NCBI GenBank assembly: GCA_029258925.1
Contig: JAPDJV010000020.1
Span: 62,001-126,000, forward strand
Direction: 5' to 3'
Source: Thermoproteota archaeon
GTDB taxonomy: Archaea; Thermoproteota; Thermoprotei_A; EX4484-217-1; JAPDJV01
Length of the DNA stretch: 64,000 bases
Both the position numbers and the translations under genes were made by a program. Below are positions 1 to 64,000 of this stretch, one piece after another (position 1 is the first letter of the stretch; the number at the start of each line of letters is the position of its first letter). The notes under the pieces are model-generated. The model ran no database searches and had not been told where the DNA came from. It saw nothing but the letters and a program-made list of their open reading frames with translations.

Positions 1-1
1 G

Positions 2-286
2 AAGCTCAAGATATTACTTCTAAAACTGGGAATCCACTCGTCAATTAAGAAATTAAGTGATAGCTGTTTTATGGTAGAAATTAATAATCTGCGTGAAACA
101 GTAAACCAGTTGCGTGGGAAACTAGAGGTAATAGCGTTTGATGGGGGTCGAGTAAGAGCAAGACGCCATGACATCTTATGGGATGAAGTAAAGGAGGTAA
201 CGTTAACGCACGGCGAGTTTACAGTATACGATATGACCGTTAAAGAACATCATAATCTCCTAGCTAACGGAATAATAGTGCATAAC
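2..286 (+). other. C-terminal fragment of a first MCM intein
   Basis: Translated sequence before the MCM extein ends in a typical intein C-terminal block: VYDMTV, then HHNLLANGIIVHN, followed by Thr as the +1 extein residue. The stretch before it (LLLKLGIHSSIKKL) looks like the end of a LAGLIDADG homing endonuclease domain. Splicing would join upstream MCM sequence, expected to end near AAGL, to TAAVVRDK. Only this tail is in the window, so endonuclease integrity cannot be judged. Confidence 0.85.
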
Positions 287-2545
287 ACTGCCGCTGTTGT
301 TAGAGATAAGAGAACTGGAGAATATTATCTTGAAGCCGGGGCGCTAGTGTTAGCTGATGGAGGAATATGTGCTGTCGACGAAATAGATAAGATGAGACCT
401 GAAGATAGAGTCGCCATCCATGAAGCTATGGAGCAGCAGAGCTACCATAAAGATACTGAAATAATTCTTGTAAACGGTGCTAAAGTTAAAATAGGGGAGC
501 TCGTTGACAAGTTGATAAATGAAAGAAGGGAAAAAGTGATTCATGGATACAAGACGGAAATACTTCCAGTAAACAACCTATATTTACTTGGCTACGACTT
601 GTCTAAGAAGAAAACTATTATTGTTAAGGCAGATAGAGTGAGCCGTCACATAGCGCCGGATAAGTTCGTAAAGATAACTTTCAGTAATGGTAGATCCATT
701 ACGGTAACACCTGAACACCCCGTTCTAGTGAGGAATGGAGACGACATTAAGACTGTGCGTGCTGATGAATTAAGAGAAGGAATGATTGTTCCAGCAGTTA
801 AATACTATAAGCTCCTAGAGGAGCCCATGGTTAGGCTTAACGTGCCAGTCAGCTCTACACTACCACGTGCTCTAAACAGTAATCTAGCTAAGCTGTTGGG
901 CTACATGCTTTCAGAGGGCTTGACAGAGTTCTACGGGAATCATGAACTGCGATTTACAACGTCGAATGTCCACATATTTGAGGAATTGAAACAACTATTA
1001 AATGAACTAGGATTAAACTATTTAGTTAAGACTACATCAAATGGAGTAGACAAGCGGGTTTTCGTAATAAAAGTTATGTCGGAAGACTTCTACAGATATA
1101 TTGTTGAGAACTTTCCGGAACTGGCTCCGAGCAGGGATTCTATAGGAGAAGCTGTGAAGAGGAGAGTTCCTTTAAAGATAATGAGAGCTTCCAGCGATCT
1201 TAAGACAAGTTTTCTAAGCGCTTTACTGAATGCTAGTGCTCTCACTTTTGACTCTAAATTAGGGATTCTGGTATCATCAAGAGAGTTAGCTGAAGACCTA
1301 CAAGACTTAATGCTGTCGCTGGGAATACCATCACATATACGCGAAACTAAGTCCAAATATATAGTCTCTCTGCCAATATTAAACGTGAGAGGATTAGAGT
1401 CGACTACATGTGAAATCCAGAAGTCTGAAAACATTGCAGATGCACATGTAAAAGGGCTTAGAGAAGATATTCTATTAAGTAAGGTAGTTAGGCCAGATAA
1501 TTTATTAACTATCCTTGGCGCGCAAGGCTTTGCAGTAAATGTAGTAGAAAACATGCAAAACCATTTCCAGGGAGTAGGAGTCAGCTATTTAGATGGTGGA
1601 GGAAATAGTGTAGAAGACAACATCACGTTTCTGAGAGTAGTTAAAGTAGAGATTATCGCGAACAAGGATTCCAGGTGGGTTTATGATGTAACTGTGGAGC
1701 CGTATCACCTCTTCGTTTCACATGGCTTAATACTGCATAACACTATTAGCATAGCAAAGGCTGGGATTGTTGCAAAACTTAACGCTAGGAGCGCTATTTT
1801 AGCAGCTGGAAACCCTGTTTTCGGGAGATATATACCAGAGAGACCGTTAATGGAGAACATTAACCTACCTGTAACGATTCTGTCAAGATTTGACTTAATA
1901 TTCATCCTAAGAGACATCCCGGAATTGGAGAAAGATACTGGCATGGCTGACCACATATTGAAAGTACATAAAGAAGCCGAACACGTTAGACCCGAAATTC
2001 CACCAGACTTATTGAGAAAGTACATTAGCTATGCTAGGAGATATGTTAAGCCGAAACTGACAGATGAAGCCGTAGAGAAGTTAAAGGAATTCTTCATAGA
2101 AATGAGGAAAAGGAGTGCAGAAAGTCCGGAATCACCTATAACGATAACCGCAAGACAGCTTGAGGCCCTTGTAAGGCTCTCCGAGGCACACGCGAGAATG
2201 GCTTTAAGAAGTGAGGTCACTGTTGAGGATGCTATAGAAGCTATCAGGCTTATGAAGAAATTCTTGGAGAGCGTTGGAATAGATGTGGAAACTGGTAGAA
2301 TAGACATAGACATAGTCATGACAGGAAAGTCTAGGAGCATGCAGGAAAGACTCTCTCAACTAATGTCAATAATTTCCGAGGCTCAAGCAGAAAACGATGG
2401 TAAGCCTGTTAGACTGAAAGAGATCATAAGAAGAGCAGAGGAGATGGGTTTACCCAGAACATGGATCGAGAAAGCTTTGAGAATTCTTAGAAATGAGGGA
2501 ACTATTTACGAACCTAAACCGGGATACGTGTCGAAAGTATCTTGA
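2..2545 (+). CDS. mcm: Replicative DNA helicase MCM, 5'-partial, with two inteins
   Basis: ATP-dependent hexameric 3'-5' helicase that unwinds DNA at the replication fork. The frame is open from base 2, so the N-terminal domain and Walker A lie upstream of the window. MCM extein segments are at 287-439 (Walker B, ICAVDEIDKM) and 1742-2545 (sensor 1 region AILAAGNPVFGRY, arginine finger LSRFD, then a C-terminal winged helix ending at YVSKVS). They are interrupted by the tail of one intein and by a complete second intein. After removal of both inteins the flanks join as uninterrupted MCM sequence. The next gene, hel308, follows after 39 nt on the same strand. The family assignment is secure. 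Confidence 0.95.
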   Translation, partial: KLKILLLKLGIHSSIKKLSDSCFMVEINNLRETVNQLRGKLEVIAFDGGRVRARRHDILWDEVKEVTLTHGEFTVYDMTVKEHHNLLANGIIVHNTAAVVRDKRTGEYYLEAGALVLADGGICAVDEIDKMRPEDRVAIHEAMEQQSYHKDTEIILVNGAKVKIGELVDKLINERREKVIHGYKTEILPVNNLYLLGYDLSKKKTIIVKADRVSRHIAPDKFVKITFSNGRSITVTPEHPVLVRNGDDIKTVRADELREGMIVPAVKYYKLLEEPMVRLNVPVSSTLPRALNSNLAKLLGYMLSEGLTEFYGNHELRFTTSNVHIFEELKQLLNELGLNYLVKTTSNGVDKRVFVIKVMSEDFYRYIVENFPELAPSRDSIGEAVKRRVPLKIMRASSDLKTSFLSALLNASALTFDSKLGILVSSRELAEDLQDLMLSLGIPSHIRETKSKYIVSLPILNVRGLESTTCEIQKSENIADAHVKGLREDILLSKVVRPDNLLTILGAQGFAVNVVENMQNHFQGVGVSYLDGGGNSVEDNITFLRVVKVEIIANKDSRWVYDVTVEPYHLFVSHGLILHNTISIAKAGIVAKLNARSAILAAGNPVFGRYIPERPLMENINLPVTILSRFDLIFILRDIPELEKDTGMADHILKVHKEAEHVRPEIPPDLLRKYISYARRYVKPKLTDEAVEKLKEFFIEMRKRSAESPESPITITARQLEALVRLSEAHARMALRSEVTVEDAIEAIRLMKKFLESVGIDVETGRIDIDIVMTGKSRSMQERLSQLMSIISEAQAENDGKPVRLKEIIRRAEEMGLPRTWIEKALRILRNEGTIYEPKPGYVSKVS
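440..1741 (+). other. Second MCM intein, 434 aa, LAGLIDADG type with degenerate second motif
   Basis: Inserted between AMEQQ and TISIAKAG of MCM, just after Walker B. Splicing signatures are intact: Ser at position 1, block A DTEIILVNGAKVKIG, block B TVTPEHPVLV with its histidine, block F VYDVTVEPYHLF, and the terminal ILHN followed by Thr. The endonuclease region has one recognisable motif, LLGYMLSEG (acidic residue at 913-915). At the place of the second motif the sequence is FLSALLNASA, lacking the expected acidic residue. Inference: it still splices, but homing is probably lost. Confidence 0.88.
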
Positions 2546-2584
2546 TGCAGTGTATTCGTTAAGTATTGGCGGAGAATAGGAGAA

Positions 2585-4726
2585 ATGATGGTGTCTCAAC
2601 TCCCCATAACTGATAGTTTGAAGAAACTGTTAGTCGAGGAGAAAGGAATCGTCAATCTTTATCCTCCTCAGGAGGAAGCATTTAGAGTGGGAGTACTGAA
2701 TGGAGTAAATGTAGTGCTAGTCACTCCAACGGCCTCTGGGAAGACCCTAGTCGCCGAAGTAACTATGATTGAAAATGTTATTCGAAGAAAGAGGAAGACG
2801 CTATACCTAGTTCCACTGAGAGCCATTGCCCACGAGAAGGCCTCCGAATTCTCTATTTACGAGAAGCTGGGCATAAAAGTAGCCGTGACAACAGGAGACT
2901 ACGACGCTGACGACTCTTATCTAGAAAAATACGATATAATAGTGACAACTAACGAGAAAGCAGATAGCCTGCTGAGACATAATCCCAAGTGGATCGATGA
3001 CGTAGGGCTTCTAGTCGTTGATGAAATACATTATCTTGATGATCCTAAAAGAGGCCCCGTTCTGGAATCGGTAATAGCTAGGCTGAGACAAAAAATTGTA
3101 GACATCCAAGTAATCGCTTTAAGTGCCACAGTGGCTAATGTAGAGGAAATAGCTGAGTGGTTAAATGCTGTTCCGGTAGTGTCTAAGTGGAGACCTGTAC
3201 CCTTGGTAGAAGGCGTATTTCTCAAAAACACCATATACTACAGTGATGGAAGATCGAAGAGGATTAGAACAGTCTCAGGAGTTCCATCTATAGACCTAGC
3301 ACTAGACGCCATGGTGGAGGGCGGACAAACCTTAATCTTCGCTAATACTAGGAGAAGAGCCGTTAAATTAGCTGAAGTAGCATCTAAGTTCGCAGAAGAA
3401 GTATATAGTTTTCACCGCAACAACAAGGTTTCCTCTTATGTAGAGAAGATGTGGGAGTCGTCACAAGCCAGAACTCTAAATATGAAATTAATTGACTTAA
3501 TAGAGAAAGGTGTGGCGTTTCACCATGCAGGTCTAAATTATGTTCAGAGGAAAATAATTGAAGAGGCTTTTAGAAATAATGTTCTTAAAATCCTCGTTGC
3601 AACACCCACATTGGCTGCTGGAGTGAATCTTCCTGCAAGAAGAGTAGTCATAGATAGTTATAAGAGATATGAATACGGCTTGGGAAGCATACCCGTCAAG
3701 GTAATGGAGTACAAACAGTTCGCTGGGAGAGCGGGAAGGCCCGGATATGATGAAATCGGAGAGGCTATAATTATTGTAAGAACGGAGAGGGAAAAGAGAC
3801 TAGTGGAGAAGATTTACATAAACTCTGATCCCGAGAGCATAGTCTCAAAGCTTGGGAGAATTTCAGCTCTAAGATCTATTATACTTTCACTAATAGCTTC
3901 AGGAGGAGTAAGAGTGGTAAGTGAAATATTGGGTTTCATAGAGAAGACACTTTACTATTGTCAACATGGTTTTACAGGCGTGAAGAATAAAGTTCATGAT
4001 GTAATAAAATTCCTCAAATCAAACGACATGATATCCGGTGATACAGAGCTTGAAGCAACATTGCTTGGAAAAAGAGTCAGCGAAACTTACGTTGATCCAT
4101 TAAGCGCTATAATAATGATAAACGGCCTTAAAAAAGCGAGACCGCTTACGGACGAACTACCCTATCTGCATTTGCTGTGTTCAACTCCAGACATGATTAA
4201 ACTTAATGTAAGGAGAAAAGAGTATAGAGGACTAGAAGAATTCCTCGACAACGTGTATTATGACCTACTAGTAGACCCATACGAGCTATATGATGATATA
4301 GGAACTATTTATTCAACTATTAAAACGGCTCTAATACTTTATGATTGGATAAACGAGAAATCAGAAGACGAAATAGTTGAAACATACGATGTGGGGCCAG
4401 GAGATCTGTATTCTATCATAGAGACGGCAGAGTGGTTATTATATAGTATGATCGAATTAGCTAAAGTTGTAGGTGTCCCGCTCAGCATATTGAAGAAGTT
4501 AATTCTTGTTAAGGAGCGTGTAAAGAAGGGTGTCAGAGCAGAACTCCTGCCCCTCACAAGACTAAAAGGTATTGGCAGAGTGCGGGCTAGAATATTATAT
4601 AATCACGGATATAGGTGTCTAGATGATCTGGCTAAAGCATCCATAGAGGAACTCAAAAGGATCCCAGGTATAGGAATAGAAATGGCTAAGAAAATTAAGT
4701 CGCAAGTATCTACATTGACTCCTTGA
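2585..4726 (+). CDS. hel308: ATP-dependent DNA helicase Hel308
   Basis: Superfamily 2 Ski2-like 3'-5' DNA helicase acting at stalled replication forks; 713 aa is the normal family length. Motifs in order: Q-motif region YPPQEEA near 27, Walker A TPTASGKT at 47-54, DEIH near 146, LSAT near 179, motif V region TPTLAAGVNLPARR near 340, motif VI QFAGRAGRPG near 377. The C-terminus has tandem helix-hairpin-helix elements (RLKGIGRVRARILYNHG, then IPGIGIEMAKKI). Two adjacent ATGs follow AGGAGAA. Its position just downstream of MCM fits a replication/repair neighbourhood. Confidence 0.96.
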   Translation: MMVSQLPITDSLKKLLVEEKGIVNLYPPQEEAFRVGVLNGVNVVLVTPTASGKTLVAEVTMIENVIRRKRKTLYLVPLRAIAHEKASEFSIYEKLGIKVAVTTGDYDADDSYLEKYDIIVTTNEKADSLLRHNPKWIDDVGLLVVDEIHYLDDPKRGPVLESVIARLRQKIVDIQVIALSATVANVEEIAEWLNAVPVVSKWRPVPLVEGVFLKNTIYYSDGRSKRIRTVSGVPSIDLALDAMVEGGQTLIFANTRRRAVKLAEVASKFAEEVYSFHRNNKVSSYVEKMWESSQARTLNMKLIDLIEKGVAFHHAGLNYVQRKIIEEAFRNNVLKILVATPTLAAGVNLPARRVVIDSYKRYEYGLGSIPVKVMEYKQFAGRAGRPGYDEIGEAIIIVRTEREKRLVEKIYINSDPESIVSKLGRISALRSIILSLIASGGVRVVSEILGFIEKTLYYCQHGFTGVKNKVHDVIKFLKSNDMISGDTELEATLLGKRVSETYVDPLSAIIMINGLKKARPLTDELPYLHLLCSTPDMIKLNVRRKEYRGLEEFLDNVYYDLLVDPYELYDDIGTIYSTIKTALILYDWINEKSEDEIVETYDVGPGDLYSIIETAEWLLYSMIELAKVVGVPLSILKKLILVKERVKKGVRAELLPLTRLKGIGRVRARILYNHGYRCLDDLAKASIEELKRIPGIGIEMAKKIKSQVSTLTP

Positions 4727-4763
4727 AATGTTATTGTAGTGATCGTGAACATGAATTGGATGC

Positions 4764-5180
4764 TTATCGAGATTCGCTCACTTCTGATAGTATTTCCCTA
4801 ATCTTTGAAAGTATGCTCTCTATTTCTTCAATCTTTTCTTCAACCATTCTAATTTTACCTTCTAATGCACTTATCTTTTCTTGGGCTCTCTCAAGTTTTT
4901 CCTTTAAGTCGTCTATAAGTTTAGACGGCTTATACACTACTATGCGGCTTTCATCAAAAAACCATGTTATTTCCCCATCCTTAATGTCGTACTTGATGAA
5001 TAATTCAACCACGTCGCCTTCTTCAATATTATATTTTTCAGCTTGATCTCTAATCCATTCTCGGAGTTCTTCTACGGCTCTAACTGCTTCATCGACTCTC
5101 GCTCCTTTTATTAAAAGTTCCCTTAAAACCTTGTCTACGACTCTCTTAAACCTGGTAATGCCAGATGTTAGCACATTCAA
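4764..5180 (-). CDS. Conserved hypothetical protein with C-terminal coiled coil
   Basis: 138 aa, function unknown. The N-terminal part (about 1-85) is mixed alpha/beta with many acidic residues (EEGDVVELFIKYDIKDGEITWFF). From about 90 the sequence becomes a heptad-like coiled coil (KLIDDLKEKLERAQEKISAL, continuing to the C-terminus). It is convergent with hel308 and divergent from the next gene; the 96-nt gap between the two starts holds AT-rich promoter-like sequence. The absence of a paired substrate-binding or catalytic motif prevents a functional call. Confidence 0.72.
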   Translation of the reverse strand: MNVLTSGITRFKRVVDKVLRELLIKGARVDEAVRAVEELREWIRDQAEKYNIEEGDVVELFIKYDIKDGEITWFFDESRIVVYKPSKLIDDLKEKLERAQEKISALEGKIRMVEEKIEEIESILSKIREILSEVSESR

Positions 5181-5232
5181 AATATCACCGTGTTATAAAG
5201 AACAAAAAATCGATATAAATGTTTCATCAATC

Positions 5233-5240
5233 CTTAAATA
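5233..5240 (+). promoter_or_regulatory. TATA-like box for the 5277 gene
   Basis: CTTAAATA in the short divergent spacer lies about 40 nt before the ATG at 5277, giving a predicted transcript start near 5262 and a short leader that contains the GGTGG ribosome-binding motif at 5266-5270. Confidence 0.5.
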
Positions 5241-5276
5241 CCCCCATTCAATAAACCATTGTTCTGGTGGAACTTG

Positions 5277-5528
5277 ATGAGCAAGTCTAGGCTTTCGGGC
5301 GAGATCAAAATTAAAATTGGGGAGAAAGAGATAATAATAGATGAAGAAACCCTTAATGTGTTAAGGGAATACGTTAGAACACCTATGTCCCTAGAGAAGC
5401 TCGCTGAAAAATTAGGTCTCTCCTCCTGGTCGGAGACGTATGAGCTGATAAAACTTATTCCAGCATGGATACTGTGGACCCCTCCAGTGCTTTCAACTAT
5501 TAGGAGGAGAGAGGGAGCAGGGAAGTAA
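5277..5528 (+). CDS. Small conserved hypothetical protein, possible winged helix
   Basis: 83 aa, function unknown. Residues about 20-60 (VLREYVRTPMSLEKLAEKLG, then SWSETYELIKL) have the look of a small helix-turn-helix, and the C-terminus ends in a proline and arginine rich tail. I prefer the ATG at 5277, 6 nt after GGTGG; an in-frame TTG lies 18 nt upstream and another TTG is adjacent at 5274. The tRNA-Pro gene starts 16 nt downstream in the same direction and could be on the same transcript. Confidence 0.6.
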   Translation: MSKSRLSGEIKIKIGEKEIIIDEETLNVLREYVRTPMSLEKLAEKLGLSSWSETYELIKLIPAWILWTPPVLSTIRRREGAGK

Positions 5529-5544
5529 GCTGAGAAGTATCGGT

Positions 5545-5639
5545 GGGGCCGTCGTCTAGCTTGGTAGGATGCCAGCCTGGGGAGCCTTAAAGGCCTAGAA
5601 CGCTGGTGGTCCGGGGTTCAAATCCCCGCGGCCCCACCA
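5545..5639 (+). tRNA. tRNA-Pro (GGG) with an 18-nt intron
   Basis: Acceptor stem GGGGCCG (5545-5551) pairs with CGGCCCC (5629-5635), followed by A73 and an encoded CCA. D-arm 5554-5570; anticodon stem CCAGC (5572-5576) with GCTGG (5602-5606); T-arm CGGGG-TTCAAAT-CCCCG (5612-5628). The anticodon loop is 25 nt long. Removing 18 nt at the canonical 37/38 position leaves loop CTGGGGC with anticodon GGG. The 3' end overlaps the converging protein kinase gene by 22 nt. Confidence 0.95.
5583..5600 (+). other. tRNA intron (37/38 position)
   Basis: AGCCTTAAAGGCCTAGAA interrupts the anticodon loop after position 37. GCC-TTAAA-GGC can form the internal hairpin of a bulge-helix-bulge-like substrate for the archaeal splicing endonuclease. 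The exact cut sites are inferred from the requirement for a 7-nt loop. Confidence 0.8.
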
Positions 5640-6385
5640 CTATTAACAATTATGTTAAGCGCTCTTAGGTAATCTATAAACGTGTTCCAGCTCTTATTTG
5701 CCATGTATCTTCTAAGATATCGAAGGCTTAATGCTCTATCAATATTGAGTGTTTTAACTAGGCTATTACTTAATGGGTTTTTAGAGAAGAAGAGAAACGA
5801 GGAAACTGATGATACATTTCTAGTTTTTCGAAAGCGGCTACTATTACCGAAGTCAATGATCACTGTTCTCTCCATATCGCCTCTCACTAGAATATGTTCA
5901 TGGGCTCTTGAAAGCTCTCCGTGGTCTAAACCTATTCTGTCCAGGAGGTAACATTGAATTAATGTGTCCAATAACAGTTTTTTCAGAGTTACGATGTTAA
6001 CTGGCGCCTCTTTAAGTACGTCGCTTAGTTTAATGCCGTTAATGTATTCATAAATAATGATGTTAGTGGAGTAAGCTATGAGTCGAGGACCCACTCCTAC
6101 AGCGTTGGCAAACATCAAGTTCTCTGCTTCCTTAGTAAGTGAATTCACGCCTGAGTCCATTCTCCTAATTTTTACTGAAACTAGGTCTCCTCCTCTATCG
6201 GATAAGACTATGATGCTGTCGCAACCCTTTCCTAAAACTCTAAATCCATCGATAACTATGGATCCATAAGAATAAACAATGTCTACGCCTAGAGCAGCGA
6301 GCTCATTAAGTCTTTCGTTAACAATGCTATCAACAACTCTGGGATAAGACAGAATCCGCCTTACCATTGGATCGTGTATGCTCAT
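5618..6385 (-). CDS. Predicted archaeal Ser/Thr protein kinase (COG2112-like)
   Basis: 255 aa atypical protein-kinase fold. Visible landmarks: glycine-rich GKGCDS at 52-57, candidate ATP-anchoring Lys72 in VSVKIRR, acidic EAENL at 86-90, a catalytic-loop equivalent HGELSRAHEHIL at 155-166 (Glu instead of the usual Asp after HG), and DFG at 178-180. Its ATG overlaps the end of the CCA-adding enzyme gene by 4 nt (ATGA), so the two are cotranscribed and probably coupled. The last codons (GGAAGI) are antisense to the tRNA-Pro 3' end. Substrate unknown. Confidence 0.75.
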   Translation of the reverse strand: MSIHDPMVRRILSYPRVVDSIVNERLNELAALGVDIVYSYGSIVIDGFRVLGKGCDSIIVLSDRGGDLVSVKIRRMDSGVNSLTKEAENLMFANAVGVGPRLIAYSTNIIIYEYINGIKLSDVLKEAPVNIVTLKKLLLDTLIQCYLLDRIGLDHGELSRAHEHILVRGDMERTVIIDFGNSSRFRKTRNVSSVSSFLFFSKNPLSNSLVKTLNIDRALSLRYLRRYMANKSWNTFIDYLRALNIIVNSGGAAGI

Positions 6386-7785
6386 AGGCAGAGCCAGGCG
6401 GGTTTCTTCTCCAGGAACTCTGCTAATTCTTCTAGGCTTCCAAGGGTCTCGAATAATTCTATCACCTCTTCTCCTTCTTTTACCTCAAGGAATTTTGCTA
6501 GCTGTTCTAAAACATGCTTAGATATCGATGCATTCATGTAATTCTTCTTCAGTAATTGTTTAGCATCTACGTACTTTCTAGGCCTTAATACCACCCATCT
6601 ATCACCATCTATCCATGGACCAACGCTCTCACTGTCAGCCATATGCTTTTCTAGGAATATAGTTGAATGCGGCTCCAAATATACTGGGGGTCCTAGATGC
6701 TTCTTTAATGGTGGAAGAGTTAAAGTTTCCAGCTCAAATAAAAATATTACGTTTTCCTTCTCATCAGTAACTACTTTCATGTCCAATACTTTAAATTCGA
6801 ACCTCTTAAGTAGGCTATACAGTCCCTTTAAGCTGTGCTTTAATTCCCCCCATAGAGTATCTGGGGGTACTTGTGGGCATAACGTTCTTAACGCTATGAT
6901 ATTCCTGTTTTTTTCCTTTAATAGACCTAATATTTTCTCCTTGCTCACTCTACGCTTCGGAGGGAAGAAATATCTTGTTCTAGGAGATCTTAAGTAGTAC
7001 TTTGACGCAGCGATAAAGGTTGACATAGACTTCAGCGAGACAGCTGCTGCAACATTTCGATTCCTATCTACAGGATCCACTACTATGAGTGGTGCATTAA
7101 ATTTCTTGATAGCCTTTAGGGGGTCGTCATAGTATCCTTCTAAGTCTATGACTGTTTCAAAAGGTTTCCATTTGCTTGCTCCATTAAGGGTGGCATTAAA
7201 GCTAGAATAGTACAGTATTAGTAGTTCACATAGATAGCCAGAGAATCCTTCAACTTTTATCTCAGCTCCATAAACTCCAATGTTTTTCATGAATTTCTTC
7301 AGTAATCTTACATGATCTCTCTGAGTTTGAGTTATTTTAGAGTTAATGTACTTTGTGTGGAAGGGTGTTCTATCTACAACAGTTTTGGCTTTTTGAGGAT
7401 TATCTAACATTAATGCCGGAACCACATCTACTTGAACGTCTTCAATACTAAGTCTAACATAAGGGTGTTCGGCGTATGCCTCCTCCACTCTAAAACCTGC
7501 CTCTGAAAGAATCTTTTTAATCTTCTTAAATGCTTCACTCTTAACCCAAGCTTCTCCATATTCTTCAGGAAAGAGCACGAATAAGTCTAGGTCGTATTCT
7601 CCAGATATCCACGTATCCTTTGCAATCGATCCAACTACTTCTATTTTAAAAATTAAGCCTTCATTCCTTAAATGTTCCTCCAAGATCTTTTTAATCTTTT
7701 CACGAACCCTCATTATTTTCAAATACTCTTCTCGTAATGGTTTAATCCTGCTTAGAACGAGTTCTTCAATACTCTCTTCGCTCAT
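6382..7785 (-). CDS. cca: CCA-adding tRNA nucleotidyltransferase (archaeal class I)
   Basis: Adds or repairs the 3'-terminal CCA of tRNA from CTP and ATP without a nucleic acid template. 467 aa, normal for archaeal class I. The signature is GSIAKDTWISGEYDLD at 52-67 with two metal-binding aspartates, and a third acidic strand VQVDVVPAL near 118. It sits in a minus-strand operon with thpR upstream (4-nt overlap) and the kinase downstream (4-nt overlap). That both flanking partners act on or near tRNA fits its role. Confidence 0.95.
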   Translation of the reverse strand: MSEESIEELVLSRIKPLREEYLKIMRVREKIKKILEEHLRNEGLIFKIEVVGSIAKDTWISGEYDLDLFVLFPEEYGEAWVKSEAFKKIKKILSEAGFRVEEAYAEHPYVRLSIEDVQVDVVPALMLDNPQKAKTVVDRTPFHTKYINSKITQTQRDHVRLLKKFMKNIGVYGAEIKVEGFSGYLCELLILYYSSFNATLNGASKWKPFETVIDLEGYYDDPLKAIKKFNAPLIVVDPVDRNRNVAAAVSLKSMSTFIAASKYYLRSPRTRYFFPPKRRVSKEKILGLLKEKNRNIIALRTLCPQVPPDTLWGELKHSLKGLYSLLKRFEFKVLDMKVVTDEKENVIFLFELETLTLPPLKKHLGPPVYLEPHSTIFLEKHMADSESVGPWIDGDRWVVLRPRKYVDAKQLLKKNYMNASISKHVLEQLAKFLEVKEGEEVIELFETLGSLEELAEFLEKKPAWLCL

Positions 7786-8351
7786 AAGTTTACTCCTCTA
7801 ACTTCTTTGAGAGTTCTGTATATTGGTCCTTTAGGAGTTAAAATGCTTTGTTTAAGTCTAATGGAATCAACTACCATTTCCCCCACATCTATATTCTCCA
7901 ATTGTAACAGTATTCTTGTTAACGCCTCCCTTTTCTTCAAGTATTTGACTCTTGCAATAGTTATGTGAGGAGAGAATCCTTTAGGTTCAGGTTTATATCC
8001 AAGCTTCTTTAACTCTCCTTCGAGCTTTAAGAATATTTCCTTAAGTCTATCTCCTCCCTCTCTCACCCCTACCCATATGACTCTCGGCCTACTTATTGAC
8101 GGGAACGCTCCTACCCCCTGTATACTTATTTTAAATGGAGTGAAATCAACTTTTTTCATAGCCTCATATATTTCGTCCACTGCAGCATCGTGAATATTCC
8201 CTAGAAACTTCAGAGTTATGTGAATATTTTCTGTTTCAACAGGCTTAATTCCCCTAAACTTTTTTGTAATTAAATCTCTTATACTGGAGATTTTGCCTAG
8301 TATTAAGGGGTCCTCGACGTCCACCGCTATGAATGCTCTAATCAATCTCAA
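7782..8351 (-). CDS. thpR: RNA 2',3'-cyclic phosphodiesterase, LigT/ThpR family
   Basis: 2H phosphoesterase that opens 2',3'-cyclic phosphate RNA ends, historically named 2'-5' RNA ligase. 189 aa with the two diagnostic HxTx motifs: HITLKF at 44-49 and HITIAR at 129-134. The N-terminus IRAFIAVDV is typical of the family. It is first in the minus-strand operon thpR-cca-kinase. An AGGTGG motif precedes the ATG. The divergent spacer to the 8432 gene is 80 nt. Confidence 0.92.
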   Translation of the reverse strand: MRLIRAFIAVDVEDPLILGKISSIRDLITKKFRGIKPVETENIHITLKFLGNIHDAAVDEIYEAMKKVDFTPFKISIQGVGAFPSISRPRVIWVGVREGGDRLKEIFLKLEGELKKLGYKPEPKGFSPHITIARVKYLKKREALTRILLQLENIDVGEMVVDSIRLKQSILTPKGPIYRTLKEVRGVNL

Positions 8352-8368
8352 CCACCTACTAGTAGTTA

Positions 8369-8397
8369 TGATAGAACTATCAATAAATTTTTATATC
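8369..8397. promoter_or_regulatory. Divergent promoter region with small inverted repeat
   Basis: Between thpR and the UPF0200 gene, TGATAG-AA-CTATCA (8369-8382) is a perfect 6-bp inverted repeat, directly followed by TTTTTATATC (8388-8397), a TATA-like box pointing toward the plus-strand gene. The repeat could be an operator, but it is short enough to arise by chance in this AT-rich spacer. Confidence 0.4.
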
Positions 8398-8431
8398 AAG
8401 TATTTAACGTTGTAGAAAGAACGGTGATCGC

Positions 8432-8995
8432 GTGAAGGTAATTTGTTTGGCTGGAATGCCTGGAGCCGGTAAAGGTATTGTGTCAGATGTAGCTAGAGAG
8501 CTGGGGATAAGGGTCTATGTTATGGGGGACGTTGTGAGGGAGGAAGTTGAGTTGAGAGGTTTGGAGGTCAGCGCATACACGATGAATATGGTAGCAGAAG
8601 ATTTGAGGAGGATTTACGGCCCGGAGGCTGTCGCACTGAAATTATGTGAGAAGATTTCAAGGGAATGTTCGATTCGAGAATTAAACGAGCTTTTAATCGA
8701 TGGAGTTAGAAGCTTAGATGAAATAGAGTATTTCAGGAAGTACTTTAACTGCGAAATTATAACGATCTCAGTTCACGCATCTCCTAAAACCAGATTCAAT
8801 AGAGTTCTAGCTAGGAGGAGACCGGGGGACCCAATTAGTTGGGAGGAGTTCGTTAATAGGGATTCTAAAGAATTATCTTTTGGATTAGGTAACGTTATAG
8901 CCTTGTCCGATTACATGATAGTAAACGAGGGGTCTATCGAGGAAACCCGTGAAGAAGCTAAGAGAATTTTGCGGAGGATTATTGAAAATGATTAA
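8432..8995 (+). CDS. UPF0200 nucleotide kinase-like protein
   Basis: 187 aa P-loop NMP-kinase-like protein of the archaeal UPF0200 family. Walker A is GMPGAGKG at 8-15; a LID-like segment ARRRPGDP lies near 130. GTG start preceded by a GGTGAT-like motif. It overlaps the UPF0201 gene by 8 nt, an arrangement seen in many archaea. It resembles dephospho-CoA and adenylate kinases, but its true substrate is not shown by the sequence. Confidence 0.85.
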   Translation: MKVICLAGMPGAGKGIVSDVARELGIRVYVMGDVVREEVELRGLEVSAYTMNMVAEDLRRIYGPEAVALKLCEKISRECSIRELNELLIDGVRSLDEIEYFRKYFNCEIITISVHASPKTRFNRVLARRRPGDPISWEEFVNRDSKELSFGLGNVIALSDYMIVNEGSIEETREEAKRILRRIIEND

Positions 8996-9422
8996 GATCA
9001 GGGTTGAAGCAGAGGTTCGCCCAACGGAAGACTTGGATAAGGTTAAAAAGGCAATCCTCAACGTTTTCGAACCAGAGAAGATGTTCGTAGTCGAGGAAGC
9101 TTTAGGCAAGAAGATTATTGCTGAAAGTAGCACTTACGACAGCCTATTCAAACTTCACGGTCTTCTTAGAAGAGAGCGTATTCTTGATGCTGCAAGAAAG
9201 ATATTGAAATCTAGCGTTAGAGAGCGTATTATAGTATTTCACCTGCATAAGCAAGCTGCATATCGTGGAAGGCTTTCCTTTATTGAAGGACTAGGTGAAA
9301 GCCCCATGGGTCCAATAACCTTCATCATAGAATGCGGAAACCCTAAGGCTCTCATCGACTGGCTGACTCCGAAGACTAAGAGAGGGAAGCCCCTATGGGA
9401 GATCGAGCCTCCAGAGAATTGA
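8988..9422 (+). CDS. UPF0201 family protein (COG1325)
   Basis: 144 aa, starting at the ATG inside the end of the UPF0200 gene; an upstream in-frame ATG at 8949 would add 13 residues unlike the family. The N-terminus IKIRVEAEVRPTEDLDKV and the segment LHGLLRRERILDAAR match the archaeal UPF0201 family, described as predicted RNA-binding and suggested to link to the exosome. The last 30 nt overlap tail-to-tail with rnz. No catalytic motif is visible. Confidence 0.85.
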   Translation: MIKIRVEAEVRPTEDLDKVKKAILNVFEPEKMFVVEEALGKKIIAESSTYDSLFKLHGLLRRERILDAARKILKSSVRERIIVFHLHKQAAYRGRLSFIEGLGESPMGPITFIIECGNPKALIDWLTPKTKRGKPLWEIEPPEN

Positions 9423-10343
9423 GTTCTTATCTACTCTACGCACATTTACCCTTAATAGATCGCATGCAACTACTACTGGTTTAAATACCTCCACGCTGTC
9501 TCTTAGGAGAGATACGGGAGAAGTATATCTTGCACTTATATGTGTAAGGATCAGCAGCTTCACGTTAGCTGCTCTCGCTATTAATGCTGCTTCCCTAGCA
9601 GTTGAGTGAAGTGTCTCCATTGCTCTCTCCAGTCTATCACTAGTAAAAGTTGAATCATGTATTAGAATGTCTGCGCCTCTAGCTGCTCTAATAGTGTTCT
9701 CAGAGGGCCTAGTGTCTCCAGTGTAAACAATTTTTAATCCTCTCTTAATGCCCTTGGTCACCATGCTTGGAGTCACTATTCTACCGTCCTCTAAGACTAT
9801 TTCCTCGCCTCTCTGAAGCTTCTTCCATAGAGGTCCCATGGGGACTCCTAGTGAAAGTGCTTTTTCTGGAATGAATTCCCCCCACACATCGTCTTCTCTA
9901 ATTATATACCCGAATGAGTCGTCCGTATGTTCTACTTTGAAGGCTTCTATCGTTACGTCGTTTCTCCTCAACTTAAATCCCTCTACTGTTTCGTAAAAGT
10001 TTAATTCAAATCCCATGATGCTCTCAGTAAGCTCTAGGCCAGTCTCCACGAACTCTATAATTTTAGAGGAAGCTACTATTTGAAGAGGATCCCTCCTACT
10101 TAGAATGTTCATGGTTTGCAATAGTCCCAAGAGACCAAAAAAGTGATCCCCATGCGAGTGGGTTATCATTATAGTATCTACCTTAAGGGGGCTAATTCCC
10201 ATTCTTAACATCCTAATTTGCGTCCCTTCCCCACAATCCATGAGAAAAACTTTCCCCCTCCTAATAATAGCTATTGATGGTAACCATCTTGATGTCGTAG
10301 GTATTGCTGATGATGTCCCTAGGAATATTATATCTAGTGACAT
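9393..10343 (-). CDS. rnz: Ribonuclease Z (tRNA 3'-end endonuclease)
   Basis: Zinc-dependent metallo-beta-lactamase nuclease that trims the 3' trailer of pre-tRNA. HSHGDH at 62-67 is the main metal site; further ligands lie in TGDTRP, HDSTF and the final HISARY. The start chosen is the ATG 4 nt after GGGAGGTG, giving MSLDIIFLGT; an in-frame start 27 nt upstream would lie inside the previous gene. It follows the TrmG10 gene by 1 nt and so is translationally coupled to another tRNA-maturation enzyme. Confidence 0.95.
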   Translation of the reverse strand: MSLDIIFLGTSSAIPTTSRWLPSIAIIRRGKVFLMDCGEGTQIRMLRMGISPLKVDTIMITHSHGDHFFGLLGLLQTMNILSRRDPLQIVASSKIIEFVETGLELTESIMGFELNFYETVEGFKLRRNDVTIEAFKVEHTDDSFGYIIREDDVWGEFIPEKALSLGVPMGPLWKKLQRGEEIVLEDGRIVTPSMVTKGIKRGLKIVYTGDTRPSENTIRAARGADILIHDSTFTSDRLERAMETLHSTAREAALIARAANVKLLILTHISARYTSPVSLLRDSVEVFKPVVVACDLLRVNVRRVDKNSILWRLDLP

Positions 10344-10344
10344 T

Positions 10345-11385
10345 TCACACCTCCCTTCTTGCAACAACAATAATTCTAGTTAGACTTCTATGTACTCTCA
10401 TTTCGTGTACTTCCAGCACGCTTAACCCAGCCTCCTTTGCTAACGGTATAGAATCTACAGTTTTGGGGGTTGCATAGACTATATATCCTCCTCTATCTAA
10501 AACATTGCACACGCTATTTAGAAAACCCTCTAATAAATCTCTAACAATTCTTCCCACAGTTGTAGTAGCTCTACCGTAAGGAGGATCTGTTGACACACTG
10601 TTTACTTTCCTGTATGACAGGGAAACTGCGTCACATTGAACAATATCCACCAACTTGTCTAAGCCGTAAAAAGCTAGGTTCTTCCTTGCTCCAGAAACCA
10701 TTTCATCACTGATATCAGAGCCAATACAATATATCCCCATTAATGCAGCTTCTATGAGGAATCCCCCGGAACCGCAGAAAGGATCTAATAGTATGTCTCC
10801 TCTTCGAGGTCTAGAAAGATTTACAAATACCCTCGATAGCTTGGGGCTAAGGACTCCTGGATGGAAGAAAGGCCTTGTCCTAGGTTTTCTTAGCGTGAAC
10901 TGCTTTGTGTCAAGTGCTGCCAAAACCACTCCGATGACGAGAGTGTTGTTACTGGCTATGCACTTAACTACAACGTCTGGTCGACTTAAATCAACTTTTG
11001 CGCTATGACATTTGGATAAAATATATGCTCCAAGTTCTCTTTCTAGTTTTAGAGTTGGCAACTCTTTCTTCAAGTATCTTTTCACATGTTTGACTCTTAC
11101 AGCAAAAGTTTTCTTCTCTAAAAAACTCCAGTCAACATCTCTAACGCTGGTTAATACATCCTGTATCCTCGTAGGCCTATCGATGACCGTTATTAGGGAG
11201 CCTATTTCCTTGGTCATAGCGGTCCTGGAAATAACTTTTCTAGGACTCATATTGGGGGAGGAGAATATGGCTACTTGATCTAGGACTCTGAGCATCTTGT
11301 ATATTATGCCTTCGGACTCCATTACTGCTTTAAGTTCAGATAGTGGTAGTGAATGGTGTTCTCCGGAGAGCATAGCATAATACAA
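10345..11385 (-). CDS. tRNA (guanine10-N2)-dimethyltransferase-like THUMP methylase
   Basis: 346 aa SAM-dependent RNA methyltransferase. The N-terminal third is THUMP-like. The catalytic domain has DPFCGSGGF near 197 (SAM loop), DISDEM after it, and DPPYG near 266, the signature of amino-group N2-guanine methylases. Closest known family: archaeal TrmG10 acting on G10 of tRNA. The gene leads a minus-strand pair with rnz. Position specificity is an inference from the family. Confidence 0.88.
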   Translation of the reverse strand: MYYAMLSGEHHSLPLSELKAVMESEGIIYKMLRVLDQVAIFSSPNMSPRKVISRTAMTKEIGSLITVIDRPTRIQDVLTSVRDVDWSFLEKKTFAVRVKHVKRYLKKELPTLKLERELGAYILSKCHSAKVDLSRPDVVVKCIASNNTLVIGVVLAALDTKQFTLRKPRTRPFFHPGVLSPKLSRVFVNLSRPRRGDILLDPFCGSGGFLIEAALMGIYCIGSDISDEMVSGARKNLAFYGLDKLVDIVQCDAVSLSYRKVNSVSTDPPYGRATTTVGRIVRDLLEGFLNSVCNVLDRGGYIVYATPKTVDSIPLAKEAGLSVLEVHEMRVHRSLTRIIVVARREV

Positions 11386-11402
11386 TTCTCAAACATCCAC
11401 CG

Positions 11403-12281
11403 CTAAAGGATTTTGGAGAGTAAATTGGCTATTATAGGAGATACCGACACTAATTTTATGGGTGCTGCAACAGTGTTTGAAGCAATGATAGTGTTTACTC
11501 CCGAATCCCTTATTCTCTCAAGAGCATTTCCGATGAGAAGTGCGTGAGTGCATGCCACTACGATTTTTCTTGCTCCAAGCTCCCTGCATATTGAAGCTGC
11601 TTTTGCAATTGTACCCCCAGTGCTGATCACATCATCGACTATTACCACATCTCTCCCCTCAACTCCAATTTTTTTAGGTTTTACCTTAATTAAACCCGTC
11701 ACCCTATCTCTAGCTTTCTCCAGGTAATCGTATTCCGCCCCTATGATTTCTCCCATAGTCTTAGCCCTATTAAGAGCTCCCAGATCAGGAGCTAGGACTA
11801 TGGGCATTTCCAGCTCCTCATGCTTAATTATGTAGTCGGCTAGTACCGGCACTGCCGAAATATTGTAGCTTTCACCTTCAAAATGTCTCAGAGAATCCTC
11901 CCTATGGATGTCAACCGTTATCAACACGTCGGCACCTGCCCTCCTAATCATTTTCAAAACATACTTTATGCTTACTGCTTCTCCCTCAAGAAACCTCTTA
12001 TCCTGCCTAGCATAGGCTAGATATGGGACAACAGCTATTATTCTCTTCGCGCCCAGCTCTTTAGCTGCTTCAAGTGCTAGCAATAATTCCACTAACCTTT
12101 TATCTTGATTAGGATAAGTGGTTTGAACTAATACTATGCTCCTATCATCCACCTTGACCGGGTACCTTATATAAGATTCTCCATCCGGGAAAACCTTGTA
12201 CACTATTCTATGATGTTCCATGTCCAATAGTTCTGCAAGCTCCATGTCAATTCCATTTGTGGTCGACAATCCTATTATCAT
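11403..12281 (-). CDS. prs: Ribose-phosphate pyrophosphokinase (PRPP synthetase)
   Basis: Makes PRPP from ribose 5-phosphate and ATP for nucleotide, histidine and tryptophan synthesis. The PRPP-binding loop VVIVDDVISTGGT is near 212-224 and the N-terminus IIGLSTTNGIDM and the FPDGE segment are typical. I start at the ATG 5 nt after GGTGAT; another ATG lies 12 nt upstream. A TATA-like AATTATAAC at about 12316-12324 suggests its own promoter. Hexulose-phosphate synthase near 62 kb could supply ribose phosphate through the reverse RuMP route. Confidence 0.95.
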   Translation of the reverse strand: MIIGLSTTNGIDMELAELLDMEHHRIVYKVFPDGESYIRYPVKVDDRSIVLVQTTYPNQDKRLVELLLALEAAKELGAKRIIAVVPYLAYARQDKRFLEGEAVSIKYVLKMIRRAGADVLITVDIHREDSLRHFEGESYNISAVPVLADYIIKHEELEMPIVLAPDLGALNRAKTMGEIIGAEYDYLEKARDRVTGLIKVKPKKIGVEGRDVVIVDDVISTGGTIAKAASICRELGARKIVVACTHALLIGNALERIRDSGVNTIIASNTVAAPIKLVSVSPIIANLLSKIL

Positions 12282-12577
12282 TAGAATCACCATAATAAGA
12301 GGGGGAATTACCAGTTATAATTGTTGCCTCAGTTCCCTCCAGCATGCTTGCACCGCGAATATGCCATCAGTCCGACTCTATCAGAGTACTTCACCCTGCT
12401 ACTAGTGAAGTATTTTTAAACTTTACCTAACTAGTAATCATTATAGTGAACCCTCATATCGAAGGCAAAGTTTACAGAGAACCGGATAGTCGATATACCA
12501 GAGAACGTAAGCGTTCATGAAGGTCGACCGCAAGTCCTCTACCATATTACAGTGAAATACTCCAATTGGGGATGTTA
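12282..12577. other. Divergent intergenic region with inverted repeat and long leader
   Basis: No gene recognised. TACTTCAC (12387-12394) and GTGAAGTA (12405-12412) form a perfect 8-bp inverted repeat abutting TATTTTTAAAC (12411-12421), a TATA-like box directed to the radical SAM gene. The predicted transcript would begin near 12440, leaving a leader of about 135 nt that contains a hairpin GAACG-TAAG-CGTTC near 12503. Operator function is inferred. Confidence 0.45.
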
Positions 12578-13531
12578 ATGAAGTGTGATAAATGTATCTT
12601 GGAATGTAGCTTTCCTGATTTCCTATGCAATGTTTTCGATATTAAGGATATGAAGGTAGTTAATTTACATGAAGATAAAATTATTGGTTTAACTGCAACA
12701 GTAATGGAGAATGTACCCATGTTCCACTATTTCCCCCAGTCCACTATAGTAAACGTGTGGCTAGCTGGGTGTCCTCTGGATTGCTCGCCGTGTATTAGGG
12801 AAGTCGTTAAGACGAAAATAAGTGATTTAAGGCTTGTAGAGTTCGATGGAGAAGTGTTGAACATCATAACTAGGCGAAGGCCTTTAATGGTCATGTTCAA
12901 TGGTGGAGAAACCCTGCTACACTGGAACTGGCTTAAGAAATACATTGTTTTATTGAAAGAACATTTTCGCATAGGCTTGAAAACTGTTGGTTTAGTTGGA
13001 GAGAACGCTATCAACGACCTCATTGAATCTAAGCTAGTAGACGTTGCACTATACGAAATCCCATGTATCGAGATAAAATACTTCAAAAAGCATATGGCAC
13101 ACTCGCTAAAGAAATTGGTTGATTCCGCAATTCACGTAGAGACTATGATACCACTAACCAGAAGAGAGGTTTCTGAGGACGCAATAGTTGGAAACGTTGA
13201 AGCTATTTTAGGCAGCATGAAGCACATCCCCATAATAATCTACAACCCCTCATTAAATTTCGTTGTAGCGAGAACACTATGGCGCAAGTTGCGGGAGAAA
13301 GGCTATACGAATGTTTATGTGTGGGGAGACCCTGACTTAAAATATTCCTCTACATATTGTCCAAGTTGCAGAAACATCATTGTCTTAAGGGAAGGATTAA
13401 ACGTGTACAAAGTCCACGTAGTGTCGAGGAAATGCCAGTTCTGCGGATACTCTATATATATTGAAGAAGATTTACATAGTAGAAGGTGCAGACCTCATCT
13501 GTATAAACTATTGGAGGAGCCGTTAATATGA
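12578..13531 (+). CDS. Diverged radical SAM protein, tandem paralogue of AmrS
   Basis: 317 aa. It keeps the radical SAM cluster motif CPLDCSPC (CxxxCxxC) at 65-72 and a GGE motif in FNGGETLL near 109. Its N-terminal CDKCILEC plus a later Cys and its C-terminal CPSC...CQFC zinc-ribbon-like pairs mirror the layout of the next gene. Otherwise it is strongly diverged. The ATG at 12578 follows GGGGA; upstream in-frame TTG and ATG codons are less well placed. It overlaps the AmrS gene by 4 nt. The reaction catalysed is unknown. Confidence 0.75.
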   Translation: MKCDKCILECSFPDFLCNVFDIKDMKVVNLHEDKIIGLTATVMENVPMFHYFPQSTIVNVWLAGCPLDCSPCIREVVKTKISDLRLVEFDGEVLNIITRRRPLMVMFNGGETLLHWNWLKKYIVLLKEHFRIGLKTVGLVGENAINDLIESKLVDVALYEIPCIEIKYFKKHMAHSLKKLVDSAIHVETMIPLTRREVSEDAIVGNVEAILGSMKHIPIIIYNPSLNFVVARTLWRKLREKGYTNVYVWGDPDLKYSSTYCPSCRNIIVLREGLNVYKVHVVSRKCQFCGYSIYIEEDLHSRRCRPHLYKLLEEPLI

Positions 13532-14589
13532 GATCTGAGAATAAAGGAAAAATAGCTATGTTTTGGAAGAGAATGGATAGTGTTGTAAAATGTAGCTTAT
13601 GTTACAGAATGTGCACTATTAAGGAGGGGAAACGAGGTTTTTGCGGTGTAAGAATCAATAGGAATGGTACTCTATACTCTCTTGTTTATGGTAAGATAAC
13701 TGCAGCTAACATTGATCCAATAGAAAAGAAACCGCTATTCCACTTTCACCCGGGTTCCTCAACATTCTCGATATCGACGGTTGGCTGTAACTTTAGGTGT
13801 CAGTTCTGTTGCAACTGGGTTTTAAGCCAAGAGACGGAAATTATTGGAAGAGAAGTCTCCCCTGAAACAATAGTTGAATGGGCTTTAAAGTACGGTGCTA
13901 ACGGAATATCGTATACTTATAATGAGCCCACGGTGTTCTACGAGTTTGCTTATGATACTGCAAAAATCGCCCACAGTAAAAACCTCTACAATACTTTTGT
14001 TACCAACGGCTACCTTACACCCGAGGCAATAAGAGAGATAGCCCCGTATCTCGATGCAGCTACTGTAGATTTCAAGGGTAGTGGAGATGCTGAGTTCTAC
14101 AGGAAGTTCATGTCTGTTCCAGATCCTTCACCCATTTACGAAAGTTTACTGGAGTTAAAGCGTAATAAGATATTCACTGAGGTAACGAACCTTGTGGTAC
14201 CTCAAGTAGGAGATGACCCGGATAATTTGAGAAAGCTTGCAAGATGGATTGTTGAGAACTTGGGACCGGAAACACCGTTCCACTTAATAAGATTCTATCC
14301 TGAATACAAGATGCTAGACTTCAATCCAACTCCGATCTCAACCTTAGAGAAATTAGCTAGTATTGCTAAATCTGAGGGATTACAATATGTTTACATCGGA
14401 AATGTTCCAGGCCATGAACTCGAAAACACTTATTGTCCAAGTTGCGGAGAACTATTAATTGCCAGATACGGGTTCACTATACATAAGTGGAACGTTAAGG
14501 ACGATAATCGCTGTCCTAAGTGTGGGGAGAAGATTAACATTATTGGAGGCTATAGTGGTGCTAGGACCTCATGGTTAAGTATTATATGA
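13528..14589 (+). CDS. amrS: AmmeMemoRadiSam system radical SAM enzyme
   Basis: 353 aa radical SAM protein related to pyruvate formate-lyase activating enzymes. The Fe-S motif CNFRCQFC is at 88-95. The N-terminal CSLCYRMC plus GFCGV segment and the C-terminal zinc ribbon (CPSCGE, CPKCGE) are typical of the AmrS branch. The gene overlaps its diverged paralogue by 4 nt. An AMMECR1-domain gene occurs about 33 kb away at 46970-47623; no Memo gene is seen in the window. The biochemical role of this set is not established. Confidence 0.88.
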   Translation: MRSENKGKIAMFWKRMDSVVKCSLCYRMCTIKEGKRGFCGVRINRNGTLYSLVYGKITAANIDPIEKKPLFHFHPGSSTFSISTVGCNFRCQFCCNWVLSQETEIIGREVSPETIVEWALKYGANGISYTYNEPTVFYEFAYDTAKIAHSKNLYNTFVTNGYLTPEAIREIAPYLDAATVDFKGSGDAEFYRKFMSVPDPSPIYESLLELKRNKIFTEVTNLVVPQVGDDPDNLRKLARWIVENLGPETPFHLIRFYPEYKMLDFNPTPISTLEKLASIAKSEGLQYVYIGNVPGHELENTYCPSCGELLIARYGFTIHKWNVKDDNRCPKCGEKINIIGGYSGARTSWLSII

Positions 14590-14607
14590 TTGTGGCCGGT
14601 GAACTAA

Positions 14608-15402
14608 ATGTACTTCGTGTTCATACTTGGCACTGCTGGAGCTGGAAAATCCTACTTAACTAGTGTTCTCGCGGAATGGTTTGAAACACATGAGCTGCAA
14701 CCATTTATAGTGAATTTAGACCCCGCAGCAGAATGGCTCCCCTACTCACCGGACTTCGATGTAAGAAACTACGTTAACACAAGAACTGTTATGGAGAAGT
14801 TCGGCTTGGGACCTAATGGAGCATTGATAGCGTCCGTGGACATGTTGATAAATAATGTTGAGGATATCAGGGAGGCTGTCATCATGTCGAAAGCAAATTA
14901 CGTACTTGTAGACACTCCAGGGCAGCTGGAACTCTTCGCTTTTAGACATAGTGGTCCGCTGATCGTCAGGTCTATGTGTGAAGGATTTAAGTCCGCTGCT
15001 CTCTACCTGATAGACTCCTTTTTCACATCGGATCCCTCAAGCTTCGCCTCAGCCCTCCTCCTATCCATATCAACCCAGCTAAGATTAAAGCTTCCACAAC
15101 TAAACATCCTTTCGAAATCAGATCTTATTTCTGAAAATACTATTGAAAGAGTGTTAGAGTGGATAGAGGATCCAATGTCTCTGGCTAGCGACATAGCATC
15201 TATTTCTCCGCTTCCCCCCAGTGAGACATATGGTATAACGATAAAACTAGCGGAAATATTTAAGGATATAGAGGTGCTGCCTCAAATAGTTCCTTCATCG
15301 TCTAGAACTTGGGAGGGATTAGATGACATATACCGTTTCCTCCAGCTTATATTTGCTGGTGGAGAAGATTTTATCACAGAAGAGCCTTCCGGCAAGCTCT
15401 AG
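14608..15402 (+). CDS. GPN-loop GTPase
   Basis: 264 aa. P-loop GTAGAGKS at 8-15, the diagnostic GPN triad at 68-70, switch sequence DTPGQLELF and NKXD-like base recognition LSKSDL. Eukaryotic relatives (Gpn1-3/XAB1) assist assembly and nuclear import of RNA polymerase II; the archaeal role is not defined. It begins 18 nt after amrS on the same strand, so the three genes are probably one operon. Confidence 0.93.
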   Translation: MYFVFILGTAGAGKSYLTSVLAEWFETHELQPFIVNLDPAAEWLPYSPDFDVRNYVNTRTVMEKFGLGPNGALIASVDMLINNVEDIREAVIMSKANYVLVDTPGQLELFAFRHSGPLIVRSMCEGFKSAALYLIDSFFTSDPSSFASALLLSISTQLRLKLPQLNILSKSDLISENTIERVLEWIEDPMSLASDIASISPLPPSETYGITIKLAEIFKDIEVLPQIVPSSSRTWEGLDDIYRFLQLIFAGGEDFITEEPSGKL

Positions 15403-15463
15403 TTAGTAAGCTACATGTTTGAACAAACATTTAAACCGTGAGGAAACAAGCTTTAAGGTGAAA

Positions 15464-16855
15464 ATGTTGAGTAAAAAATTGAATTCATTCTTTAATCCAT
15501 CAAGTATAGCAGTAATAGGAGCATCCGCTAATCCCATGAAGATAGGTGGAGTAATAGTTAGAATGCTATCTGAAAAATTTAAAGGAGAAATTTATCCTGT
15601 AAACCCCAAGTACTCGAAAGTTTTCGACTTAAAATGCTACAGTAATTTGAGGGAACTCCCCAGAACCCCGGAGCTTATAGTAGTTGCCATACCAGCAAAA
15701 CTAGTGCCATCCATAGTGGAAGATGCAGGTAAGATGGGGGTAGAGGCTGCCATAATTATAAGTGGCGGTTTCAGCGAAATTGGTGAGAAGGGAAGAATCC
15801 TGGAGGACAAGCTTAAGAGGGTTGTTGAGAAAACAGGTATTAGGATTATTGGCCCGAACTGTATTGGAGTATATGACGCGTATTCAGGTGTTGATACGTT
15901 TTTCCTACCTGAACACAGACTTAGAAGGCCTCCCAAAGGGAAGATTTCTATAATTAGTCAGAGCGGGGCATTTGTTGGGGCAATATTGGATTGGGCTTCT
16001 AAGGAGAAAATTGGAATAAGCAAAGCCATAAGCTTCGGGAATAAAATTGATGTAGACGAGATAGAGTTAATAGAATACTTAGCCGACGACCCCTTAACAG
16101 ATATAATCCTCTTATACCTAGAAGGCTTCAAGCAGGGCAGAGGGAGGGAATTTATAAAGAAGGCGAGAGAGGCATCACTTAAAAAGCCAATCTTAGTCTT
16201 GAAGGGAGGGAAAACATTAACAGGTAGTAGAGCAGTTATCTCTCATACCGGTGCCCTCGCTGGATCCTACGAACTCTATAGAGCAGCTTTTAAACAGGCG
16301 AAAATCATCGAGGCCGAGGGATTTGAGGAGTTATTTGACATGGCGAGAGCTCTCCAATCGATGCCTTACTCCAAGGGGTCGAGGGTTCTAGTCTTGACGA
16401 ATGCTGGTGGAATGGGTGTTATGGCAGCTGACGCTCTTGAAAAATTGGGACTAAAAATACCGGAAATCCCAGACCACATTCAACACGAGCTGAGAAAACA
16501 TCTGCCACCCTACTGCATAACGAAGAATCCTATAGACCTCACCGGTGACGTGGATGATGAAAGATATAGAGTTGTCTTAGAGACTGTTATGAAGGAGGAC
16601 GTGGTTGACGTAGTTCTAGCAATAGTTCTGATGCAAGTTCCAAGACTCACAGAGAGAATAACGGACGTCTTAAGGAATTCCCTTAAATATGGAAAACCTA
16701 TAATTGCTTGCATGGTTGGAGGGAAGTTCACAGAGGTAATAGTTAAAAAGATGGAGGCTGAAGGGATACCTGTATATCCATCCCCTGAAAGAGCTGCGAG
16801 AGCCGTATGGGCCCTCTGTACCTACGGTAAGTGGAGAGGTGTAAAAATAAAATGA
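15464..16855 (+). CDS. acdA: ADP-forming acetyl/acyl-CoA synthetase, alpha subunit
   Basis: Alpha subunit of the NDP-forming acyl-CoA synthetase, which converts acyl-CoA, ADP and phosphate to acid, CoA and ATP (substrate-level phosphorylation in peptide- or sugar-fermenting archaea). CoA-binding Rossmann segment SSIAVIGASANPMKIGG near 12-28, CoA-ligase segment SQSGAFVG, and a SHTGALAGS segment holding a candidate phospho-histidine. The ATG at 15464 follows AAGGTGA; a TTG start 45 nt upstream is less likely. It overlaps the beta-subunit gene by 4 nt. The preferred acid cannot be read from sequence. Confidence 0.92.
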   Translation: MLSKKLNSFFNPSSIAVIGASANPMKIGGVIVRMLSEKFKGEIYPVNPKYSKVFDLKCYSNLRELPRTPELIVVAIPAKLVPSIVEDAGKMGVEAAIIISGGFSEIGEKGRILEDKLKRVVEKTGIRIIGPNCIGVYDAYSGVDTFFLPEHRLRRPPKGKISIISQSGAFVGAILDWASKEKIGISKAISFGNKIDVDEIELIEYLADDPLTDIILLYLEGFKQGRGREFIKKAREASLKKPILVLKGGKTLTGSRAVISHTGALAGSYELYRAAFKQAKIIEAEGFEELFDMARALQSMPYSKGSRVLVLTNAGGMGVMAADALEKLGLKIPEIPDHIQHELRKHLPPYCITKNPIDLTGDVDDERYRVVLETVMKEDVVDVVLAIVLMQVPRLTERITDVLRNSLKYGKPIIACMVGGKFTEVIVKKMEAEGIPVYPSPERAARAVWALCTYGKWRGVKIK

Positions 16856-17568
16856 TGAAAGATATTAGCGATCCAAAGAAAATATTGTCAAATGCCCTAT
16901 CTGAAGGTAGGAAAGTACTACTGGAACACGAGGCAAAGGAATTGTGCTTGCATTACGGAATGCCTGTAGCCAAATCCTATCTAGCTAGAAGCAAAGAAGA
17001 GGCTATCGAAGTAGCTGAGAAAATAGGATACCCGATAGTCCTGAAGATAGTTAGCCCGGATGTACTACATAAAAGCGATATTGGTGGAGTTGTACTTAAT
17101 ATTAAAAGCAAGGAAGAGCTTGTCAGCGCATATGATAACATAATCACTAGAGTGAAGACCCATAACCCGAAAGCGAAAATTCATGGAATTCTAGTTCAAG
17201 AAATGGTGCCGCAAGGACTCGAGATAATAGTGGGTGCAGTAAAAGACGCGTTCTTCGGCCACGCCATAATGTTTGGGTTAGGCGGGATATTCGTTGAAGT
17301 ATTAAAGGATGTATCGTTTAGAGTGGTGCCAGTGACAAGAGAGGATGTGCTCGAAATGATGAAGGAAATCAAAGGATATCAGCTACTAAAAGGCTATAGA
17401 GGGCAGCCTCCAAGAGACGAGGAGGCAATAGTCGACATAATATTGAAATTGTCGAGAATGCTTGAAGAACTCCAGGAGATAAAGGAGTTAGATCTTAATC
17501 CAATAATGGTGTACGAGGTTGGTAAGGGAGCTAAAATAGTTGATGCCAGAATAATACTAGAAGCCTGA
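16852..17568 (+). CDS. acdB: ADP-forming acetyl/acyl-CoA synthetase, beta subunit (ATP-grasp)
   Basis: 238 aa ATP-grasp subunit that pairs with the preceding alpha subunit and handles the nucleotide. ATP-grasp landmarks: GYPIVLKIVSPDVLHKSDIG near 58-77, VQEMVPQGLE, the glycine-rich GLGGIFVE, and the C-terminal DLNPIMV metal/phosphate strand. The ATGATG start overlaps the alpha stop codon and follows GGAGAGGTG. The separate alpha and beta genes are the form seen in Thermococcus and many Thermoproteota; other archaea fuse them. Confidence 0.92.
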   Translation: MMKDISDPKKILSNALSEGRKVLLEHEAKELCLHYGMPVAKSYLARSKEEAIEVAEKIGYPIVLKIVSPDVLHKSDIGGVVLNIKSKEELVSAYDNIITRVKTHNPKAKIHGILVQEMVPQGLEIIVGAVKDAFFGHAIMFGLGGIFVEVLKDVSFRVVPVTREDVLEMMKEIKGYQLLKGYRGQPPRDEEAIVDIILKLSRMLEELQEIKELDLNPIMVYEVGKGAKIVDARIILEA

Positions 17569-17586
17569 TTAGAAAACTTAAGTGGA

Positions 17587-18480
17587 TTGAAAAACATGAT
17601 CGATGAAGACAATGTAAATCTCAATAAAATCTTCAGTGAAATGGAGGAAGTTAAAGGAAATATTAGGAGATTTAAGGAAGAGAAGCAGAAACTATATGAA
17701 GAATTGGAGAAGCTCCTACAACGCAGGAAAGAATTAATTTCAGAGCATAAGAGCCTGATAGGGGAAATCAAAGAGCTTAGAAAGAAGAGAACGGAGCTCA
17801 TTAACAGCTTGAAAAAAATTAGAGAAGAAAAACGCAGGCTTGTTAAAAAGTTAAGGGGATTATCGAGCAGCCTCTCAGACCTAAGAGAACAGTATAAGTA
17901 CTATCAGAAAACCACCAATTTGGATCCTGCATCGATTAGGAGGATGATAGATAGCCTGGAATGGAAACAGCAAACGGAAGTATTAGACTTAGAAGAGGAA
18001 AAGAGGATTATACGCAAAGTCTTCGATTTAGAGAAGAAATTAGATGCAGCTTATAGGGCAGAGAAAATAAAGGAGGAAATAATGGAGTTAAAAGCTGATT
18101 TAACCGCTACTAGAATGGAACTAAATAGGATATCAAGCATTTACGAGGAGACTTCTAAAAATCTCAATGAAATATCTGGACACATTAACAAGCTCTCTAC
18201 TCAGATAGATTCCATCAGCAACGAGATAGCGGATTTAAACAAAGCGTTGGCTGAGGTAAAGGAGAAGATAGGTGAGAAGAATGAGAAGATAAGGAGCTTA
18301 ATAAACGAATTAGTTAGGTTAAGAGAGAGCTATAATAATGCTAGGAAGCTGCTTGAGAAAAAGAGAGCTAAGAGAATTATAGAAGAGAAGAGGAAGGCTA
18401 TATTGGAGAAAGCGAAGAGCAGGTCTAGGCTCTCCTTTGAGGAGCTTCAAATATTAATGGGCGAAGTAGGAGAAGAATAG
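17587..18480 (+). CDS. Archaeal coiled-coil protein (COG1340-like)
   Basis: 297 aa, almost entirely charged heptad-like coiled coil with Lys, Glu, Arg and Leu, for example KELRKKRTELINSLKK near 60. No nucleotide-binding head is present, so it is not an SMC protein itself. The length and composition match the uncharacterised archaeal coiled-coil family COG1340. The start is TTG after AGTGG; ATG at 17596 is an alternative. It lies 18 nt after acdB and 6 nt from the convergent uppS end. Confidence 0.75.
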   Translation: MKNMIDEDNVNLNKIFSEMEEVKGNIRRFKEEKQKLYEELEKLLQRRKELISEHKSLIGEIKELRKKRTELINSLKKIREEKRRLVKKLRGLSSSLSDLREQYKYYQKTTNLDPASIRRMIDSLEWKQQTEVLDLEEEKRIIRKVFDLEKKLDAAYRAEKIKEEIMELKADLTATRMELNRISSIYEETSKNLNEISGHINKLSTQIDSISNEIADLNKALAEVKEKIGEKNEKIRSLINELVRLRESYNNARKLLEKKRAKRIIEEKRKAILEKAKSRSRLSFEELQILMGEVGEE

Positions 18481-18486
18481 CCCTTC

Positions 18487-19299
18487 TTACTTTCCGAATC
18501 TTCTCTCTCTTTTCTGAAACGATCTTATTGCTCTCCAAAAATCTATTTTCCTGAATCCAGGCCAATACACGTCACAGAAGTAAAGCTCGGAATATGCTGA
18601 TTGCCAAAGTAGGAAACCACTTAACCTTTCTTCGCCACTAGTCCTTATTATTAGGTCTGGGTCTGGTTTAGGTAGATCTCTAGTATAGAGGTATTTAGAT
18701 ATCAAGTTTTCATTTATCTCCTCCAACTTTATTTTCCCATTTAAAGCATCTTCTACGAGCATTTTAACAGCATCGGTTATCTCTGCTCTTCCACCATAGC
18801 CTAGTGCTATATTCAAGTAGTGCGAATCGTAGTTTTCAGTTTCTTTCTCTACTCTCCGAACAAGATCTATGATGGATTCAGGAAGCATGTTCTTCCTACC
18901 AATAACTTTCACTCTAACCTTCTTCTCATGTATATGGGAGGACTCTGCTATTTCCTTAAATCCCCTCTCAAAGATTTTAAATAGCTCCTCCAGCTCTTTC
19001 TTATCACGATTCCTTAAATTCTCTGTTGATAAGGCATATATTGTCACTATTTTAACACCTAGCTCCCAACACCAGTTTAAAACATCTTTCACTTTATTAT
19101 ATCCATAATAGTGTCCCTTCCATGGCTCAATACCCAAAACGGTTGCCCACCTTCTATTTCCATCAGGTATTATAGCTATGTGCTCCGGTACGGGGCCATT
19201 CTTTATCTGTTGCCACAGCCACTTTTCATAGACTTTGTAAAGAGGCTTTAGTAGGGTGTTTGCCGTCCTAAATAGGAAATTATTGAACCTGCTTCCCAT
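18487..19299 (-). CDS. uppS: Polyprenyl diphosphate synthase (UppS family, cis-prenyltransferase)
   Basis: 270 aa. Makes long-chain cis-polyprenyl diphosphate, the precursor of the dolichol-type lipid carrier for protein glycosylation. The catalytic P-loop-like motif IPDGNRRWA is at 44-52; the C-terminal RTSGEERLSGFLLWQ and the ELYF segments are conserved in the family. An AGGTGAAT motif precedes the ATG. The divergent spacer to rps8e carries CTTAAAATAAT toward uppS. Confidence 0.94.
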   Translation of the reverse strand: MGSRFNNFLFRTANTLLKPLYKVYEKWLWQQIKNGPVPEHIAIIPDGNRRWATVLGIEPWKGHYYGYNKVKDVLNWCWELGVKIVTIYALSTENLRNRDKKELEELFKIFERGFKEIAESSHIHEKKVRVKVIGRKNMLPESIIDLVRRVEKETENYDSHYLNIALGYGGRAEITDAVKMLVEDALNGKIKLEEINENLISKYLYTRDLPKPDPDLIIRTSGEERLSGFLLWQSAYSELYFCDVYWPGFRKIDFWRAIRSFQKRERRFGK

Positions 19300-19344
19300 T
19301 CGCTATTCACCTGAGCTCTAGAACATACTATTATTTTAAGAATC

Positions 19345-19354
19345 TATATTTATA
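19345..19354 (+). promoter_or_regulatory. TATA-like box for rps8e
   Basis: TATATTTATA lies about 80 nt before the S8e start. The predicted transcript start is near 19376, leaving a leader of about 50 nt that ends in the AGGTGA ribosome-binding site. Confidence 0.5.
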
Positions 19355-19428
19355 TTGAATCTTTGAGAGTAAAAACTTTAAGTCACTGTTTGCCTTATTC
19401 CCCTAGACTGAACATTCAGGTGAATGAA

Positions 19429-19812
19429 GTGAGCTACTATCAAGGTAATGATTTGAGGAAGCCTACTGGAGGCTTGAAGTCTAGGAGTAGGGGTAAGAGA
19501 AAGTATGAGCTTGGCAGGCCTCCTATAGAGACATTACTAGGTAGTAGGGATGTACATAAAATAGTTAGAGTTAGAGGAGGGAACATTAAGGTTAAGCTTA
19601 AGTATACTGCATTCGCGAATGTTATAGATCCTGAAACTGGAAAAGCTAGGAAAGTGAGGATTCTTAAAGTACTAGAGGTTCCAGCTAATAGAGAATACGC
19701 TAGAAGAGGTATAATAGTTAAGGGTACAATTATTGCAACAGAGTTAGGAAAGGCAAGAGTAGTCTCAAGACCCGGACAGCACGGCGTAATTAACGCTGTA
19801 CTAATTAAGTGA
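19429..19812 (+). CDS. rps8e: Ribosomal protein S8e
   Basis: 127 aa small-subunit ribosomal protein. YYQGNDLRKPTGG near the N-terminus and the C-terminal RPGQHGVINAVLIK are family hallmarks. The reading frame is open for 22 more codons upstream, but the family begins just before YxGxDLRKPTGG. The GTG at 19429 lies 5 nt after AGGTGA, so I take it as the start. SRP19 follows 37 nt downstream. Confidence 0.93.
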   Translation: MSYYQGNDLRKPTGGLKSRSRGKRKYELGRPPIETLLGSRDVHKIVRVRGGNIKVKLKYTAFANVIDPETGKARKVRILKVLEVPANREYARRGIIVKGTIIATELGKARVVSRPGQHGVINAVLIK

Positions 19813-19849
19813 ATTATTATTTTATGGTACCGATTTATTTGTGGAGCTT

Positions 19850-20191
19850 ATGCCTATGTCTAGGGAGTATAGCGGGAAGAAAGTTGTTATATGGCCTGCA
19901 TATATAGATGCCAGTTTAACTAGATCGAAGGGAAGAAAAATCCCTATGAAATACGCTGTGAAAAATCCTAGAATAGAGGAGCTACTTGAAGCAGCAAGAA
20001 AACTGGGATTAAACCCCATAGTCGAGGAGATGGCCTATCCGAAATTCTGGTGGCGTTATAAAGAAAGAGTTATAATAGATAAAGTAGAGAGAAAAAAAGA
20101 TTTACTTATAAAAATATCTACCATAATTAAAGAGGAAAGGGAAAGGAAGCGGGCCAGAAGACATACCTCTATTTCTAGTAAATCTATGTAA
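19850..20191 (+). CDS. srp19: Signal recognition particle protein SRP19
   Basis: About 114 aa; binds helices 6 and 8 of the SRP RNA to enable SRP54 loading. VVIWPAYIDASLTRSKGRKI and the LGLNP...FWWRYKERVII segments are diagnostic. Start at ATG 19850 (after GTGGAG) or 19856. The C-terminal tail is lysine and arginine rich. It is probably cotranscribed with rps8e. Confidence 0.93.
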   Translation: MPMSREYSGKKVVIWPAYIDASLTRSKGRKIPMKYAVKNPRIEELLEAARKLGLNPIVEEMAYPKFWWRYKERVIIDKVERKKDLLIKISTIIKEERERKRARRHTSISSKSM

Positions 20192-20225
20192 TCTTAAAAA
20201 GTGCCCCAACACCAGTTTAAGCACT

Positions 20226-20237
20226 CTATTTAAATAG
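20226..20237 (+). promoter_or_regulatory. Palindromic TATA box for gar1-tfb
   Basis: CTATTTAAATAG, a perfect palindrome, lies 107 nt before gar1 in a 152-nt spacer. A leader of about 80 nt follows, ending in two purine-rich GGGAGG/GGAGG motifs (about 20310-20330) before the gar1 ATG. Confidence 0.5.
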
Positions 20238-20343
20238 GTAATTCAAGCCTCTACTTGATATCCTTCTGTGAAAGAGATTAAAACTAAACCCTTATAGTAA
20301 TACCCAAGGGAGGTAAGCCTCTGGAGGTAATAGGTAGTTAGAA

Positions 20344-20619
20344 ATGCGAAAACTAGGTAGACCACTTCACACGGTTAAGAGAAGGGTAGTAATTGTAGAA
20401 ATGGAGGAGAGAAAGCCCATCATTGGGGCATCAGTTTATGATTACAACTTGAGACTTGTTGGAAAAATCGTAGATATCATTGGACCTGTGAAAAAACCTT
20501 ATGCTGTTGTAAGGCCTTTAGAAAAAAAGTTTTTGGAAAGCATGGCTTCCTCTCCTAAACTTTACTATGAGACTAGGCCTCGAAGATTTTTACCCAAACG
20601 TAGGAGGCGAGGGAGGTAA
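20344..20619 (+). CDS. gar1: H/ACA RNP protein Gar1
   Basis: 91 aa subunit of the pseudouridylation-guide RNP with Cbf5, Nop10 and L7Ae; it helps substrate turnover. The beta-barrel core contains VYDYNLRLVGKIVDIIGPVKKPYAVVRP-like sequence (residues about 32-58; written here only in outline) and the C-terminus is a short basic tail. The stop overlaps the TFB start by 1 nt (TAATG). Pairing of gar1 with tfb is common in archaea. Confidence 0.92.
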   Translation: MRKLGRPLHTVKRRVVIVEMEERKPIIGASVYDYNLRLVGKIVDIIGPVKKPYAVVRPLEKKFLESMASSPKLYYETRPRRFLPKRRRRGR

Positions 20620-21518
20620 TGAAATGTCCCGAATGCGGCTCATATAACGTAATATACTTTCCAGATAGGGGAGAATATGTATGTGGCGCGTGTGGACTTG
20701 TCCTAAGTGAGAGAACTGTTGATAGAGGTCCTGAATGGAGGGTTTTCACTCCCGAACAAAGACTAAGGAAAAGTAGAGTGGGAGCGCCGGAGACTTACAG
20801 GATTCATGATAGAGGATTAACAACAACTATTGACTGGAAGAACAAAGATTATTCGGGCAAAGTAATATCAGGTTTAGGATATTTAAGAGCTAAGAAGCTC
20901 AGAAGGCTTCAGAGGAGGATTAGAATTTCTGGTAGTACCGAGAGGAAAATGGTTCAAATACTCTCTAAAATAAATAGAACAGTAGCAACCTTAGGTCTCC
21001 CAGAATCAGTTCTGGAAGAAGCTTCAAGGATCGCCAGGATGATAGTAGATGCAAAGCTCGTTAGAGGTAGGTTTATAGACAATTATGTTGCAGCTGCAAT
21101 ATATGCTGCATGCAGATTTCAGAAAGTAAATAGAACGTTAGATGACATTGCTAGAAAGATCGGTGTTCCAAAGAAGAGCGCTGCTCAAGCATATAGGAAA
21201 ATCTACAAACTATTTAAAGAAAAACCTCCAATACTAAGACCTCAAGAATACATTCCCAAACTTGTGAGTAGCCTCAAGCTTCCTGCAGTAGTTCAGACCA
21301 AGGCTGCAGAGATTTTAAAGCTAGCCCGTGAGAGAGGACTGACGGCTGGTAAAGGTCCGATAGGACTAGCTGCAGCTTCAATATATTGTGCCAGCGTATT
21401 TCTCGACTTTAAGAAAACCCAAAGAGAGATCGCTGAGAAGGCTAATGTAACTGAAGTAACTGTGAGGAACAGGTACAAGGAGATAATAGACTACTTCATG
21501 ATAAGGGTAAATCTTTAA
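20619..21518 (+). CDS. tfb: Transcription initiation factor B (TFB)
   Basis: 299 aa TFIIB homologue that recruits RNA polymerase to TBP-bound promoters. N-terminal zinc ribbon with Cys at 3, 6, 22 and 25; B-reader region with DRGPEWR; then two cyclin folds, the second ending in REIAEKANVTEVTVRNRYKE. Complete, with no missing zinc ligand. Translationally coupled to gar1. Confidence 0.96.
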   Translation: MKCPECGSYNVIYFPDRGEYVCGACGLVLSERTVDRGPEWRVFTPEQRLRKSRVGAPETYRIHDRGLTTTIDWKNKDYSGKVISGLGYLRAKKLRRLQRRIRISGSTERKMVQILSKINRTVATLGLPESVLEEASRIARMIVDAKLVRGRFIDNYVAAAIYAACRFQKVNRTLDDIARKIGVPKKSAAQAYRKIYKLFKEKPPILRPQEYIPKLVSSLKLPAVVQTKAAEILKLARERGLTAGKGPIGLAAASIYCASVFLDFKKTQREIAEKANVTEVTVRNRYKEIIDYFMIRVNL

Positions 21519-21578
21519 TTAGTTTCTGAAGTCCAGCATTCAACTACTCTTCCTAAGATTTAGTGTATTCTAAGAATA

Positions 21579-21589
21579 GATTATATATG
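21579..21589 (+). promoter_or_regulatory. TATA-like box for the TFE-beta gene
   Basis: GATTATATATG in the 172-nt spacer after tfb. The predicted start of transcription is near 21610, giving a leader of about 80 nt before the GGGAGGT ribosome-binding motif. Confidence 0.45.
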
Positions 21590-21690
21590 TCTATTTCCAT
21601 TTTATGTAACTAGATAAAGTGGCTTAATGCGGCATCAAACCATGTTACTATAGATTAAGGAAAGTTGTAGATTAGAGGGAGGTAGTAAAA

Positions 21691-22074
21691 GTGTTGAGTA
21701 GAGGAAAAATGACACCCCTAGAGAAGAAGGCTTACGAAATCATAGTAAAAGCTGGCGATAAGGGAGTTCTGCAGAGCGATCTATGGAAGCTTTTAGGAGT
21801 AGATAGTAGGGAGGGCTCCAGAATAGCAATAAGACTAGCTAAGAAGGGTTTCATTCATAGAGAACCTGTAATAAAAGATGGGCGGAAAACCTTTAGATTA
21901 CTAGCTAAAATCAAGGCTCCTCCGCCCGTTAAAGTAGATGATGTGATAGACGTGCCATGTTTCACGTGTATGGACTACAATAAGTGTAATGCTGGAAGTT
22001 TCCTTAACCCAGCCACTTGTAGAAAGCTGACTGAATGGATTTTGGAGGAAGTTGAGAGGAAGAAAAGATTATAA
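21691..22074 (+). CDS. tfeB: Archaeal TFE-beta (RPC34/RPC39-like) Fe-S transcription factor
   Basis: 127 aa. N-terminal winged helix (about 10-72) followed by a cysteine cluster C90-x2-C93-x5-C99-x10-C110 inside PCFTCMDYNKC...NPATC. This layout matches the archaeal RPC34 homologue, known as TFE-beta, whose [4Fe-4S] cluster is required for activity with TFE-alpha in promoter opening. The GTG start follows GGGAGGT. Location next to tfb supports a role in transcription initiation. Confidence 0.88.
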   Translation: MLSRGKMTPLEKKAYEIIVKAGDKGVLQSDLWKLLGVDSREGSRIAIRLAKKGFIHREPVIKDGRKTFRLLAKIKAPPPVKVDDVIDVPCFTCMDYNKCNAGSFLNPATCRKLTEWILEEVERKKRL

Positions 22075-22195
22075 TGATTCTTAAATGTAAGGTAAAATCA
22101 ATGAGTTGATATATTGGAATTAATTGTTCTAGTAGTAGATGATTATATAATGAATTCCATAAAAACTTCGTTCAATAGTCATAACACGTATCGTT

Positions 22196-22933
22196 TTACC
22201 TCATGAATGAAAGTAAGGAGGTCTGCTTTATTTTTTCGATGTTTATAGTAGTTATACTCTTTCTAGCAGGTAGAGCGATGTTATATACTTTCGTTTTTCC
22301 AAGGACTACTTCAGTTTTCTTAGAGTTATGTGCATGCCCATGAAAAGCTAGGGGGATTCCAACTTTTAGCAATACTTTCTCAAGCCTTCTTGACCCCATC
22401 TCAGGCCAAGCATATCTCGGCTCGCCTAGTAGTGTCAGGTACGTGACGGAGTAATGGGATACAAGTACTGTTGTATCTGCCGAAGACAACGATTTCTTAA
22501 GAAGAAATTCCACTTTTTTAACTCTTGAAGAATATATTTCCTCTATTCCCGGAATGTTCTTTCTCTGCCACTTAGTTGGTCTATCTAAACATCCCCTAGT
22601 TCCAACAAATCCTATTCTCACATCGTCAACTTCCAATATCAGTAATTCATCATCTAACCATGTTATCTCAGGGTATTCATCAATGAGCCTCTTCTTCACA
22701 TCATCGTATTCCTCGTTTCCGAACACTGAAAGTATTTTGACCTCTTTGCCTAAACACTCTAGGGTGACTTTGACGATAGGTCTAAGCGACTCCACATTAC
22801 CCTTATAAACCATATCTCCTCCGAAAATTATTAGATTACCAAAATTCTCTACACTTATTTTCTTCAATGCCTCGAGGTATAGATTGTAATATTTTGCTCC
22901 GTGAACATCCGATACCGCCAGTATCGAAACCAC
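22196..22933 (-). CDS. Calcineurin-like metallophosphoesterase
   Basis: 245 aa. Metal-binding motifs in order: SDVH at 8-11, GGDM near 39, GNEEY near 73 (GNHD equivalent with Glu-Glu), VSHYS near 160 and GHAHN near 199. The residue after GN is Glu rather than His, a variation seen in some members. The physiological substrate is unknown. It converges with tfeB across a 121-nt spacer with no obvious feature. Confidence 0.85.
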   Translation of the reverse strand: MVSILAVSDVHGAKYYNLYLEALKKISVENFGNLIIFGGDMVYKGNVESLRPIVKVTLECLGKEVKILSVFGNEEYDDVKKRLIDEYPEITWLDDELLILEVDDVRIGFVGTRGCLDRPTKWQRKNIPGIEEIYSSRVKKVEFLLKKSLSSADTTVLVSHYSVTYLTLLGEPRYAWPEMGSRRLEKVLLKVGIPLAFHGHAHNSKKTEVVLGKTKVYNIALPARKSITTINIEKIKQTSLLSFMR

Positions 22934-22983
22934 CTTAAAGCACTTCCCACGCTTTTACATCATAGTAAAATCATATGAGGCAT

Positions 22984-22993
22984 CTTTTATATA
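22984..22993 (+). promoter_or_regulatory. TATA box for the zinc-ribbon gene
   Basis: CTTTTATATA, about 60 nt before ATG 23046. Predicted transcript start is near 23016 with a leader that ends in GGGGAG. Confidence 0.55.
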
Positions 22994-23045
22994 CGTGGTG
23001 CTATTCTAGATCATTAGCTGTTGAAACGGAGAGTTAAGGGGGAGC

Positions 23046-23267
23046 ATGATGTCTGTTGGAAGAATAGCCGGAGCTGCTGCAATGGGTAACTTAGGATGGG
23101 TTAGAGTTAGATGCAAGCTCTGCGGAACATGGATTCTTATCACTAAGGAAGAATACTATGTCTGTCCTAACTGCGAAAAGAGGTTTAATGCAACATTTTG
23201 TGCACCATGTGCTAAGAAAATACACTATAGGTGTCCCTACTGTCGCTCAGAATTAAAATTTGCGTAA
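23046..23267 (+). CDS. Small zinc-ribbon protein
   Basis: 73 aa with four CxxC pairs: CKLC 23-26, CPNC 40-43, CAPC 52-55 and CPYC 63-66, enough for two zinc sites. Two consecutive ATGs follow GGGGAG; the second has better spacing. No other domain. It could be a nucleic-acid or protein-interaction module; no specific function is recognised. The next gene starts 24 nt later. Confidence 0.75.
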   Translation: MMSVGRIAGAAAMGNLGWVRVRCKLCGTWILITKEEYYVCPNCEKRFNATFCAPCAKKIHYRCPYCRSELKFA

Positions 23268-23291
23268 AGAGATATTATAAGAGGGATTATA

Positions 23292-23723
23292 TTGTCGTCC
23301 ACACTAGTTCAGGGAGTAGAGGAAGTTTGGATAGATGAAAATACTCGCGGTCTAATAATCTCGATAAGCGAGTCCCCACTTGTAATTTTCAACATTGATG
23401 TCTACTATCCTAGCTGGCCCTTTAAGGTGGATGAGAGGCTTAGTGTGGACAATTTGAGCTTAGTATACTATCGCTCTACAGTTAAAGAAGTATTAGGTGA
23501 TGGAGACGTAGGCGAGAATGTAGAGTTCATTGGAGTTATTGTTAATGGAAAAAGTCAGATCATAGGGGTTAGACTGTGGATCAATAAGAGGAGACTTCAA
23601 CAAATATTAAGTGACTTAAAGACTTATTTAAATAAGATTATAAATTATATAGAAAATAAGCGTGGAGCTCTGGGAGAATCTGATGAATATCCCGAAGGTA
23701 TCTATAATAGTGCCAACCTATAA
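23292..23723 (+). CDS. Conserved hypothetical protein
   Basis: 143 aa, unknown. TTG start 6 nt after GAGGGA. The N-terminal 100 residues look like a beta-rich domain (GLIISISESPLVIFNIDVYY). The C-terminus overlaps the start of the GT2 gene by 41 nt in another frame. It is probably part of the operon 23046-24731 ending in a glycosyltransferase and a small membrane protein. Confidence 0.6.
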   Translation: MSSTLVQGVEEVWIDENTRGLIISISESPLVIFNIDVYYPSWPFKVDERLSVDNLSLVYYRSTVKEVLGDGDVGENVEFIGVIVNGKSQIIGVRLWINKRRLQQILSDLKTYLNKIINYIENKRGALGESDEYPEGIYNSANL

Positions 23724-24390
23724 TGAGGGAAAGAACATAGGCCCACTATTGGAAAATATAATGCGTTCGATGAGTAAAGTAGCGCACGAAATTATAGTAG
23801 TAGATGATAGCAGTGTTGATGAAACTAGAGAGGTTGTAAGAAAATACATGGAGACATATTCATTTATTAAATTACTTGAAAGACCTAGGAAAATGGGATT
23901 GGGCTCGGCTTATAAGGATGGGTTCACTATGTCTATAGGTAAGATAATCGTAACTATGGACGCTGACTTAAGCCATAATCCAATATACTTGTTGAATATG
24001 GTGAGAAAGCTCGTGGAGGAAAAATATGATGTTATCTTGGGAAGCAGGTACATTCAAGGCGGTGTTATTGAAGGATGGCCTATATCCAGGAAAATAACTA
24101 GTCGTGTAGCTAATACTGTGGCGAGATTGGTTTTGGACATACCTGTGAAGGACGCAACAACAGGTTATAGAGTGTATACAAGAGAAGCCTTCGATTTCGT
24201 TAGAAGGAGAAGTACTTGTCATCACTATGATTTCCAAATAGAGTCTTTATACATTTTAGTAAAGAACGGCTTTAAAATTGGGGAGTATCCAATAAAATTC
24301 GTTAATAGAAAACTTGGCAGATCCAAGCTTAACATAAAGGAAATATACTCGTTTTTATTGACAATACTAAAGCTGAGGGCTAGACGATGA
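23683..24390 (+). CDS. GT2 glycosyltransferase, dolichol-phosphate mannosyltransferase-like
   Basis: 235 aa soluble family 2 glycosyltransferase. VSIIVPTYNEGKNI near the N-terminus, DDSSVD near 45, the catalytic DADLSHNP near 93 and the C-terminal GRSKLN segment match DPM synthases, which load mannose or glucose on polyprenyl phosphate. ATG at 23683 follows GGGAGA. It overlaps the SMR-like gene by 4 nt; together they suggest production and flipping of a lipid-linked sugar. The sugar is not determined. Confidence 0.88.
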   Translation: MNIPKVSIIVPTYNEGKNIGPLLENIMRSMSKVAHEIIVVDDSSVDETREVVRKYMETYSFIKLLERPRKMGLGSAYKDGFTMSIGKIIVTMDADLSHNPIYLLNMVRKLVEEKYDVILGSRYIQGGVIEGWPISRKITSRVANTVARLVLDIPVKDATTGYRVYTREAFDFVRRRSTCHHYDFQIESLYILVKNGFKIGEYPIKFVNRKLGRSKLNIKEIYSFLLTILKLRARR

Positions 24391-24731
24391 TCAGGGTGGG
24401 AATAATCTTAGTTTTAATATCAACACTTTTAGGAGCATTTGGACAGTACTTCTTCAAGCTTGGTGCGGAAAGCGCCAAGTCTAGCAATATATTGGATTTA
24501 ATGTTGAATAAAAGTACGATAATAGGAGTGGTCCTGTACGGTGTGGCAACAGTATTATATGTAGCAGCCTTGAAAAATGAGGATTTAACGACTCTCGCGC
24601 CTCTAATAGCCTTAAGCTATTTGTGGGCCACTATTCTGGGAGTAGTGTTATTAAATGAGGTTGTGTCCCTGTGGAAGTGGATTGGTATATTACTGATAGT
24701 ATTGGGGGCACTCATCATTATAAGAGGATGA
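24387..24731 (+). CDS. SMR/EmrE-like small membrane protein with four TM helices
   Basis: 114 aa with four hydrophobic segments (about 3-22, 35-56, 62-85, 92-112) and the EamA/SMR pattern GQYFFKLGAE at the end of TM1. ATGA overlap with the GT2 gene implies coupled translation. By analogy with ArnE/ArnF-type subunits next to polyprenyl-phosphate glycosyltransferases it may flip the lipid-linked sugar, but multidrug-type export cannot be excluded. Confidence 0.8.
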   Translation: MIRVGIILVLISTLLGAFGQYFFKLGAESAKSSNILDLMLNKSTIIGVVLYGVATVLYVAALKNEDLTTLAPLIALSYLWATILGVVLLNEVVSLWKWIGILLIVLGALIIIRG

Positions 24732-24740
24732 GTAAGAAAC

Positions 24741-26657
24741 TTACTCTTGGTTAAGTAACTCCTTAATCTTGTTTCTAACTATTTCAGCCACTATTCTTCC
24801 GTCTACTTTTCCCCTGAACTCCTTCATTACGATACCCATTATCCTCTTAAACGCTTTATGACCGAGAGCCTTGACTTCCTCCCGATGAGCTTGTATCACT
24901 TCTTCAACTCTTCTCTCGACAACTTCCATGCTGACGGGTCTGATTCCAAGAGATTTGATTGCGTCCTCTATACTACACTCCGGGTTCTCGGCAATCCATG
25001 AGAGGACATCTTCGAATGACTCCTTGGGCAACATTCCATTAACATAACAATTGAATAATTGATCTATATGTGAGTCTTCTATATTCCCTACTGGTACGCC
25101 ATCCTTCCTCAAAGCTTTGAGCAGACTTACAATAGTTGATGCAATTAGTGTTGGAGGCACGCTCCTATATTTCTCAGCGAGGTATTCGAATAAGTCGAGT
25201 CTATATGATGATAATACTTGTCTAGCTAAATCATCGCTGAGCCCGTACTCTCTTACAAATCTCTCGTACTTCTCCTCAGGTTTTTCAGGTACCATTTTAT
25301 AAGCCTTCTCTATAAGCTCCGGCGTTATCTCTATCAAGGGGATATCTGTTTCGGGGTACATTCTTGCTGCTCCAGGTTGGGGTCTCAGATATCTCGTGGT
25401 CCCATCGGGATTAGCTCCCCTAGTTTCCTTAGGAATACCGTCGAAGGCTTCTCTAGCCCTATCCGCAACGGATTTGAGCCCCTCTATCGCCTTATATTCT
25501 TCGTCAGCTATCAACACTATCGCATCTCTTGAGGGATCTGCTCCCATTTTCTCGTATAATCTATTTACTTCGGCTTCGGAGATGCCATATGCTGGTAGCT
25601 CGTCTGTGTGGAATAATCCTTTAACATCTGCCCAGAATCTAGCATAGTCAGCAAGTTCTGTTCCGAATCTTCTTCCAGGTTGTAACTCTTTTCCAACAAT
25701 CCCTTTGAATCCTGGAAGCTTTAATGCCATCACTTTTCCACCCTTCTTCAGAACCTTCCTTATAACTTTACATTTAGTGTTAGCGAATATTTCAGATACG
25801 TCAATAATATCGTAGTTAATCATATCTTTAGATAATCCTCTTTTCTTCAACTCCTCTCTTATTTCAAGAAGTCTCAATTGCCTCAGGGCCTCGTATTCCA
25901 CAACCTTTGATATTAATTCAAGTTTCTGAACTCCCTTGATTTCCACTTTCTCTCCTCCTTTAATCGATACGTTTAGATCTTGCCTTATTGTTCCTAAGCC
26001 CCTTTTCACCCTTCCAGTCATCCTGAGGTATTGGCCTATCTTATATGCGACTCTCTCGGCTTGCTCTGGTGTGTGAATATCTGGAGTTGTCGCGATTTCA
26101 ATTAATGGTATCCCCAGTCTATCCAGTCTATATACGACAGCTTTCCCCCTCTCCTCTATTTTCCTCGCGGCATCCTCTTCCAGACATATGGTCTGTATAC
26201 CTACCCTCCCCTCCTCGTCCTCAATCCATCCGCCCATAGCTACTATTGCTGTTCTCTGGAAGCCCGTCGTATTGGATCCATCTATAACGATTTTCCTCAT
26301 TACGTGGACTTCGTCTACAACCCTTGCATTTAACATGAGAGAAATGATTATTGCTGTCAGGAGAGCTTCCATGTTGAGCATATGGGGTGGTTCTTCATCT
26401 GCTTCGACAAGGCAGCAGGCTTGTTCAACTGCTTCGTAGACGTAGTATCTTCCTCTCTTCCACTCAAATAGAGCAGCTACATCGACTTCTCCGAGTTCAC
26501 TTAGAGTAGGCCTAAGCCTTCTAATTAATACCCGGCTTTCCGGCTCATTCACCAAGACTGTGCTACAATTACAGAAGAGCTTGTGCTTTGTATCTAATTG
26601 CTGGTGTAGTTCTAGGCCTACTCTTAACCCTATTTTCTTCCAATCGTAAACCTGCAT
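24741..26657 (-). CDS. gatE: Glu-tRNA(Gln) amidotransferase subunit E
   Basis: About 638 aa. With GatD converts Glu-tRNA(Gln) to Gln-tRNA(Gln); GatE is the GatB-like kinase/transamidase with an inserted AspRS-like GAD domain and a C-terminal YqeY-like tail (EEVIQAHREEVKALG, EFRGKVDGRIV). The N-terminus VGLELHQQLDTKHKLFCNCS is diagnostic. ATG 26657 lies 6 nt after GGTGAT; upstream ATG and GTG codons at 26666 and 26672 are alternatives. A hairpin covers the gatD-gatE junction. Confidence 0.96.
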   Translation of the reverse strand: MQVYDWKKIGLRVGLELHQQLDTKHKLFCNCSTVLVNEPESRVLIRRLRPTLSELGEVDVAALFEWKRGRYYVYEAVEQACCLVEADEEPPHMLNMEALLTAIIISLMLNARVVDEVHVMRKIVIDGSNTTGFQRTAIVAMGGWIEDEEGRVGIQTICLEEDAARKIEERGKAVVYRLDRLGIPLIEIATTPDIHTPEQAERVAYKIGQYLRMTGRVKRGLGTIRQDLNVSIKGGEKVEIKGVQKLELISKVVEYEALRQLRLLEIREELKKRGLSKDMINYDIIDVSEIFANTKCKVIRKVLKKGGKVMALKLPGFKGIVGKELQPGRRFGTELADYARFWADVKGLFHTDELPAYGISEAEVNRLYEKMGADPSRDAIVLIADEEYKAIEGLKSVADRAREAFDGIPKETRGANPDGTTRYLRPQPGAARMYPETDIPLIEITPELIEKAYKMVPEKPEEKYERFVREYGLSDDLARQVLSSYRLDLFEYLAEKYRSVPPTLIASTIVSLLKALRKDGVPVGNIEDSHIDQLFNCYVNGMLPKESFEDVLSWIAENPECSIEDAIKSLGIRPVSMEVVERRVEEVIQAHREEVKALGHKAFKRIMGIVMKEFRGKVDGRIVAEIVRNKIKELLNQE

Positions 26658-26669
26658 ACCGTACATCAC

Positions 26670-26687
26670 CACACTAATAGTAGTGTG
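26670..26687 (-). promoter_or_regulatory. Intercistronic hairpin at the gatD-gatE junction
   Basis: CACACTA (26670-26676) and TAGTGTG (26681-26687) form a perfect 7-bp stem with a 4-nt loop. On the message it contains the gatD stop codon and lies directly before the gatE ribosome-binding region. It could couple translation or set subunit ratio. Confidence 0.45.
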
Positions 26688-28017
26688 ATAATAATGTTCT
26701 AGGATTTATTTCGCCGGCTATGTTAGTGAGCATCAGAGATTTGACTTCGCTTAAATTCCTGGTTTTCGCTAGAACCCACATCAACTTCACTAGGGCCACT
26801 TCAGGTAACATGTCTTCACCCGGTATCACACCCATAGCTAAAAGCTCTCTTCCAGTACTGTACACATTCATGTTTATCCTGCCATAGAGGCATTGAGAAG
26901 TCACAACTACCGGTATCTCCTCCTCTATGGCCCTTCTAATCGATGGGAAAATGCTGTGTGGTACATGACCTAATCCAGTGCCCTCCAGAACTATTCCATG
27001 ATATTTCTTGTCTACCATGTAATCTATGATATCGCCACTCATGCCAGGGTAGATTTTTACTAGACTCACTTTCTCATCGAATTTGTTTTCTAATATTACT
27101 TCTCTATCTCCTCTTCTTGGATTAAATCTTTTATTTAGTATAGTGATTTTCATACCCTCTATTTTAGCTAAGGGAACATCATTGATAGATTTAAATGCAT
27201 CTCTCCTACTCGTATGCATTTTCCTAACCTTTGTACCCCTGTGGGCTAAACAATAAGTGTCACTACTCTCTCCATGCATTACAATAACTACTTCAGCAAA
27301 TGGTGCCCTAGCTGCTACTAATACGGCTGAGATCAAGTTTAATGTAGCATCACTTGAAGGCCTATCGGAGGATCTTTGGGATCCTACCAGAACTACTGGT
27401 ACTGGAAGGTTTCGTAGTGCAAAAGATAGGGCTGCAGCTGAATATGCCATAGTATCTGTTCCATGAGCTATGACAACTCCCATTGAACCCTCTCTTATTT
27501 TTTCAACCACTTTCTCAGCCATGCCAGCCCAGTGATGCGGTTTCATGTCCTCGCTGAATATGCTGTACAGGACTTCTGTTTCTATTTGTGCAATGGAAGT
27601 TATTTCCGGGACAGCCTTGTATAAGTCCTGGCTTGTTAAAGCTGGGTATACTGCTCCAGTACGATAGTCTACCCTACTTGCAATAGTTCCCCCGGTACTA
27701 ATTATGTGAACTCTGGGCAGTCCTAGTGCTGGCTTTGGGACTTCAGGTGAGACGAGGCCTCCTGTGAGCTCTGCTCTCACAGATTTGACCTTAACTATCT
27801 GGGTGTCCTCAGTCACTTTTACTCCTATATTATACCCGTTATCAAGTTTTAATTGTATGTACCCGGGTTTAGCTAATATGGGTCTAGGTAGAAGTATTCC
27901 TTCTACAATGAAGTCTCCTTTAATTACTCTAACTCTATCTCCTATGCTAGCTCCCACCTTTTTAAGTAAACGTTCTCCGAGATCTTGACTACTTTGAGCA
28001 ACCACTACTAACCACAC
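26674..28017 (-). CDS. gatD: Glu-tRNA(Gln) amidotransferase subunit D (asparaginase-like)
   Basis: 447 aa. Releases ammonia from asparagine or glutamine for GatE. N-terminal beta-barrel domain (about 20-90), then a type I asparaginase fold with STGGTIAS near 111 (catalytic Thr) and AHGTDTMAYS near 186. GTG is used at 28017; the GTG at 28005 is an alternative with SD AGGTG. It ends 16 nt before the gatE ATG at 26657. Presence of GatDE implies an archaeal indirect route to Gln-tRNA. Confidence 0.95.
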   Translation of the reverse strand: MWLVVVAQSSQDLGERLLKKVGASIGDRVRVIKGDFIVEGILLPRPILAKPGYIQLKLDNGYNIGVKVTEDTQIVKVKSVRAELTGGLVSPEVPKPALGLPRVHIISTGGTIASRVDYRTGAVYPALTSQDLYKAVPEITSIAQIETEVLYSIFSEDMKPHHWAGMAEKVVEKIREGSMGVVIAHGTDTMAYSAAALSFALRNLPVPVVLVGSQRSSDRPSSDATLNLISAVLVAARAPFAEVVIVMHGESSDTYCLAHRGTKVRKMHTSRRDAFKSINDVPLAKIEGMKITILNKRFNPRRGDREVILENKFDEKVSLVKIYPGMSGDIIDYMVDKKYHGIVLEGTGLGHVPHSIFPSIRRAIEEEIPVVVTSQCLYGRINMNVYSTGRELLAMGVIPGEDMLPEVALVKLMWVLAKTRNLSEVKSLMLTNIAGEINPRTLLSHYY

Positions 28018-28132
28018 CTGAGTTTAATAGAAGGGGGTGGGAATTTAAGATTAATGTATAACCAGTTTAAAAGGCTTTATGAGTAAGTCTAGTTTCAAAA
28101 GTTATTTGTGTGTTAGTATAATTTAAGTAGTG

Positions 28133-28312
28133 TCACCTAAATCTTCTTCTCCTACCCCTATAGACAGGTGTCGTCTGGGGTTTTAGAACTCTCACAACAT
28201 ACTCCTTCCTATTTCTCACTCTAGGTGAAAGATTCTTCTTTGGTCTAGGCGGAATCTTAGGTGTTTGGCTTCTTACCTTCCCAGCTTTTGTAAGCGATCC
28301 GTGAGATGGCAT
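28133..28312 (-). CDS. rps30e: Ribosomal protein S30e
   Basis: 59 aa very basic protein found by direct translation of the minus strand. The N-terminus [20 protein letters not shown], then [14 protein letters not shown] and an arginine-rich end match archaeal/eukaryotic S30e. ATG lies 6 nt after GGTGA; the stop is TGA at 28133-28135. It is easily missed because of its length. It is divergent from nop5 and upstream of gatD on the same strand, 115 nt apart. Confidence 0.93.
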
Positions 28313-28438
28313 ATTTCGTCACCTTTTTTCATCATTTCATTCTCCCTAAATAAGCTTATCGGAAATATGTTCCTAGTCGATTTAGATCTCGTATGAGATG
28401 CTTCAAGTTGAAAAGATGGAAAATTGGATACGGCCAGA

Positions 28439-28446
28439 TTTATATA
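28439..28446 (+). promoter_or_regulatory. TATA box for nop5-fibrillarin operon
   Basis: TTTATATA about 63 nt before the nop5 GTG start; predicted transcript start near 28470 and a leader of about 40 nt ending in GGTGGTG. Confidence 0.6.
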
Positions 28447-28508
28447 TGTTGAGATGTGAGGATAATAAGAGGATGATCTAAAGTTAAAGGTAATTGGTGG
28501 TGTAAACT

Positions 28509-29726
28509 GTGATTGCATACTTAGCTGATTATGCTTTCGGCGTCTTCGCTTTTGATGATGAGGGGAACCTTATCGCATATTCCTTGAACCCAAAGGATCC
28601 AGCAAAGTTAGCGGAAATAATAATTAAAATGGAGGAAGGAGAGCTAACCGATGCCCATGTTAAGGTTCTAGAAGAGTTGAAGAAGAAAGGGTATACAACT
28701 ATAGTTGTTGAAGATGAGACGTTAGCTAAGAACTTGGCGAGCGTGGGGTTAAGCGGGAAGGTGGAAGTTAGACATGTGGGTGCAGAGAGAATTAGGAAAA
28801 ATCTCATGGACATTCTTGTGGAACTAGGTTACGTTAAGGATGCTAGTGAAGCATATGAACTACTCCATAAAGCTGGAGTGGAGGCAACTAAGAAGAAGAT
28901 AAAGGAGGCAGCCGAGAAAAGAGACATGCTTGCTGCCCAAGGCATAAGAGCTATTGACGACATAGATAAAGTGATAAACCTGTTTGCAGCTCGAATTAGA
29001 GAATGGTATGGCCTCCACTTCCCCGAATTAGATAATCTATTAAAGGAGCACTTTGATTATATTAGAGTAGTTTACGAGTTGGGCTTAAGAGATAATATGA
29101 GAGTGGAGGAGCTCAGAGAGCTCGGTTTTAGCCAAGGTAAAGCGGAGAGAATCGCAGAGGCGGCTAGAAAGAGTATGGGAGCCAGCATTGCAGAATTCGA
29201 CATTAAACCTATACGGTTGCTAGCCAAAATAACCTTAGACTTATATAAGTTGAGAGACGATATTGCGGAATACATCAGGGTTATTATGAAGGAAGTTGCA
29301 CCTAATATAACAGCATTAGTCGGGGCACTGCTGGGTGCAAGGCTAATATCTTTAGCTGGGGGACTAGATAATCTCGCAAAGCTTCCTGCAAGCACTATTC
29401 AGGTGCTTGGCGCGGAGAAAGCGCTATTTAGAGCCCTCAGAACTGGAGGCAGACCGCCTAAGCACGGGATCATATTTCAATTCCCCGAAATACATAGGGC
29501 ACCAAGATGGCAGAGAGGGAAAATAGCTAGAGCACTAGCAGGTAAGCTTGCTATAGCTGCAAGAGTGGATGCATTCACAGGCCAGTATATAGGAGACGAA
29601 CTTAAGGAGACGTTGATAAAGAGAATCGAGGAGATCAAACAAGTCTATGCAAAGCCTCCGAAGAGAAAAGAAGTTGTGAAGCCTAGAAAGAGGAGAGAGA
29701 AAAGGAGAAGAAGGAGGAAGAAATAG
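28509..29726 (+). CDS. nop5: C/D box RNP scaffold protein Nop5 (Nop56/58)
   Basis: 405 aa core protein of 2'-O-methylation guide RNPs; bridges L7Ae-bound C/D RNA and fibrillarin. N-terminal domain (about 1-115), coiled coil (about 120-240), and the NOP domain with GASLISLAGGLDNLAKLP-like and GTGGRPPKHGIIFQFPEI-like sequence (about 270-330; outlined, not exact), ending in a Lys/Arg tail. GTG start after GGTGGTG. It is followed 42 nt later by fibrillarin, the classic archaeal pair. Confidence 0.96.
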   Translation: MIAYLADYAFGVFAFDDEGNLIAYSLNPKDPAKLAEIIIKMEEGELTDAHVKVLEELKKKGYTTIVVEDETLAKNLASVGLSGKVEVRHVGAERIRKNLMDILVELGYVKDASEAYELLHKAGVEATKKKIKEAAEKRDMLAAQGIRAIDDIDKVINLFAARIREWYGLHFPELDNLLKEHFDYIRVVYELGLRDNMRVEELRELGFSQGKAERIAEAARKSMGASIAEFDIKPIRLLAKITLDLYKLRDDIAEYIRVIMKEVAPNITALVGALLGARLISLAGGLDNLAKLPASTIQVLGAEKALFRALRTGGRPPKHGIIFQFPEIHRAPRWQRGKIARALAGKLAIAARVDAFTGQYIGDELKETLIKRIEEIKQVYAKPPKRKEVVKPRKRREKRRRRRKK

Positions 29727-29768
29727 TTAAAGTTCTAAAACCAGATTACTATTTTAGTGGTGGAAAAC

Positions 29769-30467
29769 ATGGGAGAAGTCAAGATAGTACCTCACGAGAA
29801 ATTTGAGGGAGTTTACGTTGTAGAACTTGAAGATGGAAGCATGAGGCTAGCGACAAGAAACCTGGTACCTGGAACCAGAGTTTATGGAGAGCGCCTCTTC
29901 AGAGTTGGAGAAACCGAGTACAGAGAGTGGAATGCTTATAGAAGTAAGTTGTCTGCGGCAATACTTAAAGGCTTAAGTGATGTGCCCATAGCTAAAGGAC
30001 ATAAAGTCCTATATCTTGGAGCAGCTACAGGTACTACTGCTAGCCACGTCTCGGACATTGTGGGGTATGATGGGAGAGTATACGCTGTAGAATTTGCACC
30101 CAGGGTTATGAGAGAGCTGGTAGCACTATGTGAAATTAGAAGGAATATAATACCCATTCTAGCAGACGCTAGATTCCCGAACAGCTACAGAATAATAGTT
30201 GAGGAAGTTGATGCAATATACTCCGATGTGGCTCAGCCCGAGCAAGCTAAGTTGGTGGCAGATAACGCAGAGTTCTTTTTGAAGAGAGGAGGCTACCTCT
30301 TTTTAGCTATTAAGGCTAGAAGTGTAGATGTGACAATGGAACCCTCAGACGTCTATAAGAGGGAGGTGGATACGCTGAAGAATAGAGGCTTTAAGATAAT
30401 CGATGTAGTGCACTTGGAGCCCTTTGATAAGGATCATGCAATGGTGCTAGCGGTCTATGAAGGTTAA
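29769..30467 (+). CDS. flpA: Fibrillarin-like rRNA/tRNA 2'-O-methyltransferase
   Basis: 232 aa SAM-dependent catalytic subunit of C/D guide RNPs. SAM loop VLYLGAATGTTASHV near 76-90, YAVEFAPR, and the catalytic-region DVAQPEQA near 154. ATG 29769 follows GGTGG by 5 nt; upstream in-frame GTGs are less likely. Operon with nop5. Candidate guide RNAs for this complex are found at 33745-33804, 37079-37151 and 42220-42278. Confidence 0.96.
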   Translation: MGEVKIVPHEKFEGVYVVELEDGSMRLATRNLVPGTRVYGERLFRVGETEYREWNAYRSKLSAAILKGLSDVPIAKGHKVLYLGAATGTTASHVSDIVGYDGRVYAVEFAPRVMRELVALCEIRRNIIPILADARFPNSYRIIVEEVDAIYSDVAQPEQAKLVADNAEFFLKRGGYLFLAIKARSVDVTMEPSDVYKREVDTLKNRGFKIIDVVHLEPFDKDHAMVLAVYEG

Positions 30468-30473
30468 GGTATT

Positions 30474-30992
30474 ATGAACTCCTATTTTAACATCGATAAA
30501 AGCTATAACATGCTTTCAGGAATTGTAGAAAATGAAATACGCAGATTAAGAAAGCTCCTTCCAGAAAAGAAGAAGAGATTATCTGAGCTTCTAGAAGAAG
30601 AAAAACCAAAAATAACTCTATCTAACGGGATAGAAGTCGCTGTTAGTATTGAGGAATTAAAATTCTTAGCGGAAAAATTACCCAAAGCTCTACATAATAA
30701 AGTCCAGGTTCCCATCATAATAATGAAAGATTCAGATTTAGGCAGAGGGGCATACGTAGTATGTGGAAGCATTTTTGAGAAAATGGCAATAGCAAGAATA
30801 TTGGGACTAAATCCTCCCATAGATGGGAAAATGGTCATATATACTCCACACGTAATGCTACTTTTAACAAAACTTAAAACTCTCATTCTACTAATAGTAA
30901 AACCTAGGACAGTAGAAAGAGTTTATACTGGGAAAAACTATAGTGCAAACATGTCTCGGGGAGAATATGAGAGAAGAAACGTTAATTTGTGA
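30474..30992 (+). CDS. UPF0216 (DUF61) family protein
   Basis: 172 aa. NEIRRLRKLLPEKKKRLSEL near the N-terminus and the middle segment VQVPIIIMKDSDLGRGAYVV are the recognisable UPF0216 features. No catalytic assignment is known to me. It starts 6 nt after fibrillarin with AAGGT before the ATG and overlaps the next regulator gene by 26 nt. The genomic context ties it to RNA metabolism, but this is only association. Confidence 0.78.
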   Translation: MNSYFNIDKSYNMLSGIVENEIRRLRKLLPEKKKRLSELLEEEKPKITLSNGIEVAVSIEELKFLAEKLPKALHNKVQVPIIIMKDSDLGRGAYVVCGSIFEKMAIARILGLNPPIDGKMVIYTPHVMLLLTKLKTLILLIVKPRTVERVYTGKNYSANMSRGEYERRNVNL

Positions 30993-31920
30993 AATTGAAG
31001 AGCTCATGAGGGAAGAGGGATTTAAAGTAAATGAGGTTACGTATCCCAGCACTCGTAAAAGAGCCCTAGACCTGATATGTGAGCAAAAGGGCACGCTCGT
31101 AATTATGAAAATATGTAGGGATATAGATAAAATGGAAAAAGAGGAAGCTAACGTACTAAAAGCTCTCTCAGCCTCCTTAAAATCTCAAATGTTTATCGTC
31201 GGACTTGAATCAAAGAAAGGTAGCTTAGAGGACGATGTGGTTTACGAGAGACATGGGGTTCCAGCAGTATCCCCTCAAACGTTAAGAGAACTCGTTAGAG
31301 GATCCAACATCTATATTTATTCTGGTAGAGGCGGATACTATGTTAAGATAGATGGTAAAAAGCTTAGGGCATTTAGAGAGAGTAGAGGTATGTCGATAGG
31401 TGATCTAGCATCACTTTTAGGTGTATCTAGGAAAGCTGTCTACGAGTATGAGAGGGGAGTTATGGCTGCAAGTATTCGGACAGCAACGAAACTGGTGAAA
31501 TTGTTCGGAGAAGAGGTTCTTAAACCGGTCAGAATAGACATATCTTCGTATAATGAGATCACATATCCGGATCCCGACATTAAAATAGAGGAGGAGCTAA
31601 TTTATATAATGATCAAAAAAGGCTTCTTAACAGCCCACATAAAGTACTCACCAATAGACATAGCTGGATCGCTAAAAGACTCTAAGCAGAGAGTAGTATT
31701 TGCAATTAAGCATAAGAAGAGAGAGAAGAATTTAATACTGAAAATAGAGGATTTGTTAAGACTAATAGATGTCCTGAAGGCTGAAGTATATGCTATTGTC
31801 AAGGATTCTTCCGAGGCAAAAAGTATTGGAGACCTGGGTCTGAAGGTATTATGTGAGGGGGAGGCAAAACACTTAGTATCAAACATGGGGATAAAGAACT
31901 ACACCAATAAATCCACTTAA
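30967..31920 (+). CDS. Archaeal HTH transcriptional regulator (COG1395-like)
   Basis: 317 aa. The N-terminal part (about 1-115) resembles a restriction-endonuclease-like fold (LDLICEQKGTLVIMKI). A clear XRE-type helix-turn-helix lies at about 133-165: LRAFRESRGMSIGDLASLLG followed by VSRKAVYEYERG. A second alpha/beta region follows. ATG 30967 lies just after GGGGAGA, inside the end of the UPF0216 gene. Its targets are unknown. Confidence 0.82.
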   Translation: MREETLICEIEELMREEGFKVNEVTYPSTRKRALDLICEQKGTLVIMKICRDIDKMEKEEANVLKALSASLKSQMFIVGLESKKGSLEDDVVYERHGVPAVSPQTLRELVRGSNIYIYSGRGGYYVKIDGKKLRAFRESRGMSIGDLASLLGVSRKAVYEYERGVMAASIRTATKLVKLFGEEVLKPVRIDISSYNEITYPDPDIKIEEELIYIMIKKGFLTAHIKYSPIDIAGSLKDSKQRVVFAIKHKKREKNLILKIEDLLRLIDVLKAEVYAIVKDSSEAKSIGDLGLKVLCEGEAKHLVSNMGIKNYTNKST

Positions 31921-31992
31921 ATGAATAAAATGATTAGTAAGCACTTTCTTAAATCTTAGCAATCTTCTAAATGAAATGCGGTGAACAGTAGA

Positions 31993-32595
31993 ATGGTTAA
32001 AATAGTGTTAACTGGGAGACCTGGAAGTGGGAAAAGCACTGTTCTAAGGAAAATCGTTGACATGCTTAGGAAGAGGGGATATGTAGTTGGGGGGATTTTA
32101 TGTCCAGACGAGAGGGGCCCAGATGGAAGGAGAGTGGGCTTTAGAATAATTGACATAATGCATAATAACATGGGATGGCTTGCAAGTGTGAACCAACCTG
32201 AAGGCCCGAGAATTGGCAAGTATAGGGTTAATGTTAGAGATGCATTGAAGGTAGGTGTTACGGCGTTGCACAACTCATTAAGGGAGGCGGATATTGTTGT
32301 GATCGACGAAGTAGGTCCAATGGAGCTCTTAGTTAGAGACCTCAGAAAAGCGATAATGAAAGCTCTGTCCTCCAGCAAACACGTAATAGCAATTGTTCAC
32401 CACAGGCTGAGGGATTCCGAAATTAAACAAATACTTGTAGACAAAGGATACCATGTTTATAAGGTAACTCCGGAAAATAGGAACTCTCTGCCATCAATAA
32501 TACTTAAGCATGTGGAGGAGGAAATTGGAGGAAATGTTAGAAGAATTAAAACTGAAAATGATTCGAGAAGGCACTACCAGCATCCTCGTACCTGA
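31993..32595 (+). CDS. Nucleoside-triphosphatase, THEP1 family
   Basis: 200 aa P-loop NTPase. Walker A GRPGSGKS at 8-15; Walker B region IVVIDEVGPMEL near 103, typical of THEP1; VHHRLRD further on. ATG 31993 is preferred because the GGTGA ribosome-binding motif overlaps the in-frame GTG at 31981. THEP1 enzymes hydrolyse NTPs broadly in vitro; the cellular function is unclear. The gene end overlaps the Trm1 start by 62 nt. Confidence 0.9.
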   Translation: MVKIVLTGRPGSGKSTVLRKIVDMLRKRGYVVGGILCPDERGPDGRRVGFRIIDIMHNNMGWLASVNQPEGPRIGKYRVNVRDALKVGVTALHNSLREADIVVIDEVGPMELLVRDLRKAIMKALSSSKHVIAIVHHRLRDSEIKQILVDKGYHVYKVTPENRNSLPSIILKHVEEEIGGNVRRIKTENDSRRHYQHPRT

Positions 32596-33709
32596 TCCAA
32601 GCTTTTACTTGAGAGAGGATAAAGTCTATGAGCCAGCATGGGCACCTGTATTCTATAATCCGAGAATGGAGTTCAACAGAGACGTTTCTGTCCTATTTGT
32701 AAAATCATATTTTCAACAAACACCTCTACTAGTAGCAGACCCTCTTGCCGGGACGGGTGTGAGAGGGATAAGAATTGTTAGAGAAGTAGGAGAAGATATA
32801 CACGCATATATCAATGATATAAATCCAATAGCCTCCGAACTCTGCGAAAAAAATGTCGAACTCAACTCCTTAGCTGACAGAATAATAGTTGAAAACTACG
32901 ATGCTAACATGATGTTAAGGCTGCATGCGTTTATGGGCGAGAAATTCGATTACATCGACATAGACCCCTTCGGAAGCCCCATTCCCTTCATAGACTCAGC
33001 TATTTCAGCTGTGAAAGGGGGAGGAGTAGTGGCTTTAACGGCCACTGACACAGCTCCACTTATGGGAGTTTTTCCAGAGGTATGTGCTAGAAGGTATTGG
33101 TCTAAACCTATTAGATCGGGATTTGCGAAAGAATTAGCTGTCAGAATAGTCCTCGCAACGCTGGTTTTGAGAAGTGCCGCTTTAGATATGTGTATAAAAC
33201 CGTTATTAGCTTACTACGCAGACCACTACATAAGGGTGTACATCAGCCTAGAAAGGAGTGCTAGGAAAGCTAGCAAAATGCTGGAAAAATTATCGTATGT
33301 AATTTATAATAAGAATAGTGGCGAATACAGGATTTCAGAAGATCCCTGTCCTCCAGTATCGAGCAAAGACTTTGTGGTAGGAGGACCCTTGTACTCGGGA
33401 TTTCTCGTTGACACCGACTTAGCTAATCGTATGTTAAATAATCTTAAAACCTTGAAATTGGGTACCAAGAATGTTGTAGAGAGATTGCTTAAATTGCTTA
33501 TAGAAGGTGGCACACTTCCCCCACTATACTATAATATTGACGAATTGTGTTCTAAAAAGAAGATAAATGCTCCCCCCATAAACTCTATAATAGCCGAGTT
33601 AAGAAACAAGGGCTATAATGCTTGCAGAGTCTTCTGGGACAGTAAAGGGGTGAAAACTACGGCTCCGTACGAAGAGCTATTGAGGGTAGTGAGTAGGCTC
33701 TCAAGCTAA
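32534..33709 (+). CDS. trm1: tRNA (guanine26-N2)-dimethyltransferase Trm1
   Basis: About 391 aa; dimethylates G26 of many tRNAs. Family features: VPDPSFYL and APVFYNPRMEFNRDVSV near the N-terminus, SAM-binding ADPLAGTGVRGIR near 66, and catalytic DIDPFGSPIPF near 136. ATG 32534 follows GGAGG; it lies within the THEP1 gene. ATGs at 32510 and 32558 are possible alternatives. A conserved N-terminal segment rules out starts after 32558. Confidence 0.93.
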   Translation: MLEELKLKMIREGTTSILVPDPSFYLREDKVYEPAWAPVFYNPRMEFNRDVSVLFVKSYFQQTPLLVADPLAGTGVRGIRIVREVGEDIHAYINDINPIASELCEKNVELNSLADRIIVENYDANMMLRLHAFMGEKFDYIDIDPFGSPIPFIDSAISAVKGGGVVALTATDTAPLMGVFPEVCARRYWSKPIRSGFAKELAVRIVLATLVLRSAALDMCIKPLLAYYADHYIRVYISLERSARKASKMLEKLSYVIYNKNSGEYRISEDPCPPVSSKDFVVGGPLYSGFLVDTDLANRMLNNLKTLKLGTKNVVERLLKLLIEGGTLPPLYYNIDELCSKKKINAPPINSIIAELRNKGYNACRVFWDSKGVKTTAPYEELLRVVSRLSS

Positions 33710-34028
33710 GCCGTCGCCTTCTCTAATATTAAGTTTATTTGGATCTGCTCAGTCCATGGGAGTTCGATCATTTATCATAATCATTAAATGACATCATCAT
33801 TGCATGAAAATATTTAGATGCAGGGGTTTTTAACTATAGCCCTAATGTGTAAAGTTATACGATGAAGTTTAAGAGGGCAGGATTTTTAAAATCTAGTCTA
33901 CGTTATTATTTACAATATTGAGAGAGCTCTGCGCGAAGCTGTATGGGCTCTCTTCTGAGTGCTGAAGTGCATAGGTTAAATCGGAAAACATAATAGAGAA
34001 ATCTGATTAATCATAGAGAGGGGATGCT
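33710..34028. other. 319-nt intergenic region with guide RNA candidate and hairpin
   Basis: Contains the C/D RNA candidate described separately on the minus strand. On the plus strand a TATA-like GATTTTTAAAATC (about 33880-33893) is followed at 33922-33954 by a hairpin AGAGAGC...GCTCTCT with a 19-nt loop. No open frame of interest. The plus-strand promoter may serve the UPF0251 gene at 34029 or a short RNA. Confidence 0.4.
33745..33804 (-). ncRNA. Candidate box C/D guide RNA
   Basis: On the minus strand: C box ATGATGA (33800-33794), D box CTGA (33752-33749), 52 nt apart, flanked by TGC before C and GCA after D, which can form the terminal stem. A TATA-like GTTAAAAAC (33834-33826) sits 26 nt before the predicted start near 33804. 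The antisense segment before the D box (GATCGAACTCCCATGGA) is complementary to a tRNA T-arm-like sequence containing GUUCGAUC. C' and D' boxes are degenerate. Confidence 0.55.
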
Positions 34029-34373
34029 GTGGCCATACATAATCCCTGGAGATGGTGTTGGAGAAGAAGAGGACCAGGAAGGCCTCCAAAACATAGGGTT
34101 ATAGGTTTCTCTCCATCTAAAATTTCGTTTATACCTCATGATGAGAGGGGAAACCCGATAAATAATCCGCCAGTTATAATTGCTCCAGACGAACTGGAGG
34201 CATTGAGACTTGTCTACATGGAGGGTTTGACCCAGGAGGAGGCTGCTGGGAGAATGGGGATTTCCAGAGGAACTCTATGGAGAGCTTTGAATAGTGGTAG
34301 GAGAAAGCTTGTAGAAGCATTGATAGAGAGTAGGCCAATAATAATCGTGCCAGCTAGGTCGGAGAGGCCATAG
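34029..34373 (+). CDS. UPF0251 (DUF134) helix-turn-helix protein
   Basis: 114 aa. After a basic N-terminus (GRPPKHRVIGFSP) comes a sigma70 region 4-like HTH at about 60-100: LEALRLVYMEGLTQEEAAG then MGISRGTLWRALNSGRRKL. This layout is that of the DUF134 family of small DNA-binding proteins. GTG start after GGGGAT. The usual N-terminal PRP...CR segment is altered here. Possible transcription regulator, target unknown. Confidence 0.85.
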   Translation: MAIHNPWRWCWRRRGPGRPPKHRVIGFSPSKISFIPHDERGNPINNPPVIIAPDELEALRLVYMEGLTQEEAAGRMGISRGTLWRALNSGRRKLVEALIESRPIIIVPARSERP

Positions 34374-34451
34374 GATGGCTGAGCAATTATTGGAGTTTAG
34401 AAGCGTGCTCGGGTACTAGAACATAACTTAAGTGTTCTTGGGGGATATTTA

Positions 34452-35321
34452 ATGTATAATTTAAACATTATCTTGAAGGCCATGAACGCGCCTCTAATAT
34501 CTGTTCTCGCATACATAAAACCCGGATGTATCCACAGGTACTCTCTACATAGGCAGATAACGAGTTACTCGAGTTTCGGTATAAGTCAGCTTAGCTCCCT
34601 TATGGAGTGTGCAAATATTGCAGACAAGATTTCAAGAGGTAAAATTGGAGTGGGCGAGGCGAATATAGGTTCTATTATAAGCAAAGCCTTCAAGGATGGG
34701 TTTAAGTGGATTGGAAGACCTCATTACATTCTGGAATCATGTATTCCCGTAACTATAATAACCTTAGCTGCTTATCTTGCAGAACAGAAAGGAGAACTCT
34801 CTTACTCTTCTCTTTCTAAAAACATTAAGACAATACTTAATGCCACGACAACGGTGGATGCCATAGAACTCTATAATGCTTTGAAAGCGCTTGGGTACTC
34901 GGATATCGTGTCGAAGCATGATATTACTATTAGAAAGATAAACACGGAAGATATTACTTTGCGAGACCTATTATACATTTTATCAGAGGACTTTAATGGA
35001 GCAAAATGCATAGTAGACTTTGGCCTCTTAATAAAGACTTCTAAAAATGGAATAGAATATTACAATAAGACGAAAGACCTAAACTCTACAATAGTATACG
35101 TTTTCGCTAAAATAGTAGAGTCCTTAAAACCTAATACCTGGATTCATAAAATGATTGCGAAAGCTGAAAGAGAGGGACTCATGATGAAGAAAAACGGCAG
35201 AAGAATGCTTTTCGCCATAGATAAGGAAGCGTTTAGGAGGGGAGTTACTACTGAAGATCTGATCCCCACTCTCATATCCTCAACGTACGTAATGCTCCTC
35301 GTAGCTAGCGAGCTCACGTGA
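34452..35321 (+). CDS. MdcB/CitG-like triphosphoribosyl-dephospho-CoA synthase family protein
   Basis: 289 aa. The N-terminus LAYIKPGCIHRYSLHRQ resembles the KPG-N-x-x-R segment of CitG/MdcB proteins (COG1767), and the hydrophobic alpha-helical remainder fits that fold. Bacterial members make the prosthetic group precursor of citrate lyase or malonate decarboxylase, yet no such enzyme is encoded nearby. An archaeal role is therefore uncertain; another nucleotide-ribosyl transfer is possible. Confidence 0.6.
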   Translation: MYNLNIILKAMNAPLISVLAYIKPGCIHRYSLHRQITSYSSFGISQLSSLMECANIADKISRGKIGVGEANIGSIISKAFKDGFKWIGRPHYILESCIPVTIITLAAYLAEQKGELSYSSLSKNIKTILNATTTVDAIELYNALKALGYSDIVSKHDITIRKINTEDITLRDLLYILSEDFNGAKCIVDFGLLIKTSKNGIEYYNKTKDLNSTIVYVFAKIVESLKPNTWIHKMIAKAEREGLMMKKNGRRMLFAIDKEAFRRGVTTEDLIPTLISSTYVMLLVASELT

Positions 35322-35346
35322 TTGAAAAATGTCTTGGGCAAGTAGG

Positions 35347-35356
35347 TTTTTATATT
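35347..35356 (+). promoter_or_regulatory. TATA box upstream of hairpin and 35450 gene
   Basis: TTTTTATATT; a transcript start about 26 nt downstream of its centre would fall near 35378-35380, exactly at the base of the perfect inverted repeat at 35380-35409. Confidence 0.55.
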
Positions 35357-35379
35357 GGTTATTCTGTTACCAACTTGTT

Positions 35380-35409
35380 GAACTGCCAAGAGAGAATTCT
35401 TGGCAGTTC
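35380..35409 (+). repeat. Perfect 12-bp inverted repeat, likely leader hairpin or operator
   Basis: GAACTGCCAAGA (35380-35391) and TCTTGGCAGTTC (35398-35409) with a 6-nt loop GAGAAT. It lies between the TATA box at 35347 and the start at 35450. As RNA it would form a 5'-terminal hairpin; as DNA it could bind a dimeric regulator. It is not followed by a T-run and the upstream gene ends 58 nt before, so a simple terminator is less likely. Confidence 0.7.
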
Positions 35410-35449
35410 CAAAACGGGAATAAACAATAGAATTAAGGATTGATTATAT

Positions 35450-35704
35450 TTGACTCCTCGTATCGCAATCAAGGGGAAGAATTACATAAATGGAATTTAC
35501 ACAGACTCTTTTAGAATAGCTAGGAAGGAATATACGTGTAGCGTGTGCTCGGCGAAGATAAGAAAAGGGGACTTATATATTAAAAGAGTTTTCAGAGGAG
35601 AAAGAGGCTACGCTAATCTACATGTGTGTATGATACATGCCGATCCAGCGTTAATGAAAGTTGTGGATGCTAGGGGGAAGACTTTATGGGAAAGAAATGT
35701 TTAA
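35450..35704 (+). CDS. Small putative zinc-binding protein
   Basis: 84 aa, unknown. CSVCSAKIRKGDLYIKRVF near 30 and a later HVCMIHAD provide Cys/His ligands for one treble-clef- or PARP-finger-like zinc site. TTG start; the nearest purine-rich motif AAGGAT is about 10 nt upstream. The upstream region has a TATA box and the perfect hairpin, suggesting controlled expression. Confidence 0.65.
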   Translation: MTPRIAIKGKNYINGIYTDSFRIARKEYTCSVCSAKIRKGDLYIKRVFRGERGYANLHVCMIHADPALMKVVDARGKTLWERNV

Positions 35705-35794
35705 TCCCAGTCTTCATCAAATGAGCCATCTAGCGGCCAAGAGTAACAGTTTTTCCTGTAGTGGCAACAATTTTATTAGGGGGAAAGCTGACTC

Positions 35795-37060
35795 ATGGTG
35801 AAGTCAGCTTTCCCAAAATATAGAGATAGAATAATTTATAGAGAGCAGTGCATGGAGGCTGCGATTAGGGAGGGATCTGTAGAAGTTAATGTTGCCTATT
35901 CAAAAGTTTATGGAGCTAGATTTTTTGTAAACGGGTGGGGTATTGCAAGCATTCAATCCGGAAGAGTGAACTGGAATCTTCTTGAGGAGGTAGCCTATAA
36001 AAACGCTTTAATGGCGTCTGAGACACGTAATATTATTGAATTTAAGGATAAACCTGTTTATACTGGGAAAGTAAAGCTTGGAGGGAAAGTAGGTGACCCG
36101 GAAGAGGTCTTAGAGAGGGCAGAGACTATAAGGGCTTATGCGGATGAAACTGGAGCTTTTCTAGAGGCCTCTATTATTTCCTCTAATAGAGCTAAGAGAA
36201 TAGTTCATGAATGGGGAGAAGCGTATGAGGATAAAACAATTGTGGAGGCGTACGTATATATTAAGATAGGGAATAATGTGGGTAGCTCGGCGACGTCTTT
36301 TACTGGTTCTATAGAAAACCTGTCTGACAACGTCCTAGAAAAATTAGTTGAGAAAGCCTATGAGAGGGCCATGGCTAACGTGAAAGCTCGTAATTTACCA
36401 CCAACAAGTAGAGGGAAGAATACAGTAATACTTTTACATGAGGCTTCGGGAGCCCTAATACATGAACTAGTACACTTACTTGAAGCCGATCAGAGAAGTT
36501 TCCTTCCCATTGGAACAAGAGTTTCCACTATAGACTTATCGTTAATAGATGATCCATTCTTACTATTTAGTCCGGCAGCGAGATATTTTGACGATGAAGT
36601 GTATCCGGTCTCAAGAAAAATACTGGTGGATAAAGGCGAGGTAGTCAGTCTCCTACAAACTCGACTAACTGCCTCACGGCATTCTGAAGATAAGCCAGGG
36701 AATGCTACAGGCCTCTTCCATATACCTAAAGCAATGCACTCAACTCTCATAATGAAGCCGGGGGATTGGAGAGAGGAGGAAATCTTAGAGGAGACTAGAA
36801 GCGGAATAATTGTAGACAGCATAATCATGGCATCTATGAGAGACGGCGTTGTGACTATAATACCTGAGGTTTGCTGGATGATTAGAAGGGGAGAAATTTT
36901 AAAGCCTATTAGAGTTTCTCGCATAGTGCTTCCAATAGTGAAATCACTTATGACAGTAGACGCGATAAGCAGGACACAGGATTTTAGACATAGCTTCGAG
37001 AAAGGACATATTGTTGTTGAAGCGTCTCCAGTAATTAGGACTCAAGGATACGTAGAGTAA
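35795..37060 (+). CDS. TldD/PmbA-family metallopeptidase-like protein
   Basis: 421 aa. The C-terminal half is TldD-like, with HEASGALIHELVHLLEADQ near 214-232, containing both HExxxxxxH and HExxH-like spacing, and the terminal HSFEKGH segment with further His. TldD/TldE proteases degrade unfolded peptides and mature microcin-like peptides in bacteria. Only one member is present here; a TldE partner is not in the window. ATG 35795 or GTG 35798. Confidence 0.82.
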   Translation: MVKSAFPKYRDRIIYREQCMEAAIREGSVEVNVAYSKVYGARFFVNGWGIASIQSGRVNWNLLEEVAYKNALMASETRNIIEFKDKPVYTGKVKLGGKVGDPEEVLERAETIRAYADETGAFLEASIISSNRAKRIVHEWGEAYEDKTIVEAYVYIKIGNNVGSSATSFTGSIENLSDNVLEKLVEKAYERAMANVKARNLPPTSRGKNTVILLHEASGALIHELVHLLEADQRSFLPIGTRVSTIDLSLIDDPFLLFSPAARYFDDEVYPVSRKILVDKGEVVSLLQTRLTASRHSEDKPGNATGLFHIPKAMHSTLIMKPGDWREEEILEETRSGIIVDSIIMASMRDGVVTIIPEVCWMIRRGEILKPIRVSRIVLPIVKSLMTVDAISRTQDFRHSFEKGHIVVEASPVIRTQGYVE

Positions 37061-37444
37061 CTGGATAGAGAGATAGCTGATCAGACAGCCACCGCCTCTT
37101 CATCTCTCGGTATCTGAGAACACACTAGTTCTCTCATCATTCCAGACAAGTACTACTTTAACATAAATGAAGTATTTTAAAATTCTGGTGTACACCTAGC
37201 AAATAGTGTACTAGAATGGTGCTTAGAGTTCCACTACACTATAACGCTTAAGGCATTATGCGATATAGATTCAAATATGTATCCTAACGATAAGGAGTAA
37301 TGTGATGTTTTGAGAATACGAGAAGTCTAAACTTATTAAAGTAATGTTATAATTAAGAATAAATAACACCATTTTAATAGAATTCTGCGAAGCATGCAAA
37401 AATGTTAGGTTAGAATGACTTACTTGTTTAGTAGGTGATTTATT
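37061..37444. other. 384-nt intergenic region, guide RNA and thiDN leader
   Basis: No protein gene. It contains the minus-strand C/D RNA candidate (37079-37151), the near-symmetric TATATA-type element TATTTTAAAATT (37173-37184) that can be read on both strands, and an 8-bp inverted repeat ATAGTGTA (37203-37210) / TACACTAT (37235-37242) at the position where a plus-strand transcript would start. No TPP-riboswitch core (such as CUGAGA with its partner) is visible ahead of thiDN. Confidence 0.45.
37079..37151 (-). ncRNA. Candidate box C/D guide RNA
   Basis: Minus strand: C box ATGATGA (37140-37134), C'-like AGATGAA (37105-37099), D box CTGA (37084-37081). The 14-nt guide between C' and D is GAGGCGGTGGCTGT. 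GA before C and TC after D can pair. The TATA-like AATTTTAAAATA (37184-37173) is placed for a start near 37152. The D' box is imperfect and the C-to-D' spacing longer than usual. Confidence 0.5.
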
Positions 37445-38815
37445 GTGGTATGGCTAAACACTAAAGGGCGTATTCCAGTAGCACTAACAATCGCAGGAAG
37501 CGATTCCGGAGGCGGAGCGGGAATAGAAGCAGATCTTAAAACATTCGCTGCTTTAGGGGTTCATGGAACTGTTGCACTAACTGCAATTACTGCTCAAAAT
37601 ACAACATCCGTGACAGGGGTTCAGGCAATAACGCCTGAACTAATTGAGAAACAAATAGAGGCTGTTGTAGAGGATTTAGGGGTCGATGCAGCGAAAACGG
37701 GCATGCTCTACGAGAGCAAAATAATAGAGGTTGTGGCTAAAGCTGTCAGTAAGTACGGTTTTCCTCTAGTTGTAGACCCTGTAATGATTGCTAAAAGCGG
37801 GGCACCACTATTAAAAGAGGAGGCTAGGGAAACTCTCATAAACACTCTTCTCCCCCTAGCAAAAGTTGTAACACCGAATATCCCCGAGGCAGAGGTAATC
37901 AGCGGCATTAAAATAAGAAGCATCGACGACATGAAGAAAGCAGCTAAACTGATATCTAAAACAGGGGTTGAAGCAGTGGTTGTAAAAGGAGGACATATGG
38001 AAGACAAGTACTCAGTAGACATATTATATTATAAAGGCAATTATTACACTTTCTCGGAGCCTAGGATCTTGACTAAAAATACTCATGGAACTGGTTGCAG
38101 CTTCTCAGCAGCAATAGCAGCATGTTTAGCAAAGAATATGGACATATTGGAATCCGTGAAGGAGGCGAAGAAGCTTATTCAAGCGGCTATACGGTATAGT
38201 ATCAACATCGGTGCAGGTCATGGACCGGTCAACCCGATGGCACTATTGTATCTTGAATCTGAGAAGTGGAGAGCATATAGTATGGTACTAGAGGCTAAGA
38301 GGATGCTGGAGAGTAGTGAAAATGTTTTTAAGATCGTTCCGGAGGTCGGCATGAACATCGTGATGGCGCTTCCGGGGGCTGAGAGTGTGGGAGAGGTTGT
38401 AGGTATACCTGGAAGATTGGTTAAAGTAGGGTCGAGAATAAAAGCTGTTGCCGATCCGGCATTTGGAGGCTCAGATCATTTAGCTAGATATGTTATTTCT
38501 GCTTTAAAACATGACCAATCGAAGAGAGCAGCTATAAACGTGAGATATGATAAGGGGATCATAGAATTATTAGAGAGGAAAGGCCTCTCAGTATCCTTCT
38601 ACGATAGAAGACTGGAGCCTGAGGATGTGAAGAGAAGGGAGGGTGCAACAATCCCCTGGGGAGTAGGCGAGGCGATAAGGAGAATTGGAAGAGTACCGGA
38701 CGTCATATACCATGAGGGAGACTGGGGGAAGGAGCCTATGATAGTGATACTGGGAGAAAATCCTGTGGATATTGCGAATTTGATTATAGAAATATCTAAA
38801 TCTATAGGTGATTGA
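37445..38815 (+). CDS. thiDN: ThiD-ThiN fusion: HMP/HMP-P kinase and thiamine-phosphate synthase
   Basis: 456 aa. N-terminal ThiD domain (about 1-265) phosphorylates hydroxymethylpyrimidine: GSDSGGGAGIEADLKTF near 19-35 and NTHGTGCSFSAAIAA near 216. C-terminal ThiN domain (about 275-456) joins pyrimidine and thiazole moieties: PEVGMNIVMALPGAESV and the later MIVILGENPVDIA. GTG start 5 nt after GGTGAT. It is followed 2 nt later by thiW, forming a thiamine salvage/synthesis operon. Confidence 0.94.
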   Translation: MVWLNTKGRIPVALTIAGSDSGGGAGIEADLKTFAALGVHGTVALTAITAQNTTSVTGVQAITPELIEKQIEAVVEDLGVDAAKTGMLYESKIIEVVAKAVSKYGFPLVVDPVMIAKSGAPLLKEEARETLINTLLPLAKVVTPNIPEAEVISGIKIRSIDDMKKAAKLISKTGVEAVVVKGGHMEDKYSVDILYYKGNYYTFSEPRILTKNTHGTGCSFSAAIAACLAKNMDILESVKEAKKLIQAAIRYSINIGAGHGPVNPMALLYLESEKWRAYSMVLEAKRMLESSENVFKIVPEVGMNIVMALPGAESVGEVVGIPGRLVKVGSRIKAVADPAFGGSDHLARYVISALKHDQSKRAAINVRYDKGIIELLERKGLSVSFYDRRLEPEDVKRREGATIPWGVGEAIRRIGRVPDVIYHEGDWGKEPMIVILGENPVDIANLIIEISKSIGD

Positions 38816-38816
38816 A

Positions 38817-39344
38817 ATGGAGGACTATATTAGGAAAATGGTGTTGTCTTCAGTCCTGATAGCTTTTGGAGTAGCCATATCCCCGTTTCTCCACTTCCCA
38901 TTCTTGACAACGAAGTGTTATCCTGGCCAACACATGATAAATGTTGTGGCTGGAGTGCTTTTAGGTCCCCTATGGGCCGCACTCATCGCTGCAATCATAG
39001 GGATAATAAGAATGACGCTGGGAGTCGGCACCATATACTCAATACCAGGAGGAATACCAGGAGGAGTTGTTGTAGGGATATTTAGCATACTGTTTAGGAG
39101 AATGAAGTTTCCAAGAATAGAATTCGCGGCTTTCACAGAGCCTATAGGAACCGTTTTGATAGGTGGAACATTATCGGTTTACGTCGTGGCACCTTTAATA
39201 GGCGATGTTAAGTTAGTGGGTTTACTCATACCGATATGGATAATGTTTGGAGTGAGTTCTGTTGTGGGAAGTGTTCTTGGCTTCACTATATTGAAGGTGA
39301 TGTCTATTGCAGGCATATTCAGAGAATACTTTGCTCCCTCCTGA
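38817..39344 (+). CDS. thiW: ThiW-like ECF substrate-binding membrane protein
   Basis: About 176 aa with five or six hydrophobic segments. The AISPFLHFPFLTTKCYPGQH segment near 22-41 and VLLGPLWAALIAAIIGIIR match ThiW, the S component thought to import thiazole or a related thiamine precursor through an energy-coupling factor transporter. ATG 38817 follows AGGTGA overlapping the thiDN stop. No EcfA/T subunit is encoded next to it. Confidence 0.85.
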   Translation: MEDYIRKMVLSSVLIAFGVAISPFLHFPFLTTKCYPGQHMINVVAGVLLGPLWAALIAAIIGIIRMTLGVGTIYSIPGGIPGGVVVGIFSILFRRMKFPRIEFAAFTEPIGTVLIGGTLSVYVVAPLIGDVKLVGLLIPIWIMFGVSSVVGSVLGFTILKVMSIAGIFREYFAPS

Positions 39345-39879
39345 AATAATTGGAAGAAAAATATTGATATTGGGGGATATAGGTTCAGGTAAAACGAGGC
39401 TTACGGCTAGAATAATCTTAGAGCTTATTAGAGCTGGGTACGCGGATGAGATAACAATTATAGATATGGCTCCTCCCAGAATTAAGGGGGCTGGAGGACG
39501 GCTAAGAGAGTATACTGGCTCAAACATAAAGGTGAAAAAATATCTTGAGCCCGTTGAGGTCTACGCTCCCCGCCTCCAATCGCGGACAACAGATGAAGCA
39601 CTACGCTTAGCTGAAAAGAATAGAGAGGCTATTGAACCCCTCATTGAAGAATACTTAAAGTCTCCAACAAACATCCTAATAATTAACGACCTCACGATAT
39701 ATCTGCACGCCGGAAGTTTGGAAAAGATATTGGAGTGTGTGAGAAGAAGTAATACTATGGTGGCGAATGCATATTATGGAGAGAAGCTTTCTCTAAATCA
39801 TGGAGAAGTTATTTCAATTAGAGAGAAAAAACTTGTTGAAGAGTTAATAAAGTACATGGACACTGTTATAAGGCTTTAA
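39307..39879 (+). CDS. P-loop ATPase of unknown role in the thiamine cluster
   Basis: 190 aa. Walker A GDIGSGKT at 23-30, a Walker B-like ILIINDLTIYL near 122, and no ABC signature motif, so it is not an ordinary EcfA subunit. TTG start 5 nt after AAGGTGAT; the gene overlaps thiW by 38 nt. Its cotranscription with thiDN-thiW suggests a linked role, but the fold could also be a nucleotide kinase. Confidence 0.65.
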   Translation: MQAYSENTLLPPEIIGRKILILGDIGSGKTRLTARIILELIRAGYADEITIIDMAPPRIKGAGGRLREYTGSNIKVKKYLEPVEVYAPRLQSRTTDEALRLAEKNREAIEPLIEEYLKSPTNILIINDLTIYLHAGSLEKILECVRRSNTMVANAYYGEKLSLNHGEVISIREKKLVEELIKYMDTVIRL

Positions 39880-39948
39880 CCGGCTTCTTAAACGCTGTCA
39901 ACCACCGTATTCTTGAAATCCCTATGATTGAGAAGATATTGCTGAGCA

Positions 39949-40482
39949 CTAGTCTTTCTGTGTATATTTTCGTCTCCCATACTTCTCCCAATATATTAGC
40001 TCTAACAGCTCTCTACGCGGAGGAGGAATAGGTGTTTCAGCAGGCCATCCTAAGGCAACTATTGATATGGGCACTAGTTGCTCAGGTACTTCAAGAATTT
40101 CTTTAACAGCACTCTGATATCTAAGCGCATTTATCCACACGGAGCCAAGGCCGTAAGCGTAAGCAGCTAGTAGTATATACGTGGTAACGACAGCGCAATC
40201 AATCATATACGTCAGGGGTGCCTTAATGGGATCACCTATAACAGCTACCGCGACAGGTGCATTTCTTAATGGCTCAGTAGAGGGGCTGAGTGATGCCAGG
40301 CGGGACAGTGTTTCCCTATCAAACACAATTACGAAACTCCATGGCTGAGCATTCTTAGCACTAGGTGCCCACCGTGCTATGTCTAGAATCTTTAGAACAA
40401 GTTCTCTTTCAACACTTTTGTCGAGAAACTTTCTAATACTCCTCCTTTTAATAAGGGAGTCCACGAGGACTTGTTGGATCAA
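39949..40482 (-). CDS. Nitroreductase-family FMN flavoprotein
   Basis: 177 aa. RRSIRKF near the N-terminus, RWAPSAKNAQPWSFVIV (FMN phosphate binding) near 37-53, and AYGLGSVWI near 112 define the family. Members reduce nitro groups, quinones or flavins with NAD(P)H; the natural substrate is not evident. It is the last gene of a minus-strand group after two membrane-protein genes, 11 nt downstream. Confidence 0.9.
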   Translation of the reverse strand: MIQQVLVDSLIKRRSIRKFLDKSVERELVLKILDIARWAPSAKNAQPWSFVIVFDRETLSRLASLSPSTEPLRNAPVAVAVIGDPIKAPLTYMIDCAVVTTYILLAAYAYGLGSVWINALRYQSAVKEILEVPEQLVPISIVALGWPAETPIPPPRRELLELIYWEKYGRRKYTQKD

Positions 40483-40493
40483 GTATATTCCCC

Positions 40494-41705
40494 CTAATTG
40501 TTATCATCCGACGAAGATCCCTTATTCCCCCTATCTATAAAAGATATAGAAATAGTTTCCCACAATATGAGAGCTAATAGGAGACATCTTGCAAACGAAA
40601 ACCATTGTACAGGGGACTCTCTATACCAGGGTCCCCTACTCGAAATACCCAGCAGATCACACCATGCTTTCTCTGAAAACCAGACTATCATTATTAAAGC
40701 ATTTAGCATGTCGAATGAGAATATAAGAATCGGGTGGGCTGGATTTATTATTGAAAGATAAGGTATTATCATTAAATTCATTTGAGGAGTATAGACGTAG
40801 TTATTGAGCACAAACAGGCCTGTAACTAGCCACGACTTCACAAGCATTCTTTCCTTTAAGGGAACATTTAGAACAAGTAATGATGATATTAATATGCTAG
40901 CAATAACTATGAACTGTGAAAGGCTTCTTAGAGTAGGATCCCATAGATTATCTGTAAACATTAGGTACCATGAATTCTCAAGGTACCAGCTAGAGTGATG
41001 ATTTATGAAGGAAAAGAACCCTCTGGGAGTTATGATAAAGAGTAGGACGAAGGGTACTGCCCCCCCTAGAATGTAGGCTGACGAGAATTTAACCACATCC
41101 TTAGTAACCTTGCTTCTCCTCCTCACAAGTTCCACAATTATAGGTAGTCCTATTACTGCTGGAATAATCTTGGCTGCACCAGATAAACCAATAAATATTC
41201 CACTCTTAATATTATCTCCTTCTATTAGGAGATACTTCAATCCCCTTATTGCAAGTGATATTGCAATAACGTCCCAATTGTAAACCAAATACATTATCAC
41301 TGAGGGAGCTGCAATCAAATACAATGGCTCCCACTTCGAGGATCGTAGCAATGATGCAATGCTATAGGCATCTGAAACCAAGAATAAGAAAGAGCCTACT
41401 ATAATTAGAGAGTTCAGAAAATAGTTTATTAGACCAAAACCACTGAGAGATCTATCCACGTACGTGGTTATAGACCATAGAAATCCTATTAGGGGAGGAT
41501 ACTCAAACTTGTAATCTATATATGGTAGACCATAGTTTCTCGGCTCACCATACCATCTAGATCTATCAGTATCTGGATATATATCATGATAAACACTTAC
41601 TATGTCACTGTAGAATGAAGAGGAGAAGTATGGTTGGGGAAGGTGGAAGAGAGCTGACAGTACTCCAACAACCATAGCTGCAACTATTATACTAGACTTC
41701 TTCAT
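40494..41705 (-). CDS. Polytopic membrane protein, GT87/DUF2029-like mannosyltransferase candidate
   Basis: About 403 aa with around ten hydrophobic segments. An extracytoplasmic-type loop after TM1 holds DIVSVYHDIYPDTDR and the segment PYIDYKFEYPPLIGFLW near 57-73 resembles the D...EYPP pattern of GT-C glycosyltransferases that use polyprenyl-phosphate sugars. ATG at 41705 follows GGGGCGG; an upstream ATG at 41729 would overlap the neighbouring gene. Function is inferred from topology and motif. Confidence 0.6.
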   Translation of the reverse strand: MKKSSIIVAAMVVGVLSALFHLPQPYFSSSFYSDIVSVYHDIYPDTDRSRWYGEPRNYGLPYIDYKFEYPPLIGFLWSITTYVDRSLSGFGLINYFLNSLIIVGSFLFLVSDAYSIASLLRSSKWEPLYLIAAPSVIMYLVYNWDVIAISLAIRGLKYLLIEGDNIKSGIFIGLSGAAKIIPAVIGLPIIVELVRRRSKVTKDVVKFSSAYILGGAVPFVLLFIITPRGFFSFINHHSSWYLENSWYLMFTDNLWDPTLRSLSQFIVIASILISSLLVLNVPLKERMLVKSWLVTGLFVLNNYVYTPQMNLMIIPYLSIINPAHPILIFSFDMLNALIMIVWFSEKAWCDLLGISSRGPWYRESPVQWFSFARCLLLALILWETISISFIDRGNKGSSSDDNN

Positions 41706-41725
41706 GAAACCGCCCCAGATGATAA

Positions 41726-42127
41726 TCATAGGATTTCTTGGATTGGTTTTATCAAACCTATTATTACAAGGTAAGCGATTATTAGGGTATACACTACTGA
41801 AACGACCAGGTATTTTATCAAGACCTTTCTATCTAATCTTACATTTTCATGTAAAGCACTATCTACTCCTACATGCATTAGTATCAATCCCAGAACATTA
41901 GTACCCATGTAAGTTAATACAAAGCATGCTGTGAACATTTCTCTATTAAATATTGAAAGTAGTGAGGCTATGAAATACGATATGGGTATGTTTAGGAATG
42001 CATCGTTCCACCAAGATAAAGGTGATAATAGATAACCCACAGTAACCAATATGCCACTATTAATGTTTTTCTTAAGTTTTCTACTAAAGATCTTATTTAA
42101 GAATCTAACAACTTGTTCCTTATTCAA
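41726..42127 (-). CDS. Conserved archaeal membrane protein, about four TM helices
   Basis: 133 aa. Hydrophobic stretches at about 23-40, 45-62, 65-88 and 105-128; the SPLSWWNDAFLNIPISYFIA segment near 35-54 is the most distinctive part. It lies 20 nt before the GT-C-like gene, on the same strand, so the two likely work together. I do not recognise the family. Confidence 0.65.
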   Translation of the reverse strand: MNKEQVVRFLNKIFSRKLKKNINSGILVTVGYLLSPLSWWNDAFLNIPISYFIASLLSIFNREMFTACFVLTYMGTNVLGLILMHVGVDSALHENVRLDRKVLIKYLVVSVVYTLIIAYLVIIGLIKPIQEIL

Positions 42128-42529
42128 TTAACTTCTCCCCGCATCATCTACTGTTCTACTAATGGTGTTAATTACATAGCTATAAAAAGTGTGTAGCATA
42201 TGGTTGTACAGAATTTTAGTTGTCAGACAAATGCCTTTTCTTCATCAAGGTCAGATCCGGGAGTAGTCATCACTATTTTCTATATTAAGTGGAAAGAAGT
42301 TAATAAATAGTCCTGCGTATTTTCAAGATCTTGAGTGATTCCATAGTACTTCATAGATTTTAAATAGTCTTTTAAAAAGCGGGAAAGCAACTTGTTGCCA
42401 TTTCCATGAGGCTCTCTACACGATCACGCGTGCGGCTCTATTAAAGGAGGATTTAAACGATGGTTTAACCTATAAGTAAAGTGGAGAAGTAGAACACATA
42501 ATATGTGACCTCCTTAAGAGGTGTAGGAG
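42128..42529. other. 402-nt intergenic region with C/D RNA and leader signals
   Basis: Contains the C/D RNA at 42220-42278 on the minus strand. Toward the 42530 gene there are TATA-like TTTTAAATAG (about 42358) and TTTTAAAAAG, a GGAGG motif followed by a two-codon frame ATG-GTT-TAA (about 42460), CACATAATATGTG, and ACCTC-CTTAA-GAGGT (42508-42522), a small hairpin that would cover the ribosome-binding purines of the next gene. Confidence 0.45.
42220..42278 (-). ncRNA. Box C/D guide RNA with all four boxes
   Basis: Minus strand: C box GTGATGA (42273-42267), guide CTACTCCCGGAT (12 nt), D' box CTGA (42254-42251), 3-nt spacer, C' box TGATGAA (42247-42241), guide GAAAAGGCATTTGT (14 nt), D box CTGA (42226-42223). 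Spacing between boxes is normal for archaeal C/D sRNAs. The TATA-like ATTTATTAA (near 42308-42300) is about 26 nt before the predicted 5' end. Two methylation targets are expected; I cannot match them without rRNA/tRNA sequences. Confidence 0.85.
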
Positions 42530-43054
42530 ATGGTTGAAAGCGAGAAGGTTAAGATTCTTAGGAAGTATCTTGAAAAGAGGATTACGCAATTAAAGGAGGA
42601 GTTGGAAATGCTAGAGTTAATTTTGAGTCTTGTGGAATCTGGTGTTATTAGTGGTGGAGCAGAGCTGAGGGCAGCCCTTACTAAGCCTCCTAAACCAGGA
42701 GAGAAAGTATACCCTATTACAACTGATGAAGAAGAACATGTGGCTGATATTTATGTGGGAAAAACCGAAGTCAGAATTGTACCACTGGTTAAATTGCCAG
42801 TAAACATAAGCCCATTTAAACAATTTCTAGTGAATAAGGTTTTAGAGGGTATGAGGAAAAAAGACTTAGATATGGTACGGAAAGGCCTTCTCCCACCCGA
42901 AAAAGCTATGGAATACGTTATTGAGACTGACGGCGAAATACTCAAGGAGATCCACATTAAGAATGTTTTTAATGAGAAAAGGAAAGTCGAGCTAAAGAGT
43001 GCTGCAAGGTGGACTTTAATCAAAATGTATGAAAAGACTAGAAAGAGTAGGTAA
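42530..43054 (+). CDS. Conserved hypothetical protein
   Basis: 174 aa. N-terminal coiled-coil segment (about 5-40, KVKILRKYLEKRITQLKEEL), then a compact alpha/beta region (TEVRIVPLVKLPVNISPFKQ near 80-99) and a basic C-terminus. No catalytic motif. A long leader with possible ribosome-site hairpin precedes it. It looks like a lineage-restricted cytosolic protein; function unknown. Confidence 0.7.
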   Translation: MVESEKVKILRKYLEKRITQLKEELEMLELILSLVESGVISGGAELRAALTKPPKPGEKVYPITTDEEEHVADIYVGKTEVRIVPLVKLPVNISPFKQFLVNKVLEGMRKKDLDMVRKGLLPPEKAMEYVIETDGEILKEIHIKNVFNEKRKVELKSAARWTLIKMYEKTRKSR

Positions 43055-43090
43055 ACCATTGTTATAATGTATATTTCAGAAGCAATGTAG

Positions 43091-43756
43091 TTACACTAAG
43101 CTAGCAGTTTCTAATTCCTCGAGAATCTTTGGTATGCAGGAGAGATCTTTGCAAATAACATCTACTCCAGCTTCTAGGAAATCTTCTCTCTTCCCTAGTC
43201 CGGTGAGCACAGCTGCAACCTTAAATCCTAACCTCATAGCTGTTTTGAGGTCTTCTGGAAGATCGCTCACGACTAAGACGTTGTTAGCTTTCAACCTTAA
43301 CATGCTAAGAGCTTTAGCAAAGTGCTGTGGATGAGGTTTTGCCTCTTCTACGTCGTCTCGTGTAATAATTAAATCAAATAATTCGTATAGCTTCAGCTTC
43401 TTAAGTAGGCTAATGGTTGACGCTCTGCTTCTATATGTTACCAGAACAATTTTTATCATTTTTCTACGCAGTTCTCTTATAACTTTTTCAGCATCTCCTA
43501 TAATTTTTGCATTCTTCTCTGCTGCTAAATCAAGGGGGTCTAGAGTTTCATATATTATTTTTCTCGCCTTCCTCACTACGCTTTCTCCATACTTCTTCCT
43601 AATGACGTCAATCATCTTCCAAGTGGCCATATTGGGGCTTAACGTCTCTTCTTCAATGCCAAGATCCCTTAGTCTTGATATTATTTTACTTCTTGTTTTC
43701 AGGATTTCGTTCAAGTTCCAACTTACTGAAACAACTGTACCATCTAAATCTAGCAA
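43091..43756 (-). CDS. HAD-superfamily hydrolase
   Basis: 221 aa. Motif I DLDGT is at residues 3-7, motif II VTYRSR near 105, motif III Lys in KPHP near 140 and motif IV VSDLPEDL near 161, where the first acidic residue is preserved. The helical cap lies between motifs I and II. This is the phosphoglycolate-phosphatase-like branch, substrate unknown. TTG at 43756 sits only two codons before DLDGT; no ATG is available in frame close upstream. Confidence 0.8.
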   Translation of the reverse strand: MLDLDGTVVSVSWNLNEILKTRSKIISRLRDLGIEEETLSPNMATWKMIDVIRKKYGESVVRKARKIIYETLDPLDLAAEKNAKIIGDAEKVIRELRRKMIKIVLVTYRSRASTISLLKKLKLYELFDLIITRDDVEEAKPHPQHFAKALSMLRLKANNVLVVSDLPEDLKTAMRLGFKVAAVLTGLGKREDFLEAGVDVICKDLSCIPKILEELETASLV

Positions 43757-43946
43757 TATTGCATGTATTACCGTATTTCCACTATTAATGTGGTGTGAAG
43801 AGATTTTTTCACCCCTCAGCGTAACTTTGATAAGTCATTAGATTACCGTCCTCCTTGCCGGGTAATCATCACAGGGACGAAACTTCATGCGACCCAATAC
43901 TTTTAATCCCATCTTTTACATTAAAAGTTTGTGTAAAGGTGAGAAT

Positions 43947-45752
43947 ATGGCAGAGGATATACAGATGAAGGATCTCCATTTTCTAGAACTGGTTGAGACA
44001 TTTCAGAAACTTGAGGCTACCACTAAAAGAACCGAAATGATCGCGTACTTGGTAGATTTATTCAAGAAGACTCATCCTGAAATAATAGATGAAGTAATTT
44101 ACTTGATGCAAGGGAAACTTTACCCAGATTGGATGGGTATGCCTGAGCTAGGAGTAGGCGAGAAGCTCATTATGAGAGCTATTAGCATTGCCACAGGCTT
44201 TCCTGTCAAGAGAGTTAAAGAAGAATTCAAGAAGCAAGGAGACCTAGGTAAGGTCGCCGAGACTCTAAAACTATCTAAGAGACAAGCAGCTCTCTTAGCG
44301 TTTTTAGGTGCGGGAGTACAACATCCGTTAACCGTTAAAAGAGTGTACACAACTCTTGACAGAGTGGCAAAGGCGAGTGGTCCAGGCTCAATAGACTTGA
44401 AGGTAAAGCTATTGAGCGGCTTATTGCAGGATGCATCTCCCATAGAGGCAAGGTACATTGTTAGAATAGTTGAAGGAAGGCTTAGATTAGGTGTTGCCGA
44501 TGCAACAATAATGGACGCATTAGCAGTACTATATGGCGGATCTAAGGAGGCTAGAGCCATTATCGAAAGGGCGTTCAACTTATGTTCGGATCTAGGATTC
44601 GTAGCTAAGGTTCTAGCTGAGAAAGGACTTCACGCATTGAAAGAGTTTAAGATAACTGTAGGTAGACCTATAAGGCCCATGCTCGCGGAGAGACTTAACG
44701 ATCCAAGGGAGATAATCGCTAAAGCGGGAGGAAAAGTGTTAGCAGAATTTAAATATGATGGTGAAAGAGCTCAATTACATAAGAAAGGAGACCTTGTATG
44801 GATTTTCTCGAGAAGACTTGAAAATATAACAGCACAGTATCCCGATGTAGTAGAAATGGTTAATAACAGCGTCAGCGCTGGAGAGGCAATAATCGAGGGT
44901 GAAATAGTCTGTATCGATCCTGACACTGGAGACCTCAGACCATTCCAGGACCTCATGCACAGAAAGAGAAAATACGATATACATATAGCAATGAAGGAGT
45001 ATCCTGTTGCAGTCTTCCTATTCGATCTATTATACGCCGAGGGAGAGGATTACACAAATAAGCCCTTATTAGAGAGACATAACAAGCTAAAGGAGATCAT
45101 TAAGGAGAATGAAAGATTTAGGTTAGCTGAGCACATCATAACGGACGACCCTGTGGAATTAGAGGAGTTCATGTTAAAAGCTGTTGAAACCGGCTGTGAG
45201 GGTATTGTTGCTAAGGCCATTCACTCTAGTGCCGTATATCAGGCTGGTGCTAGGGGATGGCTGTGGATAAAGTACAAGCGTGATTATAGGAGCGAGATGA
45301 TGGACACTGTTGACTTAGTTGTTGTAGGAGCTTTCACAGGTAGGGGTAGGAGAGCTGGCACATTTGGTGCACTACTAATGGCAGCATACGATCCTGGTAC
45401 TGACACCTTCAAAACGGTATGTAAAGTTGGAACAGGATTTACAGACGAGGATTTAGCCCAACTACCAAAAATTTTCGAAGACCTCATAATCCCCCATAGG
45501 CATGCTAGAGTGGATTCCAAGATTCAGCCAGATTACTGGATAATACCTGATAAAGTTGCTGAAATAATGGGCGCTGAAATAACGTTGTCTCCTCTCCATA
45601 CATGTGGGTGGGGTAAGATAAAGAGCGATGCGGGTCTAGCAATAAGGTTTCCGAGATTTATTAGGTGGAGAGATGATAAGGGAGCGTCTGATGCTACTAC
45701 CGTAGATGAAATAATTGAAATGTATAGAAAACAGTTAAAGAAGATCTCTTAA
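43947..45752 (+). CDS. lig: ATP-dependent DNA ligase
   Basis: About 601 aa, normal for archaeal replicative ligase. N-terminal DNA-binding domain (about 1-220), adenylation domain with the active-site KYDG at 269-272, GEIVCIDP, and GCEGIVAK, and OB domain at the end with the WIKYKRDY motif before it. ATG 43947 follows AAGGTGAGA; an in-frame ATG 60 nt upstream is not needed. The end overlaps rpl35ae tail-to-tail by 4 nt. Confidence 0.95.
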   Translation: MAEDIQMKDLHFLELVETFQKLEATTKRTEMIAYLVDLFKKTHPEIIDEVIYLMQGKLYPDWMGMPELGVGEKLIMRAISIATGFPVKRVKEEFKKQGDLGKVAETLKLSKRQAALLAFLGAGVQHPLTVKRVYTTLDRVAKASGPGSIDLKVKLLSGLLQDASPIEARYIVRIVEGRLRLGVADATIMDALAVLYGGSKEARAIIERAFNLCSDLGFVAKVLAEKGLHALKEFKITVGRPIRPMLAERLNDPREIIAKAGGKVLAEFKYDGERAQLHKKGDLVWIFSRRLENITAQYPDVVEMVNNSVSAGEAIIEGEIVCIDPDTGDLRPFQDLMHRKRKYDIHIAMKEYPVAVFLFDLLYAEGEDYTNKPLLERHNKLKEIIKENERFRLAEHIITDDPVELEEFMLKAVETGCEGIVAKAIHSSAVYQAGARGWLWIKYKRDYRSEMMDTVDLVVVGAFTGRGRRAGTFGALLMAAYDPGTDTFKTVCKVGTGFTDEDLAQLPKIFEDLIIPHRHARVDSKIQPDYWIIPDKVAEIMGAEITLSPLHTCGWGKIKSDAGLAIRFPRFIRWRDDKGASDATTVDEIIEMYRKQLKKIS

Positions 45753-46006
45753 TAGATGAGAACTCTTTTACCTATAGCCTGCCCTGGAAGACCTCTGACA
45801 AACCTAGCTATTACAACTCCTCTCCTTCCATGAACCCCCACTATTGTGCCCTTGTACGTATTTCCGTTATCATCCTTAAAAACAATTTTTCTACCTATAA
45901 GCTTCGAAGCCTCTTTATAATCCTTCACATTATCGGGTAGTATTAGCATGTCTCTTTCACATTGCCTCTTTTTTCCCCTAAGATAACCCAATATGGTGGC
46001 TTCCAA
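45749..46006 (-). CDS. rpl35ae: Ribosomal protein L35Ae
   Basis: 85 aa large-subunit protein. GTIVGVHGRRGVVIARFVRG near 53-72 and PGQAIGKRVLIY at the end are typical of L35Ae/L33e, which occurs in Thermoproteota, Thermococci and eukaryotes but not all archaea. It is complete and lies between lig (convergent) and a 325-nt spacer. Confidence 0.93.
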   Translation of the reverse strand: MEATILGYLRGKKRQCERDMLILPDNVKDYKEASKLIGRKIVFKDDNGNTYKGTIVGVHGRRGVVIARFVRGLPGQAIGKRVLIY

Positions 46007-46331
46007 TGTCTACCACCAATACACTATAAGAAGTTGCTAGTGGTTATAAGCTCTTAGCATTTAAGCAGATTCTGGAAATATTTATATGATTACCATGATA
46101 CCTAGATTAGGACTCTTAAGGACTTCCTAAAGGCAATTTAAGCTGAAAAAACTATGATGATGAGTGGACTTGAATCTTGGAGTAGGGACCTTACTATGTA
46201 AAGCTGAACTTTAACGTAAAGGACTAGTTTTAGTATAAAGAAGTACTAGCCAATCTTAACCTTGGAGTCGAGGGAGTGAGAGCATATATATTTAACTCAT
46301 GAAAAACTTCTCATGTGAAGATTTACTAAGA
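46007..46331. other. 325-nt intergenic region with no assigned gene
   Basis: AT-rich spacer upstream of rpl35ae and downstream of the 46332 gene. It has TATA-like AATATTTATATG (46077-46088) and ATATATATTTAAC (46283-46295), and an ATGATGA...CTGA pair (46157-46163, 46204-46207) that resembles a C/D RNA but lacks good inner boxes and promoter placement. I assign no gene. Confidence 0.3.
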
Positions 46332-46973
46332 CTAACAATATTCTCTTAAAATAATATTGTCGATATTCGCTACAAAGACCTTATCCAAGTCTATATCCAG
46401 TTTATTCACTATTTTTACGAGAGATTTAACGTAGTTTACTCTATCTACAATTATTGAGAAAGAGTTATTCGAATAAACAGAGTATGTTTTTATCAGTTTC
46501 ATCTCATTTAGCGAGTTTAAGAACCTACTTATGGTTCTACTGTGTGCCTTAGAAAATACTTTACATGCGTCACTAAACCCTATTGTCCCCTCTACTTCTG
46601 CCTTTACTTCGCAGAGTCTAATATTATCGTCTCCTCCGAAAAATACTAGGAGATGATCTTTTACATTCTGCAAACTCTTCAACAACTTAATTTTACCTAA
46701 AGAAGGGAAGAAGCCTGGTCTAGTATAGAGTTTTATTATCATATTGCTGTGATCTATAGGCCTTTTTGCTCCTGAAAGGGACTTTAAATACTCTAAACCC
46801 TCTTCCAGCCCCACGATATAGGATGGGACTTCAGTATATATCGATGTTTTACCATCATCTTTTTCGCATAGTATTATGCCTTTATTTACTCTTACCCCAC
46901 CGCACATACTATTATTCCTTTTACCTTTTATCAAGAAATATGGTACAACGAGTGATAAAAACAGGATCTTCAA
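46332..46973 (-). CDS. Hypothetical protein in the AMMECR1 operon
   Basis: Up to 213 aa, unknown. With the TTG start at 46973 (overlapping the AMMECR1 stop) it begins with a hydrophobic stretch ILFLSLVVPYFLI that could be a membrane anchor. The ATG at 46907 after AAAGG would give a soluble 191-aa form starting MCGGVRVNKG. The C-terminal part (about 130-213) is consistent with a winged-helix fold (SDACKVFSKAHSRTISRFLN). A role linked to AMMECR1 is only positional. Confidence 0.55.
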   Translation of the reverse strand: MKILFLSLVVPYFLIKGKRNNSMCGGVRVNKGIILCEKDDGKTSIYTEVPSYIVGLEEGLEYLKSLSGAKRPIDHSNMIIKLYTRPGFFPSLGKIKLLKSLQNVKDHLLVFFGGDDNIRLCEVKAEVEGTIGFSDACKVFSKAHSRTISRFLNSLNEMKLIKTYSVYSNNSFSIIVDRVNYVKSLVKIVNKLDIDLDKVFVANIDNIILREYC

Positions 46974-47623
46974 CTCTTATCCCTGTGTTCAGACAGTTTC
47001 CGCCTAACAACTCTACCGTTTGGCTCTTCTTCACAAAATATTTCCGCCTGGAACGAATATATTTTTATGCCATCGTATAACCAGCAATCAGGAGGTAGTC
47101 CCGCCTTTAAACAAGTTTGTGAAAGGAAGGTTTCCTCGTCCCATCCATATTCTATTGGAACTTGGGGTAATAATAGACCTCTATAAAACCCGTATTCTAC
47201 TATTAACCCATCTCTCCCGACTTTTATGAGCTTCGGAAAATCCTTAGGGGAATCCGGTTTTAGTTCTGATGGCGGGGTTAATATCGATACTTCGAATACT
47301 ACATCATTTAGTTCACTTAATTGCAGCGGGGGGAATCTTGGATCCTCTACTGCAGCTGCTATTGCAGCCTCTATTGCAGCCTCGATTAAAGGTTTTATTG
47401 GAAGAGGAAAGCCTATACATCCCCTTAACTCCTTATGAACTCTGCCGTTTATTTCACGCATCTTCTCTATAGTTACAAACACTCCATACTTTCTCCAAAG
47501 TTTTTTAGATGTTTCAGGAGGTGGTCTAATCATTTCGTTTGATTGAAGATATTTTTCCACAGCTTTTCTAGCAATCCTGACTAGGAACTCTCCTTCTTCT
47601 AAACTAAACTCTTGGCTTACCAC
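46970..47623 (-). CDS. amrA: AMMECR1-domain protein
   Basis: 217 aa. The strongly conserved LRGCIGFP sequence near 68-75 is the hallmark of AMMECR1, followed by AAVEDPRFPPL and the WDEETFLSQTCLKAGLP segment. The biochemical activity is not known; in many genomes it is associated with Memo and the AmrS radical SAM enzyme. Here amrS is 33 kb away. It is nested between the Mut7-C gene (20-nt overlap) and a hypothetical (4-nt overlap). Confidence 0.92.
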   Translation of the reverse strand: MVSQEFSLEEGEFLVRIARKAVEKYLQSNEMIRPPPETSKKLWRKYGVFVTIEKMREINGRVHKELRGCIGFPLPIKPLIEAAIEAAIAAAVEDPRFPPLQLSELNDVVFEVSILTPPSELKPDSPKDFPKLIKVGRDGLIVEYGFYRGLLLPQVPIEYGWDEETFLSQTCLKAGLPPDCWLYDGIKIYSFQAEIFCEEEPNGRVVRRKLSEHRDKS

Positions 47624-48110
47624 TTCTCATCACTCTCTTTGCTTCATCTAAAATCTCCCTAATATTAGGCCAATGTAGTCCCATCCAATATACCTTTCCA
47701 CAGGTATTACAGACCCAAAACTTCTCGTATTTCATTCTTATGATAGGCTTCACTCTATCCCCAATACTATCCCTTCCAACTTTTACGAGGAGAGTATTGC
47801 ACAATGGACATCTCGTGGTGTTTTCATCGAACTCTAGTTTAATACCTGTCATTAACGAAATAAACGCCAGCTTCTTGTACATCTCCTCGTCTTCGAGTAA
47901 TAAAACTGATAGATTGTACTTTAGAGCCTTCTTAGCCAAGTCCTTATCACGGGTTACTATAATTCTTCCTTCTACAGAAGCCTTCTTTAATAATTCATCG
48001 TCCGAGACATCGTTGCTATACAGGGTATCATATCCCAATATTCTTAGCCATCTAGCTACACTACCCAGCATTGTGTCAACTGCAAACTTCACATCGCCCG
48101 TTTTGTTCAT
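47604..48110 (-). CDS. Mut7-C RNase domain protein (PIN-like plus zinc ribbon)
   Basis: 168 aa. The PIN-like nuclease domain shows acidic residues at DTMLGSVARWLRILGYDT (12-29), NDVSDDELL and TRDKDLAKKA near 54-63. The C-terminal zinc ribbon has CPLC near 101 and CNTC near 134. The arrangement matches the Mut7-C/DUF82 family of predicted RNases. Its end overlaps the start of amrA by 20 nt. Confidence 0.88.
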   Translation of the reverse strand: MNKTGDVKFAVDTMLGSVARWLRILGYDTLYSNDVSDDELLKKASVEGRIIVTRDKDLAKKALKYNLSVLLLEDEEMYKKLAFISLMTGIKLEFDENTTRCPLCNTLLVKVGRDSIGDRVKPIIRMKYEKFWVCNTCGKVYWMGLHWPNIREILDEAKRVMRSGKPRV

Positions 48111-48143
48111 TGCATATCACTACTCAATGAAAAATTTAGAATT

Positions 48144-48962
48144 TCAAGTGATTCCAGTGAAATACCTTGTTAAATCCGTGAGGGTTACTATTCCCACAAC
48201 GGTGTCACCATTATCTGTTATCACAGCTCCTCTCATCTTTCTCTGAATCAATGCTTTGGCAACCTCCCCTATTTTCTCATATGTTTTTGCAATTATAGGC
48301 CTCAGCCTCATGATGTCTTCAACTAAGATATAGTTTATCCTCTCCTTTCTATGTTTCTCGGGTACTATATCATGAAATGCGTATAGTGCGTCTGCTATCT
48401 CATCTATTGTAACTATCCCCATTATTCTATTGTTATCATCTACTACTGGTAGCGTTGAAATGCTCTTCTCCATTAATATCTTTCTAGCGTGAAGAAGCTT
48501 ATCAGAGGATCTGATAGTTATAGGTGCTCTAGTCATTATATTTTCAATTGCTTCATTATCATCTACAAGGAGCCCAGCTATCTCCCACTTAGTCACTATT
48601 CCGATGGGCTTCATGTTTTCGTCAACTATTGGAATGCTACTGATGTCTAAATCTATCATTGTTTTTGCGATCTTAATCACTGGCACCGATGGACCAAATA
48701 CTATAGGATCCATCGTCATCACTCCTGAAACATATAGTCTTGCTGGAGATAGAAGTCTAGTTCTCAGAGTTCCAAGCCTCAACATAATATCCTTCTTTGT
48801 AACTATTCCAACTACTCGGCCGTCATCTAAGGCTATTATGCGGTCTGTACCGTATTTCCTCATAAGCTTGAAGGCATATTCAAGCGTATCGTTTTTGTTT
48901 ATAACTGGGAAATCTCTTTTCATTACGTCTTCCACTACTATTAGTTCTCTCACTTCCACCAC
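48144..48962 (-). CDS. CBS-domain protein (four CBS motifs), first of three in tandem
   Basis: 272 aa made of two CBS pairs; repeated signals are the xxxGIVTxxDI-type endings: VVGIVTKKDIML, PIGIVTKWEIAG, IMGIVTIDEIAD and VVGIVTLTDLTR. No fused enzyme or channel. CBS pairs bind adenosine nucleotides or SAM. It lies 6 nt downstream of the next CBS gene, in a three-gene minus-strand operon. Confidence 0.88.
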   Translation of the reverse strand: MVEVRELIVVEDVMKRDFPVINKNDTLEYAFKLMRKYGTDRIIALDDGRVVGIVTKKDIMLRLGTLRTRLLSPARLYVSGVMTMDPIVFGPSVPVIKIAKTMIDLDISSIPIVDENMKPIGIVTKWEIAGLLVDDNEAIENIMTRAPITIRSSDKLLHARKILMEKSISTLPVVDDNNRIMGIVTIDEIADALYAFHDIVPEKHRKERINYILVEDIMRLRPIIAKTYEKIGEVAKALIQRKMRGAVITDNGDTVVGIVTLTDLTRYFTGIT

Positions 48963-48968
48963 CTACAA

Positions 48969-49826
48969 CTATTTTCCTCTGATTTTAATAATACCAGAAA
49001 CTATATTCATCTTAGTAATTATCCCCTTTGCTTCATCCTCTCTATCTACTACTGGCAGGCTACTAATATTGTGCAGGATCATTAGCCTAGTAGCTATAGA
49101 TGCATCTTCATCTTCAAGCACTGTAATGGGATTTGGAGTCATTATGTCCTGTGCTATTGGCACAACATGCTCCCTTGTTACACTGAGGACCCCTCTAGGT
49201 GACACCCCTGTTTTTTTCCTATACTTTACCTTAAATACTGATGGATAACTGTAAGATAGGGATATTATGTCTGATTCAGCTATTATACCCACAACTCTTC
49301 CATTGTCTTCAACCAATACTTTTCCTAGAGGATTAGATATTATTAGGTTTACTACATAAAATACTGTATGCATCGGAGTGACTTCCAGAAATTCTCTCTC
49401 CATAATTTCATTAACTTCCATTTTCCCTTTAAATCTCTCTGAAAAAGCTCTAACTATGTTCGTTTTAGTGATTATTCCTACTAATTTATTATCTTCATTT
49501 ACTACTGGTAACCCGCTGATCTTATACTTTACCATCTTTTTTGCAGCTTTTATGATGCTTTGAGAAGGCCTGACTGTTTGGGATATTTTTGAAAGAACTT
49601 GGGAAACTAAGATAGTTTCCAAGGGTTTAGTTATTAATCCCTTCCTAATCATGGCCTTCATTAGACTCTTTTTAGTTATCATTCCTATAGGTCTTCCATC
49701 CTCATTAATGACTATTACTCTACCTATCCTATACTTAATCATCAAGTTTCTTACGTGAGCTAGGTTGTCAGAAGGCTCTACAGCAATAACGGGGGTACTC
49801 ATATACGAAGATACCCTGGGTGACAT
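48969..49826 (-). CDS. CBS-domain protein (four CBS motifs), second of three
   Basis: 285 aa with two CBS pairs (PIGMITKKSLM, LVGIITKTNIVR, VVGIIAESDIIS and KGIITKMNIV). A short non-CBS linker near 195-220 (KYRKKTGVSPRGVLSVTREH) separates the third and fourth motifs. Begins 2 nt after the first-transcribed CBS gene. Ligand unknown. Confidence 0.88.
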   Translation of the reverse strand: MSPRVSSYMSTPVIAVEPSDNLAHVRNLMIKYRIGRVIVINEDGRPIGMITKKSLMKAMIRKGLITKPLETILVSQVLSKISQTVRPSQSIIKAAKKMVKYKISGLPVVNEDNKLVGIITKTNIVRAFSERFKGKMEVNEIMEREFLEVTPMHTVFYVVNLIISNPLGKVLVEDNGRVVGIIAESDIISLSYSYPSVFKVKYRKKTGVSPRGVLSVTREHVVPIAQDIMTPNPITVLEDEDASIATRLMILHNISSLPVVDREDEAKGIITKMNIVSGIIKIRGK

Positions 49827-49828
49827 TC

Positions 49829-50770
49829 TTATCCCTCCAGTGCTAAAGCCATTAATATATCTCTAGCCGTAACTATGCCTTTCAACACGGAGTTTTCCAC
49901 AACTAAAAGTACACCAGTATTTTTCTCAGACATTAACCCAGCTGCTTCACCCACATCTGCATCAGGGTGTATCGTGTAATATTCTTTTAAAGCTATTTCG
50001 CCAATTTTAACCTTCAATGGTTCATCTATACTTCCATTTACAACGTAGTTGAATACCGTGTTGCTGCCGAAGAACTTAACGATATCAAGTGCTCTAATAA
50101 TGCCCCATACGGAATGGTCGAATGTTACTGGTAATCGTCTAAACCCGTATTTCACCATTTTCTCCATAGTGTTCTTCAAGGATTCCTCTACATTAACTGT
50201 TATGACACTAGTTGTCATAACCTCTTTTACCTTTACTCCAACATCTTTCTCGGCAATATGGCCTACTACATCTCTCTCACTTATTATTCCAAAAAGTACT
50301 CCCTTCTCTGTAACTATGGGTACTGCACCAACACCGTCTATAATCATTTTTTCTATCACATTTTCCAATGTTTTATTTACTTGAACTGTGATGGGAGGGT
50401 AACTCATTATAGATCGCGCAGGCTCTCCTAGAGCCCAATAAATGTTCTTTTTATACCTATTTTCTACTATTCCGAAAAGCTCTCCTCCGCCCAGATAGTT
50501 CACCATATCCATTACTGAAATCATTCCCTTTACAACGTTGTTTGAATCGACTACAGGCAAGATCCTCCTATTCGAGCGATCCATAATTCTAGCAACAATG
50601 CCCACCGGCATCATAGGCGTTGCTGTAACAACATTTCTTTTTGCCAAATAGTATAATTCAGAGGGTTTTTTGTATATTCTGTTAGTGAAGCTGGGTGTTC
50701 CACCACTTCTAAGCCATCTATATCCCTCTGGACGATGCTTTTTCCTACGAGGTACTCTTGAGACTCCCAT
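49829..50770 (-). CDS. CBS-domain protein (four CBS motifs), first transcribed of three
   Basis: About 313 aa. After a basic N-terminal extension (RVPRRKKHRPEGYRWLRSGG) that could contact nucleic acid come four CBS motifs, e.g. VKGMISVMDMV, LFGIISERDVV, VWGIIRALDIV and LKGIVTARDIL. ATG 50770 follows CGGAGAT; an in-frame TTG 15 nt upstream is possible. It heads the tandem CBS operon. Confidence 0.87.
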   Translation of the reverse strand: MGVSRVPRRKKHRPEGYRWLRSGGTPSFTNRIYKKPSELYYLAKRNVVTATPMMPVGIVARIMDRSNRRILPVVDSNNVVKGMISVMDMVNYLGGGELFGIVENRYKKNIYWALGEPARSIMSYPPITVQVNKTLENVIEKMIIDGVGAVPIVTEKGVLFGIISERDVVGHIAEKDVGVKVKEVMTTSVITVNVEESLKNTMEKMVKYGFRRLPVTFDHSVWGIIRALDIVKFFGSNTVFNYVVNGSIDEPLKVKIGEIALKEYYTIHPDADVGEAAGLMSEKNTGVLLVVENSVLKGIVTARDILMALALEG

Positions 50771-50939
50771 AACTATCTCCGTCAAAATATTATTTTATTA
50801 GATCTTATTCAATAATGTTTCTACTTAATATTATAATTCGGGGACTTATAGTTTTTGGAAAGGTAATTATCTCAAATATGCGTCCTTATTGACGGGGTTA
50901 ATGCCAGCACTCCCAATTTAAGTAGTTCCCTAACTATAA

Positions 50940-52925
50940 CTATTCCTTGCTACACTCATTTGGGAATTCAACTATTCTGGAGGGCCCAGGTATTTTTGAC
51001 AATAGTTCGTCTACGCTAACAGCCTTTATATACAGTCTATCTTCCTCATCTGCTAGTTTAAGTAGTATACGCTTTATTCTCTTAGCAATATCTCTTGGTT
51101 CCCCTTTTCCGGGTTCAAGAACTACATAATATTTGGTTTTAGACTTCACAAGCTCCACTGGTCCAACAATTATTTCCGCATAGTTACCAGCTATCTTGAC
51201 CCCTAATGCAAGCTTAACTGGCACGTTTTCAATGAACTCCCTCTTCCCGGAAATTATAAAAGATCCCTTGGGTAAATATTGCCCTATTGGAGGTTTAGTC
51301 GAAACTTGTTCTCCTCTAACCCAAAAGACTCTCCCAATACTATCTCCCCTGCTCCACAGTCTCGAATAACACACGGCGATTACAGCTGCCTCTCTCAAAG
51401 CTGCCTCCGAGATCTCTCTCCCCCCAGTTTTCACCACGACTGCTGAGGCTCCTTGAACATCTGCATGCATGAATACATCGTTTTTCTCTAAATATTTCCT
51501 CACTATACTCTCATTTTGTGAAGCGTCCCTGCCTCCAATCACAAGAAAACCGTCAGATGTGATCATCCAATGATATTTCTCATACCATCTCTTCTTCCTA
51601 ACTTTAATTAAGGAGATCCTTTTCTTCTCCTCTCTTTCTCTAATTAAAGTCTCCATTTTTCTCTTTAAATCTATCAATACTTCAGAAGCCCTTTTCTTCT
51701 TCTCTCTATTCTTCTTTGCAAGCTCGTAGTAATGAGAAATGTTTTCATAGGCTTTTCTACGTATATCTATCTCCACTTCCTCACCATTTACCATAATAAT
51801 TACTGTTCCCTTCTCCTTCAAACATTTAACTAAAGGTACTCCTAGCATGGTGCTACAGTTTTGCGCAGCTTTTACCCAGTCATCCAATACACTCCTCTCT
51901 TTCCTCACACACATTAAAAACCTCTTTATTTTCTCTAAGTCTTGCATGAGCATGTTAGCAATTTTGAAGTATCTCTCGGCCCTCTGATCATATTCTTCAA
52001 TGAGCTTCTCCTGCTTTAATATAGTTGTTTCCAGTCTTTTAATTTCCTTACTTAATGCTTCAGCTGGAATTCCAGAAATTTTAGTTGGATGACGTGTGAA
52101 GTAATCGTCTAGAGCGCTATTGAAGGAGTCATACTCCACTATGTCTGCACCGCTTTCCACAAGTAATGTAGGCTTAAATGGAGTAACTGTGATAGCTTCA
52201 CCATCGCGAAAAACTATGTAACCTTTCCCCTTAGAAGACTCCTCTAAGAGCATTATCATTGTAGTCAGGATCTTACTGGCATCATTCAAGTTCAAATCGG
52301 GGGGCTTCACGGTTTTCTCTATTCCGGCTCTAAAACACGTTTCTTCCGCGAATTCTCCAGGCAGTCCCAGTCCCCTGACAATCCCCCTAACTACATCAGG
52401 GCTTCCTCTAATTCTCTCTAAGAATTCTTCAACAGTAAGCTCCGTAAGTTTCAATGAGGAACCCGGTGGGGGAATGTACGTTGCACCAGTCTTCACAATT
52501 CTATCCTTGAACTTCTTTACTTCACTCGTGTAGATAATTTTAGATTGATCTCCTAGTAGGCACAAAACTCCTCTAGGCATTATTTCTGCAATAACCTTGT
52601 AAATAACACCCCTTTTTATCTCCAATGATACAATTCTATCAAATCCCAATTGCGTAATGCTTACCATAATTCCTCCTCTAAGGTACTTCCTCAACCCCAT
52701 GCATATGGGGGAGGGTGTTCTTGGAAGTTCCAACCGATACTGGGTAAGATGTATTCTTCTACCCGGCTCTACGAGCAACATGTAATCTCTAATTTTGCTC
52801 TTTAACTTAAATACGAATATCTCCTTGCCAATATTGTAAATATTGGAGATCCTGGCATCTTTGAGAACATTACTAATTTCCTTAATGCAGGCGTAGACGT
52901 CTACAACACTCATGCTATTCTTCAA
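50940..52925 (-). CDS. rqcH: Rqc2/RqcH homologue (NFACT protein)
   Basis: About 661 aa. Binds stalled 60S/50S-nascent chain-tRNA complexes in ribosome quality control. NFACT-N with LLVEPGRRIHLT and a FbpA-like middle, coiled coil (about 300-440), and the NFACT-R domain with GRDASQNESIVRKYL and FMHADVQGASAVVVK near 490-520. TTG 52925 follows GGTGG; ATG 52913 is an alternative. It overlaps the SPOUT gene by 11 nt when the TTG is used. Confidence 0.9.
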   Translation of the reverse strand: MKNSMSVVDVYACIKEISNVLKDARISNIYNIGKEIFVFKLKSKIRDYMLLVEPGRRIHLTQYRLELPRTPSPICMGLRKYLRGGIMVSITQLGFDRIVSLEIKRGVIYKVIAEIMPRGVLCLLGDQSKIIYTSEVKKFKDRIVKTGATYIPPPGSSLKLTELTVEEFLERIRGSPDVVRGIVRGLGLPGEFAEETCFRAGIEKTVKPPDLNLNDASKILTTMIMLLEESSKGKGYIVFRDGEAITVTPFKPTLLVESGADIVEYDSFNSALDDYFTRHPTKISGIPAEALSKEIKRLETTILKQEKLIEEYDQRAERYFKIANMLMQDLEKIKRFLMCVRKERSVLDDWVKAAQNCSTMLGVPLVKCLKEKGTVIIMVNGEEVEIDIRRKAYENISHYYELAKKNREKKKRASEVLIDLKRKMETLIREREEKKRISLIKVRKKRWYEKYHWMITSDGFLVIGGRDASQNESIVRKYLEKNDVFMHADVQGASAVVVKTGGREISEAALREAAVIAVCYSRLWSRGDSIGRVFWVRGEQVSTKPPIGQYLPKGSFIISGKREFIENVPVKLALGVKIAGNYAEIIVGPVELVKSKTKYYVVLEPGKGEPRDIAKRIKRILLKLADEEDRLYIKAVSVDELLSKIPGPSRIVEFPNECSKE

Positions 52926-53565
52926 TTAAACCACCTTTACTCTCTTCCTCATCGAAGACTATTTCACCAGACATTAAGTACTCTAATAGCTCCTTCGATA
53001 TTAGTGGTCTTCCCTCGACTAGAGGATAAGCATATGGAAGAAACACCGAATGTTCGATTCCCATCATGATCCTCTTTTCCTCCCAACCTACTATGATGGG
53101 TATTTCAGTAATCTCCCTTCCATTCAAAATCTGATAGGCCATGAACACTGCTCCATCAATTGAAAATTGATTTCCTCCCAGATTCCTGATTTCGGCTATG
53201 TTATCCATTTTCTCTGTTAAAAGCTTTCTTGTCCTCCCTTTAGGCGGGTTGTCTCCCAAGATCCCGCCTATAACTATCGCAATGCTGCCGCAATACATGA
53301 AGTCTTTAGGGGATAGCAGTATTTTAGCTTGAGGATCTAAAATTATTATCTTATCAAACATCGAATGAATTCTTCGAGACGTTATACTCTCCTCGTAGAC
53401 TTCTCCTATTCTTAACAGTATTTTTCTCCAATCACTTCTCCTAACATTCGTGAACACTACGTTTTCTTTGCCAACTATTTGAGAGGAATGTTTGTACTCT
53501 ATTAGGATCCATTTACTTAGTAATTGTTCGAGGTGTTCGATAACAAACTTTATTTTTTTCCTCAA
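52915..53565 (-). CDS. SPOUT-type methyltransferase, DUF431/Sfm1-like
   Basis: 216 aa. The segment GGILGDNPPKGRTRKL near 99-114 and the C-terminal half resemble the family PF04252 (COG2428), whose yeast member Sfm1 methylates an arginine of ribosomal protein S3. IEYKHSSQIVG at the start is also compatible. TTG start. Pairing with the ribosome quality-control factor suggests a translation-related target. RNA as a target is not excluded. Confidence 0.72.
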   Translation of the reverse strand: MRKKIKFVIEHLEQLLSKWILIEYKHSSQIVGKENVVFTNVRRSDWRKILLRIGEVYEESITSRRIHSMFDKIIILDPQAKILLSPKDFMYCGSIAIVIGGILGDNPPKGRTRKLLTEKMDNIAEIRNLGGNQFSIDGAVFMAYQILNGREITEIPIIVGWEEKRIMMGIEHSVFLPYAYPLVEGRPLISKELLEYLMSGEIVFDEEESKGGLIEE

Positions 53566-53681
53566 TGATTATCACTTTGCACACACTATCCTGTCCTCAT
53601 AGTAACATACGTTTTTAAATAATTTAGAATTAACTGAATTATGAATGTATTGGGCTCCCCAATGTGGCGAGGCTCGCTGGA

Positions 53682-54470
53682 ATGGCTAAAATTAGGGTAT
53701 ATGTCGGCCAGAACCTGGACAAGGGAATAAAGCTGATTAGCGGAGAAGCCATTGAAAAAAAGACTGTAATAATCATAGGTAATTGTAGGATTCAATATGA
53801 GGGAAGGGGAGTCTCTCGTCTTGATTGGGGAGAAAGAATTATCATGATAAAGAGCGATGGAAGTCTTCTAGTACATAGGCCGTTTGGATATTTACCTGTT
53901 AACTGGCAGCCTGAAACAAGTACTATACATATTTTCAGCAGAGGAGAATACTTGTGTGTGAAAGCAGTCAGGTCTAAACCTAGAGAGAGAGTTTTCATAG
54001 AGTTGAAGGATATAGACATGATAGTTGTCTCCGAACTAGAAGATAATGCTCAGTTCATAGAATACTTATCTGAAGCTGAAATAAGGGATTTTCTAGCAAG
54101 CCATCCAGAGATTATTGAGAAGGGTCTTAGAACAATTAGTGTGGAAAAGAACATTGAGCCCGGATTCATCGACCTCTACTGTGTTGACGAAAAGGATCGT
54201 ATTGTAGTAGTTGAAATAAAAAGGCATACAGCAACCGTTAATGCTGTTAAACAGCTGTCAACGTACATCAATGCCTTGAGAAGAGAATATGGCCCCAATA
54301 GGAATATTAGGGGGATTTTAGTGGCTCCATCTATTACTAAAAATGCCCATGAACTTTTAGTTAAACTAGGAATGGAATATAGAAGAATAGATCTAAAGGC
54401 CATTTACGAGAAAATAGGGAGGACAATAGTTAGAGATAAGAGTAAGAGCATACTGGAGTACATTGAGTGA
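53682..54470 (+). CDS. nucS: Endonuclease NucS/EndoMS
   Basis: About 262 aa. Mismatch-specific and flap-cleaving endonuclease working with PCNA in archaea. N-terminal beta domain (IRVYVGQNLDKG, RPFGYLPVNWQP) and a C-terminal PD-(D/E)XK nuclease with GFIDLYCVDEKDRIVVVEIK near 161-180 (Asp and ExK) and QLSTYI. ATG 53682 is preferred; an in-frame GTG lies 18 nt upstream. It may replace MutS/MutL-type mismatch repair. Confidence 0.93.
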   Translation: MAKIRVYVGQNLDKGIKLISGEAIEKKTVIIIGNCRIQYEGRGVSRLDWGERIIMIKSDGSLLVHRPFGYLPVNWQPETSTIHIFSRGEYLCVKAVRSKPRERVFIELKDIDMIVVSELEDNAQFIEYLSEAEIRDFLASHPEIIEKGLRTISVEKNIEPGFIDLYCVDEKDRIVVVEIKRHTATVNAVKQLSTYINALRREYGPNRNIRGILVAPSITKNAHELLVKLGMEYRRIDLKAIYEKIGRTIVRDKSKSILEYIE

Positions 54471-54476
54471 TGACTA

Positions 54477-55049
54477 GTGGCCTCAGAGCCCGTTAATAAG
54501 AAGTACATAATGAGAAAATACAATGTCTTATCCAAAGTATACAACGACCTATATTCTGAAGAGCAATTAAGAAAATACAAGTATGCTCTAGCACACTTAG
54601 ATAAGTCAGATGTGGAAAGTAGAGTGATATTGGATGCAGGTTGCGGGACTGCTCTTCTACTAGAATTTCTATCAGAGACCTTTAAGCCATCATATTTTAT
54701 TGGAATAGATCTCAGCATCGAAATGTTAAAAGTAGCTAAGAAAGTTAGCGTTAGAACATTATATGATTTCATTCTAGGAGACATAGATTATGTTCCTCTT
54801 AGAGACAAATCCGTGGAAACAGCTTTTTGTTTCACTGTTTTTCACGACTTAATGGGAATAGAGAGGACTATTAAGGAATTACACAGAGTTACATGCAGGA
54901 AAGTAATTCTATCTATTTTAAAACATAGTAAAATAACTTGTGTTAGGAGTTTTCTAACAATTATTGAAACCCCTGAAGAAGTAAAAGATTATATATTAAT
55001 ATTTGATCCACAATTACATCAGTCATCCTCAACAACATTTAAATACTGA
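54477..55049 (+). CDS. Class I SAM-dependent methyltransferase
   Basis: 190 aa. SAM-binding motif I ILDAGCGTALLLEFL near 51-65, motif II FIGIDLSIEML near 74-84 and a UbiE-like VFHDLMGIERTIKELHRV region. GTG start. It follows nucS by 6 nt. Substrate unknown; the short C-terminus lacks extra domains. A TATA box for the SmAP gene lies within its last codons. Confidence 0.82.
   Translation: MASEPVNKKYIMRKYNVLSKVYNDLYSEEQLRKYKYALAHLDKSDVESRVILDAGCGTALLLEFLSETFKPSYFIGIDLSIEMLKVAKKVSVRTLYDFILGDIDYVPLRDKSVETAFCFTVFHDLMGIERTIKELHRVTCRKVILSILKHSKITCVRSFLTIIETPEEVKDYILIFDPQLHQSSSTTFKY
55037..55046 (+). promoter_or_regulatory. TATA box for SmAP gene
   Basis: CATTTAAATA, inside the 3' end of the methyltransferase gene, 58 nt before the SmAP ATG. 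The predicted transcript start is near 55068. Confidence 0.55.
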
Positions 55050-55103
55050 ATTAGAGGGTCAAAGCGAAATAGAGAAGAGCAAACTACTGATAGGTGTTTA
55101 CGC

Positions 55104-55355
55104 ATGAAGAGAGCAGCGGACCCACCACTCAAATATCTTAGAAGCGCAATTAACAATACTATTCTCGTAAAATTGAAGGATGGAAGCGAATACATGGGCA
55201 GACTAAAATACTGTGATCCCACAATGAACCTGTTGTTAGAGGAATGTGTTGAGGTTAAGGAGAGTGGAAAAAAGCCGTCAACAAAATATGGTTTAGTTCT
55301 AATTAGAGGTAGCAACATTTTATACGTTAGTACTGATTATACACAGACCCTATAG
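55104..55355 (+). CDS. Sm-like archaeal protein (Lsm/SmAP)
   Basis: 83 aa. Sm1 motif VLVKLKDGSEYMGRLKYCDP-like and MNLLLEEC, Sm2 motif LIRGSNILYV near 68-77. Forms heptameric rings that bind U-rich RNA. ATG start. Complete by length. Its own promoter is supported by the TATA box upstream. Confidence 0.92.
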   Translation: MKRAADPPLKYLRSAINNTILVKLKDGSEYMGRLKYCDPTMNLLLEECVEVKESGKKPSTKYGLVLIRGSNILYVSTDYTQTL

Positions 55356-55402
55356 ACCAAAGATATTACTACTAGTAATAGTTAGTAATGGGCAGCTAGT
55401 AA

Positions 55403-55413
55403 AAATTTAAATT
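55403..55413 (+). promoter_or_regulatory. TATA-like box for metK
   Basis: AAATTTAAATT-type element in the 89-nt spacer before metK, with transcript start predicted near 55434, so a leader of only about 10 nt. Confidence 0.45.
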
Positions 55414-55444
55414 AGTAGAGCCTAATCATATCACGGTGTATTAT

Positions 55445-56653
55445 ATGAGAAACATCATTGTGAAGGCGATAAACCAGGTTCCGATTGCAGAGTCTCCTAT
55501 AGAAATTGTAGAAAGAAAGGGCATTGGTCATCCGGATTACATAGCTGATGCGGTTGCAGAGGAGGCAAGTAGACGCTTATCTAAATATTATTTGGAGAAT
55601 TTTGGTGTTATACTCCATCACAATTTAGATAAGACTCTATTGGTAGGAGGCCAGGCAAACCCGTTTTTCGGAGGCGGAGAAGTCTTACATCCTATCTACA
55701 TAATTGTCTCTGGGAGAGCTACTACGGAGGTTGTGAAGGGAAGAGAGAGACATCCTATACCTGTGGGTAGGATTATAGTTGAGGCGGTCAAGGATTGGAT
55801 AAAGAAACATTTCAGATACTTGGATCCGGATAAACATGTTATAGCAGACTACCGTATAGGTAAGGGGTCAGTGGATTTAGTTAAGATATTTGAGCTTGGA
55901 GAAAGAATGCCTCTTGCAAATGACACGTCGATAGGTGTGGGACATGCCCCATACACTCCACTAGAAAGGCTAGTCTTAGAGGTGGAGAGATTTCTTAACT
56001 CTGAGAATACGAGAAATAATATTCCGGAGGTAGGAGAAGACATAAAGGTTATGGGTTTAAGGTTTGGAAAGAGAATTGAGCTCACTATCGCAGCAGCAAT
56101 GATCTCACACCTCATTCCAGACATGGACCACTATTTATCAGTAAAGGAACAAGTTATGGAGAGTATTTTGGATCTAGCCACTAAAATAGTTCCGGAATAT
56201 GATGTGAAGGTTTACTTAAATACTGCTGATAGACCGGAGCATGGTGTTGTATACTTAACTGTAACGGGGACATCTGCCGAACATGGGGATGACGGGGCAA
56301 CAGGAAGAGGTAACCGCGCTAACGGATTAATAACACCGTGTAGACCTATGAGCATGGAAGCAACTGCTGGGAAAAATCCTGTGAACCACGTGGGTAAACT
56401 TTACAATGTTTTAGCCCAAAAAATAGCGTTTAGAATCGGAGAGCTAGAGAATGTGAAAGAGGTTCAAGTAGAGTTATTGAGCCAAATAGGTAAACCAATA
56501 GATCAACCATTAATAGCAAGCGTTAAGGTCATACCTGATACAGAAATGACCTCAGATCTAAGAAACGAAATAATCAGCATCGTTGACGAAATGCTTGGGA
56601 ACATCAAAGTACTAACGGAATCGATATTGAGAGGGGAGGAAATGCTATTTTAG
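55445..56653 (+). CDS. mat: Archaeal S-adenosylmethionine synthetase
   Basis: 402 aa. Makes SAM from methionine and ATP; archaeal type, distinct from bacterial Met[21 protein letters not shown] near 24-43, [13 protein letters not shown] near 70-82 and the late [18 protein letters not shown] segment near 280-297 are characteristic. ATG 55445 lies 7 nt after GGTG; another ATG is 9 nt upstream. Provides the donor for the many methyltransferases in this window. Confidence 0.96.
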
Positions 56654-56736
56654 ACGCATTTAACTGAAGAAAAATATCAGAGCATTAAGTGCTAGGATTA
56701 TGATGATATATCAAAAAGGTTCCCAGTGCAACTGAC

Positions 56737-58113
56737 CTACATATTTTCTTCATTGAACTCTATAACACTACTGTCCGAAGTATCCCTTAGTAGTTCTCTT
56801 AACCTTTCACTTCTATATTCATCAACAATTTTTGCTATGTCAACCATCTTTTTCTTCTCCCTTCTCTCGCGGAGAGCAATCTTCCTCCTCCTAGCTTCAT
56901 GCAATATTTCTGGGCTATAGAAAATGAGGTCTCCTTCCCTGATCCTTATCAGCTCATATCCCTCGACTTCACCAATTGTAATAACAGGTATGGTGGAGTC
57001 TTCTAGGGCTTTCTTAACATGTTCGGGGAATAGTTCGCCAATTACGCATAAAACGTCTCTTCTTGCCAGTTCTTGAAGTGCATTGTCTTGTATGAAGGAG
57101 GTCGTTTTTAAGAATACTATGTCCTCACTACTTATTCTACCGTACATTCTGTCCGCTATTGCTATACTACTTTGAGTAAGAGAGTCTAATACCTTGGCAA
57201 GCGATAATTCTCCCTTCACCAATCTCAATAGAATATTAATCATCATTTTTCTTTCGTCTATTAGTTCAACTATTTTATTTTCCTTTTCTCTCAATTCTTC
57301 TCTTAGCTTCCTTACTTCATCTACCAAGAACTCTATTTCCCTCTTCGCCTTTACCTCTGCGTTGAACGTTCTTCTTACTTCCTCTAACTCTTTCTCCAAT
57401 TCTCTTACTCTACTACTTAGCACTTTTATCCTATGTCTTAGTATAGCCCTTTCCCTATTCAAATTCACGAGTTTTCTCTTCACCCTATCGGAGATATCTG
57501 CTGTCGTCTTATGCTCTTTAACCTTATCTTCCACCTTCCTGTCCTCACTTTCCTCCCTTAGTTTTCTATCAATTTCTATTTCAACAGCTTCCGCTATACT
57601 AATGCCGTTGATAACCATAGATCTTATGCTGTCTATTGATATATCAAGTTCGACTTTGTCTAGATAGGCTTCTGCTTGTCTCAATTTAGACTGATAGAAT
57701 CTTAATGCCTTTAGAGCTGCTGCTAAGGCATCTCTCTGATGAGTATCGCAGCTGATATTTCCATCGATTTTTGAAAGATACTGCAAAACTACTTCCTGTT
57801 TCTCAGCAGTGGTAAGTGTTTTCTGAGGTACGAACAAGGGAAGTTTCAATGTTGATGCTAACTTCATAACAGACTGTGGTGGAGGATTGATGTCTGTAGC
57901 TATAACAGCAGGTTTTCCTATGGAGGAGATCATTGATAATATATCTCCTCTATCAAGTTCCCTACCGCTTTTTAATAATATAAGCTTTCCATCGAAGTCT
58001 ATTACTGCAATGCCAGTAACTATTCCAGGATCTATACCAACTATTATTAAGGGTAGTCTTTTCTCCTGAGCTAAAGACTCAAACTCTAATCTACTACTAT
58101 AAATAGGTCTCAC
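56737..58113 (-). CDS. DUF460 RNase H-like protein, C-terminal part of COG2433
   Basis: 458 aa. RNase H/RuvC-like N-terminal domain with IIVGIDPGIVTGIAVIDFDG near 22-41 and the DTHQRDALAAALKA segment near 122-135; a long coiled coil (about 195-310); then a C-terminal alpha/beta region. GTG start. It follows the 58137 gene by 23 nt. In other archaea these two parts can be one protein; here they are separate. Nuclease activity is predicted only. Confidence 0.8.
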   Translation of the reverse strand: MRPIYSSRLEFESLAQEKRLPLIIVGIDPGIVTGIAVIDFDGKLILLKSGRELDRGDILSMISSIGKPAVIATDINPPPQSVMKLASTLKLPLFVPQKTLTTAEKQEVVLQYLSKIDGNISCDTHQRDALAAALKALRFYQSKLRQAEAYLDKVELDISIDSIRSMVINGISIAEAVEIEIDRKLREESEDRKVEDKVKEHKTTADISDRVKRKLVNLNRERAILRHRIKVLSSRVRELEKELEEVRRTFNAEVKAKREIEFLVDEVRKLREELREKENKIVELIDERKMMINILLRLVKGELSLAKVLDSLTQSSIAIADRMYGRISSEDIVFLKTTSFIQDNALQELARRDVLCVIGELFPEHVKKALEDSTIPVITIGEVEGYELIRIREGDLIFYSPEILHEARRRKIALRERREKKKMVDIAKIVDEYRSERLRELLRDTSDSSVIEFNEENM

Positions 58114-58136
58114 AAGTACCTTTATATCTCTTGACC

Positions 58137-58805
58137 TTAAGGGCTTACTAGTTCCCTAACCCTATCTCCCGAAGCATATACTGTGAAAACGCTTCTCTCC
58201 AGCCCGCTTTCACTTCTTCTAACAATTAAATCGTAGTCTAATCCCTCTCTCTCAAGAAGATCTTTTATTTCTCTAGTTTTCCTCAGAATTATTCCTCTAA
58301 TTCTTCTCTTATATCTATCCTGACTTGAACCACCTGCCCCCACACTTCTACCCTTTGCCACAATGATCTTAGTCTTCTCTTCAACTGCTTTAATCCGCAA
58401 ACCTCTGCCTCTACTTGCAAGAATGGCTGATATATATGCTGCTTTGAGGGGTGGAGGATGACTCTCTAGATATATTCCCTCCTTAAAAGCTACTTCACAT
58501 AATTTCTCAAAACCCTCCCTGCTGGCCGTCACCTGGACTATGCTTGTCGTAGGGGGGAGAAGGCTTATTATTTTAGCTACGTCCTTTTCACTTTCTCCTA
58601 ACTCGAATATGTTGTCGACAGCTATGATTGATGGCCTATATTCCCACGCTAATCTAATAATTCTCCTAAGGGGAGCATTCTCGTATTCTCCGATTACTCT
58701 ATTATCATTTAATATTACTAGGGAGTACTTAGCTTCCTTTGATGATGAAGGAGAAGATCCCGGCATTATATCTATTCCAAATATCACTTTCCTTTCATCT
58801 ACCAA
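58137..58805 (-). CDS. DUF460-associated RNase H-like N-terminal part
   Basis: About 222 aa. The segment VIFGIDIMPGSSPSS near 7-21 and PSIIAVDNIFELGESEKD resemble the first half of COG2433 proteins. I choose TTG 58805, 7 nt after GGGGGAGG; an in-frame TTG at 58829 precedes that motif. The gene overlaps or abuts the end of rio2. The conserved pairing with the downstream DUF460 gene implies a split bipartite protein. Confidence 0.7.
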   Translation of the reverse strand: MVDERKVIFGIDIMPGSSPSSSKEAKYSLVILNDNRVIGEYENAPLRRIIRLAWEYRPSIIAVDNIFELGESEKDVAKIISLLPPTTSIVQVTASREGFEKLCEVAFKEGIYLESHPPPLKAAYISAILASRGRGLRIKAVEEKTKIIVAKGRSVGAGGSSQDRYKRRIRGIILRKTREIKDLLEREGLDYDLIVRRSESGLERSVFTVYASGDRVRELVSP

Positions 58806-59691
58806 TATCTTCAACCTCCCCCCTGACAAAGGCTAATGCCTTTTCGAGGTTAATTCTCACATTATACTTCTTCTGAAAGAATCTTACAATATATGTTACG
58901 TCTCTCTTCAATAAGTTGTCAGCTTCAGGGTGCTCCCTATCGACATATTGAGGCCAATCTATTATAGTTGGCTCTATTCTATCCATATCTATCAGCACAT
59001 TATATTCACTCAGATCTCCATGTACTATTCCTGCCACTAAGTAAAGTTTTTTGACGTCTCTAAGTATCATTTCAAGTATTGTTTCAGCACCCTCTAGTAT
59101 TTTAATCTTATATAGTGGGACTCCTTTTATTAATTGTGTTACGACTATGTGCCTGTTTCTAGCTATAGGTCTAGGTACTCTAGCTCCAGCTCTATAAGCC
59201 TTAATTAGAGCTTGATACTCTCTTGTAGCCGCGATAATAGATTCCTTTAACCAGGAGGTTGATGGTCTCTCAACGCCATAAGTCCTTTTCCTAAATGTTT
59301 GTTTAAAGCTTACCCTGCCAACTCTGTGAATCTTCACAGTCACCCTCTCTCCTGCAGACGAAAGACCTTCATATACTTCAGACTCTTTGCCAACACCTAT
59401 CTTATTGCCTATAGCCTGAAGTACCGTATTTTTAGATAGGCTGTTCAAGGCTATGCAATCTAGCCCTCTGAATGTTAAAATATAGCCTATGTAGGCTCCC
59501 CTAATTCTCCTAATAAGCTTCAATCTGTTAAGTTTTGAAAGGGAGTTTGAGAGAATCGAGGGAGAAACCCTCAATCTCCTTTCAATTATATCTACTGGAA
59601 CATATTCAAACCTATCCATAAATCCTTCTATTACTCTAAGTACTTTAAAGTCGACATCTCTAAGTTTTCTGTATACTGCTGGAAGAGTCAA
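58795..59691 (-). CDS. rio2: Rio2 serine/threonine protein kinase
   Basis: 298 aa. N-terminal winged helix (about 1-85) specific to Rio2; then an atypical kinase fold with GVGKESEVYEG at 99-109, Lys120, catalytic loop HGDLSEYN at 224-231 and metal-binding IDWPQYV at 244-250. Needed for late maturation of the small ribosomal subunit. TTG start with a weak ribosome site. It heads the operon with the two DUF460 genes. Confidence 0.94.
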   Translation of the reverse strand: MTLPAVYRKLRDVDFKVLRVIEGFMDRFEYVPVDIIERRLRVSPSILSNSLSKLNRLKLIRRIRGAYIGYILTFRGLDCIALNSLSKNTVLQAIGNKIGVGKESEVYEGLSSAGERVTVKIHRVGRVSFKQTFRKRTYGVERPSTSWLKESIIAATREYQALIKAYRAGARVPRPIARNRHIVVTQLIKGVPLYKIKILEGAETILEMILRDVKKLYLVAGIVHGDLSEYNVLIDMDRIEPTIIDWPQYVDREHPEADNLLKRDVTYIVRFFQKKYNVRINLEKALAFVRGEVEDIGR

Positions 59692-59935
59692 TTCGTCTCA
59701 CATTGAACATGTTTTAAACTATTGCACATCACTTATTTTAAATGTACTTCTAGATTTTATAGTAGTCGAACATTATTTGAAGTGTTACGTTATGTGAACT
59801 ACTAATTAAATTGCAATATGTTCTCCTAATCAGAAGAGTTTACGTTTGAAGCTTTATGTAAAAAATGTTTGCATATATTTGAGAAACTAAAACTTTATTA
59901 TATTCTTTTCTCAATATTTTTAGATGGTGGAAAAT

Positions 59936-60292
59936 ATGGTGAATAGTGCTACACATAGTATTGAAGAAATTATTAAAAGTGTACCAAAGGCTCCAGGTAT
60001 TTATGAAAGAAATAGGGTGCTCGTAGTAAAGGGAGAGGAGTATATTCTAAAAGTCACATCTGCCCTATCATCGTCGACAAGACTTAAAATATTGAAGTAT
60101 TTGAAAGACAAGGAGGTAGATGTTGGGAAGATTGCTGAGCTCATAAATCAAAGTAAAGCAAATGCAAGTGCTCAGATAAGAATTCTCGAGCAAGCAGATC
60201 TAATTAAAACATCATATAAGCCTGGGCTTCGAGGGGTGAAGAAACTTTGTAGAACGACTATTGATAAAATCCTAATCCTTCTAGGCGAGTAA
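59936..60292 (+). CDS. ArsR-like winged-helix transcriptional regulator
   Basis: 118 aa. HTH at about 45-85: SSSTRLKILKYLKDKEVDVG then IAELINQSKANASAQIRILE, ending LIKTSYKPGLRGVKKLC. The inserted Asn-rich turn is close to the archaeal ArsR-type group. ATG 59936 lies 5 nt after GGTGG. The 232-nt spacer before it is AT-rich with ACTTTATTATATTC near 59887 as TATA candidate. No obvious metal-sensing cysteine pair. Confidence 0.82.
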   Translation: MVNSATHSIEEIIKSVPKAPGIYERNRVLVVKGEEYILKVTSALSSSTRLKILKYLKDKEVDVGKIAELINQSKANASAQIRILEQADLIKTSYKPGLRGVKKLCRTTIDKILILLGE

Positions 60293-60347
60293 TACTGAGA
60301 GGCATGGATATCTCTGCTGGTTAAGACATTTCAAACGATTAAATCCT

Positions 60348-61946
60348 TCAAGTAAGTGAAATTATTTTTGATATAAAGCCTTTAAATACCGGAGCGGGGT
60401 CGGTAGGCCTAGATTTATATTCAGGGTGACATTGACATCCTACGAAGAAGGTATTTCCAGGTAGCTCCACGAACTCCACTAGGCTCTTTTTCACACTATA
60501 TCCTGATATTTTCATTCCACTTGACTCCAATAAATCAACGTATCTTGGATTCACTTCATACCTATGCCTATGTCTCTCAAAGACTACATCCCTATTGTAG
60601 AGCCTATATACTAGCGTGCCCTTAACAAGCCTTATTGCTTCAGATCCCAACCTCATAGTTCCACCAAGGGCCTCCAACTCTCTCTGTTCTTCCAATAAGT
60701 CTATAACCGGGTGGGGAGTATTAGGATCGACTTCCGTGGTGTTAGCATTATTCAAGCCTACAACGTTTCTAGCGAATTCGACAACGGCTAGTTGCATTCC
60801 AAAGCATATTCCCAGTGTAGGAATATTCCTTTCTCTCGCATATTTTATGGCTTTAATTTTCCCCTTAACCCCCCTCTTTCCAAATCCTGGAAGCACAAGG
60901 ACTCCATCGACGTCAGCCAGCTCCTCCTCTACTCTAATCTCATTTCTCTCTACTAGCGTTGCTTCAATCCACTTTAATTTAACGCGGCAATGATTATGCG
61001 TAGCACTATGAGATAAGGCTTCTATTATGCTGATATAACTATCCCTTAACTTTGTGTATTTCCCCACCATGGCTATCGTGAGCACTCTTGAGGACTCTTT
61101 GAACTTTCTAACGTATTCCTCAAGATCGCTCAGATCTGGTGAAGTCTTTTCAAAACGCAGCTCTCTCAATATGAGTCTGCCCAAACCCTGTTTCTCAAGT
61201 ATTATGGGGACTTCGTATATAGTTTCAACATTATAGCTTGTGAAAACAGCCTCTCTAGGCACATTACCGAAGAGAGAGATCTTTCTTATAGCCTCGTCCT
61301 CCAAGGGCTTCTCGCATCTAGCAACAATTGCATCAGGTTGAATGCCTATTCTTCTAAGCTCCTGTACACTATGTTGTACAGGCTTTGTCTTCTGCTCCCC
61401 TGTCACACTCAGTATTGGTACTAGAGCTACGTGGACGAAAAACGTGTTTTCACGCCCCTCCTCTATTCTCATTTGCCTAGCTGCCTCCAGAAATGGCAGT
61501 CCCTCTATATCTCCCACAGTGCCACCGATCTCTATAACTGTTACATCAAAATCTTTGCTGACCTCTCTTATCCTACTCTTTATTTCATCCGTTATGTGGG
61601 GAATTATCTGCACACACTGCCCCAGATATTCCCCTCCCCTCTCCTTCATAATTACTGCTTGATATATTTGCCCCGTTGTAATATTATTCCGCTTAGACAG
61701 AGTCGTATTGAGAAACCTTTCGTAGTGTCCTAGATCCAGATCCGTTTCCCCACCGTCATCTGTAACAAACACCTCGCCATGCATATATGGGTTCATTGTC
61801 CCGGCATCGACATTTATGTACGGATCTATCTTTATCATTGTAACGTTATTGCCGCAACTAGCAAGTATTTTGCCAATCGAAGCAGCCACAATACCTTTAC
61901 CCACACTCGAGAGAACTCCTCCCGTTACAAACACGTATTTAGTCAT
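60348..61946 (-). CDS. pyrG: CTP synthase
   Basis: 532 aa. Converts UTP to CTP with glutamine or ammonia. Synthetase domain with [20 protein letters not shown] near 3-22 and [15 protein letters not shown]; class I glutamine amidotransferase domain with catalytic Cys in [10 protein letters not shown] near 380 and the final CHPEY (His-Glu). ATG 61946 follows GGGAGA. Divergent from hps with a shared TATA-like element. Confidence 0.96.
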
Positions 61947-61980
61947 TTCTCCCACAAAGTAAGAGTTGTCGTAATAACAC

Positions 61981-61990
61981 TTTTTAAATA
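61981..61990. promoter_or_regulatory. Shared bidirectional TATA element between pyrG and hps
   Basis: TTTTTAAATA can be read as a TATA box on both strands (TATTTAAAAA in the minus direction). Distances predict starts near 62011 for hps and near 61959 for pyrG, leaving both leaders about 10-15 nt. The intergenic gap is only 74 nt. Confidence 0.55.
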
Positions 61991-62020
61991 CTTTCCCAGT
62001 AGTTAAACACGTGATTAGCT

Positions 62021-62692
62021 ATGAAGAAAAAATTTTTGGAAAGACCTATGCTACAGGTGGCTTTAGACGTTCTCGACTTGAATTCTGCTTTGAGAATTGC
62101 TAGGGAATGTGTCAAGGGTGGAGTTGATATAATTGAAGCCGGAACCCCTCTGATAAAATCTGTTGGAATGAAGGCCGTTAGAAGGCTTAGAGAGGAATTT
62201 CCCTCAACCCCTCTAGTTGCAGACATGAAAACTATGGATACAGGCTATCTTGAAGCCTCAATGGCTGCGAAAGCCGGAGCAGATATAACTACAGTACTAG
62301 GGGTAGCAGAGGACGTAACAATACTTGAAGCTATTAGAGCAGCTAGAGATCACAGGATACTCGTGGAAGTAGACTTAATAGGCCACGCCCACCCCATTAA
62401 AAGAATTAGTCGCCTAGCCGAGATGAACGTCGACATCATATGTCTTCACACAGGCATCGACGTTCAGAAAGAACTGGGCATAAGCATAGAGAGAGCGATC
62501 AACATTATAGTTGAAGCTAGGAAAACATATGATGGAATTATTGCAGTGGCAGGCGGAATAAACGTTAAAACTATCGGAAGACTAGTGGAGGCAGGCGCAA
62601 ATATTCTCATCGTAGGCTCAGCTATAACCAAATCCCCGAACCCGATGGAAGCCTCCCTAAACTTAAAGAAGGAAATCGAAAAATCTATGTAA
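62021..62692 (+). CDS. hps: 3-Hexulose-6-phosphate synthase
   Basis: 223 aa OMP-decarboxylase-fold aldolase. LQVALDVLD near 11-19 and the active-site DMKTMD at 68-73 separate it from OMP decarboxylase (DxKxxD). In most archaea it acts in the reverse RuMP pathway to make ribulose 5-phosphate for nucleotide synthesis. The partner isomerase (PHI) is not in the window. ATG lies 5 nt after GTGAT. Confidence 0.92.
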   Translation: MKKKFLERPMLQVALDVLDLNSALRIARECVKGGVDIIEAGTPLIKSVGMKAVRRLREEFPSTPLVADMKTMDTGYLEASMAAKAGADITTVLGVAEDVTILEAIRAARDHRILVEVDLIGHAHPIKRISRLAEMNVDIICLHTGIDVQKELGISIERAINIIVEARKTYDGIIAVAGGINVKTIGRLVEAGANILIVGSAITKSPNPMEASLNLKKEIEKSM

Positions 62693-63197
62693 AACTACAA
62701 TGTTTAACGTCCTTGCAAAACTGCTTGTTATTTGGATGAGTATTAACGTACCTTAGGGATGGAGTGGTGTTTCTTTGGAGGTGAATAGGAGCCAGCCTTG
62801 AGATGTATGTTTTTCTCTAGGGATAGAATACCTTCCTTTGCTCGTTTTCGAGAGTTCTCATGAGGTCCATGAAAGGGGAGGTGCATTCATGAGGACTCTG
62901 GGCGGGTTACCACGAGGGAATACGGGCCTCGTGATACGGCTACGATGAACCCGGAAGGGTGGTGTGCACCAAGGCATATGTGGATCCACCAATACTTACA
63001 CACGCCGAATCCCTGAAACGAGGCTTATGTAACTTTTTAAACGTAGTACTTATGGTGTAATCTCAATGAGAATCTTATTAACGCTAATAATGTTTTAACA
63101 CTATTCTAAAAACTATATCTTTGAATATATTGTGTAGGCGGGTTTTTAACCTGGTAGCTTGAGACTAGTAGGTTATCGAGTATTTGGAGGTGGTTTT
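62693..63197. other. 505-nt region without protein gene, with structured RNA and promoter
   Basis: Most of it is the structured candidate RNA at 62750-63038, described separately and clearly more GC-rich than its surroundings. The last 150 nt are AT-rich and hold promoter-like CTATATCTTTGAATATATTG (63112-63131) ahead of the 63198 gene, which has a strong GGAGGTG ribosome site. Confidence 0.5.
62750..63038 (+). ncRNA. Candidate structured noncoding RNA, class not identified
   Basis: Nested helices on the plus strand: TTAGGGAT 62753-62760 with ATCCCTGA 63009-63016; TTGGAGG 62775-62781 with CCACCAA 62986-62992; GCCTTG 62795-62800 with CAAGGC 62970-62975; GAGTTCTCATG 62852-62862 with CATGAGGACTC 62888-62898; CACGAGG 62911-62917 with CCTCGTG 62927-62933; GGGTT 62904-62908 with AACCC 62948-62952. 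G-U pairs favour the plus strand. A T-run follows at 63034-63038. The 3' stretch GAAACGAGGCTTATG resembles RNase P conserved region V, but region I is not found. Confidence 0.5.
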
Positions 63198-63569
63198 ATG
63201 GTTATCTTAGATGTGATATTGAACACATGCATTTTCACAGCTATTGGCCTAGCTCCCCTACTATACAACTACTACGTAGTTAAGAAGAAGTCGGAGAAGG
63301 TGGAGAAAGATGTTGAAGTAGATTTTTCTCCAAGAGTGGAGATGCCTGAAAATGGTGTGATTATCAGCTTGGTTCACAAGGAAAATGTTAGAGCAGACGC
63401 GTCTTCCGAGAACAGTAATGAATATAATAGTTTTCATCAACCATACTATTGTATATTCTTTGTAGACAAGTCTCTTATGAGTTCTCCAGAGAAAATGGCA
63501 GAGTTCTTTACTAGTATTTCAAGGTTTATAGAAGAAACATATTCAAAGATGAATGGGTATGGGAAGTAG
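63198..63569 (+). CDS. Hypothetical protein with N-terminal membrane segment
   Basis: 123 aa. One hydrophobic helix at about 2-24 (VILDVILNTCIFTAIGLAPL), a short basic stop-transfer KKKSEKVEKD, and then a polar domain ending in FFVDKSLMSSPEKMAEFFTS. Start ATG 63198, 5 nt after GGAGGTG; an in-frame TTG 39 nt upstream is not needed. It overlaps the transporter gene by 17 nt. Function unknown; possibly an accessory protein of the transporter. Confidence 0.65.
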   Translation: MVILDVILNTCIFTAIGLAPLLYNYYVVKKKSEKVEKDVEVDFSPRVEMPENGVIISLVHKENVRADASSENSNEYNSFHQPYYCIFFVDKSLMSSPEKMAEFFTSISRFIEETYSKMNGYGK

Positions 63570-64000
63570 GAGAAAAATATTCCAGGTAATAGGTCCTGGA
63601 ATGATAGCAGCCGTAGCTGGCTTAGAGATTACAAATATAGGTATATTTACTTTTATAGGAAGCAAATATAACATTAATCTTCTTTGGATCATAGTTTTAG
63701 CCACGATGATAACTGCTTTTATCCAGCAAATTGCTGCAGAAGTGGGTTTACATGTTGAGAAAGATGTGTTCACATGCACCAAAGAAGTTCTTGGAGGGAG
63801 ATTTTATACCTTACTTGTAGTATCTCTATTTGTCTCTAACGTAGTAACAGCCTCTCTTAATATACTAGGAGCCTCTATAGCACTTGAGCTTCTCTTGGGA
63901 GTGAAGTGGTTTTACTCCGCCCTCCTCATATCCTCACTAACTATAAGTCTCTCTATGAGGGAAAACTATAGTTCCATAGAAAAAATCCTAACAATACTTG
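63553..64000 (+). CDS. NRAMP-family metal transporter-like protein, 3'-partial
   Basis: The frame is open to the window end (149 codons seen). Start ATG followed by GMGSRRKIFQVIGPGMIAAV. Several hydrophobic segments follow in the NRAMP arrangement, with helix 1 GPGMIAAVAGLEITNIGIF. The canonical DPGN metal motif is replaced here by EITN, which suggests a diverged subgroup (for example NRAMP-related Mg or other cation carriers). The first 17 nt overlap the preceding gene. Confidence 0.75.
   Translation, partial: MGMGSRRKIFQVIGPGMIAAVAGLEITNIGIFTFIGSKYNINLLWIIVLATMITAFIQQIAAEVGLHVEKDVFTCTKEVLGGRFYTLLVVSLFVSNVVTASLNILGASIALELLLGVKWFYSALLISSLTISLSMRENYSSIEKILTIL

Follow-up and report, generated by a model that had tools for sequence, protein, structure and literature searches.

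We report a structured RNA region in a 64,000-nucleotide stretch of DNA (the window) from a Thermoproteota archaeon (contig JAPDJV010000020.1, positions 62,001 to 126,000; assembly GCA_029258925.1). Its segment 62790-63013 (plus strand) very probably derives from the 3′ terminus of a transposon of the IS607 family and is a diverged, solitary omega RNA (reRNA) scaffold, which best explains the observations as a whole. We place it among archaeal IS607 omega RNA scaffolds because it shares a covarying fold, terminates at the element right end, and belongs to a set of copies whose flanks differ from one to the next. On sequence comparison, the family is a putative archaeal IS607 scaffold that is absent from Rfam 15 and does not match RAGATH-18, although the kind of RNA is itself known. 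An apparent orphan RNA is, with high probability, traced to a mobile element, and the work also yields a model of the family and a collection of solitary scaffolds from genomes also carrying intact TnpB.

Relatives and conserved fold

A preliminary description of the window had singled out region 62750-63038 as GC enriched, lacking open frames, and favoring the plus strand, and these three claims held. Its GC content is 0.495 (0.40 window-wide; equal richness in just 0.27% of 289-nt windows), and it contains zero open reading frames of at least 60 amino acids. The plus strand of 62753-63016 folds more stably than all 484 window tiles (at 37°C and at 75°C) and better than its own minus strand; the covariance model match reported below is also on the plus strand. 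Compared with dinucleotide shuffles, the gain in stability is modest (z about −2.1 for the plus strand of 62753-63016 and −0.86 for the exact span 62750-63038), and the RNase P and SRP RNAs of the same genome reach z about −4.6 with GC contents of 0.67 and 0.68; the signal is therefore real, yet weaker than that of a well-kept host structural RNA. The single-sequence fold was dominated by a terminal helix (UUAGGGAU/AUCCCUGA) and a 14-bp hairpin (AGAGUUCUCAUGAG/UUCAUGAGGACUCU), neither of which corresponds to the conserved helices. The pseudoknot proposed earlier between GGTGCA (62880-62885) and TGCACC (62965-62970) is present, but at chance level (15 such 6-mer pairs observed; about 8.6 ± 3.7 expected), and it is not conserved in relatives, where GGAGGUG supplies the 3′ strand for another, covarying helix (X).

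Plain BLAST of the region against 60 relatives, phages, and plasmids returned short chance matches or none; a match in genome G001 lay inside a coding gene, and one on contig C21 of the window's own genome looked coding too. A covariance model of the single window sequence (R1), run over 229 genomes of the class, had a single clear match at full length (G163; E, 8e-10) and weaker full-length matches in G187, G016, and G037. A second model (R2) was made from five relatives with the window copy left out (alignment A4) and matched the window copy at full length (56.4 bits; E, 7.6e-14 in 80 kb and 1.7e-12 in the genome). Strong full-length R2 matches in the own genome were limited to contig C1 (260 bits), contig C16 (101 bits), and the window copy, the next best being an antisense match of hairpin T (26 bits). 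R2 matched in 66 of the 229 genomes of the class (E, 0.01) and in 41 of 300 genomes sampled across the phylum (E, 1e-8).

In copies with an intact IS607 tnpB, the RNA overlaps the 3′ end of that gene. At the G163 locus, a serine recombinase and a TnpB zinc ribbon lie directly upstream of the RNA match, and the last part of an open 449-codon TnpB overlaps the match in G016. A complete element is present on contig C1, made up of TnpA (a serine recombinase with an N-terminal MerR-like HTH; MerR HTH, 1.4e-9; Resolvase, 1.1e-27), TnpB (447 amino acids; TNB domain; matching TnpB with phmmer against the PDB), and the RNA, which overlaps the last tnpB codons. The tnpB of the C16 element is disrupted. 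Among 25 copies, an open tnpB frame of 437 to 457 codons ends inside the RNA in six, one of them in the own genome (C1). The own genome has 16 matches to a Cas12f1-like TNB domain, a number of them within long open frames, and so carries several TnpB genes of different kinds.

Five helices (Y, X, P, Z, and T; Table 1) were derived from alignment A4, that is, without the window copy. Over 27 aligned copies, 90.9% of cells are paired (at most 53.7% for slid versions of the structure), two-sided changes are seen at 32 of 44 pairs (11 of the 12 in hairpin T), and covariation reaches a score of 0.445 (0.185 shuffled; at most 0.142 slid; 0 of 500 shuffles equally high), figures that lean towards the structure because the alignment was fitted to the model. 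In a MAFFT alignment made structure-free, the pairs of helix Y are almost wholly replaced between copies. The 3′ domain is closed by helix P, whose right-end GAACCCC is near-invariant and reads GAATCCC in the window copy. The scaffold structure is backed by covariation, a check suggested in the preliminary description, and the window copy keeps 34 of the 44 pairs.

Table 1. Features of the probable omega RNA scaffold in the window
Feature	Position	Strand	Basis
Omega RNA (reRNA) scaffold, diverged solitary copy (probable)	62790..63013	+	Full-length match of model R2; 63013 is the element right end
Scaffold 5′ part	62790..62815	+	Alignments A5 and A6; in intact copies also codes near the TnpB C-terminus (motif CTTaAGATGtgTGg)
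Helix Y	62816-62825 with 62893-62902	+	8/10 pairs in window copy; covaries across 27 copies; encloses X
Helix X	62828-62835 with 62877-62886	+	8/8 pairs in window copy; covaries across 27 copies
Helix P	62904-62908 with 63008-63013	+	5/6 pairs in window copy; 95.7% of cells paired across copies
Helix Z	62917-62924 with 62937-62944	+	4/8 pairs in window copy, versus 5-8/8 where tnpB is intact
Terminal hairpin T	62974-62985 with 62994-63005	+	9/12 pairs in window copy, three mismatches
Host flank at guide position (TGAAACGAGGCTTATGTAAC)	63014..63033	+	Comes after the conserved right end

Likeness to characterised TnpB RNAs

All 4227 Rfam families (Rfam 15), RAGATH-18 included, were compared with the window copy and five relatives, with no match to the scaffold; over the window RNA region, Rfam returned nothing up to an E value of 10 save one irrelevant Legionella RNA. 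The earlier claim of a plus-strand structured RNA outside any Rfam family is borne out, and its suggestion of a new RNA stands in that Rfam lacks the family but falls in that the kind, a TnpB omega RNA, was already known. RAGATH-18 has been described for IS607 TnpBs, mostly bacterial (PMC11061315). The RAGATH-18-derived reRNA/omega RNA of ISFba1 likewise lies on the 3′ side of an IS607 tnpB and combines a multi-stem scaffold (about 190 nt) with a 20-nt guide (PMC11061315), whereas the window copy and the intact archaeal copies match no Rfam family. The archaeal copies differ further from the RAGATH-18-derived RNAs (PMC11061315) in coming from one phylum and overlapping the last tnpB codons, and the window copy in being solitary and decayed. 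The ISDra2 TnpB reRNA consists of the tnpB 3′ end, the right end, and about 16 nt of flank (PMC8612924) and so, like the archaeal RNA, matches the tnpB 3′ end and right end and continues into flanking DNA as guide; ISDra2, however, is an IS200/IS605 element with a Y1 TnpA, and the likeness is one of anatomy. The omega RNAs of Sulfolobus islandicus TnpB (PMC10640517) also come from a hyperthermophilic archaeal TnpB and have a conserved, hairpin-bearing right end followed by variable 3′ guides, but are assigned in that paper to IS200/IS605 elements, and here the likeness is by description of the RNAs. No account of this particular scaffold was found among the open-licence literature searched. 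Since the family is absent from Rfam, intact and solitary archaeal copies go unannotated and resemble orphan structured RNAs.

By homology, the window RNA would work like a TnpB omega RNA, with the guide function that this implies. In intact copies, the 3′ end doubles as the last tnpB codons and the omega RNA scaffold. By analogy with characterised TnpB systems, the transcript would fold into the scaffold and bind TnpB, the 16 to 20 nt past the right end would act as guide, and TnpB would cut the same site in DNA that lacks the transposon, favouring retention or copying of the transposon. The window copy drifted partly under retained base pairing and then lost parts of helices Z and T.

Element ends, decay, and solitary copies

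Among the 25 other copies examined, GAACCCC or a variant (a close one in most) closes the scaffold, and no two share the bases that come next; the scaffold end is the right end, and the non-conserved bases past it fit a guide drawn from the flank. In the window copy, the guide position (63014-63033) contains the motif that had been likened to RNase P region V (GAAACGAGGCTTATG, 63015-63029), which is host flank, and has a T-run at its far end. This T-run (63032-63036), earlier taken to end the RNA, falls beyond the right end. The first 16 nt after the right end have their own locus as sole exact match in the genome, and allowing 2 to 3 mismatches gave numbers of own-genome matches about equal to a reversed-pattern control on one strand and higher on the other, with no clear target.

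Beside the window copy there is no tnpA, tnpB, or recognisable left end (eight left-end comparisons; p, 0.017 to 0.84). With the own-genome TnpB as query, tblastn found no TnpB remnant or surviving frame in the window copy, and the window has no TnpB homology upstream that would link this copy to a tnpB. A left end (AAACTGCTTGTTATTTGG at 62718), first thought retained, was unsupported when scored against shuffles, and no left boundary is therefore claimed. When the substitutions of the window copy were redistributed at random over stem positions with an identical starting base, the real copy kept more pairs than such random placement in comparison with every relative tried (P, <0.0002 to 0.025). 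Part of its divergence thus arose under selection for pairing, and this share may date from the element's mobile life rather than from this insertion. The window copy is most probably a relic with weak activity or none.

Among the 25 copies, 6 have an intact tnpB, about 10 have no tnpB beyond the codons overlapping the RNA, and the remainder are fragments or cut by contig ends. A left-end motif common to tnpA-bearing elements, in which it precedes tnpA (AAAC.GTTAAATATT), recurs with at most one mismatch in solitary copies (L134/L182, L154, L219, L221, L225, L227, and L151); scaffold-only derivatives with both ends therefore recur. At L151 (G037), two omega RNA copies are oppositely oriented and separated by less than 1 kb (554-744, minus strand; 1554-1718, plus strand). 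At locus L133, positions 2542-2597 match the C/D box RNA family sR20 below threshold (29.7 bits; gathering threshold, 44).

These solitary copies bear on another reading, in which the window RNA is a functional stand-alone omega RNA gene with its own transcription, loaded in trans by the C1 TnpB and guided to the Nramp-operon flank or to an empty site. The genome does hold this intact partner TnpB, about 10 relatives elsewhere keep the scaffold without an upstream tnpB (several with the AT-rich left-end motif of intact elements), and the window copy has retained pairing beyond chance; yet its helix Z is half broken, its hairpin T has three mismatches, its score is 56 bits (C1 copy, 260), a left-end or promoter motif is not demonstrable in it, and its guide has no second genomic match. 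We consider such a gene unlikely. Somewhat more doubtful still is a wider scenario, in which archaeal IS607 elements would have spawned many tnpB-less omega RNA units (scaffold plus guide) under structural selection, one TnpB serving them in trans; the window copy, next to the Nramp operon, would then be an old unit potentially able to bring TnpB to that locus. Guide use in trans could be tested directly in genomes that pair one intact TnpB with several solitary scaffolds.

Genomic neighborhood and host RNAs

The order hps, spacer, small membrane-protein gene, and Nramp is kept in G001, G002, G003, and G006. In the window, the small membrane-protein gene (63198-63999; no Pfam family) lies upstream of an Nramp transporter, and the pair comes after hps and pyrG in the same four genomes. 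Their syntenic spacers are shorter, AT-rich, and without homology to the window RNA, which fits an insertion in the lineage of the window. A transposon-independent origin, as a host RNA or as a leader regulating the Nramp operon, would account for a position upstream of these two genes but not for the non-homologous syntenic spacers, nor for homologs that sit in IS607 copies, and is very improbable. The hps protein, searched against genome contigs, matched distant organisms only.

The hps-Nramp spacers of G001 and G003 (L049 and L051) have in common a 145-nt noncoding stretch (79% identical) that ends at the TATA-like box of the operon and is possibly a regulatory region of the Nramp operon; 97 nt of it are common to the G002 spacer (70%). 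TATA-like stretches also occur in the window upstream of the 63198 gene (CTTTTTAAAC, CTAAAAACTATATC, and GGTTTTTAACC, at 63030-63041 and 63107-63150), and similarity to the promoter region of G002 (80% across 35 nt) is seen for the stretch near 63107.

That the window RNA is a diverged RNase P RNA, as the preliminary description had suggested from GAAACGAGGCTTATG and its resemblance to region V, or an SRP RNA can be dismissed: covariance scans with RF00373 (archaeal RNase P) and RF01857 (archaeal SRP RNA) gave no match in the region, Rfam gave no relevant match here even at an E value of 10, the genome has its full RNase P RNA on contig C10 (202 bits) and its full SRP RNA on contig C9 (189 bits), and the relatives of the window RNA sit at tnpB 3′ ends. 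Elsewhere in the window, positions 5545-5636 match a tRNA with a 21-nt insertion near the anticodon stem, which is probably an archaeal tRNA intron.
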